DNA from: Miniimonas arenae
GTDB taxonomy: Bacteria; Actinomycetota; Actinomycetes; Actinomycetales; Beutenbergiaceae
DNA: 64,000 nucleotides
Assembly (NCBI RefSeq): GCF_006351005.1
Contig: NZ_VENP01000002.1
Coordinates: forward strand, 1 to 64,000
Reading direction: 5' to 3'
In this document: piece by piece, positions 1 to 64,000 of the stretch
How positions within the stretch are numbered: position 1 is the stretch's first letter
How the letters are laid out: each line of letters starts with the position of its first letter
Position numbers and translations under genes: made by a program
The notes under the pieces: model-generated
Databases searched by the model: none
The model's input: the letters and a program-made list of their open reading frames with translations, nothing else
What the model was told of the DNA's origin: nothing

Positions 1-12
1 CTTCCTGGCCAT
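1..12 (-). CDS. Start of IS transposase orfA (first four codons only)
   Basis: An ATG at 12 to 10 on the minus strand opens a frame reading Met-Ala-Arg-Lys that runs off the left edge. Its distance from the putative terminal repeat ending at 86 fits an IS3 orfA start. Nothing else of the gene is visible. Confidence 0.35.
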
Positions 13-86
13 GATTCTCGGATCATCTCGCTTCCCCAGCACCAGGTGCCGGATTCAGCGTGTCCAAGATCCGGGGTCAGGCCCCA
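1..86 (-). mobile_element. Terminal end of an IS3-like insertion sequence (partial)
   Basis: Read on the minus strand from position 86, the sequence begins TGGGGCCTGACCCCGGATCT and continues TTGGACACGCTGAA. This is the style of terminal repeat common in IS3-family elements (TG..CCTGACCCC..TTGGACA). About 60 bases further in there is an ATG (12 to 10) followed by codons for Ala-Arg-Lys, as expected for the first transposase frame (orfA). The stretch is visibly less GC-rich than the flanking ICE genes. Only one end is in the window, so the family call rests on the repeat style and the spacing to the ATG. Confidence 0.6.
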
Positions 87-235
87 TCTGCTGGGCGTTC
101 GGCGCGTCGCACGGCAACCCCGCCCTCGCCTCCAAAGGCCGGGTCGGGGTGCTCGTCGGCATCGGCGCCGCCGCACTCGCCGGCGCGGGGGTTGCGTGGG
201 TGAACTGGCTCATCGCCCTCGGCAACCAGCTCTGA
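87..235 (+). pseudogene. 3' remnant of a DUF6112-family membrane protein gene
   Basis: The frame ending at 235 encodes WAFGASHGNPALASKGRVGV followed by a hydrophobic segment and a WVNW..ALGNQL tail. This aligns residue for residue with the end of the intact protein at 363-632 (WAYGANSSNPHLSGRGKLGV..VNFFWNVGQGV), so it is a tandem paralog. The hydrophobic N-terminal half expected before this point is replaced by non-homologous, less GC-rich sequence (1-86) that looks like an IS end. The gene is therefore read as interrupted, with its 5' part lying beyond the insertion. A chimeric product started inside the IS is possible but unsupported. Confidence 0.65.
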
Positions 236-362
236 CCCGCACCGAGTGAAGGCCCGCCTGCGGGCGGGCCTTTCCCGTGCCTTCACCCGATCGCCGGAGT
301 CCAGTCGCTCTCCGGCCTACCTCGCCGCCACAAGCCATCCGTTCAGCGAGGGAGTAACCGCC

Positions 363-632
363 GTGATCGACATCGACCCCAACAGCAACGGCCTTCCGGG
401 CATCGAACAGCTCCGCACCATCGTCGGCGCCGTGATGACGGTCGGCCTGATCCTGTCCGTGCTCGCGCTGATCGTGAGCGCGATCGTGTGGGCCTACGGC
501 GCCAACAGCTCGAACCCGCACCTCTCGGGCAGGGGCAAGCTGGGCGTCCTCATCTCCTGCGGTGCCGCGGTGATCTGTGGCGCGGCGGTGACGCTCGTGA
601 ACTTCTTCTGGAACGTCGGCCAGGGCGTCTGA
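363..632 (+). CDS. DUF6112 family small membrane protein of the conjugation apparatus
   Basis: An 89-residue protein with two hydrophobic segments (about 20-42 and 60-82) joined by a short polar loop, NSSNPHLSGRGK. Family members accompany TrbL-like and SCO6880-like genes in actinobacterial ICEs. Size and topology resemble a VirB2/pilin-like or small inner-membrane secretion subunit, but that role is inference. The GTG at 363 is preferred because GAGGGAG lies about 8 bases upstream; a longer in-frame extension to 246 lacks such a site. It is the intact partner of the broken copy at 87-235, and the TrbL-like gene follows after 31 bases. Confidence 0.8.
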   Translation: MIDIDPNSNGLPGIEQLRTIVGAVMTVGLILSVLALIVSAIVWAYGANSSNPHLSGRGKLGVLISCGAAVICGAAVTLVNFFWNVGQGV

Positions 633-663
633 GCCGGCCCGCCACCACAGCAGGAGATTCGTG

Positions 664-1995
664 ATGGGTGTCTGCGACGTTCCCGTGATCTCGACCGTCT
701 GCGATGTGGCCGGCGAGGCCGCCGCGACGGTCGTGGCCGCCCCGTTCGACTGGCTCGCGCAGGCGATGGGCGGCGCGGCCGGCTGGCTGATCGAGGCGAT
801 GTGGTCGGTGTTCGACACGACCACGCTGGTCGATGTCCAGACGGACGGGTTCACCAGCGTCTACAACCTGATCTTCGGCATCGGGGTCTTCCTCGTCCTG
901 ATCTTCTTCTGCCTGCAACTCATCACCGGGCTGATACGCCGAGACCCGACCGCGCTGTCCCGCGCCGCGCTCGGCGCGGCGAAATCGGTGCTGGGTGCGT
1001 TCGTGGTCGTCACGCTGACTGCGCTCGCGCTGGAGATCGTGGACCAGCTCTGCATCGGCATCATCCAGGCGTCCGGCGAGACCACCGGGACGATGGGCGA
1101 CAAGATCATCCTGCTCGCCGCCGGACTGACCGGCATCAACATCACCGCTCCCGGCGTCGGCGCGATCGTGACGATCTTCCTGGCCGGGCTGATGATCGCC
1201 GCCGTCGCGATCGTCTGGTTCTCGCTGTTGATCCGCAAGGCACTGCTGCTGGTCGGCGTGGTGCTGGCTCCCATCGCGTTCGCCGGCGCGTCCTGGGACG
1301 CGACCAAAGGGTGGATCGGGAAATGGGCGGCGTTCGTGATCGCCCTCATCATCAGCAAGCTCGTGCTCGTCGTCATCTTCCTGCTGGCGATCACGCAGAT
1401 GGCCACCCCGATCGAGCTGGACATCGCCGCGGTCACCGAACCGATCACCGGCATCGTCCTCTTGGGCATCGCCGCGTTCGCGCCGTACATGGTCTACCGC
1501 TTCGTGTCGTTCGTGGGCTTCGACCTGTACCAGCAGATGGGCACCGAGCAGGAGGCCAAGAACGCCCTCAACCGCCCGGTCCCGATCCCGTCCAAGCCCC
1601 AAGGCGGAGGCGAGCCCAAGCAGGTTCTCGAAGACCCCAATGGCGGCGGGTCGGACGCAGGATCAGGTGGCACGTCTCCGCCGTCGCCCGCCCCGGCGCA
1701 GGCACCTGCCGTGGCCGGCAGCGAAACCGTGGGCGCTGAGGCCGGCGCTTCGGCGGCGGGCGCGGGACCGGCGGCAGCCGTCGTGGTCGGAGCGAAGGTC
1801 GCCAAGGATGCCGCCGAGGCCGGGCCGAAGGCCGGGCACGCGCTGGCCGGTCAGGCCGAGACCGCCGCGGACGCCGCGAGCGGGCAGAACGGCGGCACCC
1901 CGCCGCCGTCGCAGACACCGCCGCCGTCCACGCCGCAGCCGCGGACTCCCACCGAGCCGCCCAACCCCACAGCATCGCCATCGGGCAAGGAGTGA
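664..1995 (+). CDS. TrbL/VirB6-like conjugal transfer membrane protein
   Basis: A 443-residue polytopic protein. Hydrophobic segments lie near residues 67-91, 107-126, 164-189, 193-210, 221-244 and 261-282, followed by a soluble tail of about 130 residues rich in Pro, Ala, Gly and Ser. This layout fits TrbL/VirB6, the inner-membrane channel component of type IV secretion. AGGAG at 652-656 is 7 bases before ATG 664, which favours that start over the adjacent GTG 661. The low-complexity tail is typical of actinobacterial members. The gene is 6 bases upstream of the SCO6880-like gene, suggesting co-transcription. Confidence 0.85.
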   Translation: MGVCDVPVISTVCDVAGEAAATVVAAPFDWLAQAMGGAAGWLIEAMWSVFDTTTLVDVQTDGFTSVYNLIFGIGVFLVLIFFCLQLITGLIRRDPTALSRAALGAAKSVLGAFVVVTLTALALEIVDQLCIGIIQASGETTGTMGDKIILLAAGLTGINITAPGVGAIVTIFLAGLMIAAVAIVWFSLLIRKALLLVGVVLAPIAFAGASWDATKGWIGKWAAFVIALIISKLVLVVIFLLAITQMATPIELDIAAVTEPITGIVLLGIAAFAPYMVYRFVSFVGFDLYQQMGTEQEAKNALNRPVPIPSKPQGGGEPKQVLEDPNGGGSDAGSGGTSPPSPAPAQAPAVAGSETVGAEAGASAAGAGPAAAVVVGAKVAKDAAEAGPKAGHALAGQAETAADAASGQNGGTPPPSQTPPPSTPQPRTPTEPPNPTASPSGKE

Positions 1996-2001
1996 CCGGC
2001 C

Positions 2002-3468
2002 ATGCCCGCCGCGGAACAGAAGACACCCGGTAGCGAGCTGACGCCGATGAAGTTCAGCCGGCTCACCCGCCGCGGGGTGCTGCTCGGCCTCTCGGTCTCT
2101 CAGCTCGTCACCCTCGGCATCGGCGGCCTGGCGCTGCTGGCCGCGTTCTACGGCGGTGCCGGGATGCTGCTGGCCTACACCGCCCCTGTCTGGGTGCTCG
2201 CCGTCGTGCTGACCGGGGTGCCGGTCGCCGGGAGGCCGATGGTCGAATGGCTCCCGGTCGCCTGCTGGTGGCTGTGGCGCTCCACCGGCGGGCAACTGCT
2301 CTACCGGCGTCGGATCGTCAAGCCCCGCCCGGCCGGGAACCTCGCGCTGCCCGGCGACATGGCCCGGCTGCGGGAGCACCTGGACCCCGAGACCGGCGCG
2401 TGCATGATCCACGACCCCCGCCAGGCGACCTTGACGGTCGTGACGGAAGTGACGCATCCGGCCTTCATCTTGCTGGACCCCGGCGAGCAGGAGCGCCGGG
2501 TCACCTCCTGGGGTCGGGTGCTCGCCACGGTCTGCCGTTCCGGGAGGATCGCGACCCTGCAAGTGCTGGAACGGACCCTGCCGGACTCCGGTAGCGGGCT
2601 GGCCGAGTGGTGGGCGGAGCACGGCACCGACGACGGCTCCTGGGCGGCGACCACCTACCGCGAGCTGATCGAGCGGGCCGGCCCCGCCGGGGAACGGCAC
2701 GCCACGACGGTCAGCCTCTCGCTGGACATGAAGGTCGCCGCCCGGCAGATCAGGACCGCCGGCGGCGGCATCCGTGGTGCCGCCGCAGTGCTCCGTCAAG
2801 AGATGGCGACGCTCGTCGCCGCGCTGCGGTCTGCGGACCTGACCCCCTCGGGGTGGCTCGGCCCCGGTCAGGTCGCGGTCATCCTCCGCTCGGCGTATGA
2901 CCCGGCCGTGGCCGCGACCTTGGAGCGCCACGGGCGGCTCGGGCAGGAACTCGCCGCCGCCGGCCCGGTCGCGGTCACCGAGACCTGGGGCAACCTGCGC
3001 ACCGACTCCGCGTGGCACACCGTGCTGTGGGTCTCGGAGTGGCCCCGCAGCCTCGTCTATCCGGGGTTCCTCGCGCCGGTGCTGCTCTCGACCGGCATCC
3101 AACGGTCGGTGTCGCTGATCTACACCCCGATGCGCTCGGACCAGGCGGCCCGCGACATCCGCAAGAAGAAGGTCGAACACATCTCGGATGCGGCCCAGCG
3201 CGCCCGGATCGGCCAGATCGAGGACGCCGCCCAGACCGCCGAGTACCAAGACGTGCTGCAACAGGAAGCCGACCTGACCGCCGGCCACGGCGTGCTGCGC
3301 GTCTCCGGCCTCATCTCCGTCTCCGCCCCCAGCATCGACGAGCTGGAAGCCGCGGTCGCCGCGATCGAACAAGCCGCGATCCAAGCCTCCTGCGAGACCC
3401 GAAGGCTCGTCGGCCAGCAAGCGGTCGCGTTCACGGCGGCCGCGCTGCCGCTGTGCCGCACGGTGTGA
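2002..3468 (+). CDS. SCO6880 family (PrgI/VirB3-like) type IV secretion protein
   Basis: A 488-residue protein with an N-terminal two-helix membrane hairpin (about 25-45 and 50-72) and a long soluble region. Actinobacterial SCO6880-family proteins have this architecture and are encoded between the TrbL-like and VirB4-like genes of conjugation loci, as here. The soluble part lacks a P-loop, consistent with a VirB3-like or truncated VirB4-like scaffold working with the separate ATPase at 4810. The region near residues 385-405 is rich in Arg and Lys (SDQAARDIRKKKVEH). The ATG at 2002 follows the upstream stop by a few bases. Confidence 0.85.
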   Translation: MPAAEQKTPGSELTPMKFSRLTRRGVLLGLSVSQLVTLGIGGLALLAAFYGGAGMLLAYTAPVWVLAVVLTGVPVAGRPMVEWLPVACWWLWRSTGGQLLYRRRIVKPRPAGNLALPGDMARLREHLDPETGACMIHDPRQATLTVVTEVTHPAFILLDPGEQERRVTSWGRVLATVCRSGRIATLQVLERTLPDSGSGLAEWWAEHGTDDGSWAATTYRELIERAGPAGERHATTVSLSLDMKVAARQIRTAGGGIRGAAAVLRQEMATLVAALRSADLTPSGWLGPGQVAVILRSAYDPAVAATLERHGRLGQELAAAGPVAVTETWGNLRTDSAWHTVLWVSEWPRSLVYPGFLAPVLLSTGIQRSVSLIYTPMRSDQAARDIRKKKVEHISDAAQRARIGQIEDAAQTAEYQDVLQQEADLTAGHGVLRVSGLISVSAPSIDELEAAVAAIEQAAIQASCETRRLVGQQAVAFTAAALPLCRTV

Positions 3469-3517
3469 ACGGCGCGCTCACCTGGCAGGCATCCCACCCT
3501 CGTTGAAGGAGCCCGTG

Positions 3518-4309
3518 ATGCCCACGTTCACCAACCCGACCAGCGACGCCGACGACGCCTCCGAGGCGCTGCGCGGCCTCGCCCACGCCACCCGCACCTT
3601 CGAGAACCCGGCCGACACCTACCCGGTGATCGGAGACCTGCTGGCCGGGCTGCGATCGCTGCGGCAGGTCATGGATCAGCTCGCTACCGTCCACCTGGCC
3701 CATCAGCAACGGGTGACCGACGACGACCACAACCCGACCGCCGGTGCCACTGCGGCGCTGGCGGCAGCCGACGAGCTGCACCAGGCCGCCACCCTCATCG
3801 ACCAGACCCACGACCGCCTCAACGACGCAATGGCGCACTCCGGGCGGATCGTGTGGAATCCCGAGGACCGGCTAGTGGAGCGGTGGATCGGGGTCGTGTT
3901 CCTCCAAGGCAACGAGGCCGACACGGTGCTCGACCTCATCGACAACGAGGGCGTCGAGGCCGGGATCGACCATCTGTCCGCTTGGGATTGGGGCAACGAG
4001 ACCACCGAGGCGGCGATGGAGAACGGCGACGTTCACGACACCGCGCCGGTCTATGCCGGGGACCGGCAGGCCGAGACGGGCGACTACGCGATGACCTACA
4101 ACGTGCAGGCCGGGCACGTCGCGCTCTACCGAAGGCACCTCATCCGCGCCAAAGACGCCATCGACCCGGCCGCGGAAGCGCACGTCCCCGCCCGGCACTC
4201 AACTCCCGCCCGCGAGACGACGGGTCGACGTAGCACCGTGCGCGAAGGTGGCTGGTTCGAGCATCCTGGCGTCGCCGCGGTGAAGCAAGCCCGCAGCCTG
4301 TCGATGTAG
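3518..4309 (+). CDS. ICE accessory protein of unknown function, apparently two-domain
   Basis: A soluble, acidic protein of 263 residues. The first roughly 115 residues are helical (LRGLAHATRTFENPAD.. to ..LNDAMAHSGRIVW). The second part starts at about residue 120 with VERWIGVVFLQGNEADTVL and has a run of Asp/Glu and aromatic residues. From general knowledge of related ICEs these parts often look like separate small genes; an in-frame GTG (3875) marks the possible second start. AAGGAG at 3506-3511 sits 6 bases before ATG 3518, so the GTG at 3515 is less likely. No catalytic motif is recognised and no function is assigned. Confidence 0.7.
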   Translation: MPTFTNPTSDADDASEALRGLAHATRTFENPADTYPVIGDLLAGLRSLRQVMDQLATVHLAHQQRVTDDDHNPTAGATAALAAADELHQAATLIDQTHDRLNDAMAHSGRIVWNPEDRLVERWIGVVFLQGNEADTVLDLIDNEGVEAGIDHLSAWDWGNETTEAAMENGDVHDTAPVYAGDRQAETGDYAMTYNVQAGHVALYRRHLIRAKDAIDPAAEAHVPARHSTPARETTGRRSTVREGGWFEHPGVAAVKQARSLSM

Positions 4310-4351
4310 GTCGCGTGCACTCCGGGACGGGCGGACGAGCACCTGGCAGCC

Positions 4352-4813
4352 ATGAACGCCAAAGAGCCCGCCCATCCCACGACCACGCAAGCCGGCGCAC
4401 TCGTGCTCACGGTCTGGCCCGATACGCCATTGGGCGAGCACCAGAGGTACGCCTATCGCATCGAGGATTCCGCGACCGGGCAGGTGCTCGAAGGCCGGGA
4501 CCTGTTCACCGGGGTCGGCGCCGCTGTCACCCCGGACCGGGCGATGCGTGACCTCGCCGCGTACCTGAGCGCGGCCGGCGACGCCCGCCAGTACGCCATC
4601 GACAACCCCGGCGGCAGGCCCGAGCATGAGGGGCTGTTCCCTGTGTGGACCGCCGAGGCAGCCCGTCAGAACGCCGACGCGCTGACTCTGCTGGCCGAGG
4701 AAGAACCGCCTGCTGACCGGCCGCCGCCACGATCGCGCACCGCGCCAGAGTCGTCATGGTTCGACCGTTCCGCCGGCGGCTGGGTCTCCGGGACACGAGG
4801 ACGGTCGTTGTGA
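4352..4813 (+). CDS. Hypothetical ICE protein
   Basis: A 153-residue protein with a folded-looking N-terminal part (residues 15-100, ALVLTVWPDTPLGEHQRYAY onward) and a low-complexity Pro/Arg/Ser C-terminus. No membrane segment, signal or known motif is visible. Its stop (4811-4813) overlaps the GTG start of the VirB4-like gene, so the two are probably translationally coupled. The ribosome-binding site is weak. The protein looks like the short conserved hypothetical genes that usually sit just before the VirB4-like ATPase in these elements. Confidence 0.65.
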   Translation: MNAKEPAHPTTTQAGALVLTVWPDTPLGEHQRYAYRIEDSATGQVLEGRDLFTGVGAAVTPDRAMRDLAAYLSAAGDARQYAIDNPGGRPEHEGLFPVWTAEAARQNADALTLLAEEEPPADRPPPRSRTAPESSWFDRSAGGWVSGTRGRSL

Positions 4814-6294
4814 GCCGGGGCGAGAAGCTGCATACCGCTGTCCTCGTCGCCCCCGCATCGGAGCGGCGCCGGCTGCGCAAGCAGCGGCGGCAAGCGGCCG
4901 CCCGGCTCGTCGCCGAGCAACGCCAGGTCGAGAAGGAAGCGGCCCAGGCCAAGGCCGCCGCCGAACGGGCCGAACGCCGCGCCACGGTCTATCTCCCCGC
5001 CGCGGGCGAGCCCGGCCCGGCGGCGCTGAGGACGCCGGGCCGGTTCCGGGTGCCCCGGCATCAGGACACCAGCGCGGTGCTCGCTGGGCAGTACCCGTTC
5101 CTGGCCGAAGCCGGGCTCGGAGCCGCGGGAATCTTCATCGGCCAAGACCTCTACAGCGGCTCGTCGTTCGTGTACGACCCGTGGGAGTTGTACCGCAGGG
5201 GCTTCATCACCGCGCCGAATCTGATCTTGGCCGGGATCGTCGGCTCCGGGAAATCGTCGCTCGCCAAGAGCCTCTACACCCGCAGCCTGCCCTTCGGATA
5301 CAGGGTCTATGTCCCCGGCGACCCCAAGGGCGAGCACTCCGGGGTCGCGGAAGCAGTCGGCGGGAAAGCGATCATCCTCGGACACGGGATGGGCAACAGG
5401 CTCAACCCACTCGATGAGGGCTACCGGCCCGGTGGTCTGTCCGACCAGGAGTGGGCCACCACCCTCGCCGCGCGGCGCCGCGATCTGCTCGGAGCCTTGA
5501 CGGAGACGGTGCTGGATCGACGGTTGGCGCCGTTGGAACACACCGCGAACGACACCGCCCTGGCCGGGGCGGTGCGGGACGCCGACGTGCCGATCCTGCC
5601 GATGGTGGTCGAGCGGCTGCTGCGCCCCGACCCTGCCGACGACCCGGACGGCCGGCTCACCGAGGACGGCCGTCAGGTCGGCCACGCGCTGCGCCGGTTG
5701 GTGGCCGGGGACTTGGCCGGTCTGTTCGACGGGCCGAGCACGGTCAGGTTCGACCCGTCGTGGCCGATGGTCAGTCTCGATCTTTCGCGCGTCACGGAGA
5801 ACAGCACGCTGATTTCGGTGCTGATGACCTGCTCGTCGGCATGGATGGAAGCTGCCCTGCTCGACCCCCACGGCGGCCGCAGATGGGTCATCTATGACGA
5901 GGCATGGCGGCTTATGTCCCACCCGGCGCTGCTGCGGAGGATGGATGCGCACTGGCGGCTGGCGAGGCACTACGGGCTGGCGAATCTGCTCGTGTTCCAC
6001 AAGTTGACCGACTTGGAGAACGTCGGCGATGCGGGGTCGGCGAACCGGGCGCTGGCGAACAGCCTGCTGGCGAACGCGGAGACGAGGATCGTCTACCGGC
6101 AGGAGACCGATCAGCTCGGCCCCACCGCCCTCGCGCTCGGGCTGACCGGCACCGAACGCCGCCTGCTGCCTGGCCTCGGCACCGGGCAAGGGCTCTGGCG
6201 GATCAAGGACCGGGCGTTCGTGGTGCAGCACCAGCTCCACCCCGCCGAGCTGGCCGCGTTCGACACCACCGCCCGCATGACCGGAAACCCGTAA
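4810..6294 (+). CDS. VirB4-like conjugation ATPase
   Basis: A 494-residue ATPase that would power assembly of, or transport through, the type IV secretion channel at the cytoplasmic membrane. Residues 20-60 form a charged, Ala/Arg/Glu-rich probable coiled coil. Walker A is GIVGSGKS (142-149) and Walker B is VIYDEAW (360-366), followed by the arginine-containing HWRLARHYGL region typical of VirB4/TraC. The GTG at 4810 overlaps the stop of the preceding gene (GTGA). An in-frame ATG at 4756 would add 18 residues inside that gene and is considered less likely. No membrane segment is present. Confidence 0.88.
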   Translation: MSRGEKLHTAVLVAPASERRRLRKQRRQAAARLVAEQRQVEKEAAQAKAAAERAERRATVYLPAAGEPGPAALRTPGRFRVPRHQDTSAVLAGQYPFLAEAGLGAAGIFIGQDLYSGSSFVYDPWELYRRGFITAPNLILAGIVGSGKSSLAKSLYTRSLPFGYRVYVPGDPKGEHSGVAEAVGGKAIILGHGMGNRLNPLDEGYRPGGLSDQEWATTLAARRRDLLGALTETVLDRRLAPLEHTANDTALAGAVRDADVPILPMVVERLLRPDPADDPDGRLTEDGRQVGHALRRLVAGDLAGLFDGPSTVRFDPSWPMVSLDLSRVTENSTLISVLMTCSSAWMEAALLDPHGGRRWVIYDEAWRLMSHPALLRRMDAHWRLARHYGLANLLVFHKLTDLENVGDAGSANRALANSLLANAETRIVYRQETDQLGPTALALGLTGTERRLLPGLGTGQGLWRIKDRAFVVQHQLHPAELAAFDTTARMTGNP

Positions 6295-6360
6295 GTTCAC
6301 GAATCCTGACCGGAACCGCGCGGCCCATGCGCGTAGTCGGGCTCGGGCTCACCTCGCGGC

Positions 6361-6873
6361 ATGAGGAAACCCGAGCCTGAGCCCGTCCCGGTCTCCATCC
6401 CGCTGGTCGTGCTCGACGTGCACGAGGACGGCACCGTGACCGTCACCGTCGACGGGAAACGGCTGGACCCCGACCCTTTCGCGCCGCCGTGGCGACGATC
6501 CTCGTTCGGGCAGATCATCGACCGCGCCACGAACGATCGGACGACACCGGCCAGGGTCGAGGTCCGCGAGGCGGACGGCACGATCTTCACCGACATCATC
6601 GCCGCGCGTCGCCGGCGTTCCCGCCCCGAGCCCGAACCGGAACCGAAGGCGCCGGCCGGGCCGGCGTTCCACACCGTCGAGGGCGCGGGGTTCGTTCCCG
6701 GCGAGGACGTGGCGGTCGCCGTCGTCACCGGGCACACCGACGCCGCCCACACCGGCACCGCGCGCGCCCTCATCGACCCGGCCGGGGTCGGCGTCGATCA
6801 GACCGGCGGGGTCATCGAGGTCATCCTGTTCGGCCGGGTCTCCGGGACCGCGATCATCCGGCGCCTGCCGTGA
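6361..6873 (+). CDS. Hypothetical ICE protein preceding the coupling protein
   Basis: A 170-residue soluble protein with two parts joined by a proline/glutamate linker (RPEPEPEPKAPAGPA, about residues 87-101). The first part has a strand-rich start (PLVVLDVHEDGTVTVTVDGK), and the second resembles a small beta domain (HTVEGAGFVPGEDVAVAVV). No known motif was recognised. Its TGA (6871-6873) overlaps the GTG start of the VirD4-like gene, implying coupled translation. It is probably an accessory transfer protein, but the function is unknown. Confidence 0.65.
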   Translation: MRKPEPEPVPVSIPLVVLDVHEDGTVTVTVDGKRLDPDPFAPPWRRSSFGQIIDRATNDRTTPARVEVREADGTIFTDIIAARRRRSRPEPEPEPKAPAGPAFHTVEGAGFVPGEDVAVAVVTGHTDAAHTGTARALIDPAGVGVDQTGGVIEVILFGRVSGTAIIRRLP

Positions 6874-8648
6874 ACGAGCAGGGCCGGCAGACCGGCTCGT
6901 TCGGAGACGAGCTGACCAACGCCGCCATGATCGGGCTGGTCGTCCTGTTCGGCGTCGCGCTGATCCTGCGCGCCGCTGGATCGGTGGCCGCGTTCCTGAC
7001 CGGCACACCGCAGCCGGCCGGCGATGCCGCCTCCGGGGTCGGAGTGCTGTTCCGCCCCGGTGATCCCGGCTCGGCGCTCGACGCGGACGGCCTGAACCCG
7101 GTCGTCTACTGGCTCGCGGCCGGGGTGCTGCTCGCCGGCCTCGTCACCGGCGGCCTATGGGCGTGGCTGCGTCTGCGCCGCCACACCCACCGGATCGAGA
7201 CCGATCCGCGCCGCATGGCCGGGATCGCCACCCGGCACGAGGTCGCCGCCGCGGCGTCTGACAGGGCGCTGCTGCGCCGCGCGGGAAGCCTGCGCCCCGA
7301 CCTGAGCGACCCGAAGCCGCAGGACGTGGGCTACCGGCTCGGCACCTCCAAGGGCACCGGCGTGTGGGCGTCGGTCGAGGACTCGATCATGGTCATCGGC
7401 CCGCCGCGCTCCGGGAAGGGCCTGCATCTGGTGATCCCGGCGATCCTCGATGCCCCCGGTGCCGTCGTCGTCACGTCGACCAGGCCGGACAACCTCACCG
7501 CGACCATGCGTACACGCCGCAGGATCGGCCCTGTCGCGATCTTCGACCCCCAGCACTTGGCCGAGGGTCTGCCCGCCGGTCTGCGCTGGTCACCGATCCG
7601 GGGCTGTGAGTCACCGCAGACGGCGATGATCCGCGCCACCGGGCTTGCCGCCGGCACCGGCCTGTCCGCGGGCGGTGTCGATGGCGGAGGCTTCTGGGAG
7701 GGCAAGACGCGGGCGGCGCTCCAAGCCCTGCTGCACGCGGCGGCGATCGACAACCGGCCGCCCGCCGAACTGTTCCGGTGGACTCTCGATCCGATCGCGG
7801 CCGCTGACGCGGTGGCGATCCTGACCGGCTCCACCCAGGCCGCGACCGGATGGGCCGAGTCCCTGGAAGCGATGATCGACTCCGACCCCCGCACCCGCGA
7901 CTCGATCTGGCAGGGCGTCTCCCTGGCTCTCGGCTCGCTGGCCGACCCGCGTGTGCTCGACGCCGTATCACCCGGCCCCGGCGAGGGCTTCGACCCCGAG
8001 GCGTTCATCCGCGACCGCGGCACGTTGTTCCTGCTGGCAACCGGCTCCGGTGCCGGAGCCAGCGCCGCGCTGGTCGCCGCGCTCGTGGAAGACCTCATCG
8101 AGACCGCCCGCCGCCTGGCCGCACGATCGGCCGGTGCCCGGCTCGATCCGCCGATGCTGCTCGCGCTCGATGAGATAGCCAACCTCTCGCCGCTCCCCAG
8201 CCTGCCGACGCTGATGGCCGAAGGCGGCGGGTCGGGGATCACGACGATGCCGGTGCTCCAATCGCTCGCGCAGGCGCGGGACAAGTGGAACGAGCACCAG
8301 GCGAACGCGATCTGGGACGCCTCGATCGTCAAGGTGATCCTCGGCGGGGCTTCCAACAGCCGGGACCTGCAAGACCTGAGCGCCCTGGTCGGGGAACGCG
8401 ACGAATACACCGACTCCGTGACGCTGGGCGACCACGGCACCCGCTCCAACCAGCGGTCCGTGCGCCGGGTGCCGATCTTCCCGCCCGACAAGATCAGGCG
8501 CCTCCCGTTCGGGACCGGGATCGTGCTGCTGCGCTCCGCACCACCGATCGTCACCGACCTGCACCCCTGGCCCAAGCGGCCCGACGCCGGCCAGCTCACG
8601 GCCGACCGCACCGAGATCGAAGCCCTGCTGCGCCGCTCTGACACCTGA
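6870..8648 (+). CDS. VirD4/TraG-family type IV coupling protein
   Basis: A 592-residue coupling ATPase that would link the relaxosome to the secretion channel. Two N-terminal membrane segments (about 18-43 and 78-101) anchor it. Walker A is GPPRSGKG (177-184) and Walker B is MLLALDEIAN (429-438). The segment GGSGITTMPVLQSLAQARDKW after Walker B is characteristic of TraG/VirD4 proteins. The start is GTG 6870, overlapping the preceding stop (GTGA). The gene closes the visible secretion block; an 80-base gap then separates it from the DUF4913 gene. Confidence 0.9.
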   Translation: MNEQGRQTGSFGDELTNAAMIGLVVLFGVALILRAAGSVAAFLTGTPQPAGDAASGVGVLFRPGDPGSALDADGLNPVVYWLAAGVLLAGLVTGGLWAWLRLRRHTHRIETDPRRMAGIATRHEVAAAASDRALLRRAGSLRPDLSDPKPQDVGYRLGTSKGTGVWASVEDSIMVIGPPRSGKGLHLVIPAILDAPGAVVVTSTRPDNLTATMRTRRRIGPVAIFDPQHLAEGLPAGLRWSPIRGCESPQTAMIRATGLAAGTGLSAGGVDGGGFWEGKTRAALQALLHAAAIDNRPPAELFRWTLDPIAAADAVAILTGSTQAATGWAESLEAMIDSDPRTRDSIWQGVSLALGSLADPRVLDAVSPGPGEGFDPEAFIRDRGTLFLLATGSGAGASAALVAALVEDLIETARRLAARSAGARLDPPMLLALDEIANLSPLPSLPTLMAEGGGSGITTMPVLQSLAQARDKWNEHQANAIWDASIVKVILGGASNSRDLQDLSALVGERDEYTDSVTLGDHGTRSNQRSVRRVPIFPPDKIRRLPFGTGIVLLRSAPPIVTDLHPWPKRPDAGQLTADRTEIEALLRRSDT

Positions 8649-8727
8649 ACGCCGGTCGCGGCAAGGAGCACCTGCCCGCCACAACCGCCCGGCACCACCG
8701 GGGCCGGAGAGCAGACAGGAGCCCAGC

Positions 8728-9315
8728 ATGTCCGACGAACCTCACGGCGACGCCACGACGAACGACGTTCCCGACTCGGATGTTGACGAGATGGACGACG
8801 ACGGCTACGACGAGCCGCTTATCGCCGAGCCACCGCACCCGATCAACTGGAACCTGCTGAGTGCCGAGGACGCCGAGGCCGAGTGGCTGGAACTCAACCG
8901 CTGGGTGGACTGGCTGCGCCACACCTACGGGCTCCCCGCCTCCGTGATCCCGCCCGCCTGGCACATGCACCCCGAGCTGCTGTGGGAGCTGAGCGCGCTG
9001 CACCTTCACTGGCTCTGCGCCTACGACCCCGACCAGAACGGCAGCGCACCGCTCGGCTGGCACCGCGACTTCGCCGACGCCCGCCAGCGGCTCCGCGAAT
9101 GGGTCGCCGCCTGCGGCACCCGACTCGACCACGACCGCCCCACCAGACAGGCCGTCTGGCCCGGCGAGGAACCCGGCGACCTAATCGAGGACATCCCGAT
9201 CACCGACCGCGACGCCGAGTTCGTGGAGTTCGTCATGGCCGACGTCCAAGCCCGCCGCGACGCCGAGGAAGCCTTCTACCGCCTTCTCGACCCCGACACC
9301 GGAGAACTGTCGTGA
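8728..9315 (+). CDS. DUF4913 domain protein
   Basis: A 195-residue acidic protein. The core (about 45-135) has the tryptophan-rich pattern of DUF4913: WVDWLRHTYGLPASVIPPAW, then HMHPELLWELSALHLHW and AYD. Such proteins are common beside integrase genes of actinobacterial mobile elements; their function is unknown. The N-terminal 40 residues are Asp/Glu-rich and probably disordered. Its stop overlaps the GTG of the excisionase-like gene (9312), which suggests coupling of this gene to the integration module rather than to the transfer block. Confidence 0.85.
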   Translation: MSDEPHGDATTNDVPDSDVDEMDDDGYDEPLIAEPPHPINWNLLSAEDAEAEWLELNRWVDWLRHTYGLPASVIPPAWHMHPELLWELSALHLHWLCAYDPDQNGSAPLGWHRDFADARQRLREWVAACGTRLDHDRPTRQAVWPGEEPGDLIEDIPITDRDAEFVEFVMADVQARRDAEEAFYRLLDPDTGELS

Positions 9316-9527
9316 GCGACAAGACCGAGGCAGTGGTCGTCTCGCCGCTGCTGGACAGCCGCGAGGTCGCCGCGTACTTGAAGGTCTCGGAATCCACCCT
9401 GTCGCGGTGGCGGTCCGCGAGCACGGGGCCGCCGTTCCTGCGCCTCGGCGGGATCGCCCGGTACCGGCTCGATGCCGTGGACCGCTGGCTGGGCGAGCTG
9501 GAACACGACCATGCCCCGGAGAGCTGA
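9312..9527 (+). CDS. Excisionase-like helix-turn-helix protein (Xis/AlpA type)
   Basis: A 71-residue protein with a winged-helix DNA-binding core: LDSREVAAYLKVSESTLSRW, then a basic/aromatic segment FLRLGGIARYRLDAVDRWL. This matches the MerR-like excisionase fold (HTH_17). It would bind the attachment region and favour excision, or regulate the integrase. The start is GTG 9312, overlapping the DUF4913 stop, with GGAGAA at 9301-9306 as ribosome-binding site. The 3' end overlaps the integrase start by 17 bases. Confidence 0.88.
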   Translation: MSDKTEAVVVSPLLDSREVAAYLKVSESTLSRWRSASTGPPFLRLGGIARYRLDAVDRWLGELEHDHAPES

Positions 9528-10740
9528 GCCGCAGCCGACCGCCGAGCCGAAGCCGGTCCCGCCGATCGGCGTGAAGGTCTCCACGGACATGGAGCGCCGC
9601 TCCTACGGCATTCGCGCCCGCGCCCGGTGGACCGACCCGACCACCAAGCGCCGCGTGATCCGCTCGGAGATCGTGCGGGACGAAGCCGCCGCACACGCGT
9701 TCTTCGACCAGCTCCGCAACTCCTCGACCAAGGGCATGGACGTGTCCATGACGCTGCTGGAGTTCGTCACCTCCATCGGCGACCGGTGGGCGCGGGGCCT
9801 GGACCCGACCTCGACGGGCGAGACCTACGGGTATGGGCTGAAACTGCGGGTGCTGCCCGCGCTCGGGCACCTGCCGGTCACCCAGATCACCGCCGGCATC
9901 ATCGACCGCACCATTGACGAGTGGGAACAGCGCCACGGCGCCTCGACCATCAAGAACACCATCGCGCCGCTCGTGCGGGTGCTCGATGAAGCCGTGCGGG
10001 ACGGGCTGATCCAGATCAACCCCGCGAAGAACCGCGCCCAGCGGAGCCTGAACCGCAACGCCTTCCGCGGGCAGGCGGCCGAACACGCCTACCCACGGGC
10101 GCACGCGATCCCGGACATGAAGACCCTCAACCGCCTCGCGCGCGCATGCGGGAAGGTGCACCAGTCCTACAGCGACTTCGTGATGCTCGCCGCGCTGCTC
10201 GCGGCCCGGTCCTCGGAGGTGTCCGGGTTGCAGGTCGGGGACGTGGACTTCGATAAGAACCTCGTGGTGATCCGCAGGCAGGTGTTCCCCGGCAAGGGCG
10301 GACTGGTCACCAAGCCGACCAAGAGCCGCAAGGAACGCCGCGTGCCGATCCTGGAACCGCTCCGTCCAGTGCTGGAACGCCTCACCGCAGGCAAGGAGCC
10401 CGAGGACTCGCTGCTGGTCGGGCCGAAAGGCGGCTACCTCACCACCGCGACCGTCCGCGACGCCACCAACTGGGACGGCATCGTGGCGAAGCTCGGACTG
10501 CCCGACCTCACCCGGCACGGGCTGCGCCACACCGGGGCGACCTGGATGGCCGACGCAGGCATCCCGCTGCACGTCCTCCAAGACATCCTCGGGCACGCCT
10601 CGATGGAGACCACCCGCGGCTACCTGCACCCCGACGACCGCCACCTCGCCTCCGCCGCAGAGCAGGCCAACGCCTTCCTCTCCGCCGCCGGACAGCGCAA
10701 GCACGCCCGGCGCAGCAGCCCCGTGACCAGGAGCCTGTGA
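9511..10740 (+). CDS. int: Tyrosine-type site-specific integrase
   Basis: A 409-residue integrase catalysing integration and excision at the tRNA-Pro site. A core-binding region (about 80-180) precedes the catalytic domain. Catalytic residues are visible: Arg233 (AARSSEVSGL), Lys268 (TKSRKERR), His336 and Arg339 (HGLRH), His362 (LGHASM) and nucleophile Tyr371 (TRGYLHP). The N-terminus is basic and probably contains the arm-binding domain. ATG 9511 is chosen because it gives the short basic start MPRRAEPQP; an upstream in-frame ATG at 9472 lies deep in the xis gene. The gene points towards the attachment site. Confidence 0.93.
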   Translation: MPRRAEPQPTAEPKPVPPIGVKVSTDMERRSYGIRARARWTDPTTKRRVIRSEIVRDEAAAHAFFDQLRNSSTKGMDVSMTLLEFVTSIGDRWARGLDPTSTGETYGYGLKLRVLPALGHLPVTQITAGIIDRTIDEWEQRHGASTIKNTIAPLVRVLDEAVRDGLIQINPAKNRAQRSLNRNAFRGQAAEHAYPRAHAIPDMKTLNRLARACGKVHQSYSDFVMLAALLAARSSEVSGLQVGDVDFDKNLVVIRRQVFPGKGGLVTKPTKSRKERRVPILEPLRPVLERLTAGKEPEDSLLVGPKGGYLTTATVRDATNWDGIVAKLGLPDLTRHGLRHTGATWMADAGIPLHVLQDILGHASMETTRGYLHPDDRHLASAAEQANAFLSAAGQRKHARRSSPVTRSL

Positions 10741-10779
10741 TGCGCTCCGATCCCTTCGGGAGTGCTCCCGGAAGCGTTC

Positions 10780-10883
10780 TGGTCCCCTTTTGGTCCCCTT
10801 ATCCACAGGAGCCGGGTTCGAGGCGCCCCGTTCGTCCACAGGCGACCGCCCGCGAGAGCGCCGGGGGGACCAGAGGGGGACCA
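10780..10883. repeat. Paired inverted TGGTCCCC repeats in the attachment region
   Basis: TGGTCCCC occurs at 10780-10787 and 10791-10798. Its reverse complement GGGGACCA occurs at 10865-10872 and 10876-10883. In both pairs the start-to-start spacing is 11 bases, about one helical turn, and the pairs face each other across 66 bases. Position just after the integrase gene and before the tRNA suggests arm-type binding sites for the integrase or excisionase. This is inference from arrangement and location. Confidence 0.6.
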
Positions 10884-10908
10884 CAGAAAACGACCCCCGG
10901 ACACGAAG

Positions 10909-10944
10909 AAGCCCAGGCGAGAAACCTACTCTCACCTGGGCCTT
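10909..10944. terminator. Hairpin between integrase and tRNA-Pro
   Basis: GCCCAGGCGAGA (10911-10922) pairs with TCTCACCTGGGC (10930-10941), with one C-A mismatch and a 7-base loop. Adjacent AA and TT add to the stem. The hairpin lies directly downstream of the tRNA on the minus strand and would also end integrase transcription from the other side. No long U-tract is present. Confidence 0.65.
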
Positions 10945-10948
10945 AACG

Positions 10949-11022
10949 TCGGGCTGACAGGATTTGAACCTGCGACCCCCTGACCCCCAGTCAGGTGCGC
11001 TACCAAGCTGCGCCACAGCCCG
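10949..11022 (-). tRNA. tRNA-Pro (anticodon GGG), intact
   Basis: A complete 74-base cloverleaf can be folded: acceptor CGGGCTG with CAGCCCG, D stem GCGC/GCGC around AGCTTGGTA, anticodon stem CCTGA/TCAGG with loop CTGGGGG (anticodon GGG), and T arm GCAGG TTCAAAT CCTGT. The discriminator base is A and CCA is not encoded. The 3' end points to the integrase. The anticodon stem differs from the truncated copy at 11067-11113 by a compensated pair (C-G in place of T-A), so this copy has diverged while keeping structure. It is probably element-supplied and replaces the interrupted host gene. Confidence 0.93.
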
Positions 11023-11065
11023 TGGCATGGATTTTCAGTTGTTCTGGGCCGCCCGGGAGGGGTAA

Positions 11066-11113
<48 letters not shown>

Positions 11114-11216
11114 CTGGCCCGCAGCGCCGGAGCGTTCTGGGCCTCGGACAGTCTACACAGACCGAGGCACCCACCGTGACGCCACGCGTCGAGAGGCAGG
11201 TCTCAGGCCGCGCGCC

Positions 11217-11873
11217 TCACGGCAGCAGCGGCCCGTCACTGTCGGTCAGCGCGTCGGACTCGTTGACGCCGGGAGCGGCGTCGCTCACGCCCCGCGCCGC
11301 CTGCAGGTCGACGTCCCGCCCGTGCCACAGGTGCGCCACCTCGACCCGCTCGACCCCGGCTCGCGCGAGGTACGCACCTGCGCCCTTGTCACCCGTCACG
11401 GCCGCCGCGGTCGGCGCCCAGCTGTCTCGCCCGAGCAGCACCGGGTGCCCGGGCTCGCCCTCGTAGACCGCACGGCGCAGGACGTGGGAGTCCACGCCGT
11501 CGTGCATCACGGCGGTGACCACCGCCGGCGGCATGCCGACGAGGTCGGCGAGCGTCACCACGAGCGCGTGGACGGCCGCGGGCAGGTCCGCGGCCCAGGC
11601 GAGCCCGGCGCGCAGCGACGCAGACACGCCCGCCTCCCAGTCGGGAGCGCAGACGACGGCGGCGCCGTCCGGCACGAGAGCGCCCACCTCCTCCCCGCGG
11701 GCGCCGACCACTACGCCGATCCGCCCCACGCCGGCGAGCCGCAGTGTGACGCAGGCCGACACGATCCACGGCACGCCCGTCTCGTCGCGCGCGAGGCCCT
11801 TCGGCCCGCCGAACCGGGTTCCCGCACCCGCCGCGAGCACGAGGCCGGCCACCTCGCGCTCGCCGTCGGTCAT
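11217..11873 (-). CDS. MocA-like molybdenum cofactor cytidylyltransferase
   Basis: A 218-residue nucleotidyltransferase of the MobA/MocA fold. The signature LAAGAGTRFGGPKGL lies at residues 13-27, and acidic residues for metal binding follow (VVTLADLVGMPP, about 105-116). MocA enzymes convert molybdopterin to the cytosine dinucleotide form used by xanthine-dehydrogenase-family enzymes. The neighbourhood (xdhC, xanthine dehydrogenase) supports that role over guanylyltransferase MobA, though the nucleotide preference is inferred. Its ATG (11873) overlaps the stop of the guanine deaminase gene (ATGA), so the two form an operon. Confidence 0.8.
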   Translation of the reverse strand: MTDGEREVAGLVLAAGAGTRFGGPKGLARDETGVPWIVSACVTLRLAGVGRIGVVVGARGEEVGALVPDGAAVVCAPDWEAGVSASLRAGLAWAADLPAAVHALVVTLADLVGMPPAVVTAVMHDGVDSHVLRRAVYEGEPGHPVLLGRDSWAPTAAAVTGDKGAGAYLARAGVERVEVAHLWHGRDVDLQAARGVSDAAPGVNESDALTDSDGPLLP

Positions 11874-13414
11874 GCCGCCCCGCTCTCCGCGAGCCCGACC
11901 GCGGGATCGACCGCGGGCTCGAGTCGGCGCCCGCGCACCACGACCCCGCTGATCGCCGCCTCGTGCAGCCCCAGCAGCAGCGCGAAGAGCGTCTGGCGCT
12001 GCGCCGTCGCCTCGTCCTCGGCACGGATGCCGTACCGCAGGGTCATGTCCAGTGCGTGCACGCGGGTGGGGTCCACGAGCACGAGGTCCGCGTCCTTGCC
12101 CACGTCGAGGTTGCCGAAGACGCCCTCGCAGTCCAGGGCACGCGCGCCGGCGAGCGTACCGGAGAACAGCAGCTCGGCGGGCGCGATCGCGACCGACTCC
12201 TCCCCCGGCTCGGACAGATGCACTCCGTAGCTGGCCGCGAGCACGCCCGGGATCGACCACTCGTCGCCCGCGCCGACGTCGGTGCCCATCGCGACGGTGA
12301 CCCCCGAGCTGACCGTGCGCCGCCACGGCATGGTGCCGGAGCCGAGGAACAGCTGCGACGTCGGGCAGTGCGCCACGGACGTACCGGCGTCGAGCATCCG
12401 GGCGAGCTCGTCGTCGTGGCAGTGCACGGCGTGCGCCATGATCGTGCGCCGCCCCAGGAGGCTCTCGCCGCCGCGCCGTGAGCCGGGCAGGAACCGGCCG
12501 TCGTAGGTGTCGAGGTAGCGCTCGACCCCGTACGTGCCGAGCACCGCGGCGATCTCGCCGGTGCCGGCGCGGTTGTTCTCGCTCAGGTGGGTGTGCACGT
12601 AGACGCCCTGGTCCTTCACGGATGCGTAGAGCTCGCCGAGCGCGGCGAGCGTGTGCGCCGTGGTCGACAGGCTGAACCGCGGCACGATCGCGACCTGCAC
12701 GAGGGCGGACCGGCCGTCCGACCCCGATCCGTGCCAACGGGCGATCTCGCGAGCGGTGAGGTCGACGGCGTCGCGCTCGCTCGTGATCAGCGGCGCGGCC
12801 GCCGGCGGTCCTACCGTCTGGATGCCGCGCCCGCTCACGGTGCGCAGGCCGGCGGCCAAGGAGGTCCGATAGAGCGCGTCCTGCGCCGCGGGGAAGGCGG
12901 ACCCGAAGACCATCGCAGCCGTCGTGCCGGTGGCGATCCGGCGGGCCACGAAATCGTGCGCCACGAGCTCGGCGAACGCGGGGTCGGCCAGGCGCGCCTC
13001 GGCCGGGAAGATGCACTGCTCGAGCCACTCGAGCAGCTGTCCGCCGCCGTGTGCGGCCTGGGAGTAGGTCTGTGGGAAGTGCGCGTGGGCGTCGACGAAG
13101 CCCGGCAGGACGAAGCCCGCGCGGGTGACGCGCCACGACGCGTACTCGACCGGGAGATCTCGCCACTGCCCCACCCAGGCGATCCGGCCGTCCGCGCCCA
13201 CCGCGACTGCGCCGTCGGTGATCGCCACGAGGTGCGCGTCCGCGTCCTGCACGCGCGGGGAGCCGGCGATATGGAAGACGTGTCCGCGATAGACGTGGCC
13301 CGGGCGGTTCGCGACGCGGTCGAGCGGATGGGTCGGGGCGTGCTCGCGCACGAGCTCCGAGCCCGTCCCCCGGGCGGCCTCGCCCACGTCGTCACCTCGC
13401 TCCGTGTGCGCCAT
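11870..13414 (-). CDS. guaD: Guanine deaminase
   Basis: An amidohydrolase of about 514 residues that hydrolyses guanine to xanthine and ammonia. The zinc-binding HxH is in PGFVDAHAHFPQ (His110 and His112), the sequence style of guanine deaminases. Further expected metal/catalytic positions appear in YVHTHLSENN, MAHAVHCHDDEL and GTDVGAGDEWSI. ATG 13414 gives MAHTERGDD; an ATG 9 bases upstream (13423) is an alternative, and neither has a strong ribosome-binding site. The gene is divergent from the ABC importer at 13594, with a 179-base intergenic region, and co-directional with the mocA-like gene. Confidence 0.88.
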   Translation of the reverse strand: MAHTERGDDVGEAARGTGSELVREHAPTHPLDRVANRPGHVYRGHVFHIAGSPRVQDADAHLVAITDGAVAVGADGRIAWVGQWRDLPVEYASWRVTRAGFVLPGFVDAHAHFPQTYSQAAHGGGQLLEWLEQCIFPAEARLADPAFAELVAHDFVARRIATGTTAAMVFGSAFPAAQDALYRTSLAAGLRTVSGRGIQTVGPPAAAPLITSERDAVDLTAREIARWHGSGSDGRSALVQVAIVPRFSLSTTAHTLAALGELYASVKDQGVYVHTHLSENNRAGTGEIAAVLGTYGVERYLDTYDGRFLPGSRRGGESLLGRRTIMAHAVHCHDDELARMLDAGTSVAHCPTSQLFLGSGTMPWRRTVSSGVTVAMGTDVGAGDEWSIPGVLAASYGVHLSEPGEESVAIAPAELLFSGTLAGARALDCEGVFGNLDVGKDADLVLVDPTRVHALDMTLRYGIRAEDEATAQRQTLFALLLGLHEAAISGVVVRGRRLEPAVDPAVGLAESGAA

Positions 13415-13593
13415 GCCGCCCATCGTGGCCCCGCCACAAGAGACTTCTGGCCATTTCTGCAAGCTTTCACCTGCTCGTAACAGGCGCTCATCTCGCCGAA
13501 ACACGCAGGGCGCGGCTCAGGAAACGACCCGGACGTAGCGTCGCTGCGATCAGGGGCCCGACGCGCCCCACGACCCCGCTGAAAGGGCCTTCC

Positions 13594-14664
13594 ATGACCG
13601 CACCCTCCCGCCGTCGCACCCTGACCGGCCGCGTGGCGCTCGCCGCCACCGGCGCCCTCGCCGCCCTCGCCCTCACCGCCTGCGGCAGCGGCGACAGCAG
13701 CGACGCGGCCAGCGGTGGGGACGCGGACTACGGCGACCTGACCGTGCAGCTCTCCTGGATCAAGAACATCGAGTTCCTCGGCGAGTACATGGCCGACACG
13801 AACGGCTACTACACCGACGCCGGCTTCTCCTCGGTGAACCTCGTCGCCGGGCCGTCCACCGGTGTGGCCGAGCTCGTCTCGGGCTCGGCCGACGTCGCGC
13901 TGTCCGACGCCGTGTCGGTGGGCACCGCCGTCGCGAACGAGGACGCGCCGGTCAAGATCGTCGGCACCACGTTCCAGAAGAACCCGTTCACGATCCTGTC
14001 CCTCACCGACGGCGGCAACATCACGACGCCGGAGGACCTGGTCGGCAAGAAGATCGGCGTCCAGGACTCCAACACGAGCCTGTTCCAGGCGCTGCTGGCC
14101 GCCAACGGCATCGACCCGAGCAGCGTCGAGGTCGTGCCCGTGCAGTACGACGCGTCCGTGCTGACCAACGGCGAGGTCGACGGCTACGTCGCCTACCTCA
14201 CCAACGAGTCCGTGATCGTCGAGCACCAGGGCTTCTCGGTGGCGAACCTGCCGTTCGCCGACAACGGCCTGCCGTTCGTGGCCGAGACGTTCACCGTGAC
14301 CGACGACGCGATCGCCAACGACCGCGACCGGATCAAGGCGTTCCTCGTGGCCGAGATCAAGGGCTGGACCGACGCACTCAAGGACCAGGACACCGCGGTC
14401 GGCCTCGCCGTCGACACCTACGGCGCCGACCTCGGCCTGGACGCCGAGACCGAGGGACTGTCGGCAACCGCGCAGGCCGGGCTCATCGTCTCGCCCGAGA
14501 CCGAGGCCAACGGCCTGTTCACGATCTCCGACGAGCTGCAGTCCGAGACCGTCGCCAGCCTCGCGGGCGCCGGGCTCGACGTCCAGGCGAGCGACATCTT
14601 CGACCTCTCGCTCCTGCAGGAGGTCTACGAGGAGAACCCCGACCTCAAGGCGTACGCAGAGTGA
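13594..14664 (+). CDS. ABC transporter substrate-binding lipoprotein (NMT1/THI5-like)
   Basis: A 356-residue exported lipoprotein. The signal has a basic start, a hydrophobic core and a lipobox LTAC (Cys at about residue 29). The mature part begins [20 protein letters not shown], typical of NMT1/THI5-like periplasmic-binding folds that bind pyrimidines, taurine-like compounds or other small heterocycles. GAAAGGG (13580-13586) is the ribosome-binding site. It leads a four-gene importer operon placed between guanine deaminase and xdhC. A purine base or derivative as ligand is a reasonable inference but is not shown by the sequence. Confidence 0.85.
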
Positions 14665-15479
14665 GCGCGGACGCCTCGATGGAGCCGGTGCCGCCCTTCG
14701 CGGGCGGCACCGGCGTCCAGATCAACGGGTTGTCCAAGACCTTCGCGCTCGGCACCAAGGCCGTGCAGGCGCTCCAGGAGGCCCACCTGCACACCGAGAA
14801 GGGGTCCTTCCTCTCCCTCCTCGGCCCGTCCGGGTGCGGCAAGTCCACGATCCTGCGCATCCTCGCGGGGCTCGAGGAGCCGACGTCGGGCTCGATCCTC
14901 GTGGACGGCAAGTCGCCGACCGAGCTGCGCCGCGGCCACGAGCTCGGCATCGCGTTCCAGGACTCGGCTCTGCTGCCGTGGCGCAGCGTCCGGTCCAACA
15001 TCATGCTGCCGTTCGAGGTCGCCAGGGCTGAGCCGGACAAGGACTACGTCGCCGAGATGATTCACCTCGTCGGCCTCACCGGGTTCGAGAAGGCCAAGCC
15101 CGCGCAGCTGTCCGGTGGCATGCGCCAGCGCGTCTCGATCGCGCGCTCGCTCATCCTGCAGCCCTCGGTGCTGCTGCTCGACGAGCCGTTCGGCGCGCTC
15201 GACGACATGACGCGCCAGCGCCTCAACCTCGAGCTGCTGCGGATCTGGACGGAGAAGCCCGCCACCACGCTCATGGTCACCCACGGCATCTCCGAGGCGA
15301 TCTTCCTGTCCGACCAGGTCGCCGTGATGTCCGCGCGGCCTGGCCGGGTCAAGGAGGTCATGACGATCGACCTGCCCCGCCCGCGGCTGCCCGAGATGCA
15401 GCGCACGCCCGAGTTCCACGCCCACGTCGACCACGCCTCCGAGCTCCTCTTCGGGAAGGTCGCCGCCGATGTCCACTGA
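14661..15479 (+). CDS. ABC transporter ATP-binding protein (SsuB/TauB-type)
   Basis: A 272-residue ATPase energising the importer. Walker A is [10 protein letters not shown] (about 54-63), the Q-loop region [12 protein letters not shown], signature [14 protein letters not shown], Walker [14 protein letters not shown] and switch histidine in MVTHGISEA. This is the nitrate/sulfonate/taurine ATPase subfamily. GTG 14661 overlaps the stop of the binding-protein gene (GTGA). The 3' end overlaps the first permease by 11 bases, so all four transporter genes are tightly coupled. Confidence 0.9.
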
Positions 15480-16371
15480 GCTCGCGCCCCCCGGCAGCCC
15501 GCCCTCGCCGGGCACGACGACCACCGGCGGGACGCCCGACGGCGCAGCCTCGCCCCCACGCCCCGCTCGCCCGAGCGGGGGCGCCGTCCGCTCGGTGCTC
15601 ACGGGCCTCGCCGGCGCCGTCGTGCTGGTCGGCGTCTGGTGGCTCGTGGCCGCCGTCGTGCTCACTGGAGTCGGCCCGGGCGAGGCCGCCCCGATCCCGA
15701 CCCCGCCCGAGGTCGTGGCCGGCTGGGCGAGCGACGGCTGGTCCTTCTACGCGCGCAACTTCTCGGTCACGCTGCAGGAGGCGGCGATCGGCTTCCTGTG
15801 GGGCAACGGCCTCGCGCTCGCGGCGGCCGCGCTCGTGCTCGTCGCGCCGCGACTCGAGGGCGCGGTCATGCAGCTCGCGACCCTCACCTACTGCATCCCG
15901 ATCGTCGCGATCGGCGGGCTCGTCGTGATCATCCTCGGCGCACCGCCGAGCGGGCAGCCCTCCCCCACGGCGATCTTCCTCGCAGCGCTCTCGGTGTTCT
16001 TCACCACCGTGGTGGGCAGCCTGCTGGGACTGAAGGCGGCCGACCAGGCCGCGCTCGACGTCGTGACCGTGTACGGCGGGTCGCGCTTCACCCAGCTCGT
16101 GAAGGTCCGCGTCATCGCGGCCCTGCCGCACATCCTCACGGCGCTGCAGATCGCCGTGCCGGCCGCGTTCCTCGGCGCGATCCTCGGGGAGTACTTCGGC
16201 AAGGTCGACCTCGGTATCGGCCCGGCGATGATCAACGCGCAGAACACGCTCGACGCCGCGCGGCTGTGGGGACTGGCCCTCGCGTCCGGCGCGGTCGCGA
16301 TGGTCGGCTACCTGCTGTTCGGCCTCGTCCAGCGGTTCGTCGCCCCGTGGTCGAGGGGGCGGGCAGCATGA
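15469..16371 (+). CDS. ABC transporter permease 1 (SsuC-type)
   Basis: A 300-residue inner-membrane permease. A Pro/Gly/Thr-rich cytoplasmic N-terminus (1-40) precedes about six hydrophobic segments. The EAA-type loop that contacts the ATPase is visible around [23 protein letters not shown] 15469 overlaps the end of the ATPase gene. Its stop overlaps the ATG of permease 2 (ATGA). Together with the partner it forms the heterodimeric channel. Confidence 0.87.
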
Positions 16372-17264
16372 CGACGACGAGCCCGCCGGGCGCCGCGGCG
16401 CAGCCGACGCGCGTCCCCGAGCCGCGGCCGCGTCCCAGCGACCCGGAGCCCGCCCAGTCCGCCGCTCGTCGCGCCCTGCTGCGCGCGATCGGCCGCAGCC
16501 TCCTGACGTTCCTCGGCACGCTCGTGACGGTCGTGGTGATCTGGTGGGGCGCGATCGTGCTGCTCGACCTCAGCTCCTACGTCGCGAAGTCGCCCCTGGA
16601 CGTGGTCCAGTTCCTGTTCACCGAACCCGACGCCGCCGAGAACCGCGCCGTCGTGATGGACGCGCTCGGGATCACGCTCAACCACGCCTTCATCGGGTTC
16701 GTCACGGGTCTCGTCGCGGCCGTCGTGGGCGCCGTGCTGTTCGTCCTGTTCCGGCCCGTGGAGCAGACGCTCATGCCGGTCGCGATGCTGCTGCGCTCCG
16801 TGCCGCTCATCGCGATGGCGCCGGTCATCATCATGATCTTCGGCCGCGGCGTGGCGACGGTGGCCGTGATCGGCGGGATCGTCGTGGTGTTCCCGGCACT
16901 CGTCAACGTGGTCGCCGGGCTCAAGGCCGCACCGCCCGCGCTGCACGACGTCGTCGAGGTCTACGGCGGCTCGAGCTGGGCCATGGTGCGCAAGGTGTCG
17001 ATCCCGGCCGCGATGCCGTCGCTGTTCGCGTCGATCCGGATCTCGGTGCCGGGTGCCATCACGGGCGCACTGCTCGCGGAGTGGCTCGCCACCGGGGACG
17101 GCCTCGGCGGCACGATCAACCGCGCTGCGAGCCAGGTGCAGTTCGACCTGCTCTGGGCCGGCGTCGTGGTCGTCACCCTCGCGGCGCTCGCGCTCTACGC
17201 GCTCGCGCAGGTCGTGGAGAACCTCGTCCTGGCCCAGCTCGGCATGCTGCGACCCGGGCGCTGA
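16368..17264 (+). CDS. ABC transporter permease 2 (SsuC-type)
   Basis: A 298-residue permease with a Pro/Arg-rich N-terminus, about six membrane segments and an EAA loop (KAAPPALHDVVEVYGGSSWA). It is clearly paralogous to the preceding permease. ATG 16368 overlaps that gene's stop. It ends one base before the GTG of xdhC, which ties the importer transcriptionally to xanthine dehydrogenase maturation. Confidence 0.87.
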   Translation: MTTTSPPGAAAQPTRVPEPRPRPSDPEPAQSAARRALLRAIGRSLLTFLGTLVTVVVIWWGAIVLLDLSSYVAKSPLDVVQFLFTEPDAAENRAVVMDALGITLNHAFIGFVTGLVAAVVGAVLFVLFRPVEQTLMPVAMLLRSVPLIAMAPVIIMIFGRGVATVAVIGGIVVVFPALVNVVAGLKAAPPALHDVVEVYGGSSWAMVRKVSIPAAMPSLFASIRISVPGAITGALLAEWLATGDGLGGTINRAASQVQFDLLWAGVVVVTLAALALYALAQVVENLVLAQLGMLRPGR

Positions 17265-17265
17265 C

Positions 17266-18378
17266 GTGCTCGACCACGCGGCGCGGGTCCTCGCCGAGCT
17301 GGACGCCGGGCGCAGCCTCGCGCTCGCCGTCGTGATCGGGGTGGACGGGAGCGCGCCGCACCCGGTCGGGACGTCGATGCTCGTGCTGCCACCGGTGGAG
17401 TACGCGGCGCGCGCCGCGACGGCGAGCGAACCGCTCGACCCGTGGCTCGCCGTCGGGCCCCGCGAGGTGGTGGGCAACGTGTCGGGCGGGTGTGTCGAGG
17501 CCGACGTGGTGACGCGTGCCATGGACGCGCTCGGGCTCGGCGCGGGATCGACCGCGGACCTGCCGGCGACCTGCTCCTACGGCTGGGACGCCGACCGCGC
17601 CGTCTCGCTGGGGCTGACGTGCGGGGGCGTGGTGGGGGTCGCCGTCGTGCGCCTGGACCCCGACCTGCCTGCCGACATGCGGGCGGCGTTCGCGGCGGCC
17701 GCGTCCGGCGGCGCGGCGTCGCTCGCGCTCGTGATGCACGACGGCGCCGCGCACCTGAGCACCCCGGCCCGCCTCGGCCTGGGCGAGCCGGCGCCGGGCG
17801 CGCGCCTCGTCGACCTGCCCGACGGCGGCTCCGCGCTGGTGGTCGGGCGGGGCGCTCCGCCCGCGCTGCTCGTGTACGGCGCGACCGACGTGGCAGGTGA
17901 ACTCGCTGCTCTCGGGCGCCGGCTCGGCTACCGCGTCTCGGTGTGCGACCCGCGGGCGGCGTTCCTGCGGCCTGAGCGACTGCCGGACGCGGACGAGCTG
18001 GTGCTCGCCCGACCGGTCGAGCACCTTCGCGCCACGCCCACCGACGCGCGGACCGCGGTCTGCGTGCTCAGCCACGACGAGGGCGCGGAGGTGCCGCTGC
18101 TGGTCGAGGCGCTCGGGCGCGACCTCGGGTACGTCGGGGCGCTCGGGTCGCGGCGCACGCATGCGCGGCGCGTCGCGCTGCTGCGCGACGCCGGCGTGCC
18201 GACCGAGCGGCTCGCGCGGCTGCGGGGGCCGATCGGGCTGGACCTGGGCGGACGCACCGCGGCGGAGACGGCGCTGTCGATCCTCGCGGAGGTCGTGGCG
18301 TGCGCGCACGGACGGGGCGGCGGGCCGCTGTCTCTCGGGGCCGGGGCGATCCACGGGGAGCTCGTCCGTACGCATTGA
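17266..18378 (+). CDS. xdhC: XdhC-family maturation factor for xanthine dehydrogenase
   Basis: A 370-residue XdhC/CoxI-family protein, which in studied members binds molybdenum cofactor, promotes its sulfuration and inserts it into xanthine dehydrogenase. The N-terminal XdhC_CoxI domain contains NVSGGCVEADV (about 69-79) and SYGWD. The C-terminal Rossmann-like domain has [20 protein letters not shown] and ends with GPIGLDLGGRTAAETALSIL, typical of the family. GTG 17266 starts one base after the permease stop. The stop codon lies inside a copy of the CATTGACTGGTCG repeat. Confidence 0.9.
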   Translation: MLDHAARVLAELDAGRSLALAVVIGVDGSAPHPVGTSMLVLPPVEYAARAATASEPLDPWLAVGPREVVGNVSGGCVEADVVTRAMDALGLGAGSTADLPATCSYGWDADRAVSLGLTCGGVVGVAVVRLDPDLPADMRAAFAAAASGGAASLALVMHDGAAHLSTPARLGLGEPAPGARLVDLPDGGSALVVGRGAPPALLVYGATDVAGELAALGRRLGYRVSVCDPRAAFLRPERLPDADELVLARPVEHLRATPTDARTAVCVLSHDEGAEVPLLVEALGRDLGYVGALGSRRTHARRVALLRDAGVPTERLARLRGPIGLDLGGRTAAETALSILAEVVACAHGRGGGPLSLGAGAIHGELVRTH

Positions 18379-18501
18379 CTGGTCGCCCGTGCACATTGAC
18401 TGGTCGAACCGGCGGCGCCGCACCGCGACCTGCGAGAACGCGTCCGCGAACCGTCCCGGTGGCGATCTGGCCAGTCAATGTGCACGGGCGACCAGTCAAT
18501 G
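18373..18501. repeat. Long inverted repeat built from tandem CATTGACTGGTCG units
   Basis: The left arm (18373-18406) holds CATTGACTGGTCG twice at 21-base spacing (18373 and 18394). The right arm (18468-18501) holds the reverse complement twice at the same spacing. The arms match at 32 of 34 positions around a 61-base loop. The left arm includes the xdhC stop codon, and the right arm ends 16 bases before the convergent xanthine dehydrogenase stop. It may be a bidirectional terminator or mRNA-stabilising stem; alternatively the 21-base phased units may bind a dimeric regulator or be a mobile palindrome. Confidence 0.9.
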
Positions 18502-18516
18502 TGACCGGGCCAGGAG

Positions 18517-21402
18517 TCAGAGCGACTGGGCGTCCGCGCCGGAACGCGCGGCGGACTCGTCCCGCATCGCCCGCCAGACCCGGTCGCGGCTGAACGGCGC
18601 CTGCGTCACCCGCACCCCGATCGCGCGCGAGATCGCATTCCCCACCGCGGCCGCGACCGGGTTGAACGGCGACTCGCTCATCGACTTGGCCCCGTACGGC
18701 CCGAGCGAGTCCGAGGTCTGCGCGAACAGCACGTGCGTGCGCGGCACGTCGGCGAGCTGCGGCACCCGGTAGTTGCGGAAGGCCGCCGTCAGCACGCGGC
18801 CGTCCTCGATCGTGACCTCCTCCCACAGCGCGCTGCCGTACCCCTGCGCCGCGCCGCCCTCCACCTGACCCCGGCACTGCTCGGGGTTCATCACGGTGCC
18901 GGCGTCGGCGGCCTGCACACTGCGCAGCACGCGCACCTCGCCGGTCGCGGGATCGACGGCCACGCGCAGCGCGTGCACGTTGAACGCCACCGAGCGCACG
19001 TCCCCGTTCTCCACGCCGCGCCCCACGACGCCGTGCGCGTCCCGCTCGCCGGCCGGCGCGTGCCGGACGAGCACCGCGAACGGCACGGTGCCGACCGGGG
19101 TCCGCACGCCGTCGGGCGCCATCGCGCACTCGGCCACCGGCACGCCGGTGGTGACCGCCGCGATCTCGAGGAGCCGCACCCGCAGCACCGTCGCCGCGGC
19201 GTGCGCGGCCTTGCCCGCCACCGTGATGCCCGCCGAGGCGAACGCCCCGGTGTCGTAGCCCGAGGCGTCGGTGTCGGAGTGGCGCAAGTCGACCTGAGCG
19301 GGGTCGGCACCCATGGCCTCCGCCACGATCTGCCGGTGCACCGTCACGGTGCCCTGACCGAAGTCGGTGGTGCCCACCCGGATGAGGTACCGGCCCTCGC
19401 CGTCGACCGAGACGGTGGCCTCGCTGCGGTGACCGCGCGGCGCCATCGTGGCGATCAGCGCCGTGGCCATGCCCTCGCCGACGAGCCAGCCGGGCGGGGC
19501 CGGCACGTCGTCCGGGCCGGCGAGGGCCTCCTGCGCGAGGTCGAGGCACTGGTCCAGTCCGTAGCTGCCGTAGAGCAGGTCGGGGTCCGGGTCGGGCTCG
19601 AACGTCAGCAGCGGGTCGCCCTCGCGCACCGAGGTGCGCCGACGCAGCTCGAACGGGTCGAGGTCCAGCTCCAGGGCGAGGAGGTCCAGCGCACCCTCGA
19701 CGGCGAGGATCACCTGTCCCAGGCCGTAGCCGCGGAAGGCGCCCGACGGCGGGTTGTTCGTGTAGACCGCCTCGCCGCGCACACGCTTGGCGTCGGCGCG
19801 GTACAGGCTGATCGACTCGGCGCACGCGTGGAAGAGCACCCCACGGGAGTGGTTGCCGTAGGCGCCGGTGTCCGAGACCGCCTCCACGTCCATCGCGGTC
19901 AGCGTGCCGTCCCGGCGCGACCCGAGCCGCACCGACACCGTGAACGGGTGCCGCAGCGACGTGCGCAGGAACTCCTCCTCGCGCGTCATCTCGTACACGA
20001 CCGGCCGCCCCAGGCGCAGCACGGCGGCCGCCACGAGGTCCTCGGTGAGGATCTCCTGCTTCCCGCCGAAGCCGCCGCCCACCCGCGCGGTGAACACCCG
20101 CACGCGGTCCGGCTCGAGGCCGAAGACGTGGCAGAGCTCGTCGCGCGTGAGGAACGGGACCTGGCTCGACGTGCGGATGACGAGGCGACCGTCCTCGTCC
20201 AGCCAGCCCACGCTCGCGTGCGTCTCGAGCTGGGCGTGCGTCTGCCGCTGGCTGCGCCAGACCCCGCCCACGACGACGTCACTCGCCTCGAGCGTCGCGT
20301 CGACGTCGCCCCGCTCGCCGCCGAAGGAGAGCACGACGTTGCGTGCGGCGTCGTCGACGCGGTCCGCGGGCGTGCGGCCGGCGTGCAGGACCGGCGCGCC
20401 GGGGGCGCGCGCCGCGTCCACGTCGAAGACGGCGGGGAGCACGTCGTACTCGACCTCGACGAGTGCGCAGGCGGCGCGCGCGGTGGCGAGGGTGTCGGCG
20501 ACGACCGCGGCGACCCGCTGGCCGACGTGCCGCACGACGTCGTCGAGCAGGCGGGTGTCGTCGGGATCGTCGGTGCGGTGCTCGTGTCGCGCGCTGGAGT
20601 AGCGCACGTCCGGTGCGTCCTCGTGCGTGAGCACGAGCGCGACGCCGGGCAGCGCCTCCGCGCGCGACGTGTCGATCGCGCGGATGCGCGCATGCGCGTG
20701 CGGGCTGCCGAGCACCGCGAGGTGGAGGACGCCGGCGGGCAGCTCGTCGAGCGTGAACGGTTCGCGGCCCTGCACGACCCGGCGCCCCGGGCCCGGGCGG
20801 ACGGACGCGCCGACCGCGTGGGGCGACGGGGCGGACGTGGGTGCCGGGGCGCTCGTGGGCACGGCTGCGTCGCTCGTGGGCACGGCGATCGGGTCCGGCG
20901 CGGACGCCGTGGCCGGTGTCGTGGGGGTTGCCCCGGGGCACGTCCCGCACAACCCCGCGCACCCCGACGCACGCGAGACGCCGGCCGTCACCGCCTCCCG
21001 GATCGCCCGGTACCCCGTGCAGCGGCACAGGTTGCCCTTGAGCCGGCGGTCGAGGTCGGGCAGGTCGTCGTGGGTGAGCTGCGACGCGGTGACCGCCAGC
21101 CCCGGCGTGCAGAACCCGCACTGGAACGCGAAGCGCTCGACCAGGGCCTCCTGCACGGGGTGCAGCGCGTCCCCCGGCGCGAGGCCGCCCGCCGTCGTCA
21201 CGGTGCGGTCGACCGCGCGCTGCGCCGGCACGAGGCACGAGTGCACGGCCGTGCCGTCGAGCAGCACGGTGCACGCCCCGCAGTCCCCCGCGTCGCAGCC
21301 CTTCTTGACCTCGCGGTGCCCGAGGTCGCGCAGCAGCGTGCGCAGGCACTGGCCGGGGGCGGGCGTCGCGTCGTGGGCCTCGCCGTCCACCTCGAGCCTC
21401 AC
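18517..21402 (-). CDS. Xanthine dehydrogenase, fused [2Fe-2S] and molybdopterin subunit
   Basis: A 961-residue protein. The N-terminal iron-sulfur part has Cys36/41/44/56 ([17 protein letters not shown]) and Cys95/98/126/128 ([16 protein letters not shown]). After an Ala/Pro/Thr/Ser linker (about 157-205) comes the molybdenum-binding domain, with motifs such as [19 protein letters not shown] and a late active-site region [14 protein letters not shown]. It oxidises hypoxanthine/xanthine-type substrates with the FAD subunit encoded upstream. GTG 21402 overlaps that gene's stop (GTGA). An extra CX3CX2C (Cys148/152/155) lies just before the linker. Substrate is inferred from guaD, xdhC and family. 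Confidence 0.9.
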
Positions 21403-22205
21403 GAGGCGTCCTCGAGGTCCGCGCGCACCCGCACGGCCAGCTCGGCCGCGACCGCGCGTCGCCAGTCCGCGGACCCGTGGGCGTCGGTGAACCAGCCCGC
21501 GAGCGCGTCGACGTCGGTGCGCAGCCGGTCGGCCGGAACCGGGCTCGGGTAGCGCAGCACCGCCGGACGCTCGACGGCGCCCGTCACCACGTACGTGCGC
21601 GCGCCGTCGTCGTCCGCGCGACCGGTCACCACCGCACCCGACCGCCCCAGCGCGTTGAGCGCGATCTTGCGCAGCGCGGTGCGCCCGCGCAGGGCGCGGT
21701 CGGGAACCTCCAGCGCGCGCAGCACTCCGCCGTCGAGCGCGTTCGTGCCGTTGCCCGTGACGAGATGCTCGACGGCGAGCCGCGCCTCGGTCCCGTCGGC
21801 TCGCCAGACCAGGGCCTGGGCGTCCAGGGTGACCGCCCACGCGATGAGCGCTCCCGCGGCGAACGACCGGGCGACGTTCCCGCCGACCGTCGCGACGTTC
21901 CAGACCTTCCACGATGCGAGCAGCGCGTTGGCGGCGGCGTCGAGGAGCGGCCAGGCCCGCCACGCGGGATCGGGTTCGGCGCGCAGAAGCTCGGCGATCG
22001 TGCACGTGGCGGCCACCGTGAGGCCGTCGGGCGTCCGCTCGTACGGGACCCAGTCCATGCCGGTGAGGTCGACCAGGCCCGTGACGTGGGTGTTCGCCTC
22101 GGAGTACAGCCAGGTCCCGCCGGCGAGCAACACCTCGCCGGGCGCCAGCGCGAGGTCCGCCCGGGTCCGAGCGACGCGGTACTCGCGCACGGCGGTGAGG
22201 TCCAT
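21399..22205 (-). CDS. Xanthine dehydrogenase FAD-binding subunit
   Basis: A 268-residue FAD-binding subunit that passes electrons from the iron-sulfur clusters to NAD+ or another acceptor. The FAD-binding pattern [11 protein letters not shown] (about 26-36) and [12 protein letters not shown] (103-114) are visible. It is at the short end for the family, and the C-terminal CO-dehydrogenase flavoprotein domain is abbreviated. ATG 22205 has only a weak ribosome-binding site. It is the first gene of the xanthine dehydrogenase operon; the 161-base upstream gap to the LLM gene contains GC-rich imperfect repeats (TGCACGGC-like) and no gene. Confidence 0.87.
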
Positions 22206-22366
22206 CGCGCCAGTGAAGCGAGGCGATGTTTCCTGAAGGTGAGGCGGGTGTGTTGCGGGTGTGACTCGCGCGCTGCCCTGCACGGCACTGCACTGCACGG
22301 CGCCGCCCGTGCAGCACCCGTGGGCCGCCCGGCGCCGCCCGTGCGCCACCCGCGAGCCGCGGGCGG

Positions 22367-23413
22367 TCAGCGCAGCAGCGCCTCGGCGAGCAGCGTGAGG
22401 GTCTCCGCCCGCCCCGGCCCGGCGTCCAGCGCGTCCTCGGCGCTCGCCCCGGCGGCGGGCACCACCATCACCTCGTCGACCCCGGCGTCGGCGGCTGCTG
22501 CAGCCAGGCGAGGAACGACGTCGGACACCGCACCGACGAACCAGCGCTCGCGCACGGCGTCGCGGATCGACGCCTCGGCCTCGGTCCACGGATAGGCGGC
22601 CGCCTCCTCGACCGTGAGCTGCGGCAGCAGCGGCGCACCCGTGCGCAGCCGCACCATCTGCACGAGCTGCGGGCCGGCCCAGGCCTCGGCCTGCGCGGCC
22701 GTCCGAGCCACCACCACGTTGACCGGCAGCAGCGACGTCGGCTCCGGGTGGGTCGCGGAGGGCTGGTAGGCGGTCCGGTAGCGCGCGAGCGCGTCGGCGA
22801 GCCCGGGCATTCCGAAGTGGTTGGCGAACACGTACGGCAGCCCGAGCCGTGCCGCGAGGTCGGCCGAGAAGCCCGAGGACCCGAGCAGCCAGAGCGTCGG
22901 ACCCGAGGTCGCGAGCGGCGTCGGACGCACGGCGAACGGCCGGCCGCCGATCGAGAGGGCGACGGCGTCCCCGGCCGCCGCGTCTCCCCTGCCCAGCAGC
23001 TCGCGCGCGAGCGTCACGTCCTGCACGAAGGCGTCCTCGGGCTGCTGACCTCCGCGCAGGAGGTAGGCCGTGACCGGGTCCGACCCGGGCGCTCGCCCGA
23101 TCCCGAGGTCGACCCGGCCGGGCAGCATCGCCTCGAGCAGCGCGAACTGCTCGGCGATCGCGAGCGCGGTGTGGTTGGGCAGCATCACGCCGCCGGAGCC
23201 GAACCGGATCCGGTGCGTGCCCTGGGCGAGGTACGGGATGAGCACGCCCGGCACCGTCGAGGCGACGGCGGGCATGTTGTGGTGCTCGGCCACCCAGTAG
23301 CGCGTGTAGTCGGCGTCGTCGGCGAGCCGTGCGAGCGCCGCCGAGGCGCTCAGCGCCTGGGCAGTGGTCTGGCCGGTCCGGACGGGGATGAGGTCGAGCA
23401 CGCTGAGCTTCAC
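22367..23413 (-). CDS. LLM-class flavin-dependent oxidoreductase (MsnO8-like)
   Basis: A 348-residue bacterial-luciferase-like protein. The start [16 protein letters not shown] and the motifs [31 protein letters not shown] and [12 protein letters not shown] are characteristic of the MsnO8-type LLM family using FMN or F420. The substrate cannot be told. It is monocistronic, divergent from the disulfide oxidoreductase at 23481, with 67 bases between the starts. Context does not link it to the purine genes. Confidence 0.88.
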
Positions 23414-23480
23414 CTCTGGGCCAACCCGGGCACCCCCTCAGGTGTTCCCGTTGTCGGCGGCGGGCCGTACAGTGTCGACG

Positions 23481-24926
23481 GTGATCGTACGGACGTTCGA
23501 CGTGGTGGTGATCGGCGCCGGCCCGGTGGGCGAGAACGTGGCCGATCGTGCGGTGCAGGGCGGGTTGACCTGCGCGATCGTGGAGGCCGAGCTCGTTGGC
23601 GGCGAGTGCTCCTACTGGGCGTGCATGCCCACCAAGGCGCTCCTGCGACCCGGCAACGCGCTCGCGGCCGCGCGGCGCGTGCCGGGCGCCCGCGAGGCGG
23701 TGGGCTCGATCGACGTCCCCGCCGCCCTCGCGTTCCGCGAGGCCGCGGCGGCGCACGGCGACGACTCCGGCCAGGTCGAGTGGCTCGAGGGCGCGGGCAT
23801 CACGCTGGTCCGGGGGCACGGGTCGCTCGACGGCGAGCGGCGCGTCCGCGTGACCCGGGCCGACGGCGAGGTCGAGACGCTCGAGGCGCGGCACGCCGTC
23901 GCCCTGACCACCGGCTCCGAGCCGGTCGTGCCGCCCGTGCTGCGTGGCGTGGAGGTCTGGGGCTCGCGCGAGGCGGTGCGCGCCACCGCGATCCCGCCGC
24001 GCCTCGCCGTCGTGGGTGGCGGCGTGGTGGGCTGCGAGCTCGCGACGGCGTACGCGGCCCTCGGCTCCCAGGTCACCCTGCTCGTCCGCGGGGACCGCCT
24101 GCTCCCCTCCCACGAGCCCGTCGCCGGTGAGCTCGTCGCCGACGCCCTGCGTGCCGCTGGCGTCGACGTGCGCCTGAGCACGGCCGTCACCGACGCGACG
24201 GCGGGCGACGACGGCGCCGCGCACCTCACGCTGGACGGCGCAGGGAGCGCTGGCGCAGTCCTCGCCGTCGACCGCGTGGTCGCCGCGACCGGCCGCCGCC
24301 CCCGCACGCGGGACCTCGGCCTCGCGAGCGTCGACCTCGCGCAGGACGAGGCTCCGCAGGTCGACGACACGATGCTCGTGGACGGCACCGACTGGCTCTA
24401 CGCCGTCGGCGACGTCAACGGCCGTGCGCTCCTCACCCACCAGGGCAAGTACCAGGCCCGGGCCGCGGGTGACGCGATCGCCGCACGCGCCACGGGCACG
24501 CCGCTGGACGACGGACCGTGGGGGCGGCACGTCGCGACCGCCGACCACGCCGTCGTGCCCCAGGTCGTCTTCACCGACCCCGAGGTCGCCGCCGTAGGAC
24601 GCACCGCCGCGCAGGCGGAGGAGGCCGGGCTGCCGGTCCGCGTGGTCGACCTCGACCTCGGCGCCATCGCCGGGGCGACCGTGCACGCCGAGGGCTACAC
24701 CGGCGCGGCGCGGTTCGTGCTCGACGCCGAGCGTGACGTCGTGCTCGGCGCCACCTTCGTGGGCCAGGACGTCGCCGAGATGGTCCACGCCGCCACGGTG
24801 GCCGTGGTGGGCGAGGTCCCGCTGCACCGGCTCTGGCACGTGGTGCCCTCCTACCCCACCCTCTCGGAGGTCTGGCTGCGGATGCTCGAGCAGGTGGGTC
24901 GCGAGAGCGCGCAGGTCCGCGCGTGA
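23481..24926 (+). CDS. Pyridine nucleotide-disulfide oxidoreductase (dihydrolipoamide dehydrogenase/mercuric reductase-like)
   Basis: A 481-residue flavoprotein. The FAD motif VVIGAGPVGENV is at 9-20, the redox-active disulfide CSYWAC is Cys43/Cys48, and the NAD(P) motif VVGGGVVGCELA follows near residue 180. The C-terminal dimerisation domain ends PSYPTLSEVW; the usual His of the lipoamide dehydrogenase HPTLSE is Tyr here, so it is probably not an E3 subunit. GTG 23481 begins the conserved strand; longer in-frame starts overlap the divergent promoter region. Its stop overlaps the start of the osmoprotectant ATPase gene. Confidence 0.85.
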   Translation: MIVRTFDVVVIGAGPVGENVADRAVQGGLTCAIVEAELVGGECSYWACMPTKALLRPGNALAAARRVPGAREAVGSIDVPAALAFREAAAAHGDDSGQVEWLEGAGITLVRGHGSLDGERRVRVTRADGEVETLEARHAVALTTGSEPVVPPVLRGVEVWGSREAVRATAIPPRLAVVGGGVVGCELATAYAALGSQVTLLVRGDRLLPSHEPVAGELVADALRAAGVDVRLSTAVTDATAGDDGAAHLTLDGAGSAGAVLAVDRVVAATGRRPRTRDLGLASVDLAQDEAPQVDDTMLVDGTDWLYAVGDVNGRALLTHQGKYQARAAGDAIAARATGTPLDDGPWGRHVATADHAVVPQVVFTDPEVAAVGRTAAQAEEAGLPVRVVDLDLGAIAGATVHAEGYTGAARFVLDAERDVVLGATFVGQDVAEMVHAATVAVVGEVPLHRLWHVVPSYPTLSEVWLRMLEQVGRESAQVRA

Positions 24927-25747
24927 TCGAGTTCGAGGGAGTCACGAAGCGCTACTCGAGCGCGTCGGGCGCCGCCGTCGACGACTTCTCGCTGGTGGTG
25001 CCGCGCGGCACCACGACCGTCCTGGTCGGCTCGTCGGGCTGCGGCAAGACGACGCTGCTGCGGATGGTCAACCGGATGGTCGACCCGACCCGGGGTCGCG
25101 TGCTGCTCGACGGCGAGGACGTCGCCGGGCGCGATCCCGTCGCCCTGCGCCGCAGCGTCGGGTACGTCATGCAGAACTCCGGCCTCCTGCCGCACCGCAC
25201 GGCGGCGCAGAACGTCGCCGTCGTGCCGCGGCTCGCCGGGCGCGACCGGGCCGCGGCGCGGTCCCGGTCCCTGGAGCTCCTCGAGCTCGTCGGGCTCGAC
25301 CCCGAGCTCGCCGACCGTTACCCCGCGCAGCTCTCCGGCGGGCAGCAGCAGCGGGTCGGCGTGGCGCGCGGCCTCGCCGCCGAGGGCGACGTGCTGCTCA
25401 TGGACGAGCCGTTCGGCGCCGTCGACCCGGTGGTCCGCGGCGAGCTGCAGCACGAGCTGTTGCGCATCCAGCGCGAGCTGTCGCGCACCATCCTGTTCAT
25501 CACGCACGACGTCGAGGAGGCGTTCCTGCTCGGCGAGGAGGTCGTCATCCTCAGCCGCGGCGGCCACGTCGAGCAGCGCGGCACGCCGGCGGACGTGCTC
25601 GCGGCGCCCGCCAACGAGTTCGTGGCCGCCTTCGTGGGCGCGCACCGGCGCGACCGTCGCCTGCGCGTCGACGAGCGCGACGGCGTGCGCCTCGTCGTCG
25701 ACGGACGGGACCGCCCGCTCGGGGTGCTCACCGACGAGGCACCATGA
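24923..25747 (+). CDS. Osmoprotectant ABC transporter ATP-binding protein
   Basis: A 274-residue ProV/OpuCA-type ATPase. Walker A is VGSSGCGKTT, signature LSGGQQQRVGVARG, Walker B VLLMDEPFGAVDP, and MVNRMVDPTRG is typical of the quaternary-amine family. The tandem CBS domains that sense ionic strength in OpuA/OpuC are absent; only about 45 residues follow the ATPase core. GTG 24923 overlaps the preceding stop, so the operon may include the disulfide oxidoreductase. It works with the two permeases and the binding protein encoded downstream. Confidence 0.88.
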   Translation: MIEFEGVTKRYSSASGAAVDDFSLVVPRGTTTVLVGSSGCGKTTLLRMVNRMVDPTRGRVLLDGEDVAGRDPVALRRSVGYVMQNSGLLPHRTAAQNVAVVPRLAGRDRAAARSRSLELLELVGLDPELADRYPAQLSGGQQQRVGVARGLAAEGDVLLMDEPFGAVDPVVRGELQHELLRIQRELSRTILFITHDVEEAFLLGEEVVILSRGGHVEQRGTPADVLAAPANEFVAAFVGAHRRDRRLRVDERDGVRLVVDGRDRPLGVLTDEAP

Positions 25748-26397
25748 GGTGGGCCCTGGACAACCTCGGGCTGCTCGGGCAGCTCACGATCGCCCACGCC
25801 CGCCTCGCGATCGTCCCGGTCGCCGTCGCGCTCCTGCTCGCGCTCCCCCTCGGCGCCCTCGCGCACCGCGTGCCCCCGCTGCGCGGCACGCTGCTCGGGC
25901 TGGCCGGCCTGCTCTACACGATCCCGTCGCTCGCGCTCTTCGTGCTGCTGCCGCCCATGCTCGGCATCCCGTACCTGTCCGACCTCAACGTCATCATCGC
26001 CCTCACGCTCTACGCGCTCGCGCTGCTCGTGCGCACGGTCACCGAGGCGCTGGAGTCGGTGCCGCCCGACGCCGTCGCGAGTGCGCGGGCGATCGGCTAC
26101 AACGGCACGAGCATCTTCCTCGCCGTCCAGCTCCCGCTCGCCGGGCCGGTGCTGCTCGCGGGCCTGCGCGTCGCGACCGTCTCGACCGTGAGCATGGTGA
26201 CCGTCGGCGCGCTGATCGGGGTGAGCAGCCTCGGTTCGCTGTTCACCGACGGCCTGCAGCGCCGGATCGTCCCCGAGGTTCTCACCGGCGTGGTGCTCAC
26301 CGCGCTGCTCGCGCTGCTGCTCGACGTGCTGCTGCAGCTCGCGGGCCGTGTCCTCATGCCGTGGCTGCGCGCCGAACGGGCGGTCGCCACCGCATGA
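25744..26397 (+). CDS. Osmoprotectant ABC transporter permease 1
   Basis: A 217-residue permease of the OpuCB/ProW type with five or six hydrophobic segments. The coupling-loop region VPPDAVASARAIGYNGTSIF and the motif LYTIPSLALFVLLPP are typical of glycine betaine/choline/carnitine importers. ATG 25744 overlaps the ATPase stop (ATGA), and its stop overlaps the next permease start. Confidence 0.87.
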   Translation: MRWALDNLGLLGQLTIAHARLAIVPVAVALLLALPLGALAHRVPPLRGTLLGLAGLLYTIPSLALFVLLPPMLGIPYLSDLNVIIALTLYALALLVRTVTEALESVPPDAVASARAIGYNGTSIFLAVQLPLAGPVLLAGLRVATVSTVSMVTVGALIGVSSLGSLFTDGLQRRIVPEVLTGVVLTALLALLLDVLLQLAGRVLMPWLRAERAVATA

Positions 26398-27083
26398 ACC
26401 TCTTCGCCGACGCGCTCGCCTGGCTCACCGACCCGGCGAACTGGACCGGGCCCTTCGGGATCCCCACCCTCACGCTCGCGCACCTGACCTACACGCTCCT
26501 CGCGCTCGTCCTCGCGTGCGCCGTGGCCGCCCCCGCGGGCTGGGCGATCGGGCACACGGGGCACGGCCGCTCGTTCGCCGTCGCCCTCGCCGGGGCGGCG
26601 CGGGCCCTGCCGTCGCTGGGCCTGCTGGCGTTCCTCGTGCTGGTGCTCGGCGTCGGGCTCAAGGAGGTCGCCACCGTCGTCGTGCTCGTGCTGCTCGCGA
26701 TCCCGCCGATCCTCGCCGGCGCCTACGCCGGCATCGACGCGATCCCGCGCGGCACGCTCGACTCCGCCCGAGGCGTCGGCATGACCGGGTGGCAACGGCT
26801 CTGGCGCGTCGAGGTGCCCCTCGGCCTGCCCCTGCTGCTCGGCGGCGTGCGCGGCGCGAGCCTGCAGGTCGTGTCGACGGTGATGATCGCCGCGTTCATC
26901 GGGCTGCCCAACCTGGGCACCTACCTCATCGCCGGGCAGCGCCTCGGCGACTACGCCCGCATGCTCGCGGGCGCCATCCTCGTGGCGGCCCTCGCCCTCG
27001 TGCTCGACGGCGTGCTCGCCGTCGCGCAGCGCCTCGCCGTGCCACGCGGCGTGCGCATGGCCACGGCCGCGGTACCCGCATGA
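26394..27083 (+). CDS. Osmoprotectant ABC transporter permease 2
   Basis: A 229-residue permease, paralogous to the previous one. ARALPSLGLLAFLVLVLG and the coupling loop IPRGTLDSARGVGMTGWQRL identify the OpuCD-type family. ATG 26394 overlaps the permease 1 stop (ATGA). It is followed by a 103-base gap with a tandem repeat before the binding-protein gene, the only sizeable break in this operon. Confidence 0.87.
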   Translation: MNLFADALAWLTDPANWTGPFGIPTLTLAHLTYTLLALVLACAVAAPAGWAIGHTGHGRSFAVALAGAARALPSLGLLAFLVLVLGVGLKEVATVVVLVLLAIPPILAGAYAGIDAIPRGTLDSARGVGMTGWQRLWRVEVPLGLPLLLGGVRGASLQVVSTVMIAAFIGLPNLGTYLIAGQRLGDYARMLAGAILVAALALVLDGVLAVAQRLAVPRGVRMATAAVPA

Positions 27084-27086
27084 CCC

Positions 27087-27152
27087 CCCGTCCGAGCCCC
27101 GTCCCCGTCCAGCCTCGTCCCCGTCCGAGCCCCGTCCCCGTCCAGCCTCGTC
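27087..27152. repeat. Two-copy 33-base direct repeat upstream of the binding-protein gene
   Basis: The unit TCCGAGCCCCGTCCCCGTCC with its flanks recurs at a spacing of 33 bases (27091 and 27124). It fills most of the gap between permease 2 and the substrate-binding protein gene and ends about 20 bases before the ribosome-binding site (GAAAGG at about 27174-27179). It may be slippage-prone. Confidence 0.8.
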
Positions 27153-27186
27153 CGCCCATCCGTCTGACCCACCGAAAGGCGCACCC

Positions 27187-28149
27187 ATGACCCGCACCAC
27201 GCCCCGCCGACTCACGCGCGGACTCACCCTCGCCGCGTCCGGGCTCGCCGTGCTCGCGCTCGCCGCGTGCTCCTCCGGCGACCCCCTCGACGCCGGTTCC
27301 GCCGACGAGACGCCCCTGTCCCCCTCCGGCGAGACGGCCGCGACCGGAGACGCCTCGGGCCAGACCGTCGTCGTCGGCTCGCAGGACTACTACTCCAACG
27401 AGATCGTCGCCGAGATCTACGCGCAGGCGCTCGAGCAGGCCGGCTGGACGGTCGAGCGGCAGTTCCGGATCGGCCAGCGCGAGGCGTACATCCCCGCGAT
27501 CGAGAACGGCGAGGTCCAGGTGTTCCCGGAGTACACCGGCAACCTGCTGCAGTACTTCGACCCGGACACCACCGCCACGAAGGCGGCCGACGTCGAGGCC
27601 GCCCTCGCCGGTGTGCTGCCGGACGGCCTCGCCGTGCTCGACCCGTCGCCCGCGACCGACCAGGACTCCTACAACGTGACCTCCGCCTTCGCGCAGGAGC
27701 ACTCGCTCACGTCGATCGCCGACCTCGCCGGGGTCGACGTGCCGCTCATCCTGGGCGGCCAGCCCGAGCTCGCCGAGCGTCCCTACGGACCGACCGGGCT
27801 GGAGTCGGTGTACGGCGTCACGGTGCAGTTCTCTCCCACCGGCGACACCACGGTCGACGAGCTCGTCGCGGGATCGGTGAACATCGCCAACGTCTACAGC
27901 GCCGACCCGCGGATCGCGAGCGAGGACCTCGTCACGCTCGAGGACCCCGAGGGCCTCTTCCTCGCGTCCAACGTCGTCCCGCTCGTGCAGGCGGACCTCG
28001 CCGACGCGCTCGGTGAGGTGCTCAACCCGGTGAGCGCCGCGCTCACCCCCGAGGGCCTCGTCGCCCTCAACGTCGAGAGCGTGGACCAGCAGCGCTCGGC
28101 GGCCGACATCGCGGCCGACTGGCTCAGCGCGAACGGGTTCGCCGGCTGA
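27187..28149 (+). CDS. Osmoprotectant ABC transporter substrate-binding lipoprotein
   Basis: A 320-residue lipoprotein with signal peptide and lipobox LAAC (Cys at about residue 28). The mature part has VVVGSQDYYSNEIVAEIYAQ and the motif VFPEYTGNLLQYFD, characteristic of OpuAC/ProX-type proteins that bind quaternary amines through an aromatic cage. GAAAGG is the ribosome-binding site before ATG 27187. It completes an ATPase-permease-permease-binding protein set. Glycine betaine, choline or a related solute is the likely ligand. Confidence 0.88.
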   Translation: MTRTTPRRLTRGLTLAASGLAVLALAACSSGDPLDAGSADETPLSPSGETAATGDASGQTVVVGSQDYYSNEIVAEIYAQALEQAGWTVERQFRIGQREAYIPAIENGEVQVFPEYTGNLLQYFDPDTTATKAADVEAALAGVLPDGLAVLDPSPATDQDSYNVTSAFAQEHSLTSIADLAGVDVPLILGGQPELAERPYGPTGLESVYGVTVQFSPTGDTTVDELVAGSVNIANVYSADPRIASEDLVTLEDPEGLFLASNVVPLVQADLADALGEVLNPVSAALTPEGLVALNVESVDQQRSAADIAADWLSANGFAG

Positions 28150-28232
28150 CGCCCGTCGCCGGGACCGGCGCCGACGAGACGACCGGGCTGACGCCCGTCG
28201 TCCCGTCCGGTGCGACGCCTGACTGACGCCTC

Positions 28233-28264
28233 GTGACGCCCGACGGTTCGCCGTCGGGCGTCAC
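28233..28264. terminator. Bidirectional terminator-like hairpin between opu operon and der
   Basis: GTGACGCCCGACGG pairs perfectly with CCGTCGGGCGTCAC around a TTCG tetraloop (14-base stem). It lies between convergent genes. A smaller hairpin (CGCCCGG/CCGGGCG, 28309-28327) lies nearer the der stop. No U-tract follows on either strand. The rest of the 218-base gap shows nothing recognisable. Confidence 0.8.
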
Positions 28265-28367
28265 GTCGTCTCGGGTGCGAGTGCGACCACCGTGAGCAGT
28301 CGGCGCACCGCCCGGTGCAGCCGGGCGCGCCCTTGACGTCGAGCAGACTGCAGGCCGAGGCCCGCGC

Positions 28368-29972
28368 TCAGCGGTCGCGGCGGCGCTTCTCCCGCACGCG
28401 GACCGAGATCTCGATCGGCGACCCCACGAAGCCGAACTCCTCGCGCAGGCGCCGCTCGATGAACCGGCGGTATCCGGCCTCGAGGAAGCCGGTCGCGAAC
28501 AGCACGAACCGCGGCGGGCGGGTGTCGGCCTGCGTGCCGAACAGGATGCGCGGCTGCTTCCCGCCGCGCACGGGGTGCGGGTGCGCCGCGGCCAGCTCGC
28601 CGAGGAACGCGTTGAGACGGCCGGTGGGCACGCGCGTCTCCCAGCCCTCGAGCGCGGTCGCGAGGTGCTTGCCGAGCCGGTCGACGTGCCAACGGGTGAG
28701 CGCGGAGAAGTTGACCCGCGGCGCCCACGTGATCTGGACGAGCTCGCGCTCGATCTCCCGCTCGAGGTAGAAGCGCCGCTCCTCCTCCACGAGGTCCCAC
28801 TTGTTGTACGCGACCACGAGCGCGCGGCCGGCGTCGACGACGTTCTGCACCACGCGGATGTCCTGCTCCGCGATGGGCTGGCTCGCGTCGATCACGACGA
28901 CGGCGACCTCGGCCTTCTCGATCGCGGCCTGCGTGCGGAGCGAGGCGTAGAAGTCCGCGCCCTGCGTCTGGTGCACGCGGCGGCGGATGCCGGCGGTGTC
29001 GACGAACACCCACGGCCGACCGCCGACCTCGACGAGCTCGTCCACGGGGTCGCGCGTCGTGCCGGCGACGTCGTCGACCACGACCCGGTCGGTGCCGGTC
29101 ACGGCGTTGAGCAGGCTGGACTTGCCCACGTTGGGCTTGCCCACGAGGGCGACGCGCCGCGGGCCAGTGCTCGGCACGCCGCCGACGGCCGTGACCTCGG
29201 GCAGCAGCGCCAGCGCGGCGTCGAGCATGTCGCCGCTGCCGCGCCCGTGCAGCGCGGAGACGGGGTACGGCTCGCCGAGCCCGAGCGACCACAGCGTGGC
29301 CGCGTCGGCCTCGTCGCGGGGGCTGTCGACCTTGTTCGCCACGAGGAGCACGGGCTTGCCCGAGCGGCGCAGCACCTGCACCACGCGCTCGTCGGTGTCC
29401 GTCGGTCCGACGGTCGCGTCGACGACGAACACCACGGCGTCCGCGAGCTCGACGGCGATCTCCGCCTGCTCGGCCACGCGCGCGCCGATGCCGCGCGCGT
29501 CGTGCTCCCAGCCGCCGGTGTCCACGAGGATGAACGGCCGCCCCGCCCACTCGGCGCGGTACCGCACGCGGTCACGCGTCACGCCGGGGGTGTCCTGCAC
29601 GACGGCCTCGCGCCGCCCGAGCACGCGGTTCACGAGCGTCGACTTGCCGACGTTCGGCCGGCCCACGACGGCGAGCACCGGCAGCACGGAGTCCGGCAGC
29701 TCGTCGGGGGTCAGCTCGCGCACGCCCGACAGGAGCGCGGCGTCCTCGTCGTCGAGGTCGTAGCCCTCGAGGCCCGCGCGCATGACCTCGGCGGCCCGGC
29801 GGTCCTCCTCGGTCTCGGTGAGGTCGACGACGTGCTGGCCCTCGCCGTCGAGCGCGGCGTCGGGGTCGAGCTCGGGGTCGACGCCTGCGTCGGGTGCCGA
29901 GCCGGGTCCGGCGTCGGGGTCGGTCTCGAGGCCCGTCTCGAGGTCGGTCGCGTCGCTCGTCTCGTCAGTCAC
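28368..29972 (-). CDS. der: Ribosome biogenesis GTPase Der (EngA)
   Basis: A 534-residue double-GTPase that assists 50S subunit assembly. Two G domains are visible: GRPNVGKST (104-112) and a second GKPNVGKSS, each followed by its switch and NKxD-type motif (ANKVDS, YNKWDL). A KH-like domain forms the C-terminus, ending [11 protein letters not shown]. The N-terminal extension of about 97 residues is acidic, as in other actinobacterial Der proteins. It is the last gene of the minus-strand cluster, 48 bases from plsC. Confidence 0.95.
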
Positions 29973-30020
29973 CGTGCCATTGTCCCAGGCTCGAGCGCGC
30001 CTGCGGGACGCCCCGGCGCC

Positions 30021-30704
30021 TCAGACCTCCGGCAGGCGCAGCCCCGTGCGCTCCTGCGCGGCGTCGAGCAGCGCCACCATCGCCGCGGTCACGGCCTTCA
30101 TCGCGGCCGCGACCTCGCGCCGGCCGCCGCCCGCGGGCACCTCGACGGGAGCACCGAACTCGACCACGAGGCGGGCCCGCGGGTGCGGGACGTGTCCGCG
30201 GGCGGTGCCCGGCGGCCGCGTGCCGAGCACCGCGCACGGCACCACAGGTGCTCCCGTGTGCACGGCGAGCCAGGCGATGCCGGCCCGGGCCGCGGCCACG
30301 TCGCCCCGCCCGCGGGTGCCCTCGGGGAAGACGCCGACGCAGCGATCCTCCTCCAGCAGCGTCCGCGCGACCTCGAGGGCGGGCCGGCCGTTGGACCGGT
30401 CCACGGGGATCTGGCCCGCCCAGCGCATGAGGAACCCCAGCCGGGAGGTGAAGAACTCCTCCTTGACGAGGAAGTGCGAGCCGCGCGGGATGGCGCCGTG
30501 CACCACGGGGCCGTCCACGATGCCGGTGTGGTTGGGCGCGACGAGCACGCGACCGGTGGCCGGGACGTACTCGGCGCCCACGACGTCGGTGTGCCACCAC
30601 ACGTGGTCAAGGGCCCAGCCGACCCGCCGCGACCACGTGGGACCCCAGCGCCTGATCTGCTGCGCGGTCACGGTGCTCCCGGGGCCGACGTGCGCCTGGC
30701 TCAC
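30021..30704 (-). CDS. 1-acyl-sn-glycerol-3-phosphate acyltransferase family protein
   Basis: A 227-residue PlsC-type acyltransferase for phosphatidic acid synthesis. The catalytic HX4D is NHTGIVDG (His59, Asp64) and the glycerol-phosphate binding motif is FPEGTRGRG. No clear membrane segment is present, so peripheral membrane association is likely. GTG 30704 overlaps the cmk stop (GTGA). The cmk-plsC-der order is common in actinobacteria. Confidence 0.9.
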   Translation of the reverse strand: MSQAHVGPGSTVTAQQIRRWGPTWSRRVGWALDHVWWHTDVVGAEYVPATGRVLVAPNHTGIVDGPVVHGAIPRGSHFLVKEEFFTSRLGFLMRWAGQIPVDRSNGRPALEVARTLLEEDRCVGVFPEGTRGRGDVAAARAGIAWLAVHTGAPVVPCAVLGTRPPGTARGHVPHPRARLVVEFGAPVEVPAGGGRREVAAAMKAVTAAMVALLDAAQERTGLRLPEV

Positions 30705-31402
30705 GACCGGCTCAGCACGTCCGTCACGATGCGCTCGGCCGCCGCGAGGGTCTCCTCGAGCGTGAGCGTGGAGGAGTCGAGGGTGACGACGCCGTCGGCC
30801 GCCTCGTGGAAGGTGCTCACCGTGGCGTCGTCCGCGTCCCGGCGCAGGATCTGGTCACGGGTCGCCTCGATCGCGTCGGCGTCCACGGAGCCGTGCACCT
30901 CCAGGGCCCGGCGCGCGAGCCGCTCCTCCGCGCGCGCGACGAGCAGCATGCGCACGTCCGCGTCGGGCGCGATGACGGTGGTGATGTCCCGGCCCTCGAC
31001 GAGGATCCCCCGCCCGTCCGACCACCCGCCGGCGACCTCGGCCGCGATCGTCGAGCGCTGGCGCCGGCGGAGCTCGGCCCGGACCTCGAGGTTGGTCGCG
31101 ACCTGGCTCACCACGGTCGAGATCCGCGGCTCGCGGATCGCGTCGGTGACGTCCACCCCGCCCACCACGACGCGCTGGTCGTCGGGGTCGAGCGACTGCT
31201 CGAGGGGGAGGTCGCGCGCGGCGACCGCCACGCCGTCGCCGTCAGCCAGGTCGATGCCGTGGGCGTCGCAGTACCAGGCGACGGCACGGAACTGTGCTCC
31301 GGTGTCGAGACAGCCGAGCCGGTGCACGCGGGCCAGGTGCCGTCCGACGGTGGACTTGCCGGAGCCCGAGGGTCCGTCGAGCGCGATGACGACGCCGGTC
31401 AC
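30701..31402 (-). CDS. cmk: Cytidylate kinase
   Basis: A 233-residue kinase that phosphorylates (d)CMP. P-loop GPSGSGKS (10-17) and GRDITTVIAPDADVRMLLVA (about 137-156) match Cmk, as does LDTGAQFRAVAW. GTG 31402 overlaps the tyrA stop and gives the canonical start VTGVVIALDGPSG. The stop overlaps the plsC start. Confidence 0.95.
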   Translation of the reverse strand: MTGVVIALDGPSGSGKSTVGRHLARVHRLGCLDTGAQFRAVAWYCDAHGIDLADGDGVAVAARDLPLEQSLDPDDQRVVVGGVDVTDAIREPRISTVVSQVATNLEVRAELRRRQRSTIAAEVAGGWSDGRGILVEGRDITTVIAPDADVRMLLVARAEERLARRALEVHGSVDADAIEATRDQILRRDADDATVSTFHEAADGVVTLDSSTLTLEETLAAAERIVTDVLSRS

Positions 31403-32559
31403 GACCGCACCACCCGCCAGCCGCGGGCGTCCAGGCCCGCCTCGAGCTCCTCGGCGACCTCCGGGAGGACCGAGACGGTGGCGAGCCCGACCTTCTGCTG
31501 CGGCGCGTGCTCCATGGCGAAGTCCTCGATGTTCACGCCCAGCTCGCCCACCTGCGCGAACAGGCGGCCGAGCGACCCGGGCGTGTCCGGCACGAGCACC
31601 GTGACCTCGGCGTAGGAGCGCCGCACGCCGCCGTGCTTGCCGGGGATGCGGGCGACGCCCTGGTTGCCGCGGCTGACCGCCGCGCTCGCCGCGGCCATCG
31701 CGCCGGGCGTGAGCGGTCCGTGCTCCGCGGCCGCCTCGAGGGCGGTCACCAGCTCGGCGAGCTCGTCGCGCACCTGGCCGAGCAGGTGGGCCACCGGACC
31801 CGCGTTGCCGACGAGGATCGCGGCCCACAGCCGCGGGTCGCTCGCGGCGATCCGCGTGACGTCGCGCAGTCCCTGGCCGGCCAGCGCGAGGGCCTGCTCG
31901 GGCGCGTCCAGCAGTCGTGCCGCGAGCAGGGAGGACAGCACCTGCGGGGCGTGCGAGACGGCCGCGACGGCGTCGTCGTGCTCCTGGGCGGCGAGCGTCA
32001 CGAGGGCGCCGCCGAGGTCGACGGCGAGCGTGCGCACCGCGAGCACGCCGCCGGGGTCGCTCGTCGGGTGCGGGACGAGCACCCACGGGCGACCCGAGAA
32101 CAGGTCCGGGTCGGCCGCGGCGGCACCCGAGCGCTCCCGGCCGGCCATCGGGTGGCTGCCGACGTAGCGCGTGAGGTCGTCCGGCGTGAGCCGGCCGTCC
32201 GCGACGGCGGCGTGCAGCTCGGCGAGCACCACGGACTTGACGCTCGCGACGTCGGTGACGATCGCCGTCGGGTGCGCGCGCAGCGCGTCGACCACGACGT
32301 CGGCGGTGACGTCCGGCGGGACGGCCACGACGACGATCCGCGCGTCCTCCCCCGCGCCCAGCTCCCCGGCGCCGAGGTCGCGGGCGAGCGCGACCTGCGA
32401 CGGCGAGGCGTCCGCGAGCGAGACGGCGACCCCCGCGCGGGTGAGCGCGAGCCCGACGCTCGCCCCCAGCAGGCCCGTGCCGATCACGTGGACGGGACCG
32501 GTGGTGGCCGTCGGGGAGCTGGGGTGTGCGCTGGACATCCCGACCACCCTAGGGCTCAC
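31399..32559 (-). CDS. tyrA: Prephenate dehydrogenase
   Basis: A 386-residue enzyme of tyrosine synthesis that oxidatively decarboxylates prephenate. The Rossmann motif is VIGTGLLGASVG (about 25-36), catalytic-region motifs are SHPMAGRERSG and AAVSHAPQVL, and a C-terminal ACT domain (about 316-386, EVTVLVPDTPGSLGRLF) suggests tyrosine feedback. GTG 32559 is chosen because GGGAGG lies 7 bases upstream inside rluB and the codon overlaps the rluB stop; ATG 32538 has no comparable site. Confidence 0.92.
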   Translation of the reverse strand: MSPRVVGMSSAHPSSPTATTGPVHVIGTGLLGASVGLALTRAGVAVSLADASPSQVALARDLGAGELGAGEDARIVVVAVPPDVTADVVVDALRAHPTAIVTDVASVKSVVLAELHAAVADGRLTPDDLTRYVGSHPMAGRERSGAAAADPDLFSGRPWVLVPHPTSDPGGVLAVRTLAVDLGGALVTLAAQEHDDAVAAVSHAPQVLSSLLAARLLDAPEQALALAGQGLRDVTRIAASDPRLWAAILVGNAGPVAHLLGQVRDELAELVTALEAAAEHGPLTPGAMAAASAAVSRGNQGVARIPGKHGGVRRSYAEVTVLVPDTPGSLGRLFAQVGELGVNIEDFAMEHAPQQKVGLATVSVLPEVAEELEAGLDARGWRVVRS

Positions 32560-33284
32560 AGCCCGACCTCCCGCTGCAGGCGCGCGAGCTCGGTGCCGGC
32601 CACGGCGCGGGTGGCACCGGAGCGCAGCTGCCCGAGGCGGACCGGACCGAACGACGTGCGGGTGAGCGCGATCACCGGGTGTCCGACGGCCTCGAGCATG
32701 CGCCGCACGATCCGGTTGCGGCCGGAGTGCAGCACGATCTCCACGATGCTCTCCTCCGGGCGCGCCTCGAGCACCGTGAAGGAGTCGGCGTGCGCCGGCC
32801 CGTCGTCGAGGGTGATCCCCCCGCGCAGCCGCTTGCCCACGCCGCGGGCGACGTGCCCGCGCACCCGCGCGACGTACGTCTTGGGCACCTCGTAGGAGGG
32901 GTGCGCGAGGCGGTGGGCGAGCTCGCCGTCGTTCGTGAGGAGCAGGAGGCCCTCGGTGTCGGCGTCGAGGCGGCCGACGTGGAAGAGTCGGGTCTCACCG
33001 TCGAGGTAGTCGGCCACGGTGGGCCGGCCGCGGTCGTCCGACATCGCCGAGAGCACGCCGAACGGCTTGTTGAGCGCGAGCGTCGTGTGGGTGTCGTCGA
33101 GCTGGACGCGCAGCCCGTCGACGTGCAGCACGTCCGTGGGCTCCACACGCGTGCCGAGCTCCCGCACGATCGTGCCGTTGACCGCGACCCGGCCGGCCAC
33201 GATGAGGTCCTCGCAGACCCGCCGCGAGCCGACGCCCGCACCGGCGAGCACCTTCTGCAGGCGGATCCCCTCGCCGTCGGTCAT
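32556..33284 (-). CDS. rluB: 23S rRNA pseudouridine synthase, RluB family
   Basis: A 242-residue RNA pseudouridine synthase. An N-terminal S4 RNA-binding domain (RLQKVLAGAGVGSRRVCEDL) is followed by the catalytic motif GRLDADTEGLLLLTNDG with Asp107. The C-terminus carries GRNRIVRRMLEAVGHPV, typical of the RluB/RsuA family. AGGAGGAGG, lying within the end of scpB, precedes ATG 33284; start and scpB stop overlap (ATGA). Confidence 0.93.
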   Translation of the reverse strand: MTDGEGIRLQKVLAGAGVGSRRVCEDLIVAGRVAVNGTIVRELGTRVEPTDVLHVDGLRVQLDDTHTTLALNKPFGVLSAMSDDRGRPTVADYLDGETRLFHVGRLDADTEGLLLLTNDGELAHRLAHPSYEVPKTYVARVRGHVARGVGKRLRGGITLDDGPAHADSFTVLEARPEESIVEIVLHSGRNRIVRRMLEAVGHPVIALTRTSFGPVRLGQLRSGATRAVAGTELARLQREVGL

Positions 33285-33919
33285 CGGACCTCCTCCTCGA
33301 GCTCGGCGAGGTCGGCGTCGCCGGGCAGGTAGGGCGCCAGCGGCGGCAGGTCGGCGAGGCTGCTCAGCCCCATCCGCTCGAGGAAGTGCGTCGTGGTGCG
33401 GTACAGGATCGCGCCGCCCTCGCCGTCGCGCCCGGCCTCCTCGATGAGGCCGCGCGTGGTGAGCGTGCGGACCACGCCGTCCACGTTGACGCCGCGGATG
33501 GCGGCGATCCGCCCGCGCGTGACGGGCTGGCGGTAGGCGACCACGGCGAGCGTCTCGAGCGAGGCCTGGGTGAGGCGGGCCGTCTGGCCGTCGATCACGA
33601 AGGCCTGGACGTACGGTGCGAACGCTGGCGCGGAGTACAGCCGCCACGCACCCCCCGTCTCGCGCAGCACGTACCCGCGGGGCCGCTCGGCCTCCGCGCC
33701 GTCGGCCGTCTCGCCGCGGTAGCGCGCGGCGAGCTCGTGCAGGAGGGCCTCGGTGCGCTCGACCGTGAGCCCGAGCGCACCCGCGACGCGGGCCGCCGGC
33801 ACCGGCTCGTCCACGACGGCGAGGATCGCCTCCACCGCGGCCAGCTCACCACCCGGGAGGTCGGCGAGGGCGGGGTGGTCGTCCATGACGGGCTCGGCGA
33901 GCGGTTCGACGTCGGTCAC
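33281..33919 (-). CDS. scpB: Segregation and condensation protein B
   Basis: A 212-residue kleisin partner for SMC-based chromosome condensation. It has two winged-helix domains, with LETLAVVAYRQPVTRGRIAAIRGVNVDGVVRTL as the diagnostic region (about 121-153, given here by position and key residues TLAVVAYRQPVT). It lies 9 bases downstream of scpA, the usual partner, and its end encodes the ribosome-binding site of rluB. Confidence 0.93.
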   Translation of the reverse strand: MTDVEPLAEPVMDDHPALADLPGGELAAVEAILAVVDEPVPAARVAGALGLTVERTEALLHELAARYRGETADGAEAERPRGYVLRETGGAWRLYSAPAFAPYVQAFVIDGQTARLTQASLETLAVVAYRQPVTRGRIAAIRGVNVDGVVRTLTTRGLIEEAGRDGEGGAILYRTTTHFLERMGLSSLADLPPLAPYLPGDADLAELEEEVR

Positions 33920-33928
33920 CGCCCGAGG

Positions 33929-34963
33929 TTACCGACTGGGGCGCTGCTGATCCGCGCCGCGCTCGGCCGCCGGCTCCTCCGGTGGCGGCACCGGCTGCCG
34001 GTCCGACGCCGGCACCTCCTCCTCCGACGGCGGCACCGCGCCCTCGTCCGACGCCGGCACGTCCTCGTCCGCCACGCCCGCCTGAGGCTCGTCGAACGAG
34101 GACTCCACGCTCGGCGCGGCGTCCCACGGCCCCACCCAGCGGATGGTGAGCTCGCCCAGGCTGTCCGCCTGCTCGAACGCGACGACACCCTGACGGTAGA
34201 GCTCGAGCAGCGCGAGGAACCGCCCGATCACCACCGGCCGGGACCCGGCGTCGTCGGTGAGCGTGCGGAACGTCGCCACCTTCGCGCGTCGCAGCCGCGC
34301 GGCGACCAGCGCCGCCTGCTCGCGCACGCTCACCACCGGGGCGTGCAGGTGCGCGAGGCCCACCTGCGGGACGACCTTCGGGGCGAGCGCGGCCGCGGCG
34401 ATCCGGGCCAGGTCCGCAGGCCCGACGGCGAGCACGAGCTCCGGCAGCAGCGCCGCCAGCGCGGGCTCGAGCGGGGCGGTGCGCGGGTAGGCCCCGGCGG
34501 CCGCCTCCCAGCGCGCGGCGAACGCGCCGGCGACCTCCTTGAACGCGCGGTAGGCCAGCAGCCGGGCGAAGAGCAGGTCGCGCGCCTCGAGCAGCTCGAG
34601 GTCCTCGGGGTCCTCGGCGGACACCCCGGGCAGCAGGCGAGCCGCCTTGAGGTCGAGCAGCGTCGCGCCGATCACGAGGAACTCGCTCGCCTGCTCCAGC
34701 TCCCACACGTCCTGGGCGCGCAGGTAGGCGATGAAGTCGTCGGTCACGACACCGAGCGCCACCTCGGTCACGTCCAGGCGGTGCTTGGCGATGAGCGAGA
34801 GCAGCAGGTCGAACGGCCCGGAGAAGTTGTCGAGGTTGACCTCGAACACCGCGGCGCGTGCGTGCTGGTCCGTCGGATCGGCCGCGCCGTCCGCCCCGAC
34901 GCGCCCCACCGCCGACGCAGCAGCGGAGGCGTCAGGCGACGTCGCCGCGCGCGACGAGCTCAC
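33929..34963 (-). CDS. scpA: Segregation and condensation protein A
   Basis: A 344-residue kleisin. NLDNFSGPFDLLLSLIAKHR (about 43-62) and EFLVIGATLLDLKAARLLP are the SMC-neck binding N-domain; the C-terminal winged helix ends near SLGELTIRWVGPW. A roughly 60-residue acidic Pro/Ser/Asp tail (SDEGAVPPSEEEVP) follows and looks disordered. GTG 34963 overlaps parA by 32 bases. In B. subtilis-type complexes ScpA bridges the SMC heads with ScpB. Confidence 0.93.
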   Translation of the reverse strand: MSSSRAATSPDASAAASAVGRVGADGAADPTDQHARAAVFEVNLDNFSGPFDLLLSLIAKHRLDVTEVALGVVTDDFIAYLRAQDVWELEQASEFLVIGATLLDLKAARLLPGVSAEDPEDLELLEARDLLFARLLAYRAFKEVAGAFAARWEAAAGAYPRTAPLEPALAALLPELVLAVGPADLARIAAAALAPKVVPQVGLAHLHAPVVSVREQAALVAARLRRAKVATFRTLTDDAGSRPVVIGRFLALLELYRQGVVAFEQADSLGELTIRWVGPWDAAPSVESSFDEPQAGVADEDVPASDEGAVPPSEEEVPASDRQPVPPPEEPAAERGADQQRPSR

Positions 34964-35828
34964 GGGCCAGCTGCCGGTAGGCCTCGGCGCCCGGGTGGGT
35001 CGGCGCGTACGTGGTGATCGGCTCGGTCGCCACCGAGGCGTCGGGGAACTTCACCGTGCGGCCGATGACGGTGGTGAACACGTCCTCGCCGAAGGCCTCC
35101 CGCACGCGCGCGAGCACCTCGCGCGAGTGCAGCGTGCGACCGTCGTACATGGTCGCGAGGATGCCGTCGGTGCGCAGCCGCGGGTTCAGCCGGTCGCGGA
35201 CCTTCTCGATCGTCTCGAGCAGCAGCGCGACGCCGCGCAGCGCGAAGAACTCCGTCTCCAGCGGGACGATCACGCCGTGCGCCGCCGTGAGCGCGTTGAC
35301 GGTCAGGAGCCCGAGCGAGGGCTGGCAGTCCACGAGCACCACGTCGTAGTCGTCGAGCACCGGCCGCAGCACGCGCGCCAGCGCCTGCTCGCGGGCCACC
35401 TCGTTGACGAGCTGGACCTCGGCCGCAGACAGGTCGATGTTCGCGGGGACGAGGTCAAGGCCCTCGAGAGCCGTGCGGTGCACGATCGTGCGGATGTCGA
35501 ACCGCGGGGTCATCAGCGCGGTGTAGATCGTGGACTCGAGCTCGTTCGCCGACACCCCGAGCCCGGCCGAGGCCGCACCCTGCGGGTCGAAGTCGACGAG
35601 CAGGACCCGTCGGCCGTACTCGGCGAGCGCCGCACCCAGGTTGATGGTGGTCGTCGTCTTGCCGACCCCGCCCTTCTGGTTGCACATCGCCACGATGCGG
35701 GCGGGGCCGTGCGAGGCGAGCGGCGCGGGGACGGGGAACTCGACGGCCGCGACGGCGGAGTCCTCCCGCGCTGCGGCGCCCTCGACCGGGTCTGCCCCCA
35801 GGTCCAGGGTCGGCTGCACGTCGGTCAC
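34932..35828 (-). CDS. ParA/Soj family ATPase
   Basis: A 298-residue deviant-Walker ATPase. KGGVGKTTT (52-60), VDFDPQGAASAGLG and VDCQPSLGLLTVNAL are the ParA motifs. The signature lysine fits DNA-partitioning ParA rather than MinD-type membrane binding, as no C-terminal amphipathic helix is evident. No parB lies beside it; this orphan ParA between xerD and scpA is a conserved actinobacterial arrangement, so it may act with SMC-ScpAB. GTG 35828 overlaps a GGGAGG-like sequence, and translation may start slightly differently. Confidence 0.88.
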   Translation of the reverse strand: MTDVQPTLDLGADPVEGAAAREDSAVAAVEFPVPAPLASHGPARIVAMCNQKGGVGKTTTTINLGAALAEYGRRVLLVDFDPQGAASAGLGVSANELESTIYTALMTPRFDIRTIVHRTALEGLDLVPANIDLSAAEVQLVNEVAREQALARVLRPVLDDYDVVLVDCQPSLGLLTVNALTAAHGVIVPLETEFFALRGVALLLETIEKVRDRLNPRLRTDGILATMYDGRTLHSREVLARVREAFGEDVFTTVIGRTVKFPDASVATEPITTYAPTHPGAEAYRQLARELVARGDVA

Positions 35829-35854
35829 CCTCCCACCGTAGCGCGCGCGACGCG

Positions 35855-36862
35855 CTACCCGAGCGCTCGCGGGTGCGCCGACGCGTACACCTCGCGCAGG
35901 GTCTGGACCGTGACGTGCGTGTAGAGCTGGGTCGTGGTGACCGAGGCGTGCCCGAGCAGCTCCTGCACCACGCGCACGTCCGCTCCCCCGGCCAGGAGGT
36001 GGGTCGCGAAGGAGTGCCGCAGGGTGTGCGGGGAGACGTGCGCCGCGAGGCCGGCCCGCTCGGCGGCGTCCTGCAGCACCGCCCACGCGCTCTGCCGCGA
36101 CAGCGGGGCGCCGCGCACTCCGAGGAACACCGCGCCCTGGGACCGCCCGCGCGCGGCGAGGGTGGGCCGGGCGCGCACGAGGTAGGCGTCGAGGGCGCGC
36201 ACGGCGTGCGTGCCGAGCGGCACCACGCGGGTGCGCCGGCCCTTGCCGGTGACGCGGACCAGCGGGGTGTCGGCATCGAGGTCGAGGTCGTCGACGGCCA
36301 GCGAGACGGCCTCGGAGATCCGCGCGCCCGTGGAGTACAGCAGCTCGAGCAGCGCGCGGTCGCGCAGGCCCACGACGCCCTCGGTGGCCGACGCGGCCTC
36401 GAGCAGCGCCTCGACCTCGCCCACGCTGACCGCCTTGGGCAGGCGCTTGCCCGTCGCGGGCGGGCGGACCTGGGCGGCGGGGTCGTCCGAGGTCGTGCCC
36501 TCCACGTGCGCGAACCGGTGCAGCCCGCGCACGGCGACCACGGCGCGACCGGCGGACGACGCCGCGAGGGGGGCTGCGCCGTCGGACCCCGTGCGCAGCA
36601 CCTCGAGGTAGCGCTCGACGTCGAGCGCGGTGACGTCCTCGAGGTCGGCGCGGCCGAGCGTCGCGAGGTAGCCGGTGTACCGGGTGAGGTCCCGGTGGTA
36701 GGCCGCGATCGTGTGGGCGCTCGCCCCGCGCTCCACCGCGAGGTGGGCGAGGAAGGCCTCGAGCACGTCGGAGGGTCGCGAGGCGCTCACGCGTTCCCCG
36801 AGCGGGAGCGGTGCCGAGGCGTCGGCGCCCCGAGCGACGCCGAAGGTCGTCCCGGCGGACAC
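35855..36862 (-). CDS. xerD: Tyrosine recombinase XerD
   Basis: A 335-residue recombinase that resolves chromosome dimers with XerC. Catalytic residues are Arg181 ([10 protein letters not shown]), Lys207 (VTGKGRRTR), His279 and Arg282 (HTLRHSF), His305 ([12 protein letters not shown]) and Tyr314. The N-terminal 25 residues are longer than in most XerD and could be non-coding if a start nearer [10 protein letters not shown] is used. It is a host gene, distinct from the ICE integrase. Its start is 2 bases from the ctaB stop. Confidence 0.92.
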
Positions 36863-36863
36863 G

Positions 36864-37829
36864 TCACCAGGGCAGGAACGGGTCGACCGCGACGGCCGCG
36901 AACAGCAGGGTGAGGTAGGTGATCGAGGCGTGGAAGACCTTCATCGCCGGGCCGCGCGAGACGAGCCCGCGACGCTCGGGGTCCACGGCCATCCGGTACA
37001 GCCGCACGCACAGCGCCACGAACCAGGCGCCCGCGACCACCGCGACGCCCAGGTACACCCAGCCCATGCCGGCCACCGGCACGAGGACGAGCGAGCAGAC
37101 CACCATCGCGACGGCGTAGGCGAGCATCTCGGCGGCCACGCGGCGTTCGCCGGCCACCACCGGGAGCATCGGGACCCCGGCGGTGGCGTAGTCCTCGCGG
37201 AACCGCATCGACAGCGGCCAGTAGTGCGGCGGCGTCCACAGGAAGATGACGCCGAACAGGACGAGCGCGGCCCAGTCCAGGCCGCCGGTCACGGCCGACC
37301 AGCCGATGAGCACCGGCATGCAGCCCGCGGCGCCGCCCCACACGATGTTCTGCGAGGTGCGCCGCTTGAGGATCATGGTGTAGCCGACGACGTAGATCGC
37401 GATCGCGCCGAGCGTGAGCAGTGCGGCCACGGGGTTCACCACGAGCGCGAACCAGGCGATCGAGCCGATCCCGAGCGCGGAGCCGAACACGAGCGCCTGG
37501 CGCGGCGTGATCTCGCCGGTCACGAGCGGGCGGCGGCGGGTGCGACCCATCACCGAGTCGATGTCCCGGTCGAGGTAGCAGTTCAGGACGTTCGCCGAGC
37601 CGGCCGCTGCGGCGCCGCCGATCAGCGTGGCCACCATGAGCCAGATCGAGGGCAGGCCGCCCTCGGCGAGGATCATGGGCGGCAGGGTGGTGACCAGCAG
37701 CAGCTCGATGACGCGAGGCTTCGTGAGGGCGACGTACGCACCGAGCGTCCGACGCCACGTCCGTGTGGCGACCCGACGAGGTGGCGAGGGGGGCGCGTCG
37801 GCGGCCGGACGAGCATCGGTCGAGGCCAC
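36864..37829 (-). CDS. ctaB: Protoheme IX farnesyltransferase (heme O synthase)
   Basis: A 321-residue polytopic prenyltransferase that adds a farnesyl group to heme b for cytochrome oxidase. The aspartate-rich motif [20 protein letters not shown] (83-102) and the second conserved loop [16 protein letters not shown] (151-166) are visible among about eight to nine membrane segments. GGAAGGA precedes GTG 37829. It is divergent from tkt, an order found in many actinobacteria. Confidence 0.93.
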
Positions 37830-38045
37830 GCCGTGGTCCTTCCGTCGGTGGTGCACCACTCGGGTGAGGGTAGGTCCTCCCATGGTAGGGCAGCAGGGTC
37901 GTCTGCTGGTCGCGGCCCCCCGAGCGCGCCCTTGCGGCAGTAGGGTCGAGCCGTACCGAATCGGCAACGGACTGCCCGGGCGACGCGCGTCGCGCGTGTG
38001 CGGGACCCGCCCTGCGCCGCACGTGGATCGTCCGAAGGAGCATCC

Positions 38046-40205
38046 GTGAACGTCCCCGCCCCCCTCGCGAGCACCGTCGGCTGGACGGAGCTCGACGAGC
38101 GCGCCGTCGCCGTCGCCAAGGCCCTCGCCGCCGACGCCGTGGAGAAGGTCGGCAACGGCCACCCGGGCACGCCGATCAGCCTCGCCCCGGCCGCGTACCT
38201 GCTGTACCAGAACGTCATGCGGCACGACCCGGCCGACCCGCACTGGCTGGGCCGCGACCGGTTCGTGCTCTCGGCCGGGCACGCGAGCCTCACGCAGTAC
38301 GTGCAGCTCTTCCTCGGCGGGTGGGGCCTCGAGGTCGAGGACCTCGAGGCGCTGCGGACGTGGGGCTCGAAGACCCCCGGCCACCCCGAGTACAAGCACA
38401 CCGACGGCGTGGAGATCACCACCGGGCCGCTCGGCACCGGCCTGGCCTCGGCGGTCGGCATGGCGATGGCGGCCCGCCGCGAGCGCGGCCTGCTCGACCC
38501 CGACGCAGCCCCCGGCCAGAGCCCGTTCGACCACTTCGTCTACGTCATCGCCGGCGACGGCTGCCTCCAGGAGGGCATCTCGAGCGAGGCCTCCTCGCTG
38601 GCCGGGACGCAGGAGCTGGGCAACCTCATCCTCCTGTGGGACGACAACCACATCACGATCGAGGGCCACACCTCCATCGCGTTCGGCGAGGACGTCCTGG
38701 GCCGGTACGCGGCCTACGGCTGGGACGTCCACTCGGTCGACTGGACCCACGGCGGCACCGAGTACCGCGAGGACGTGGACGCGCTCGCCGCAGCGATCGA
38801 GGCCGCCAAGGCCGAGACCGGCAAGCCTTCGATCATCCGCCTGCGCACCGTGATGGCGTGGCCGAGCCCCACCAAGCAGGACACCCACGAGGCGCACGGC
38901 TCGAAGCTGGGGGCCACGGAGGTCGCCGGGCTCAAGGAGGCCCTCGGCCTCGACCCCGAGCAGTCCTTCCAGGTCCCGGCCGAGGTGCTCGCGCACACGC
39001 GCGCCCTCGGTGAGCGCGCCGCCGCTGCCCGTGCGGCGTGGGACGAGAGCTACCAGGCGTGGCGCGCCGCCAACCCCGAGCGCGCGCAGCTCCTGGACCG
39101 GCTGACCGAGCGGCGCCTGCCCGACGGCCTCGCCGACGTCCTGCCGACCTTCGAGGCCGGGACCTCGCTCGCCACCCGGGCCGCGTCCGGCAAGGTGCTC
39201 GCCGCGCTCGCCGCCCCGCTGCCGGAGCTCTGGGGCGGGTCTGCCGACCTCGCCGGCTCGAACAACACGTCGATGGCGGGCGAGCCGTCGTTCTTCCCCG
39301 CGCACCGCTCCAGCAAGGAGTTCACGGGTGACGAGTACGGCCGCACGCTGCACTTCGGCATCCGCGAGCACGGCATGGGCGCCATCCTCAACGGCATCGC
39401 GCTGCACGGCCTCACCCGGCCCTACGGCGGCACGTTCTTCACGTTCTCGGACTTCATGCGCGGCGCCGTGCGGCTCACCGCGATCATGGGCGCGCCGGTG
39501 ACCTTCGTGTGGACGCACGACTCGGTCGGCGTCGGCGAGGACGGCCCGACGCACCAGCCCGTCGAGCACCTCGCGGCCATGCGCGCCATGCCCGGGATCG
39601 CGATCGTGCGTCCCGGTGACGCCACCGAGGCGGCCGCCGCCTGGCTGGCGATCCTCGAGCGGGACGCACCCGCCGGCCTCATCCTGTCGCGGCAGAACAT
39701 GCCGGTCTTCCCCCGCGGCGACGAGGGCTTCGCGGCGCCCGACGTGGCGCGCGGTGCGTACACCCTGCTCGAGGCCTCGACCGGGTCCCCCGAGGTGATC
39801 CTCATCGGCACGGGGTCGGAGCTGCAGCTCGCGGTCGCGGCCCGGGAGACGCTCGAGGCCGACGGCGTGCCCACGCGGGTCGTGTCCGCGCCGTGCCTGG
39901 AGTGGTTCAGCGACCAGGACGCCGCCTACCGCGAGTCCGTGCTCCCGCGCGGCGTGCGTGCCCGCGTGAGCGTCGAGGCCGGCGTCGCGATGCCGTGGCA
40001 CGGGATCGTCGGCGACGCCGGTCGGACCGTGTCGCTCGAGCACTTCGGCGCCTCCGCGGACGCGGCGACGCTGTTCCGCGAGTTCGGGTTCACCCCGGAG
40101 GCGGTCGTCGCCGCCGCGCGCGAGTCGATCGCCGCGGCGCGTGGGGACGCGGCGCCCGAGGGCACCATCGAGGCCGGGCCCTCGGGCACCGGCGACCAGA
40201 GCTGA
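38046..40205 (+). CDS. tkt: Transketolase
   Basis: A 719-residue thiamine-diphosphate enzyme of the non-oxidative pentose phosphate pathway. GNGHPGTP (36-43), the cofactor motif [15 protein letters not shown] with a downstream Asn (WDDNHITI), and [15 protein letters not shown] in the pyrimidine-binding domain are visible. AAGGAG (38035-38040) sits 5 bases before GTG 38046. It leads a five-gene operon with tal, zwf, opcA and pgl. The 216-base divergent gap to ctaB has no further gene. Confidence 0.95.
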
Positions 40206-40239
40206 ACCGGGCGAACACCCTCACGAGGAGACCTTCGAC

Positions 40240-41415
40240 ATGACCAGCACGAGCTCGACCAGCACCGGCCCGACGGCGAGCGACCCCCTGGCGCGCATCG
40301 TCGCCTCGGGCGTGTCGCCCTGGCTCGACGACCTGTCCCGGGCGCGCCTGCGCTCGGGCGGCCTCGCCGACCTCGTCCGCACCGCACACGTACTCGGCGT
40401 CACGACCAACCCGACGATCTTCGACAAGGCGATCGCCGACGGCGAGGCGTACGACGAGCAGGTCGCCGCGCTCGCCGCGGAGGGTGCGGACGCCGAGGCG
40501 GCCGTGCGCGCGCTCACCACCGACGACGTGCGCACGGCGGCGGACCTGTTCGCGCAGCTGCTCCCGGACCCGCGTCCGGGGGACGCGCGCGTCTCGATCG
40601 AGGTGGACCCCCGGCTCGCGCACGACACCGAGGGCACGATCGAGCAGGCCCGCGCGCTCTGGCGGCTCGTGGACCGGCCGAACGTCTACATCAAGATCCC
40701 GGCCACCACCGAGGGTCTCGCCGCGATCCCCGCGGTGATCGCGGAGGGCATCAGCGTGAACGCGACGCTGATCTTCTCCCCCGACACCTACCGCGCGGTC
40801 GCGAACGCGTACGTCGACGGCCTGGAGCAGGCGCACGTCGCCGGCGTGGACCTGTCGACGATCGCCTCGGTGGCCTCAGTGTTCCTGTCCCGGATCGACG
40901 CCGCGGTGGACCCGCTGCTCACCGAGGTCGGGACCGAGGAGGCGCTCGGCCTGCGCGGGCGCACCGCGCTGGCCGGCGCGCGGGTGTCCTACGAGGCGTT
41001 CACGGAGATCTTCTCCTCGCCCCGGTTCACCGACCTCGCGGCGGCGGGCGCCCACGTGCAGCGGCCTCTGTGGGCCTCCACCGGGACGAAGAACCCCGAC
41101 TACCCCGACACCCTCTACGTCGACGAGCTCGTCGCGCCGGACGTGGTGAACACGATGCCGGAGAAGACGCTGCGCGCCGCGGCCGACCACGCCCGGGTGC
41201 CCGAGGGCGACGGCCCGTTCGACACGGTCACGCCGAACGTCGCCGACGCGCACGCGGTGCTCGAGGCCGTCGTGCGGGTCGGGGTCGACTACGACGGCGC
41301 GCTCGCCGACCTCGAGCGCGACGGCGTGTCCTCCTTCATCGCCTCGTGGGAGAACCTCCTGCTCACCGTGGCCGACTCGCTCGAGCAGGCTCGGGCCGCC
41401 GGGAACGGGCACTGA
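40240..41415 (+). CDS. tal: Transaldolase
   Basis: A 391-residue transaldolase transferring dihydroxyacetone units. The Schiff-base lysine is Lys152 in NVYIKIPAT; the early motif GVTTNPTIFDKAI and WASTGTKNPDYPDTLYV are typical of the actinobacterial type, which is longer than E. coli TalB. GAGGAG (40225-40230) precedes ATG 40240. The stop overlaps the zwf start (TGATG). Confidence 0.94.
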   Translation: MTSTSSTSTGPTASDPLARIVASGVSPWLDDLSRARLRSGGLADLVRTAHVLGVTTNPTIFDKAIADGEAYDEQVAALAAEGADAEAAVRALTTDDVRTAADLFAQLLPDPRPGDARVSIEVDPRLAHDTEGTIEQARALWRLVDRPNVYIKIPATTEGLAAIPAVIAEGISVNATLIFSPDTYRAVANAYVDGLEQAHVAGVDLSTIASVASVFLSRIDAAVDPLLTEVGTEEALGLRGRTALAGARVSYEAFTEIFSSPRFTDLAAAGAHVQRPLWASTGTKNPDYPDTLYVDELVAPDVVNTMPEKTLRAAADHARVPEGDGPFDTVTPNVADAHAVLEAVVRVGVDYDGALADLERDGVSSFIASWENLLLTVADSLEQARAAGNGH

Positions 41416-42953
41416 TGCCGGCGCGGATCGCCGCCGGCGTCAACCCGCTGCGCCAGACCCAGGACCGGCGCCTGCCGCGGATCGCGGGGCCGAGCGGCCT
41501 CGTGATCTTCGGCGTCACCGGCGACCTCTCGCGCAAGAAGCTCCTGCCGGCGATCTACGACCTCGCCAACCGCGGCCTGCTCCCGCCGGGCTTCGGCCTG
41601 ACGGGGTTCGCCCGGCGCGACTGGAACGCCGACCACTTCGCCGAGGTCACCAAGCAGGCCGTCCAGGAGCACGCCCGCACGCCGTTCCGCGAGCGGGTGT
41701 GGCGCCAGCTCGAGGCCGGCATCCGCTTCGTGCCCGGCGAGTTCGACGACGACGCGGCGTTCGACCGACTCGCCGAGACCGTCGCCGAGCTCGACCGCGA
41801 GCGCGGCACCGGCGGGAACCACGCCTTCTACCTGTCGGTCCCGCCCGGGGCGTTCCCCCTGGTCTGCCGCCAGCTGGCGCGCTCGGGCCTGTCCGACAGC
41901 AAGGGCGACGCGTGGCGCCGGGTCGTCATCGAGAAGCCGTTCGGCCACGACCTCGCCTCGGCCCTGGAGCTGCAGAAGGTCGTGGAGTCGGTCTTCCCGG
42001 GCGACTCGGTCTTCCGGATCGACCACTACCTCGGCAAGGAGACGGTGCAGAACCTCCTCGCCCTGCGGTTCGCCAACCAGATGTTCGAGCCGATCTGGAA
42101 CGCCCACTACGTCGACCACGTGCAGATCACGATGGCCGAGGACATCGGGATCGGCTCGCGCGCGGGGTACTACGACGGCATCGGTGCCGCGCGGGACGTC
42201 ATCCAGAACCACCTGCTCCAGCTGCTCGCGCTGACCGCGATGGAGGAGCCCGTCTCCTTCGACCCCGCTCCGCTGCGAGCGGAGAAGGAGAAGGTGCTCT
42301 CCGCCGTCGTGCTTCCCAAGGACCTGTCCCGGCACACCGCCCGCGGCCAGTACTCGGCCGGCTGGCAGGGCGGGGAGAAGGTGCTCGGCTACCACGACGA
42401 GGACGGCATCCCGCCCGGGTCGACGACCGACACGTTCGCCGCGATCCGCGTGGACGTCGACACCCGCCGGTGGGCCGGCGTGCCGTTCTACCTGCGCACC
42501 GGCAAGCGACTGGGCCGGCGCGTCACGGAGATCGCGATCGTGTTCAAGCGCGCGCCGCACCTGCCGTTCGCGCTGCCGGACACGCAGGAGCTGGGCCAGA
42601 ACGCGCTCGTCATCCGCGTCCAGCCGGACGAGGGCGTCACGGTGCGGTTCGGCGCCAAGGTGCCCGGGACGGCCATGGAGGTGCGTGACGTCACGATGGA
42701 CTTCGGCTACGGGCACGCGTTCACCGAGAACTCCCCCGAGGCGTACGAGCGGCTCATCCTCGACGTCCTGCTCGGCGACCCGCCGCTCTTCCCGCACAGC
42801 AAGGAGGTCGAGCTGTCCTGGCGCATCCTCGACCCGATCCTGCAGCACTGGGAGCGCAAGGGCATGCCCGACTCCTACCGGCCCGGCACGTGGGGTCCGG
42901 ACAGCGCACACGAGATGCTGGCCCGCGACGGCCGGGCCTGGAGGCGACCGTGA
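41415..42953 (+). CDS. zwf: Glucose-6-phosphate 1-dehydrogenase
   Basis: A 512-residue enzyme catalysing the first oxidative step and producing NADPH. The nucleotide-binding motif GVTGDLSRKK (33-42), substrate-binding EKPFGHDL and the catalytic RIDHYLGKE (201-209) are clear. ATG 41415 overlaps the tal stop. The stop overlaps the opcA GTG (GTGA), consistent with OpcA being an assembly partner. Confidence 0.95.
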   Translation: MPARIAAGVNPLRQTQDRRLPRIAGPSGLVIFGVTGDLSRKKLLPAIYDLANRGLLPPGFGLTGFARRDWNADHFAEVTKQAVQEHARTPFRERVWRQLEAGIRFVPGEFDDDAAFDRLAETVAELDRERGTGGNHAFYLSVPPGAFPLVCRQLARSGLSDSKGDAWRRVVIEKPFGHDLASALELQKVVESVFPGDSVFRIDHYLGKETVQNLLALRFANQMFEPIWNAHYVDHVQITMAEDIGIGSRAGYYDGIGAARDVIQNHLLQLLALTAMEEPVSFDPAPLRAEKEKVLSAVVLPKDLSRHTARGQYSAGWQGGEKVLGYHDEDGIPPGSTTDTFAAIRVDVDTRRWAGVPFYLRTGKRLGRRVTEIAIVFKRAPHLPFALPDTQELGQNALVIRVQPDEGVTVRFGAKVPGTAMEVRDVTMDFGYGHAFTENSPEAYERLILDVLLGDPPLFPHSKEVELSWRILDPILQHWERKGMPDSYRPGTWGPDSAHEMLARDGRAWRRP

Positions 42954-43876
42954 AGATCCAGCTCCATGACACCACGTCCTCGAAGATCGCCTCGCAGCTC
43001 GTCAAGCTGCGCGAGGAGGGCGGCGCGGTCGCGCTCGGACGTGTGCTGACGCTGCTCGTGGTCGCCGACGAGGACGACGTCGAGGAGGCCGTCGACGCCG
43101 CCAACCAGGCCAGCCGCGAGCACCCCTGCCGGGTGATCGTGGTGACGGACGCGGTCCCCGGGGCCGACGGGCTCGACGCCGAGATCCGCGTGGGCGGTGA
43201 CGCCGGGGCCTCCGAGGTCATCCTGCTGCACCCACGCGGCGCGGCCGGCGGGGACCCCGACACGCTCGTCACGCCCCTGCTCCTGCCGGATGCGCCGATC
43301 GTGACGTGGTGGCCCGGCGCGGCGCCCGACGACCCGTCCGACCACCCGCTGGGCCGGATGGCGCAGCGGCGCATCACCGACGTAATGCGCTGCGGGCACC
43401 CGCTGCGCAGCCTGGCGCGTCTCGCGGAGCACCACGCCCCCGGCGACACCGACCTCGCGTGGGCGCGCGCGACGCTCTGGCGCGGGCTCATCGCCGAGTC
43501 GCTGGACGAGCCGCCGTACACCCGGGTGGACGCGATCCGCATCGCCGGGAACACCGACCATCCCTCGCTGCTGCTGCTGGGCGCGTGGCTGCGGTACTTC
43601 CTCAAGGCGGACGTGACGCTCGAGGCCGTCGAGGCCGCACCCGCCATCACGGGCGTGACGCTCGTCCGCGAGAACGGCAACGTGGTGATGGAGCGCCCCG
43701 TGGACTCGACGATCCTGCGGATCGACGAGCCGACCGGGATCAAGCACCGCGTCTCGCTGCCGCTGCGCACGCTCGCTGACTCCCTCATCGAGGACCTGCG
43801 GCGGCTCGACCCGGACGAGGTCTACGGCGAGGTGCTCACGAAGGCCCTGCCGGAGCTCGTGGAGGAGCTGGCGTGA
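42950..43876 (+). CDS. opcA: Glucose-6-phosphate dehydrogenase assembly protein OpcA
   Basis: A 308-residue protein of the actinobacterial/cyanobacterial OpcA family that promotes oligomerisation and redox control of Zwf. TPLLLPDAPIVTWWPGAAP (about 107-125) and the C-terminal TYGEVL-like end are family features. It is placed between zwf and pgl, as is usual. GTG 42950 and its stop both overlap neighbouring genes. Confidence 0.93.
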   Translation: MKIQLHDTTSSKIASQLVKLREEGGAVALGRVLTLLVVADEDDVEEAVDAANQASREHPCRVIVVTDAVPGADGLDAEIRVGGDAGASEVILLHPRGAAGGDPDTLVTPLLLPDAPIVTWWPGAAPDDPSDHPLGRMAQRRITDVMRCGHPLRSLARLAEHHAPGDTDLAWARATLWRGLIAESLDEPPYTRVDAIRIAGNTDHPSLLLLGAWLRYFLKADVTLEAVEAAPAITGVTLVRENGNVVMERPVDSTILRIDEPTGIKHRVSLPLRTLADSLIEDLRRLDPDEVYGEVLTKALPELVEELA

Positions 43877-44601
43877 CGCGGGAGGTCGTCGTCCACCCCG
43901 ACGCCGGCGTCCTCGCGCACGCGACGGCGCAGCGGCTCGCGCTCGCCGCCCTCGACGCACAGTCGGTCCGCCCCGAGGTGCACGTCGTGCTCACCGGCGG
44001 ACGGATCGGCACGCGGGTGGTGGAGCAGCTGGCCGCGTCGGAGCTGCTCGCCGCCCTCGACCTCACCGGTCTGCACCTGTGGTGGGGCGACGAGCGGTTC
44101 GAGCCCACCGGCAGCGACGAGCGCAACGACACAGCCGTGCTCGGGGCCCTGCGCGACGCGGGAGTCCCCGACGCCAACGTGCACGTCGTCCCCGGGCCCG
44201 ACGTCGTGGGCTCCCCCGAGGAGGCCGGGCAGCGGTACGCCGCCGAGCTCGCGCGGTTCGCGCCCGACGGCGCGCAGGTCCCGTCCTTCGACGTGCTCGT
44301 GCTCGGCGTCGGGCCCGACGGGCACGTCGCCTCGCTCTTCCCCGGCCACGAGGCGCTCGGCGCCACGGGCGCCACCGTCGGCGTGCACGGCTCGCCCAAG
44401 CCGCCGCCTGAACGGGTGTCGCTCACCCTGCCCGCGATCGACGCCGCGCGCCGGGTGTGGCTCGTCGCGTCGGGCGCCGAGAAGGCCGATGCGGTCGCGG
44501 CCGGGCTCGCGAGCGACGACCTGCCCTGCGGGCGGGTGCACGGGACGGCGGAGACGCTCTGGCTGCTCGACGTCGAGGCGTCGGCAGCGGCGGCGCGCTG
44601 A
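43873..44601 (+). CDS. pgl: 6-phosphogluconolactonase
   Basis: A 242-residue lactonase hydrolysing 6-phosphogluconolactone. LHLWWGDERFEPTGSDERND (about 71-90) and the catalytic region LGVGPDGHVASLFPGH (about 140-155) identify the SugarP-isomerase-like Pgl family. GTG 43873 overlaps the opcA stop. It ends the pentose phosphate operon ahead of a strong hairpin. Confidence 0.94.
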   Translation: MTREVVVHPDAGVLAHATAQRLALAALDAQSVRPEVHVVLTGGRIGTRVVEQLAASELLAALDLTGLHLWWGDERFEPTGSDERNDTAVLGALRDAGVPDANVHVVPGPDVVGSPEEAGQRYAAELARFAPDGAQVPSFDVLVLGVGPDGHVASLFPGHEALGATGATVGVHGSPKPPPERVSLTLPAIDAARRVWLVASGAEKADAVAAGLASDDLPCGRVHGTAETLWLLDVEASAAAAR

Positions 44602-44624
44602 GGGCGCCCGCGGCAAGCACTGGC

Positions 44625-44662
44625 ACGACGAAGGGTCCGACCCGCGGGGTCGGACCCGTCGT
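44625..44662. terminator. Terminator hairpin between pgl and rbpA
   Basis: GGGTCCGACCC and GGGTCGGACCC form a perfect stem around GCG (44633-44657), extended by outer ACGAC/GTCGT pairs. It separates convergent pgl and rbpA and can act in both directions. The rest of the 141-base gap holds nothing recognised. Confidence 0.85.
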
Positions 44663-44742
44663 CATGTCTCGGCCTCGTGCGGCCGTCGTCGCGTCCGCGT
44701 GCGGTTGCGCCGCACGCGTGCGATCGCGGCCGGCTCAGGACC

Positions 44743-45096
44743 TCAGCGCGTGGTGCCGCGGCGCTCGCGCAGGGCCTGCAGGGCCTCCTCGAGGAGCTCG
44801 GCGCCCTCCTCGTCGCTGCGGCGCTCCTTCACGTAGGCAAGGTGCGTCTTGTACGGCTCGTTCTTGGGCGGCGACGGCGGGTTCGCGGGGTCCTGCCCGG
44901 CGGGCAGGCCGCAGCGCGGGCAGTCCCACGTCTCCGGCGGCAGGTTGCCCGCCTCCTCGGCGAAGCTCGGCCGGGTCTCGTGGCCCGACGCGCACCAGTA
45001 CGAGACCCAGACCCGGGGGGCCGCCTCGCCGCGCTCGGCCTCGCCCATGGGGCCCGCACCGACGCGCGAGCCACGAATGGCACTTCCTCCAGCCAT
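44743..45096 (-). CDS. rbpA: RNA polymerase-binding protein RbpA
   Basis: A 117-residue actinobacterial transcription activator that stabilises sigma-A holoenzyme and the open complex. The zinc-ribbon Cys/His set is visible (WCASGHETRPSF, WDCPRCGLPAG), followed by KTHLAYVKERRSDEEGAELL, the sigma-interaction region. GAGGGAGAGG precedes ATG 45096. It follows secG by 13 bases. Confidence 0.95.
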   Translation of the reverse strand: MAGGSAIRGSRVGAGPMGEAERGEAAPRVWVSYWCASGHETRPSFAEEAGNLPPETWDCPRCGLPAGQDPANPPSPPKNEPYKTHLAYVKERRSDEEGAELLEEALQALRERRGTTR

Positions 45097-45109
45097 GGTG
45101 TCCTCTCCC

Positions 45110-45355
45110 TCAGACCGCGAACTTCTCGATGAGCCCCAGCAGCACGATCGCGGTGCCCCAGAGGACCGCGGTGCCGATGGTGATCCGGTTGAGGTTGCGC
45201 TCGGCGACCCCCGAGGAGCTCATGCTCGAGGACAGACCGCCGCCGAACATGTCGGACATCCCCCCGCCCTTGCCCTTGTGCATGAGGATCGTGAGGACCA
45301 GGACGATGCTCGTGAGGACGAGGATCACCTGGAGTCCGATGCGCAGCGCGTCCAC
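45110..45355 (-). CDS. secG: Preprotein translocase subunit SecG
   Basis: An 81-residue membrane protein with two hydrophobic helices (about 3-25 and 58-77) joined by the SecG-type linker KGKGGGMSDMFGGG. GGAAGGAG lies 8 bases before GTG 45355, so upstream in-frame starts within the hairpin region are rejected. It lies after tpiA in the common actinobacterial gap-pgk-tpiA-secG order. Confidence 0.94.
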   Translation of the reverse strand: MDALRIGLQVILVLTSIVLVLTILMHKGKGGGMSDMFGGGLSSSMSSSGVAERNLNRITIGTAVLWGTAIVLLGLIEKFAV

Positions 45356-45414
45356 GCGGGCGCTCCTTCCGTGGCTGTTCCGGCCCCGTGTCGGACGGGA
45401 CCCGGACAAGGATA

Positions 45415-45452
45415 ACCGGCCGGGCGGGCGCAGGTGCGCCCGCCCGGCCGGT
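45415..45452. terminator. Strong hairpin between tpiA and secG
   Basis: ACCGGCCGGGCGGGCGC (45415-45431) pairs perfectly with GCGCCCGCCCGGCCGGT (45436-45452) around AGGT. On the minus strand TATCCTTG follows. The position implies termination or attenuation of the glycolytic transcript before secG-rbpA. Confidence 0.8.
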
Positions 45453-45460
45453 CGGGTGGG

Positions 45461-46258
45461 TCAGAGCTGACGGAACCGTGCGATCGCGGAGAACTGGTCG
45501 AGCACGAGGCTCGCCCCGCCCACGAGGGCGCCGTCGACGTCGGGCTTCGCCATGATCGCCGCGACGTTGTCCGCCTTGACCGAGCCGCCGTACAGGATGC
45601 GCATCCCGTTCGCGACGCCCGAGTCGAAGGTCTCGGCGATCCGCGCGCGGATCGCCTCGGCCATCTCCTGCGCGTCCTCGGGCGTGGCGACCTCACCGGT
45701 CCCGATCGCCCACACCGGCTCGTACGCGATGACGACCTGGCTCGCCTGCTCGCTGGTGAGGCCCGCGAGGGCGCCGTCGACGTGGCCGAGCGTGAGCGGG
45801 ACGTGACCCTTGGCGTGGCGCACCTCGAGCGACTCGCCCACGCACACGATCGGCGCGATGCCCGCCCCGAGCGCCGCGGCGACCTTGGCGTTGATGAGCT
45901 CCTCGGCCTCGCCGTGGTACTGGCGGCGCTCGGAGTGCCCGATGATCGCGTAGCTGACGCCGAGCTTGGCGAGCTGCTCGGCGGACACCTCGCCCGTGTA
46001 CGCACCCGAGGAGTGCGACGAGACGTCCTGCGAGGCGTAGCGGATCGACAGCTTGTCGCCGTCGACGAGGGTCTGCACCGAGCGCAGGCTCGTGAACGAC
46101 GGCGCGACGACGACCTCGGTGAGGTCGTAGTCGTGCTTGGCGTCGGCGAGGGTCCAGGCGAGCTTCTGGACGAGGTCGATCGCCTGGAGGTGGTCCAGGT
46201 TGAGCTTCCAGTTGCCCACCATGAGGGGGGTGCGCGGGGAGTCGTACGTCACGGTCAT
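45461..46258 (-). CDS. tpiA: Triosephosphate isomerase
   Basis: A 265-residue TIM barrel interconverting glyceraldehyde-3-phosphate and dihydroxyacetone phosphate. Catalytic residues Lys18 (GNWKLN), His108 (IIGHSERR) and Glu180 ([11 protein letters not shown]) are present, with the phosphate loop [11 protein letters not shown] 46258 overlaps the pgk stop (ATGA). Confidence 0.96.
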
Positions 46259-47463
46259 GCCTCCAGAACGGCGAGTCCGGGCAGGGTCTTGCCCTCGAGC
46301 AGCTCGAGCGACGCACCACCACCGGTCGAGATGTGGCTGAACCCGGCCTCGTCGAAGCCGAGCGTGCGGACGGCGGCGGCGGAGTCGCCACCGCCGACGA
46401 TCGTGAAGGCGCCGGCGGCGGTCGCGTCGACGAGGGCCTGCGCGACGGCGCGGGTGCCGCCCGAGAACGCCTCGAACTCGAACACGCCCATGGGGCCGTT
46501 CCACACGACGGTCCGGCTCGCGGTGATCGCGTCGGCGAACGCCTTGGCGGAGTCCGGGCCGATGTCCAGGCCGATCGAGTCGGCCGGGATGGCGTCGGCG
46601 GGGACGACCTCGTGCGCGGCGTCGGCGGCGAACGCCTCGGCGGCCACAACGTCCGTCGGCAGCAGGATCGTCGTGCCCTTCTCCTGCGCGCGAGCGAGGT
46701 AGCCCTTGACCGTGTCGATCTGGTCCGCCTCGAGCAGCGACTTGCCGACCTCGTGACCCTGGGCCGCGAGGAAGGTGAAGAGCATGCCGCCGCCGATCAC
46801 GAGAGTGTCGGCCTTCTCCAGGAGGTTGGCGATGACGCCGAGCTTGTCCGAGACCTTGGACCCGCCGAGCACGACCGTGTAGGGCCGCTCGGGGTCGGTG
46901 ATCGCCTTGTCGAGCGCCTCGACCTCGCCCTGCACGAGGCTGCCGGCGGCGTGCGGGAGGATCTGCGCGACGTCGTAGACGCTCGCCTGCTTGCGGTGCA
47001 CGACGCCGAAGCCGTCGGACACGAACGCGTCGACACCGCCGCCGAGGGCGGCGAGCTCGCCCGCGAGCTCCGCACGCTCGGCGTCGACCTTCGAGGTCTC
47101 GCGGGCGTCGAAGCGCACGTTCTCCAGCAGCGCGACGCTGCCGTCGGTCAGTGCGGCGACCGTGGCCTTGGCGCTCTCGCCGACGAGGTCGTCGGCCAGC
47201 GTGACGTCCTGCCCGAGCAGCTCGCCCAGGCGGGCGGCGACCGGGGCCAGGGAGTACTTGGCCTCGGGGGCGCCCTTGGGACGACCGAGGTGGGCCGTCA
47301 CGACGACCTTCGCTCCGCCGTCGAGCAGGGCCTTGAGCGTGGGCAGCGCGGCGCGGATCCGGCCGTCGTCGGTGATGGTCGTGCCGTCCAGCGGCACGTT
47401 GAAGTCGGACCGGACCAGCACGGTCTTGCCGCGCAGGTCGCCGAGGTCGGCGAGTGTCTTCAC
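46255..47463 (-). CDS. pgk: Phosphoglycerate kinase
   Basis: A 402-residue kinase producing ATP from 1,3-bisphosphoglycerate. [10 protein letters not shown] (about 18-27), [15 protein letters not shown] and the nucleotide-binding GGGDSAAAV near the C-terminus are diagnostic. GGAGGAG precedes GTG 47463. A perfect 17-base hairpin lies between gap and this gene. Confidence 0.96.
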
Positions 47464-47526
47464 TGGTGCTCCTCCGTGCCCGCGGGGCGGGCGGATCGTC
47501 GAGGGTGGATCGGGGGGTTGTGACGA

Positions 47527-47577
47527 GCGAAGGCCCGCATCCGCATCCGGGAACCGGACACGGATGCGGGCCTTCGC
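47527..47577. terminator. Perfect 17-base hairpin between gap and pgk
   Basis: GCGAAGGCCCGCATCCG (47527-47543) pairs exactly with CGGATGCGGGCCTTCGC (47561-47577) around 17 bases. It begins 16 bases after the gap stop. It could be a partial terminator or an mRNA 3'-end stabiliser that raises gap expression relative to pgk-tpiA. Confidence 0.85.
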
Positions 47578-47592
47578 GTCACATCGGGAACG

Positions 47593-48810
<1,218 letters not shown>

Positions 48811-48814
48811 TCAC

Positions 48815-49795
48815 TCAGAGGTCAAGCATCTCCGGCGTGAGGATGCTCTCGGTGTCCGGGATGCCGAGCTCGGCGGCGCGCTTGTCGGCGGTGGCGAGCA
48901 GGCGCCGGATCCGGCCGGCGACGGCGTCCTTCGTCAGCGGCGGGTCGGAGTACTGGCCGAGCTCCTCCAGGGAGGCCTCGCGGTGCTCCAGGCGCAGCCG
49001 ACCGGCCTCGACGAGATGCTCGGGCACTTCCTCACCGAGGATCTCGAACGCGCGCTGCACCCTGGCGCTCGCGGCCACCGCGGCGCGGGCCGAGCGACGC
49101 AGATTGGCGTCGTCGAAGTTGGCCAGCCGGTTCGCGGTGCCGCGCACCTCCCGGCGCATCCGCCGCTCCTCCCACGCGAGCACGGCGTCGTGCGCGCCCA
49201 TCCGGGTGAGCAGCGCGGAGATCGCGTCCCCGTCGCGCACCACGACGCGGTCCACCCCGCGCACCTCGCGCGCCTTGGCCGAGAGCCCGAGCCTGCGGGC
49301 GGCGCCGACAAGAGCGAGTGCGGCCTCGGGGCCCGGGCAGGTCACCTCGAGCGCCGCGGACCGGCCGGGCTCGGTGAGGCTGCCGTGCGCGAGGAACGCG
49401 CCGCGCCACGCCGCGACGGTGTCGGCGACGCTCGCCGAGACGACCTGCGGCGGCAGCCCGCGGACGGGGCGACCACGGCCGTCGAGGAGGCCGGTCTGCC
49501 GGGCGAGCGCCTCGCCGTCGCGCACCACCCGGACGACGTAGCGGTTGCCCTTCCGCAGGGCACCGCCGGAGACCACGATGATGTCGCTCGCGTGGCCGAA
49601 GACCTCGGCGATGGCGACCCGGAGCCGGCGCGCCGCGGCCGCGTTGTCGAGCTCGGCCTCGATGACGATCCGGCCCGAGATGATGTGCAGGCCACCGGCG
49701 AACCGGAGCGTCGCCGAGACCTCGGCCTTGCGGCTGGAGGTGCGGTCGACGCGGACTCTGGCCAGTTCGTCCTTCACGGCAGCGGTCAGAGACAT
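48815..49795 (-). CDS. whiA: DNA-binding protein WhiA
   Basis: A 326-residue regulator of sporulation/division genes in actinobacteria, with an N-terminal LAGLIDADG-like domain (about 20-210, [13 protein letters not shown] as landmark) and a C-terminal helix-turn-helix ([20 protein letters not shown]). The canonical start [14 protein letters not shown] at ATG 49795 is preferred over an ATG 9 bases upstream. It follows yvcK and rapZ, as is standard. Confidence 0.95.
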
Positions 49796-49901
49796 GCGGG
49801 ACATCCTGCCATCGAACGGATGCCCACGCGGCGCGCTTCCCGGCCCCGCCCGTCCGCGCGGGCCGAGCCGGGCGCGCGGGTCACCACCGTGCGCACGGGC
49901 C

Positions 49902-51014
49902 TCAGCCCCGGTCCCGGGCGGGTGAGCCGGGGTGCGCGTGGACGGGCGCGGCGGGGCTCGCGCCCGCGCCCGTGACGGCGCTCGCCCCGGCAGCTCTCGC
50001 TCGCGCGGGATCGCTGCCGAGCCGGGCCTCCGCCTCCGGTCCGACGTCACCCCACGTGCCGGCGAACGCGTCGCGGTAGGCCGCGGCGAGGCGCATCGGG
50101 TCGTGCCGCGGCGTGCCGTCGTCGGCGCGGACCTGGCGCAGCAGGAGCCGTGCGCCGAGCTCGTCGGCGACCTGCTCGAGCGCCGTGACGTCGTCGACCC
50201 ACGCCGGGTCCGCGATCACGACGTCGAGCCGCAGGTCGGGGTCGACATCGCGCAGGACGCGCACGTGGTCGGCCGCCGTGAAGCCGTCCGTCTCCCCCTC
50301 CTGCTGCTGCAGGTTGAGTGTGAGGGCGAGGTGGGCGGCGTCGTGCAGCGCGGCGCGCAGCGGCGCGACCTGGAGGTGCGGCAGGACCGAGGTGTACCAG
50401 GAGCCGGGACCGAGCACGACCCAGTCCGCGGCCCGGATCGCCGCGAGCGTCTCGGGGCACATCTCGGGATCCTCGGGCAGGAGGCGTACGCGCGAGACGC
50501 GGCCGCTCGTCACCGCGACCCGGCTCTGGCCGCGGACCACGAGGTCGGGCTGCCCGGTGCGCACGACGTCCGCCTCGATGACGAGCGGCTCCGCCGCCAT
50601 CGGGAGGACCCGCCCTCGAGCGCCGACGAGGTCGGCGAGCAGGTCGAGGCCGGCCACCACGGAACCCGTCTGCGCCCACGCACCGGCGAGGACGAGGTTG
50701 CCGAGCGAGTGCGCGTCGAGCTCCCCGCGGGAGGTGAACCGGTGCTGGAGCAGGTCGTGCCACGCGCGGCCGCGGGGGGTGTCGTCGCACAGCGCGGCGA
50801 GCGCCATCCGCAGGTCGCCGGGCGGGAGGATGCCCATCTCGCCGCGCAGCCGGCCCGAGGAGCCGCCGTCGTCGGCGACCGTGACGACGGCCGTGAGCTC
50901 GGGCGTGAGGTGCCGCAGCGCGAGCAGCGACGCGGCGAGCCCGTGACCGCCGCCGAGCGCGACGAGGCGCTGCGGGTCGGGCCGCAGGGGGTCCAGAGCC
51001 ACCATCGCGCTCAC
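49902..51014 (-). CDS. yvcK: Gluconeogenesis factor YvcK/CuvA family protein
   Basis: A 370-residue CofD-like protein needed in other bacteria for growth on gluconeogenic carbon and for envelope integrity; UDP-sugar binding is known for homologs. [17 protein letters not shown] (18-34, usually GGGTGL) and [12 protein letters not shown] (46-57) are family motifs, with [13 protein letters not shown] later. GTG 51014 overlaps the rapZ stop. The C-terminal roughly 40 residues are Ala/Pro-rich. Confidence 0.92.
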
Positions 51015-52063
51015 TCCCGCCCGAGGTCGCGGTGCAGGGTGCGGACGGAGAGTCCCCGGGCGCGCAGCAGCTCGCCGAGGCGGATCGACATCGCCACCGA
51101 GCGGTGCTTGCCGCCCGTGCAGCCGACGGCGATCGTCAGGTAGTGCTTCTGCTCGCTGAGGTAGCCGGTGAGGACGGGCTCCAGCAGGTTGGCGTACCCC
51201 TCGATGAACTCCTGCGCACCGGGCAGCCCGAGCACGTAGTTCGCGACCGGGGCGTCCTGGCCGGTGAGGTGGCGCAGCTCGGTGACCCAGTACGGGTTGG
51301 CGAGGAACCGCACGTCGACGACGTGGTCGGCGTCGAGCGGGAGGCCGTACTTGAACCCGAAGGACACGATGCTCACCTGGATCGGGCGCTCGCCCTCCCC
51401 CGCGACCACGGAACGCACCTGCGCGGCGAGCTGGTGGACCGTGAGCGTGCTCGTGTCGAGGTAGACGTCGGCACGCCGGCGCAGGTGGTCGGTGAGGGCG
51501 CGCTCGGCGGCGATCCCGTCGAGGATCCGCCCCTCGCCCTGCAGCGGGTGCGGTCGACGGACCGACTCGAACCGCCGCACCAGCGTCGCGTCGTCCGCGT
51601 CGAGGAAGACGATGCGGTACTCGATGCCCTGCGCGCGGAACGCGTCGATGACGGCGGAGAGCTCGCTGAAGAACTCCTTGCCGCGCGCGTCCACGACCGC
51701 CGCGAGCCGGCGGACACCCCCGGTCGGGGACATCATCCCCACCAGCGGCGCCAGCAGCCGCGGCGGGAGGTTGTCCACGACGTACCAGTCGAGGTCCTCG
51801 AGCACCGCGGCCGCGCGCGTCCGGCCGGCTCCCGACATCCCCGTGATCAGCAGCACCTCGCTGCGCTGCGCGACCGGCGCTGCCGTGCTCGCCTCGAGCA
51901 GCGGGATCCCGGTCGGGACAGTGGGCGGCGCCTGCGGGTCGCCCGGCGCCGGGGTGGCGGCGCTCGGGTCGCTCAGGTCGGTCGGGCCGATCGGGTCGCT
52001 CGCGTCAAGGGACGACGGCGGACCGGCCGCGTCGCGCGGGTCGCCGGCACGGGGCTGCGTCAT
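51011..52063 (-). CDS. rapZ: RNase adapter protein RapZ family nucleotide-binding protein
   Basis: A 350-residue P-loop protein. [19 protein letters not shown] (73-91) and [12 protein letters not shown] are typical; the C-terminal domain has [13 protein letters not shown] (314-326). The first roughly 65 residues are a Pro/Ala/Asp/Ser-rich extension absent from E. coli RapZ. ATG 52063 overlaps the uvrC stop (ATGA). In E. coli RapZ controls glucosamine-6-phosphate synthase RNA; its role in actinobacteria is not established. Confidence 0.92.
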
Positions 52064-54147
52064 GGTTCCAGGATGCCAGCCTCCGCGCGCGGCGGGGCCG
52101 CGGCTGCACTCGGCTCCGCTGCCTCGTCCCCCACTGCATCGTCCCCCACGGCCTCCGTCGCGGCTGGTGCGCCCGCGTCGAGCGCCGGTGCTTCCGCGTC
52201 GAGCGCCGGTGCGCCCGGTCGGGTGAGCGCCTCGTGCACGACCTGCGCCAGTGTCGGGCCGATGCCGGGCACCGCGGCGATCTCGTCGGGCGTCGCGGCG
52301 GCGAGCGCGCGCACCGAGCGGAACGCGGCGAGCAGCGCACGCTGCCTGGCCGGCCCGAGACCGGGGACGTCGTCGAGCACGGACCGCGTCATCGCCGTCG
52401 AGCGCCGTTTGCGGTGGTGCGTGATGGCGAACCGGTGCGCCTCGTCGCGGACGCGCTGCAGCAGGTAGAGGCCCTCGCTCGTGCGGGGCAGCACGACGGG
52501 GAACTCCTCCCCCGGCAGCCAGACCTCCTCGAGCCGCTTCGCGAGCCCGACGAGGGCGACGTCGTCGACGCCGAGCTCGTCCAGCGCGCGCTGCGCGGCC
52601 GCGACCTGCGGCGGCCCGCCGTCGACCACGAGCAGCTGCGGCGCGTACGCGAACCGCGCCGGTCGCCCCGTGGTGGGGTCGACGGCCCCCGACAGCGGGA
52701 TGCCGTCCTCGTCCACCGCGTCGCTGCCGCCGATCCCGGCCGCTCGCTCCGCGGCGAGCCGCTTGAACCGGCGCGAGATGACCTCGTGCATCGCCTCGGT
52801 GTCGTCCCGTGCGCCGGTGCCGTCCGCGCCGCGCACGACGAAGTGCCGGTAGGCGCTCTTGCGGGGCACGCCGTCCTCGAACACAACCATCGACCCGACC
52901 TGGTGGGAGCCCTGCGTGGTCGAGATGTCGAAGCACTCGATGCGCAACGGCGAGGTGGGCAGGTCGAGCTCGCGCTCCAGGTCGGCCAGGGCGCGCGAGC
53001 GCGCCGTGAGGTCGCCGGCCCGGCGCGTCTTGTGCAGCGCGAGGGCGCCCTCGGCGTTCGTGCGCACGGTCTCGGCGAGAGCGCGCTTGTCGCCGCGGGC
53101 CGGGACGCGCAGCGACACCTTGGCGCCGCGCGAGCGCGCCAGCCACTCCGCGACCTCGGGCGCGTCCTCCGGCAGTGCGGGGACGAGCACCTCGCGCGGC
53201 ACGTCCGCCCCACCCTCGCCGTAGACCTGCAGGAGCAGGCGCTCCACGAGCGCGGCGTCGTCGAGGTCCTCCACCCGCTCCGACACCCAGCCGCGCTGGC
53301 CCCGCACGCGACCCCCGCGCACGTGGAACACCTGCACGGAGACCTCGAGCTCGTCGCCCGCGAGGGCGAACACGTCGGCGTCCGTACCGTCGGAGAGCAC
53401 GACGGCGTTCTTCTCCACGACGCGCCGCAGCGCACCGAGGTCGTCGCGCAGCCGCGCGGCGCGCTCGAAGTCCAGCTCGGCGGCGGCCGAGGCCATCTCC
53501 CGCTCGAGCCGGCGCACGAACGTCGCCGTCTCCCCCGCCATGAAGGCGCAGAAGTCCTCGGCGAGAGCCCGGTGGTCCTCCGGCGAGATCGACCCGACGC
53601 ACGGGGCGCTGCACTTGTCGATGTACCCGAGCAGGCACGGCCGCCCCGACGACGCGGCGCGCCGGAAGACGCCCGCGCTGCAGCTGCGGATCGGGAAGAC
53701 GCGCAGCAGCAGGTCGACGGTCTCGCGGATCGCCCACGCGTGCGAGTACGGCCCGAAGTAGCGCGTGCCGGCCCGCTTGGCGCCGCGCATCACCTGGACC
53801 CTCGGGATCTCCTCCCCCATCGTGACGGCGAGGTAGGGGTAGGACTTGTCGTCGCGGTACTTGACGTTGAATCGCGGGTCGAACTCCTTGATCCACGAGT
53901 ACTCGAGGCTCAGCGCCTCGACCTCCGTGCCCACCACGGTCCACTCCACCCGGTTCGCGGTGGTCACCATCGTGGCCGTGCGCGGGTGCAGTGTGGACAG
54001 GTCCGCGAAGTAGTTCGCCAGGCGGGACCGCAGGCTCTTCGCCTTGCCGACGTAGATGACCCGGCCCGAGGGGTCGCTGAACCGGTAGACGCCGGGGGCG
54101 TCGGGGATCTCGCCGGGCCGGGGCCGGTAGCTCGCGGGGTTGGTCAT
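52060..54147 (-). CDS. uvrC: Excinuclease ABC subunit C
   Basis: A 695-residue subunit making both incisions in nucleotide excision repair. N-terminal GIY-YIG nuclease ([20 protein letters not shown]), UVR motif ([14 protein letters not shown]), RNase-H-like domain ([20 protein letters not shown]) and two helix-hairpin-helix motifs ([21 protein letters not shown]) appear in order. A tail of about 55 residues, rich in Ala/Pro/Glu/Asp with a repeated APALDA, follows. ATG 54147 is 10 bases after the uvrA stop. Confidence 0.95.
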
Positions 54148-54157
54148 GCCGGGCGGC

Positions 54158-57016
<2,859 letters not shown>

Positions 57017-57046
57017 GCGTCCATGGTAAGTCCGACCACCGACACG

Positions 57047-57062
57047 TCGCACATCTGTTCGA
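57047..57062. promoter_or_regulatory. Putative LexA (SOS) box upstream of uvrA
   Basis: TCGCACATCTGTTCGA matches the actinobacterial palindrome TCGAAC-N4-GTTCGA at all but one position. It lies 31 bases before the uvrA start and in the shared region with divergent yciI. LexA control of uvrA is known in many bacteria. No equivalent was found before uvrB. Confidence 0.65.
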
Positions 57063-57153
57063 CGGGCCGGTGAGCGGGCGACGCTAGGTTGGGACCCGCA
57101 GCGCTCAGAACCGCACCCACGCACCCAACCACGCCCGAGCCGAACCCCGACCC

Positions 57154-57180
57154 GCACCAGATCCGCACCAGATCCGCACC
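57154..57180. repeat. Short tandem repeat upstream of the YciI gene
   Basis: GCACCAGATCC occurs twice in tandem (57154-57164, 57165-57175), followed by GCACC. It lies within the leader of the YciI gene, about 20 bases before its ribosome-binding site. Confidence 0.75.
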
Positions 57181-57205
57181 GCAGCGTGCCGCACAGGAGG
57201 TCCCC

Positions 57206-57493
57206 ATGCCCGTGTTCGCCGTCGAGTACACCTACGACGACCGCACCGCCGAGCGCGACGCGGTCCGGCCCGAGCACCGCGCGTTCCTGCGCGCCCTGCA
57301 CGAGACGGGCGCGCTGCTCGCCTCCGGGCCGTTCGAGGGCGGCGCGAGCGCGCTGCTCGTCGTCGTTGCCGCCGACGACGCCGCGGCGCGCGACCTGCTG
57401 ACGGGTGACCCGTTCGCGGCGGCCGGGCTCCTCGCCGACGTGCGGGTGCGCCCGTGGTCACCCGTGATCGGCGTGTTCGCGCACCTCGTGTAG
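57206..57493 (+). CDS. YciI family protein
   Basis: A 95-residue ferredoxin-fold-like protein of the YciI/YCII family. The conserved His ([11 protein letters not shown]) and Asp ([11 protein letters not shown]) that form the putative active site are present. Members include chloromuconolactone-dehalogenase-like enzymes but most have no known function. AGGAGGT (57195-57201) precedes ATG 57206. It is divergent from uvrA and convergent with the terC pair. Confidence 0.88.
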
Positions 57494-57511
57494 CGCGAGC
57501 GCCGCGAGCCG

Positions 57512-58489
57512 TCAGGCCGGGGCGTCCTGTCGCGGCGGCTTGAGGACGCTGACCAGCCCCGCCACCCCGAGGCAGCCCGCGATCACCACGAGGGACACCC
57601 ACGTGGCGATCTCGGGCGCCCACCCGACGGGCTCGCCGTGGTTGATGAACGGCAGCCGGTTGGTGTGCAGCGCCTCGAGCACGAGCTTGACGCCGATGAA
57701 CGCGAGCACCGCGGCGAGCCCGTACTTGAGGTAGGCGAGCCGCTCCATGAGCCCGCCGAGCATGAAGTAGAGCTGGCGCAGACCCATGAGCGCGAAGATG
57801 TTCGTGGTGAACACGATGAACGGGTCGGTCGTGAGCCCGAAGATCGCGGGGATCGAGTCGAGCGCGAACAGCAGGTCCGTCGTGCCGAGCGAGAGGATCA
57901 CGAGCGCCATCGGGGTGAGAAGCTTGCGCCCGTCGATCCGCGTGACCAGCCGGCGGCTGTCGAACTCCGTCGACACCGGCATCACGCGGCGCACGAGCCG
58001 GATCGTGAGGTTCTCCCGGTACTCCTCGACGTCGTCGGCGCGCAGCATGGAGACGGCCGTCACCACGAGGATCGCGCCGAAGAGGTAGAAGACCGCGGTG
58101 AAGCGGTCGATGATCGCGGCGCCGGCGAGGATCAGCGCGGCGCGCAGCACCAGCGCGATGAGGATGCCGATCATGAGCGCGCCCTGCTGCAGCGCGCGTG
58201 GTACCGCGAACGACCCGAGGATGAGCGCGAACACGAAGAGGTTGTCCAGGCTCAGGGAGTACTCCGTGAGCCAGCCCGCGACGAACTCCCCCGCCGGCGC
58301 CGGCCCGCCGACCACCCACACGAGGCCCGCGAACACGAGCGCGAGTCCGACGTACACGCCGACCCAGCGCGCGCTCTCCGTGAAGGTCGGCACGTGCGGG
58401 CGGCGCCCGATCACGGCCAGGTCGACGACGAGGATCGCCAGGATGACGACGAGCGACGTGACCTCGAACCAGCCCGGGAGCTGCGTCAC
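57512..58489 (-). CDS. TerC/Alx family integral membrane protein 2 (probable metal efflux)
   Basis: A 325-residue TerC-family protein with about eight to nine membrane helices and the conserved acidic motifs NLFVFALILGSF and FALDSIPAIFGLTTDPFIVF. Family members are linked to manganese export. GTG 58489 overlaps the stop of the first terC gene (GTGA), so the two paralogs are translated together under the same riboswitch-controlled leader. Its C-terminus is short and lacks the charged tail of paralog 1. Confidence 0.9.
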   Translation of the reverse strand: MTQLPGWFEVTSLVVILAILVVDLAVIGRRPHVPTFTESARWVGVYVGLALVFAGLVWVVGGPAPAGEFVAGWLTEYSLSLDNLFVFALILGSFAVPRALQQGALMIGILIALVLRAALILAGAAIIDRFTAVFYLFGAILVVTAVSMLRADDVEEYRENLTIRLVRRVMPVSTEFDSRRLVTRIDGRKLLTPMALVILSLGTTDLLFALDSIPAIFGLTTDPFIVFTTNIFALMGLRQLYFMLGGLMERLAYLKYGLAAVLAFIGVKLVLEALHTNRLPFINHGEPVGWAPEIATWVSLVVIAGCLGVAGLVSVLKPPRQDAPA

Positions 58490-59538
58490 CGCTCCTCGCC
58501 CGACGCGCCGCCGCCCGACCCGGGCGTCGTGTCCGACCCGGTCGTGCCGGCGCCGGCCGCCTCGAGCGCACGCTCGTCCCGACGGGTCTTCACGAGGCTC
58601 GCGACCGTCGTGATCACGAGGACCGAGACGATGAACGTGAGCGAGAACCCGATGCTCACCTCGGGGATCACGTCGACGTGCTCACCGCCGTTGATGAACG
58701 GCACCTCGTTCTCGTGCAGCGCGTGGATGACGAGCTTGACGCCGATGAACGCGAGGATCGCGGCGAGGCCGTAGTTGAGGTAGACGAGCTTGTCGAGCAG
58801 CCCGTCGATGAGGAAGAACAGCTGGCGCAGACCCAGCAGCGAGAACGCGTTCGCTGCGAAGATCAGGTAGACCTCCTGGGTGAGGCCGAAGATGGCGGGG
58901 ATCGAGTCGATCGCGAACAGGATGTCCGCCGAGCCGATCGCGATCATCACGAGCAGCATCGGCGTGATGTGCCAGCGACCCTCGTGCCGCACCCACACCC
59001 GGTCGCCGTGGAAGCCCTCCGTGACCGGCACCACCCGACGCACGGTCCGGACGAGCCAGGTCTCCCTCTTCTCGTCGGTCTCCTCGGTGTGCCGCAGCTG
59101 CGCGAACGCCGTCCAGATGAGGAAGGCGCCGAACAGGTAGAAGATCGCGGCCCAGTTGTTGACGATCTCGGCGCCGATGAGGATGAAGACGGTGCGCAGC
59201 ACGAGCGCGAGGATGATGCCGACGAACAGCACCTTCTGCTGGTTCTCCCGCGGGACCGCGAACGCGGCCATGATGAGGACGAACACGAAGAGGTTGTCGA
59301 CCGAGAGCGACTTCTCGGTGATGTACCCGGCGTAGTACTCCGCGGCGAAGCCGCTGCCCCACATCCAGAGCACGAAGAGGCCGAAGAGCAGCGCGATCGC
59401 CACGTAGGCGCCGGACCAGATCGCCGCCTCGCGCAGCGTGGGGGCGTGCGGCTTGCGCACGTGCCCGAAGAGGTCGACGGCGAGCATCGCCACGATGCCG
59501 GCGAGCGTGCCGACCCAGATCCAGACGGAGACGTCCAT
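58486..59538 (-). CDS. TerC/Alx family integral membrane protein 1 (probable Mn2+ exporter)
   Basis: A 350-residue membrane protein similar in design to paralog 2: NLFVFVLIMAAFAVPRENQQ, FAIDSIPAIFGLTQEVYLIF and NYGLAAILAFIGVKLVIHAL. Acidic residues in the helices are the likely metal path. The C-terminus has a charged, Gly/Ser-rich tail. ATG 59538 is preceded by GAAGGG with 6 bases spacing; that Shine-Dalgarno can be sequestered by the riboswitch expression platform. Mn2+ export is inferred from family and riboswitch. Confidence 0.92.
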   Translation of the reverse strand: MDVSVWIWVGTLAGIVAMLAVDLFGHVRKPHAPTLREAAIWSGAYVAIALLFGLFVLWMWGSGFAAEYYAGYITEKSLSVDNLFVFVLIMAAFAVPRENQQKVLFVGIILALVLRTVFILIGAEIVNNWAAIFYLFGAFLIWTAFAQLRHTEETDEKRETWLVRTVRRVVPVTEGFHGDRVWVRHEGRWHITPMLLVMIAIGSADILFAIDSIPAIFGLTQEVYLIFAANAFSLLGLRQLFFLIDGLLDKLVYLNYGLAAILAFIGVKLVIHALHENEVPFINGGEHVDVIPEVSIGFSLTFIVSVLVITTVASLVKTRRDERALEAAGAGTTGSDTTPGSGGGASGEER

Positions 59539-59544
59539 GGGGAA

Positions 59545-59575
59545 CCCTTCGGTGCCGTTGCTGAGGGACCGAAGG
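59545..59575 (-). promoter_or_regulatory. Expression platform sequestering the terC Shine-Dalgarno
   Basis: On the minus strand CCTTCGGT (59575-59568), the 3' strand of the aptamer's P1 stem, can instead pair over 8 bases with ACCGAAGG (59553-59546), which contains most of the terC Shine-Dalgarno GAAGGG (59550-59545). The loop is 14 bases. The two pairings are mutually exclusive, so stabilising P1 would free the ribosome-binding site. Confidence 0.8.
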
Positions 59576-59679
59576 TCTTCTCCGGCCACCGGCCACCGGC
59601 CGGGTGCCCGACGACACCGGGAACCCTGCGCCGGGTGCCGTGGTGACGATGCCGTCGATTGAGGAGTACTCCCCTTCGG
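59569..59679 (-). ncRNA. yybP-ykoY manganese riboswitch aptamer
   Basis: The minus strand shows CCGAAGG-GGAGTA-CTCC at the 5' side and GGAG-AAGA-CCTTCGG at the 3' side. These give P1 (CCGAAGG/CCTTCGG), the conserved internal loop GGAGUA/AAGA and P2 (CUCC/GGAG), matching the yybP-ykoY consensus. ATCGTCACCAC in between fits the second conserved loop. It lies 31 bases before a terC gene, the usual regulon of this class. The 193 bases from 59680 to 59872 upstream hold the promoter region; nothing else was recognised there. Confidence 0.9.
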
Positions 59680-59865
59680 GGGCGACTCTAGGTGACGACG
59701 TGCGCTCGTGTCACGAACCGGGCACGCCGGTGGCGCCGGGCGGACTGCTCATGCGGCCCGTGGACGTCGCACGCCCGACGGCGTCGCGCCGGTTCCCCGC
59801 TCGTCCGCGTGACGGACGCCACATCTCAGGCGGTGGTCGACGCTGGCGCCGCGACGGCCCGCGAG

Positions 59866-59882
59866 GACGGCCTCAGGCCGTC
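59866..59882. repeat. Small palindrome with the uvrB stop codon in its loop
   Basis: GACGGCC and GGCCGTC pair around TCA, which is the uvrB stop codon read on the minus strand. It may help terminate or end uvrB translation and transcription; the stem is short. Confidence 0.5.
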
Positions 59883-61978
59883 GCCGCGACCATCTGCCGC
59901 AGCTCCTTCTTGAGGTCGGAGATCTCGTCCCGCAGCCGCGCTGCCACCTCGAACTGCAGCTCGGCGGCCGCGGCGTGCATCTGGTCGGTGAGGTCCTGGA
60001 TGAGCTGCGCGAGGTCGGACGCTGCGGCGCCCGCGAGCCGGTCCCGCGCCGCAGATCCCTTGGCCCCGCCGCCCAGTCCGTGGCCGCCACCCTTCTTGCC
60101 GCCCGCCTGCCGGTAGCCGCCCGCGAGCAGCTCCTTCGTGTCGACGTCCTCCCGGGCGAGCTGGTCGGTGATGTCGATGATGCGCTTGCGCAGCGGCTCG
60201 GGGTCGATGCCGTGCTCGAGGTTGTAGGCGACCTGCTTCTCGCGGCGACGGTTCGTCTCCTCGATCGCCAGCGCCATCGACGGGGTGATCTTGTCGGCGT
60301 ACATGTGCACCTGGCCCGACACGTTGCGCGCCGCGCGCCCGATCGTCTGGATGAGCGAGGTGCCCGAGCGCAGGAACCCCTCCTTGTCCGCGTCGAGGAT
60401 CGCCACGAGCGACACCTCCGGCAGGTCGAGGCCCTCGCGGAGCAGGTTGATGCCGACGAGCACGTCGTGCACTCCGGTGCGCAGCTCGCGGAGCAGCTCG
60501 ATCCGCCGCAGCGTGTCGACCTCGGAGTGCAGGTAGGCCACCTTGACGCCCCGCTCGAGCAGGTAGTCCGTCAGGTCCTCGGCCATCTTCTTGGTGAGCG
60601 TGGTGACGAGCACGCGCTCGTCCTTCTCCGAGCGCTCCCGGATCTCCCCCAGCAGGTCGTCGATCTGGCCCTTGGTGGGCTTGACGACGACCTCGGGGTC
60701 CACGAGGCCGGTGGGCCGGATGACCTGCTCGACCACGCCGTCGGACTGGCCGAGCTCGTAGGCCCCGGGTGTGGCCGAGAGGTAGACGGTCTGGCCGATG
60801 CGCTCGAGGAACTCCTCCCACCGCAGCGGCCGGTTGTCCATCGCGCTCGGCAGCCGGAAACCGTGCTCGACGAGCGTGCGCTTGCGGCTCATGTCACCCT
60901 CGAACATCGCCCCGATCTGCGGCACGGTCTGGTGCGACTCGTCGATGACGAGGAGGAAGTCCTCGGGGAAGTAGTCGAGCAGCGTGTTCGGGGCGGTGCC
61001 GGCCTCGCGTCCGTCGATGTGCCGCGAGTAGTTCTCGATGCCGCTGCACGTCCCGATCTGGCGCATCATCTCGATGTCGTACGTGGTGCGCATCCGCAGG
61101 CGCTGCGCCTCGAGCAGCCGGCCACCCCGCTCGAGCTCGGCCAGCCGTTCCTCGAGCTCGGCCTCGATGCTGCCGATCGCGCGCTCCATGCGCTCCGGCC
61201 CGGCCACGTAGTGGGTCGCCGGGAAGAGGAAGATCTCCGACTCCTGGCGCACGACGTCGCCCGTGAGCGGGTGCAGCGTCGCGAGCGACTCGACCTCGTC
61301 CCCGAACAGCTCGATGCGGATCGCGAGCTCCTCGTAGACCGGGATGATCTCCACGGTGTCCCCGCGCACGCGGAACGTGCCGCGCTGGAACGAGGCGTCG
61401 TTGCGGGTGTACTGCATCGCGACGAAGCGGCGCAGCAGGTCGTCCCGGTCGATCGTGTCCCCGAGGCGCAGCGGCACCATCCGGTCCACGTACTCCTGGG
61501 GGGTGCCGAGGCCGTAGATGCACGAGACCGACGCCACGACGATGACGTCGCGCCGGGTGAGCAGCGAGTTCGTCGCCGAGTGACGCAGCCGCTCGACCTC
61601 CTCGTTGATGGAGGAGTCCTTCTCGATGTACGTGTCCGAGGACGGCACGTACGCCTCGGGCTGGTAGTAGTCGTAGTACGAGACGAAGTACTCGACGGCG
61701 TTGTTCGGCAGGAGCTCACGGAACTCGGTGGCGAGCTGCGCCGCGAGGGTCTTGTTCGGCGCCATCACGAGCGTGGGCCGCTGCACCTGCTCCACCAGCC
61801 ATGCGGTGGTGGCCGACTTGCCCGTTCCGGTGGCGCCGAGCAGCACGATGTCCTTCTCGCCCGCCTTGAGGCGCTGGGTGAGGTCGGCGATCGCGGTCGG
61901 CTGGTCGCCGGACGGCGTGTACTCCGACACCACCTCGAAGGGGGCGACGGTGCGCTGCAGGTCGGTCACCGGTCTCAT
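59873..61978 (-). CDS. uvrB: Excinuclease ABC subunit B
   Basis: A 701-residue DNA-dependent ATPase of nucleotide excision repair. P-loop [10 protein letters not shown] (48-57), the beta-hairpin region [20 protein letters not shown], helicase motifs [10 protein letters not shown] and QTIGRAARN, and a C-terminal UVR motif for UvrC ([18 protein letters not shown]) are present. ATG 61978 gives [10 protein letters not shown]; an upstream start at 62008 adds ten residues without a better ribosome-binding site. It is monocistronic here. Confidence 0.96.
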
Positions 61979-62174
61979 ACGGGCAACGGTACGTCGCACC
62001 TGTGACATCGGCTGATCGGGTCGACCGGACGGGCCCGGGCACCCGGCCGCCGGGCACCCGTCGGGCGCGCCTCGCGGCGACCGCGACCCGCGGCCGCGAG
62101 GGAATGCCGCGCGCTCGGACGAGGTTCACCCAGGAGTGCCGTGGAAGCGCCGCGGCCCCACGAAGGGAGACACC

Positions 62175-62606
62175 ATGCCCCGTCCCGTGATCAGCGAGGC
62201 CAGCACGGTCTGGCACGGCGACCTGCTGAGCGGCTCCGGTCGCACCACCCCCGCCTCCGGCGCCTTCCCCACCGTCGACCTGGCGTGGAACTCCCGCGCC
62301 GAGGGCGCCGGCGCCACGACCACGCCCGAGGAGCTCATCGCCGCCGCGCACGCCTCCTGCTACTCGATGGCGCTGTCGCACGAGCTCGCCGGCAAGGGCA
62401 CCCCGCCCACGCGCGTCGAGACGTCCGCAGCGGTGACGTTCGTCGCCGGTGAGGGCATCACCGGGATCGTCCTCACGGTCGAGGCCGAGGTCCCCGGCAT
62501 CACCGAGGAGGACTTCCTCGCGGTCGCCGACGGCGCCAAGACGGGCTGCCCCGTGAGCGCCGCCCTGGCCGCGGTGCCGATCACCCTCGAGGCCACGCTC
62601 CGCTGA
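62175..62606 (+). CDS. OsmC family peroxiredoxin
   Basis: A 143-residue OsmC/Ohr-fold protein reducing organic hydroperoxides. The catalytic pair is Cys62 (AAHASCYSM) and Cys125 (KTGCPVS). GAAGGGAG precedes ATG 62175. It is divergent from uvrB (196-base gap) and convergent with coaE, from which it is separated by a 20-base perfect hairpin. Confidence 0.92.
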   Translation: MPRPVISEASTVWHGDLLSGSGRTTPASGAFPTVDLAWNSRAEGAGATTTPEELIAAAHASCYSMALSHELAGKGTPPTRVETSAAVTFVAGEGITGIVLTVEAEVPGITEEDFLAVADGAKTGCPVSAALAAVPITLEATLR

Positions 62607-62623
62607 CCTCCGTCAGCACGGCG

Positions 62624-62667
62624 CGCACTGGCGGCCGGCGCCCCTCAGGGCGCCGGCCGCCAGTGCG
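62624..62667. terminator. Perfect 20-base hairpin overlapping the coaE stop codon
   Basis: The arms 62624-62643 and 62648-62667 are exact reverse complements (CGCACTGGCGGCCGGCGCCC and its partner) around CTCA. The loop contains TCA, the coaE stop codon on the minus strand. It lies 17 bases after the osmC-like stop, so it would serve as a shared bidirectional terminator. The last coaE codons are constrained by the stem. Confidence 0.88.
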
Positions 62668-63790
62668 TACGACGCACCCAGTCGGCCAGGACGGGAGCGA
62701 CCTCGGCGAACGAGGCGCTCGTCGTGGCCGGCGACGGCTCGGGCGGCGCGGCCCGCAGCCGGTCTCGCGCCGCCAGAGGCCACAACCAGCCCGCCGACCC
62801 GGTCAGCCGCACGGCGATCTCGACGGCGCGACCCGGGTCCGCGGCCCCATGCGTCACGGTGAGCCAGTCCTGCGCCGCCTCCTCGAACCCCGGCAGCGCA
62901 GCCGGGGTGTGGTGCAGCCGGAACTCCCCGACCCGCGGGAACCCCGCCCGCTCCAGCTGCTGCGTCAGCGCCCCGACGTCCCGCCACGACGCCACCCCCA
63001 CCTGCAGCTCGATCACGTCCGGGGCCGCCGCCCCGGGGACGGCCGTGAGCCCGACGTGCGCGACGTCGTGCACCAGCTCCCCGCCCGCCCGGCGCACCCG
63101 CGCCACGAGGCGAGCGGCCGCGGCGGACCAGCGATCGCCGTCGGGCTCCACGACGGCACCCGCGTGCTCCACCGCACGACGGTGGCGGACGTTCGCCTCG
63201 TACGGGACGAGCCGGTCCCGCCACAGCTGCTCGATCCGGGCGCGCATCGCGGCCACGGGCTCGGAGGTGTCCAGCACGACGTCCGCGACCGCGGCTCGCT
63301 CCTCGTCCGACGCCTGCGCCGCGACCCGCGCGAGGACCGCCTCCCGCGTCATCCCGCGCTCCTCGACCGCGCGCCGTACCCGCTCCTCGAGCCGCGCCCA
63401 CGTCACGAGGACGAGGTGGTAGCGGGGGGCGAGCCCGTTCTCGGTGAGCAGCGGGACGTCGTGCACCACGACGGCGTCCTCCCGCGCGCGGCGGACCCGC
63501 TCCTCGAACGCCGCCCCGACGGCCGGGTGCACAATCGCCTCGAGATCACGGCGCGCGGCGACGTCGTCGAACACGCGGGCAGCGAGCGCGGCGCGGTCCA
63601 GGCTGCCGTCCCCGGCCAGGACTCCGGACCCGAACCGCGCGACGACGGCCGCGAGTCCGGGCGTTCCGGGGTCGAGCACCTCGCGGGCGAGCACGTCGGC
63701 GTCGACCACGTCGGCGCCGAGCTCGGCGAGGGTGCGCGCCGCCGTCGACTTGCCCGAGGCGATGCCCCCGGTGAGCCCGACGATCAGCAC
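62645..63790 (-). CDS. coaE: Dephospho-CoA kinase with C-terminal GrpB-like domain
   Basis: A 381-residue fusion. Residues 1-200 are dephospho-CoA kinase (last step of CoA synthesis): P-loop GGIASGKST (8-16), DADVLAREVLDPGTPG and HDVPLLTENG. Residues about 205-381 resemble the GrpB/UPF0157 nucleotidyltransferase-like family (VPYEANVRHR, HVGLTAVPGAAAPDVIELQV). The fusion is known in mycobacteria and relatives. GTG 63790 overlaps the upstream pcp-like gene by 7 bases. Confidence 0.93.
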   Translation of the reverse strand: MLIVGLTGGIASGKSTAARTLAELGADVVDADVLAREVLDPGTPGLAAVVARFGSGVLAGDGSLDRAALAARVFDDVAARRDLEAIVHPAVGAAFEERVRRAREDAVVVHDVPLLTENGLAPRYHLVLVTWARLEERVRRAVEERGMTREAVLARVAAQASDEERAAVADVVLDTSEPVAAMRARIEQLWRDRLVPYEANVRHRRAVEHAGAVVEPDGDRWSAAAARLVARVRRAGGELVHDVAHVGLTAVPGAAAPDVIELQVGVASWRDVGALTQQLERAGFPRVGEFRLHHTPAALPGFEEAAQDWLTVTHGAADPGRAVEIAVRLTGSAGWLWPLAARDRLRAAPPEPSPATTSASFAEVAPVLADWVRRTHWRPAP

Positions 63791-64000
63791 GTGGCCACTC
63801 CAGCGGTCGCGTCGAGCATCGCCCGCTCGGGCCCGGCGAGCGCAGTGAGCGTGCTGGCCAGCACCGCGCGGACGGCCGCCACGACGTCGTCGAGCGGCAC
63901 GAGGGGAACCGAGGCGGCGAGCGGGTCGTGGTCGGCGAGGGAGTCGGTGCCGGTCGCCGGCACGTGGACGAACCCGGCGACCGCGCCCGAGCCGGCCGTG
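63784..64000 (-). CDS. C-terminal part of a pyroglutamyl-peptidase-like protein (partial)
   Basis: A frame open at the right window edge ends at 63784 and encodes GAVAGFVHVPATGTDSLADH, then VPLDDVVAAVRAVLAS. GFVHVP is typical of the late part of pyrrolidone-carboxylate peptidase (Pcp), and the helical end fits. The catalytic Glu, Cys and His would lie mostly upstream of this fragment; the His region may be near the HVP segment. Only about 72 residues are visible, so the call is tentative. Confidence 0.55.
   Translation of the reverse strand, partial: TAGSGAVAGFVHVPATGTDSLADHDPLAASVPLVPLDDVVAAVRAVLASTLTALAGPERAMLDATAGVATC

Follow-up and report, generated by a model that had tools for sequence, protein, structure and literature searches.

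Phased palindromic elements with a common core, paired family by family with predicted AbiEi-Vsr-like nuclease genes in Miniimonas arenae

Pairing between a gene and dispersed palindromes has been described for the REPIN-RAYT systems, in which palindromes are scattered through intergenic DNA, the gene carries cognate repeats on either side, and several families, each with its own paralogue, are found in one genome (accessible parts of PMC2817692 and PMC3116915). The enzyme of these systems, RAYT, is a Y1/HUH tyrosine transposase, and RAYT genes are surrounded by inverted REPs. Two further systems bear on the present work through their proteins. I-Bth0305I, a Vsr-like homing endonuclease of the EDxHD type, binds as a dimer to a target almost 60 bp long (accessible part of PMC3943268), and AbiEi and Rv2827c of type IV toxin-antitoxin systems repress their own promoters by binding 23-bp inverted repeats there (accessible part of PMC7319586). 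Finally, miniature inverted-repeat elements and other short transposons are non-coding elements with inverted repeats, and a length periodicity of about 10 bp is reported for short transposons and the Paramecium IESs (accessible part of PMC3464196). Here we describe palindromic elements of Miniimonas arenae and compare them with these systems.

The window, that is, the whole stretch of 64,000 nucleotides that was analysed, contains a palindrome spanning positions 18361-18513 between an xdhC-like gene and a xanthine dehydrogenase-like gene (Table 1). An earlier note on this DNA had taken these genes to be convergent, and the gene calls agree, with xdhC on the forward strand and the xanthine dehydrogenase gene on the reverse strand. 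It had also reported four copies of one 13-base unit; three of them are exact copies of CATTGACTGGTCG, but the fourth is a near copy, CATTGACTGGCCA, in which 2 of 13 bases differ. The remainder of its description holds: the start-to-start spacing of the units is exactly 21 bases in both arms, the 34-base inverted arms mismatch at 2 positions, and the TGA stop codon of xdhC (18376-18378) falls inside the first unit. Without gaps, the inverted repeat can be followed over 43 nt, with 88% complementarity and 67 nt between the arms, and the stop codon of the xanthine dehydrogenase gene lies 4 bp beyond it. Comparison among elements further revealed a core, GCGTTCTCGCAGGTCG, which was not mentioned in the note and whose 11-mer part is 34 and 22 nt from the arm units in the core orientation.

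Table 1. Positions of the window element, its neighbouring genes and the three nuclease genes
Feature	Position	Strand	Remark
xdhC-like gene (XdhC_C, XdhC_CoxI)	17266..18378	+	Pfam
Left arm	18361..18403	+	two 21-bp-phased units: CGCATTGACTGG 18371-18382, CACATTGACTGG 18392-18403
Exact CATTGACTGGTCG units	18373-18385, 18394-18406	+	left arm of window element
Core, window version GCGTTCTCGCAGGTCG of common GCRTCGCCGCAGGTCA	18426..18441	-	sequence comparison among elements
Near-copy unit CATTGACTGGCCA	18468-18480	-	2/13 differ from CATTGACTGGTCG
Right arm	18471..18513	-	two inverted 21-bp-phased units, 18471-18482 and 18492-18503
Exact CATTGACTGGTCG unit	18489-18501	-	right arm of window element
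Xanthine dehydrogenase-like gene (Fer2, Fer2_2, Ald_Xan_dh_C, MoCoBD_1, MoCoBD_2)	18517..21402	-	Pfam
F1 nuclease gene	L210:5290-6294 (C108)		between elements 5080-5223 and 6318-6462
F2 nuclease gene	L305:2725-3735 (C77)		between cores 2464 and 3829
F3 nuclease gene	L308:2535-3536 (C58)	-	between cores 2404 and 3704

When we searched the high-GC draft genome (3,402,690 bases in 148 contigs), the window palindrome proved to be one of 21 elements of a family, named family 1 (F1), and a single non-conserved occurrence, which the earlier note had named as the outcome against its reading, is thereby excluded within this genome. In 20 of the 21 elements each inverted arm holds two CRCWTTGACTGG units at a distance of 21 bp, four in all, and the remaining one (C109:2355-2478) has a single unit per arm. 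The exact CATTGACTGGTCG-type 13-mer occurs 5 times genome-wide and the exact 12-base CNCWTTGACTGG 51 times, as against 0 for the backwards-read control in both cases. Of the CNCWTTGACTGG matches, 49 lie in the 20 two-unit elements and 2 in the single-unit element, and no solitary exact unit was found outside F1 elements anywhere in the genome. A whole-genome search for arms, defined as two TTGACTGG units 21 bp apart with up to 3 mismatches, gave 54 matches (control 8), of which 40 are both arms of the 20 elements and the others are overlapping registers or weak single matches. Each left arm of these 20 elements is paired with a right arm 95-126 bp off, and the draft genome contains no unpaired arm. 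The F1 repeat is no chance product.

Within the units, ACTG and the C at position -4 are invariant in 80/80 cases (20 elements), and conservation ends at about -9 outside the arms. The interiors are little alike, with a mean identity of 0.60 vs 0.52 for shuffles; the highest value, 0.72, joins the window element and that of locus L199, and no near-identical young copy was seen. F1 elements possess terminal inverted repeats, and target-site duplications were no commoner than in permuted flank pairs (best p 0.11). Since target-site duplications and young copies are both lacking, and since the two F1 elements that flank the nuclease gene described below do not form a closest pair (identity of their interiors 0.56, ranking 143rd of 190), recent mobility is not visible.

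A form of GCRTCGCCGCAGGTCA, facing one way or the other, is present in every F1 interior, and the distances around this core take a few discrete values. The core 11-mer is 33/34 nt from the left arm in 18/21 elements and 44 nt in the others, and its distance to the right arm is 21/22, 32, 42/43 or 53 nt. The arm-to-arm distances are 95-96, 105-106, 115-117 and 126, with a 137-equivalent in the single-unit element. When these unit-core and arm-arm distances were examined at a period of 10.5 bp, the Rayleigh R values were 0.91, 0.97 and 0.97, and not one of 20,000 uniform draws gave values as high, although the resulting p-value is too strong because the elements are related. The distances require four or more separate changes in length, each amounting to roughly one turn of the helix, with a jitter of 1 bp. 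Since a comb of about 10.5 bp corresponds to the DNA helical repeat, the spacing points to proteins gathered on a single face of double-stranded DNA in F1 elements rather than to an RNA stem. We also compared the inter-unit spacers, which match between the two arms of one F1 element at 9.05 of 13 positions vs 7.82 between elements (p 0.00025); the outer and inner flanks show no such arm-to-arm matching (p 0.55 and 0.79). This likeness of the two arms would reflect inter-arm repair rather than RNA pairing.

A scan of the DNA around the loci for phased inverted arms revealed a second unit, AGCGACT, around the GCRTCGCCGCAGGTCA core. The core was then searched in the whole genome with up to 3 mismatches (152 matches vs 79 for the reversed control), and the families were delimited from the 30 best core loci among 100 of the matching places, the 21-phase positions and an extra 773 kb. 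Four core loci (L274, L281, L284 and L290) were left out as coding or chance, L276 is a core without units, and in the extra 773 kb L383 was the one F3 row with a degenerate core that was kept. Family 2 (F2, unit AGCGACT) comprises at least 16 elements with 2-5 units per arm, whose innermost units lie, in 16/16 elements, at -34/-35 and +47 relative to the core and whose unit steps are 21, save one of 20 and one of 22. Some F2 elements have unequal arms, with 5 and 3 or 4 and 3 units. Family 3 (F3, unit GCGGACG) comprises at least 3 elements with units at about -45 and +57 from the core. Thus F1, F2 and F3 follow one plan, with a common core and different arm units; compared by eye, the units have a common upstream half (GTGACGC, GTGCGC or GACGC) and are unlike downstream.

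The single-unit F1 element shares one convergent gap with an F2 element (C109, L215:1908-2480). Other phased inverted arrays were also observed. Those with 22-bp units TTCGTCCTTTCGCGAGGTGATG are found at L297:4678-4830 (C56), L367:6802 (C72) and L370:12406 (C72); the L297 array has a palindromic centre without the common core, and no nuclease paralogue was seen beside the TTCGTCCTTTCGCGAGGTGATG arrays. Phased inverted repeats with a 19-bp pitch around AGAACGG occur at L367:9810, L375:18799 and L377:9909-10450, and AGAACGG repeats form a long tandem cluster at one place.

We then examined the genes around 35 elements (21 F1, 12 F2 and 2 F3; L297 and L298 excluded), all of which are intergenic. 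The earlier expectation that copies always sit between convergent genes does not hold, as strictly convergent placement applies to 17/35 elements only (11/21 for F1 alone), with 10 in tandem and 8 in divergent gaps. Convergent gaps are nevertheless enriched (17/35 vs 36/232 other gaps, Fisher p 3.3e-5) and tandem gaps are depleted relative to the same 232 gaps; for convergent against divergent gaps only, p is 0.07. The neighbours are unrelated housekeeping genes according to Pfam, with the exception of one gene type. Each of the three families has one paralogous gene of about 335 codons with an element of its own family on both sides (3/3 families; Table 1). The full F1 and F3 frames were obtained by tblastn with the F2 protein, because the initial gene calls began too late, and these two paralogues share 41% and 45% identity with that protein. 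At the F1 gene, one flanking element ends 66 bp before the gene and the other starts 23 bp after it, and in 3/3 families the two elements of the flanking pair have the same core orientation.

Such genes are rare, a handful in this genome, and an unaimed 773 kb sample of it contained one only, the F3 gene; a triple pairing by chance is therefore very unlikely, the estimates of chance flanking being rough ones in which the gene number (3,100) and the F2 and F3 counts were guesses. A Pfam search of the genome for DUF559 returned the F1 gene alone above the cut-off, and the pairing would be missed by Pfam alone because the F2 gene has no Pfam match. A fourth, distant paralogue (L303:228-1271, C82; 29% identity, E 9e-4) was also observed, which is bracketed (1-130 and 1288-1530) by a 66-81 bp repeat containing GTGTGACG...CGTCACAC that is unlike the F1-F3 elements.

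The paralogues share the conserved motif VGEVD..LVDG...EIDG...H...DRRRDR, which we take to fit a PD-(D/E)XK/Vsr-like nuclease. In Pfam, the F1 protein matches DUF559 (E 1.6e-5) and the F3 protein MTES_1575 (E 5e-4); PADLOC AbiEi profiles match the N-termini of the paralogues (best 1e-7), and NCBIfam profiles gave nothing useful for them. An AlphaFold model built from the three-sequence alignment has a mean pLDDT of 69, with residues 60-122 below 50. In a Foldseek search with this model, AbiEi (6y8q) was the best match (E 3e-4) and Rv2827c (1zel) the third. With VIA-align, the top structure was I-Bth0305I (3r3p_B; Z 9.4, rmsd 3.2, 96/98 residues) over model residues 189-288, a match for which the Foldseek E-value is poor (2.9). 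Based on this moderate-quality model, the protein is predicted to consist of an AbiEi-like winged helix fused to an I-Bth0305I-like nuclease domain, and its catalysis is predicted to be Vsr-like. To our knowledge, no function is known for Vsr/DUF559-type genes with AbiEi-like N-termini, and the open-licence papers found on DUF559, in their titles and the beginnings of their abstracts, make no tie to dispersed repeats.

We searched for F1 in samples of 24 genomes of the taxonomic family, 396 of the order and 394 of the class, the genus being represented by one genome. None of the 23 other family genomes contained F1. Matches were found in 19/395 other genomes of the order, never more than one in a genome, and in 13/393 other genomes of the class, where they were weak (16.8-21.6 bits vs 52.5-59.2 here); we read the order and class matches as chance. 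Neither the F1 query, the F2 query, the F2 protein nor the paralogue alignment found a plasmid, phage or viral copy. In Gordonia tangerina, intergenic direct arrays of 20-21 bp units CGTTGACTGGGCGCC (L059, L069 and L100) resemble the F1 unit; inverted arms are lacking, and the 8 kb loci hold no homologue of the nuclease. When 400 kb of genome G008 and 440 kb of genome G002 were scanned de novo for phased inverted arms, one spurious 20-bp match resulted, a weak negative because a like scan with 8-mers recovered 11/20 two-unit F1 elements. The relative G002 possesses a distant DUF559-type homologue (L342:4183-5478) without flanking phased palindromes, and this homologue adjoins a transposase-like gene, the two lying within L342:2686-5478.

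Compared with the described systems, the present elements resemble REPIN-RAYT in their intergenic dispersal (35/35), in the cognate elements on either side of the gene (3/3 families), and in the presence of several families with a paralogue each. They differ in that the enzyme is AbiEi-Vsr-like by prediction, that the elements are larger and consist of units in helical phase, 21 bp in size, on either side of a common core, and that the flanking elements are direct by core orientation (3/3). In our judgement the comparison is one of organisation and not of membership, since the enzyme is of another type and the flanking elements are oriented otherwise. The likeness to I-Bth0305I lies in the predicted catalytic fold. 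Unlike that system, the gene here is free-standing, encodes an AbiEi-like N-terminus, is accompanied by many solo elements, and is bracketed by complete element copies instead of splitting one target. With AbiEi and Rv2827c, the proteins share the predicted N-terminal fold and profile matches; here, however, a predicted nuclease domain at the C-terminus replaces the antitoxicity domain, the sites are dispersed through the genome, and no AbiEii (DUF1814) toxin gene was found among the scanned flanking genes, which were the called neighbours of the three nuclease genes, the F2 downstream neighbour being read as DNA only. In contrast to miniature inverted-repeat elements and short transposons, the arm unit varies and the centre is constant, with no target-site duplication and no autonomous copy found between arms. 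The open-licence literature yielded no description of such a nuclease-palindrome pairing, and a subscription paper could contain one.

We suggest that the elements are binding, and perhaps cutting, sites of the cognate AbiEi-Vsr nuclease, family by family, a reading to which we assign a probability of roughly 0.6. The window element would then be a nucleoprotein assembly site of F1 within a modular system, in which family-specific protomers would bind the 21-bp units on one helix face and point inward to the core. The binding protein would most likely be the 'AbiEi-Vsr' nuclease of that family; we propose this arrangement by combining the repeat binding of AbiEi/Rv2827c with the I-Bth0305I dimer on nearly 60 bp. 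The nuclease domains would meet near the core and cut at or near it (GCAGGTCA), and we infer that the elements may be spread or maintained by cutting and repair. The scattered copies, among them that between xdhC and the xanthine dehydrogenase gene, would be non-autonomous, with the nuclease acting on them in trans as RAYTs are assumed to act on REPINs, and those beside a nuclease gene could serve additionally as its operator. The two-site operator and the mobile palindromic element that had been offered earlier are each partly right: the elements resemble arrays of phased protein sites, and the palindromes do form a dispersed family, one without target-site duplications or young copies. More tentatively, and with slightly less than an even chance in our estimate, the system may represent an undescribed selfish or domesticated class, in which free-standing AbiEi-Vsr nucleases cut modular palindromes and spread or maintain them via repair, orthogonal families coexist, and each nuclease is bracketed by its own sites. 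In more cautious wording, it may be a variant of the REPIN-RAYT type of pairing.

Other explanations need to be considered. The winged-helix paralogues might bind the arrays in their own promoters and elsewhere as dispersed operators or architectural sites, without cutting or mobility. This would agree with the self-repression by AbiEi and Rv2827c, with the F1 element that stops 66 bp ahead of the nuclease start, and with strong unit conservation without recent copies, which suits maintained sites. We nevertheless consider it unlikely, as 17/35 elements lie in convergent gaps without a promoter to control, elements adjoin unrelated housekeeping genes and also lie 3' of each nuclease gene, and the conserved nuclease motif would require another role. 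It is less probable still that the elements are miniature inverted-repeat elements of an unrelated transposase, whose sites would be the arms, with the comb produced by short-end synapsis and the nuclease genes as passengers. The periodicity of short transposons and IESs, the dispersal of the elements, and the confinement of F1 to this genome among the family, order and class samples are in line with such an origin. However, passengers would hardly explain three families each with a paralogue of one gene, target-site duplication is absent, and the superfamily that was searched, the rve type, has two genes in the genome, neither of them beside phased arrays, so that an rve-type transposase was rejected as the partner. 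One rve-type gene lies on a 7.8 kb contig (L296, C129) together with AAA ATPase, serine-recombinase-like and mercuric-reductase-like genes, presumably a Tn402/Tn5053-type mercury transposon.

At the RNA level, the palindrome could act as a long hairpin, either a bidirectional terminator or a 3'-end protector, and the earlier note had proposed a stem masking both mRNA ends. The window element has a predicted fold of -102.7 kcal/mol (z -9.5), and both the enrichment in convergent gaps and the matching spacers of the two arms would suit such a role. Against this, no terminator with a U-tract (a GC-rich stem followed by a T run) is found at 18300-18600, and Rfam gave no family at gathering score, with two sub-threshold microRNA matches. 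Eight of 35 elements lie in divergent and 10 in tandem gaps, some F2 elements have unequal numbers of arm units, the flanks lack the arm matching seen in the spacers, and an RNA role gives no reason for the 10.5 bp comb. Because of the divergent and tandem settings, the missing U-tract and the B-DNA-repeat spacings, the mRNA-stem idea is not needed, and we regard a terminator or other RNA element as highly improbable.

With nuclease recognition as the preferred reading, the three paralogues, each with its own candidate target family in one genome, provide a testable substrate per enzyme, and the common core with changing units is a natural experiment on change in DNA-binding specificity. Gene-palindrome pairing of the REPIN-RAYT kind would gain a second enzyme type, unrelated to the first, and the system would explain an odd intergenic sequence between xdhC and the xanthine dehydrogenase gene that would otherwise be dismissed as a terminator.

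Follow-up and report, generated by a model that had tools for sequence, protein, structure and literature searches.

A probable Mn2+ riboswitch of the yybP-ykoY class before two overlapping terC genes of Miniimonas arenae

Introduction

In the actinobacterium Miniimonas arenae, the gene terC1 is preceded on the minus strand by a leader that is very probably a yybP-ykoY riboswitch for Mn2+, of the alx-like type without a P2 arm, and acting as a translational ON switch. The leader is well supported as a new member of a known Mn2+ riboswitch class and is ordinary in kind. The class itself is already known, and the newer points are a direct and conserved swap between the aptamer helix P1.1 and the Shine-Dalgarno (SD) sequence, together with a blind spot of the Rfam 15 model. 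The predicted switch is compact and readable, as a single 8-nt strand pairs either within the aptamer or with the ribosome-binding site, and it is conserved widely enough in Actinobacteria for compensatory-mutation tests. The window analyzed is a 64,000-nt stretch of contig NZ_VENP01000002.1 (assembly GCF_006351005.1), and all coordinates refer to it.

Architecture of the leader

The minus-strand leader at 59679-59539 has the yybP-ykoY architecture, consisting of P1.1, the internal loop L1 (GGAGUA/AAGA), P1.2, P3.1 and a 7-nt L3. Read on the minus strand from 59679 to 59538, it runs CCGAAGG GGAGUA CUCC ... AAGA CCUUCGGU ... ACCGAAGGGUUCCCC AUG, and the terC1 ATG lies at 59538. A previous sequence-only reading had placed a yybP-ykoY core before terC, and every element that it named was recovered on the minus strand at the positions that it gave. 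Its P1 and its GGAGUA/AAGA loop were borne out, whereas the label P2 was wrong and corresponds to P1.2 plus P3.1 in the published nomenclature, in which the leader has no P2 arm. L1, as GGGAGUA at 59673-59667, forms an internal loop between P1.1 and P1.2, and the 7-nt L3 above P3.1 holds the adenosine that contacts Mn2+ in the class. The features are as follows.

59685..59714, minus strand: promoter-like site GTGACA-18-TAGAGT (9/12 matches; 0 in 50 shuffles)
59673..59679, minus strand: P1.1 5' strand CCGAAGG (covaries among relatives; helix 1, 94.9% of cells paired)
59667..59672, minus strand: L1 GGAGUA, opposite AAGA at 59579-59576 (invariant in 62 leaders)
59663..59666, minus strand: P1.2 5' strand CUCC, partner GGAG at 59583-59580 (helix 2, 97.2% of cells paired, two-sided changes)
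59647..59657, minus strand: P3.1 5' strand CGACGGCAUCG, 11 bp with 59619-59609 (helix 3, two-sided changes in 7/10 pairs)
59640..59646, minus strand: L3 UCACCAC, including A59644 (the A invariant in 62 leaders)
59620..59639, minus strand: P3.2 hairpin (helix 4, two-sided changes in 7/7 pairs; fold)
59609..59619, minus strand: P3.1 3' strand CGGUGUCGUCG (covariation of helix 3)
59584..59608, minus strand: P4 hairpin (predicted fold; length variable among relatives)
59580..59583, minus strand: P1.2 3' strand GGAG (covariation of helix 2)
59568..59575, minus strand: switch strand CCUUCGGU, P1.1 3' strand when ON or anti-SD strand when OFF (pairing energies, folds)
59546..59553, minus strand: ACCGAAGG with the terC1 SD (AAGG, 7 nt before ATG), partner of the switch strand when OFF (pairing energies, folds)
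58486..59538, minus strand: terC1, TerC/Alx family, 350 aa (PF03741, 1.6e-49; TIGR03718 R_switched_Alx, 373.5 bits)
57512..58489, minus strand: terC2, second TerC/Alx protein, 325 aa (PF03741, 2.8e-46; TIGR03718, 359.8 bits)

Conservation and covariation among relatives

Relatives of TerC1 were gathered from 80 + 30 loci. Nearly all of them have GGGGAGUA before terC and then, in order, CGUCAnnAC, a variable hairpin, GAGACCUCCGG and, immediately ahead of the start codon, the complementary CCGGAGG; this recurrence across Actinobacteria is far beyond chance. In an alignment (A1) of 62 diverse actinobacterial-type terC leaders, including the leader studied here, the motifs GGGAGUA, CGUCA, AC and AGAC are invariant. 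RNAalifold recovered P1.1, P1.2, P3.1 and P3.2 from these leaders, with two-sided changes in 22 of the 28 pairs, and all four helices are backed by compensatory change. Paired cells amount to 90.9%, compared with 72.8% in shuffled and at most 53% in slid alignments, two-sided compensatory cells number 324 against 110 in shuffles, and the covariation score is 0.545 against 0.222 shuffled and at most 0.162 slid, where the shuffle control overstates the significance because the leaders are kin, and the slid control preserves kinship but is biased in favor of a structure that was itself obtained from these leaders. The element is not found at every terC gene: four loci (L031, L036, L050 and L073) have no GGGGAGUA leader in the 400 nt upstream, and therefore control by the element is not universal. 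The same actinobacterial-type leader is also present before terC in a Thermomicrobiales MAG (Chloroflexota, L027), which may reflect transfer or mis-binning.

Homology to established Mn2+ riboswitches

A covariance model, R1, was built from A1, and was thus trained on terC leaders only, with E. coli not included. R1 scores 88 bits (E 2.4e-19) on the leader, its sole match in the 3.4-Mb genome, a value that arises partly by construction, as the leader is a training row. Outside the training set, R1 finds the E. coli leaders of alx (50.3 bits, E 1.3e-11) and, in an unfiltered search, of mntP (21.2 bits, E 1.2e-4), which establishes homology to experimentally established members of the class. Among 198 actinobacterial genomes, 49 contain R1 matches, and all 17 genomes listed for the same order and class belong to these; within the same order, 108 of 149 genomes have a match. 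At four loci where a motif scan found no element (L093, L096, L114 and L115), R1 matches lie just upstream of terC in the same genomes, and the misses are probably loci read in the wrong orientation.

The genes on the 3' side of 28 R1 matches in the phylum sample (loci L122-L150 minus L124, which lies at a contig end) encode TerC in 18 cases, P-type cation ATPases in eight, a Na/Ca exchanger in one and an M50 peptidase with a CBS domain in one. The transporters other than TerC provide independent support, because R1 was trained on terC leaders only. The matches before P-type cation ATPases or the Na/Ca exchanger are those at L127, L128, L130, L133, L140, L141, L143, L147 and L149. In Streptococcus, a Mn riboswitch controls a Mn2+/Ca2+ ATPase, according to a report cited in PMC10550928. 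The match before the M50 peptidase (L145, G042:C128:24518-24612; 64.5 bits) stands before an unusual gene for a Mn2+ riboswitch.

The Rfam model RF00080

The sequence-only reading had proposed a search with the Rfam model of the class and had named the lack of a hit beforehand as a refutation. RF00080 (Manganese, Rfam 15) indeed gave no match to the leader, neither at its gathering threshold of 45 bits nor at E values up to 10 in a 301-base search, and it found nothing above noise anywhere in the whole genome. The model itself, however, is insensitive: it gives no match to the E. coli K-12 alx leader (L119:372-504) at E values up to 0.1, and its score of 41.6 bits on the E. coli K-12 mntP leader falls below the threshold. 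The negative result is therefore uninformative and does not refute class membership, since alx, an established Mn2+ riboswitch, also escapes this model; for this reason RF00080 was rejected as the arbiter of the class, and the 45-bit threshold, which neither leader reaches, does not define it. RF00080 describes the same class, with a consensus in which P1 is unpaired and the 3' part is long and unstructured, and it misses the subgroup studied here. In the actinobacterial set, it finds six genomes, one of them over threshold, where R1 finds 49. A large part of a well-known class is hidden by the Rfam 15 model, and annotation pipelines that depend on it will overlook the Mn2+ control of genes for TerC and cation ATPases. 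Matches of mir-3174, RF_site4, Ms_AS-5 and other Rfam families in 59480-59780 were dismissed as chance, being far below their gathering scores.

Comparison with known systems and the predicted metal site

The E. coli alx leader, which responds to Mn2+ and pH, shares with the present leader the series P1.1, L1 GGGGAGUA, P1.2, P3.1, L3 UCAUUAC and P4, the lack of a P2 arm and a TerC/Alx gene downstream. It differs in having about 75 more nt with extra hairpins before the alx start codon. A second difference lies in what comes after the P1.1 3' strand, which in alx is the strand's own complement (GACCUUGCC-GGAA-GGCGAGGUC) and here is a complementary SD. The E. coli mntP leader belongs to the same class, and Mn2+ has been reported to switch on its translation initiation, so that the mechanism proposed here equals the published translational behavior in outcome (PMC9603457); in contrast to the present leader, it has a P2 arm and an L3 of ACAUACU, and the gene under its control encodes MntP, whose family has no member in this genome. 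Among actinobacteria, the terC gene of Corynebacterium glutamicum (cg2157) has a yybP-ykoY leader, scored at 49 bits with an older Rfam model and visible as a 5' UTR in RNA-seq (PMC3890552).

In crystal structures, the contacts to Mn2+ come from phosphates and from the N7 atom of a single adenosine, which is A41 of UCAAUUC in Lactococcus lactis and A48 of ACAUACU in Xanthomonas oryzae (PMC6754395). Like the leader, both aptamers have L1 and a 7-nt L3 that includes the adenosine in contact with Mn2+ (PMC6754395), and they differ from it in having a four-way junction with P2 and in the L3 bases after the adenosine. A59644 aligns with A41 and A48 (positions from PMC6754395), and L3 reads UCACCAC here, mostly UCAUCAC in relatives and UCAUUAC in E. 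coli alx. The published Mn2+ site is matched by L1 with its 3' GA and by the L3 adenosine, all of them invariant in the 62 leaders, whereas the two bases that follow this adenosine in L3, which are CC here, AU in L. lactis and UA in X. oryzae, count against the Mn2+ reading. Variation at these two bases would fit a related aptamer for another signal, either a divalent metal other than Mn2+ or Mn2+ combined with alkaline pH, as would the requirement of E. coli mntP for Mn2+ plus alkaline pH for full activation (PMC9603457). Such a variant is nevertheless rather improbable in view of the invariance of the N7-contacting A, L1 and its 3' GA, the cation transporter genes downstream, and the nearest validated relative, alx, whose gene is annotated as a Mn2+ exporter and whose L3 has the same pattern. 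It is similarly doubtful that the actinobacterial leaders form a distinct subclass, in which the L3 UCANYAC and the P1.1:SD swap would confer a metal preference or threshold unlike that of the known Mn2+ riboswitches and which would be chiefly responsible for regulating TerC and P-type ATPases by metal in these bacteria.

The predicted switch between aptamer and Shine-Dalgarno helices

The strand CCUUCGGU (59575-59568) can pair either with the P1.1 5' strand at 59679-59673 or with ACCGAAGG at 59553-59546, and the predicted aptamer and anti-SD helices are mutually exclusive, as they share this one strand. An alternative pairing of the P1 3' strand with the strand holding the terC SD had already been put forward, and duplex energies and folds support both helices, one of which contains the SD. 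Across the relatives, native pairs of switch strand and SD region have a mean energy of -14.4 kcal/mol against -12.2 kcal/mol for permuted partners (0 of 5000 permutations), and with one row per distinct switch strand the values are -10.3 and -8.8 kcal/mol (2 of 5000). P1.1 strands likewise prefer their own partners over permuted ones. A fixed-register count of switch-strand:SD pairing is weak (mean helix 5.6 against 4.9 permuted, with no signal in positions 6-9) because register and bulges vary, and duplex energies were used for this reason. The pair CCUUCGGU/ACCGAAGG is represented by CCUCCGGU/ACCGGAGG in other genera, a two-sided change. The anti-SD helix is weaker or bulged in some relatives, mainly Microbacteriaceae and some mycobacteria.

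From the promoter-like site, the RNA is predicted to begin at about 59678-59681, on the first bases of P1.1, and TANNNT at -22 to -19 from GGAGUA occurs 47 times in 89 leaders, compared with at most 1-2 per position elsewhere. In predicted folds of aptamer-only RNA (to 59560) starting at 59679-59681, the probability of P1.1 is 0.88-0.93 and that of P1.1, P1.2 and P3.1 is 0.84-0.93. From 59678, P1.1 drops to 0.13, and the exact start therefore matters. When the RNA includes the SD and the start codon, the anti-SD helix is predicted at 0.99 and P1.1 at 0.00, and for the full leader the predicted energies are -69.8 kcal/mol (ON) and -76.4 kcal/mol (OFF). A minimum-energy state with a hidden SD would also be expected of a conserved leader helix without a ligand, for example an RNA thermometer or a constitutive mRNA stabilizer; this is very improbable, since the invariant unpaired L1 and L3 and the homology to alx and mntP are unexpected of a simple thermometer.

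Untranslated G+C-rich mRNA is often a target of Rho, which favors a Mn2+ riboswitch that acts mainly on transcription, with ribosome exclusion in the OFF state leading to Rho-dependent termination or transcript decay. The X. oryzae aptamer, which differs from the present leader in controlling transcription termination, also speaks for such a mode, as it acts by antitermination (PMC6754395). A mainly transcriptional switch is still unlikely here: no intrinsic terminator was found in 59500-59900, and across relatives the partner of the switch strand is the SD, 4-12 nt ahead of the start codon.

Proposed mechanism

In the favored translational mechanism, transcription would start, probably, at the first base of P1.1, and the aptamer, being transcribed first, would fold with P1.1 closed. 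By binding between L1 and L3, with a contact to A59644, Mn2+ would dock the two legs and lock P1.1, so that the switch strand CCUUCGGU would be occupied, the SD free and terC1 translated; terC2 would then probably be translated by coupling through its 4-nt overlap. At low Mn2+, the SD strand would invade and capture the switch strand, giving a more stable helix in which the SD is hidden. Mn2+ would thus decide whether P1.1 outlasts the arrival of the SD strand. In X. oryzae, Mn2+ stabilizes P1.1 and makes its 3' half less accessible to an invading strand, an effect that is lost in A48U (PMC6754395). Exactly such protection would be required in the present leader, where the SD strand would be the invader.

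A translational switch turned on by Mn2+ was also what the sequence-only reading had proposed. It is upheld by the homology, by two exclusive helices of which one contains the SD, by the lack of an intrinsic terminator and by the terC overlap. Mn2+ as the ligand and the affinity for metal are inferred from the family, as are control of translation in vivo, coupling, and Mn2+ transport or metalation by the TerC proteins.

The terC genes and their metal context

Both TerC proteins exceed the curated cut-off of TIGR03718 (246.4 bits), which places the leader before a Mn2+ homeostasis gene of the TerC/Alx family. The GTG start of terC2 lies within the stop of terC1 (GTGA), giving the 4-nt overlap, and in the R1 search of the genome terC2 has no riboswitch-model match of its own. 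No protein of the MntP family was found in this genome and three Nramp proteins are encoded in it, which makes it plausible that the terC pair is the main Mn2+ outlet. In Bacillus subtilis, TerC proteins contribute to Mn efflux, a minor contribution compared with dedicated pumps, and also metalate secreted enzymes (PMC10550928). The two overlapping terC genes had been described as exporters; the overlap holds, and the label is likely a simplification that covers part of their role, because TerC relatives are also Mn2+ metalation factors (PMC10550928). At least 15 further genomes of the order have tandem terC pairs like terC1-terC2, in which the genes range from overlapping to separated by about 180 nt.
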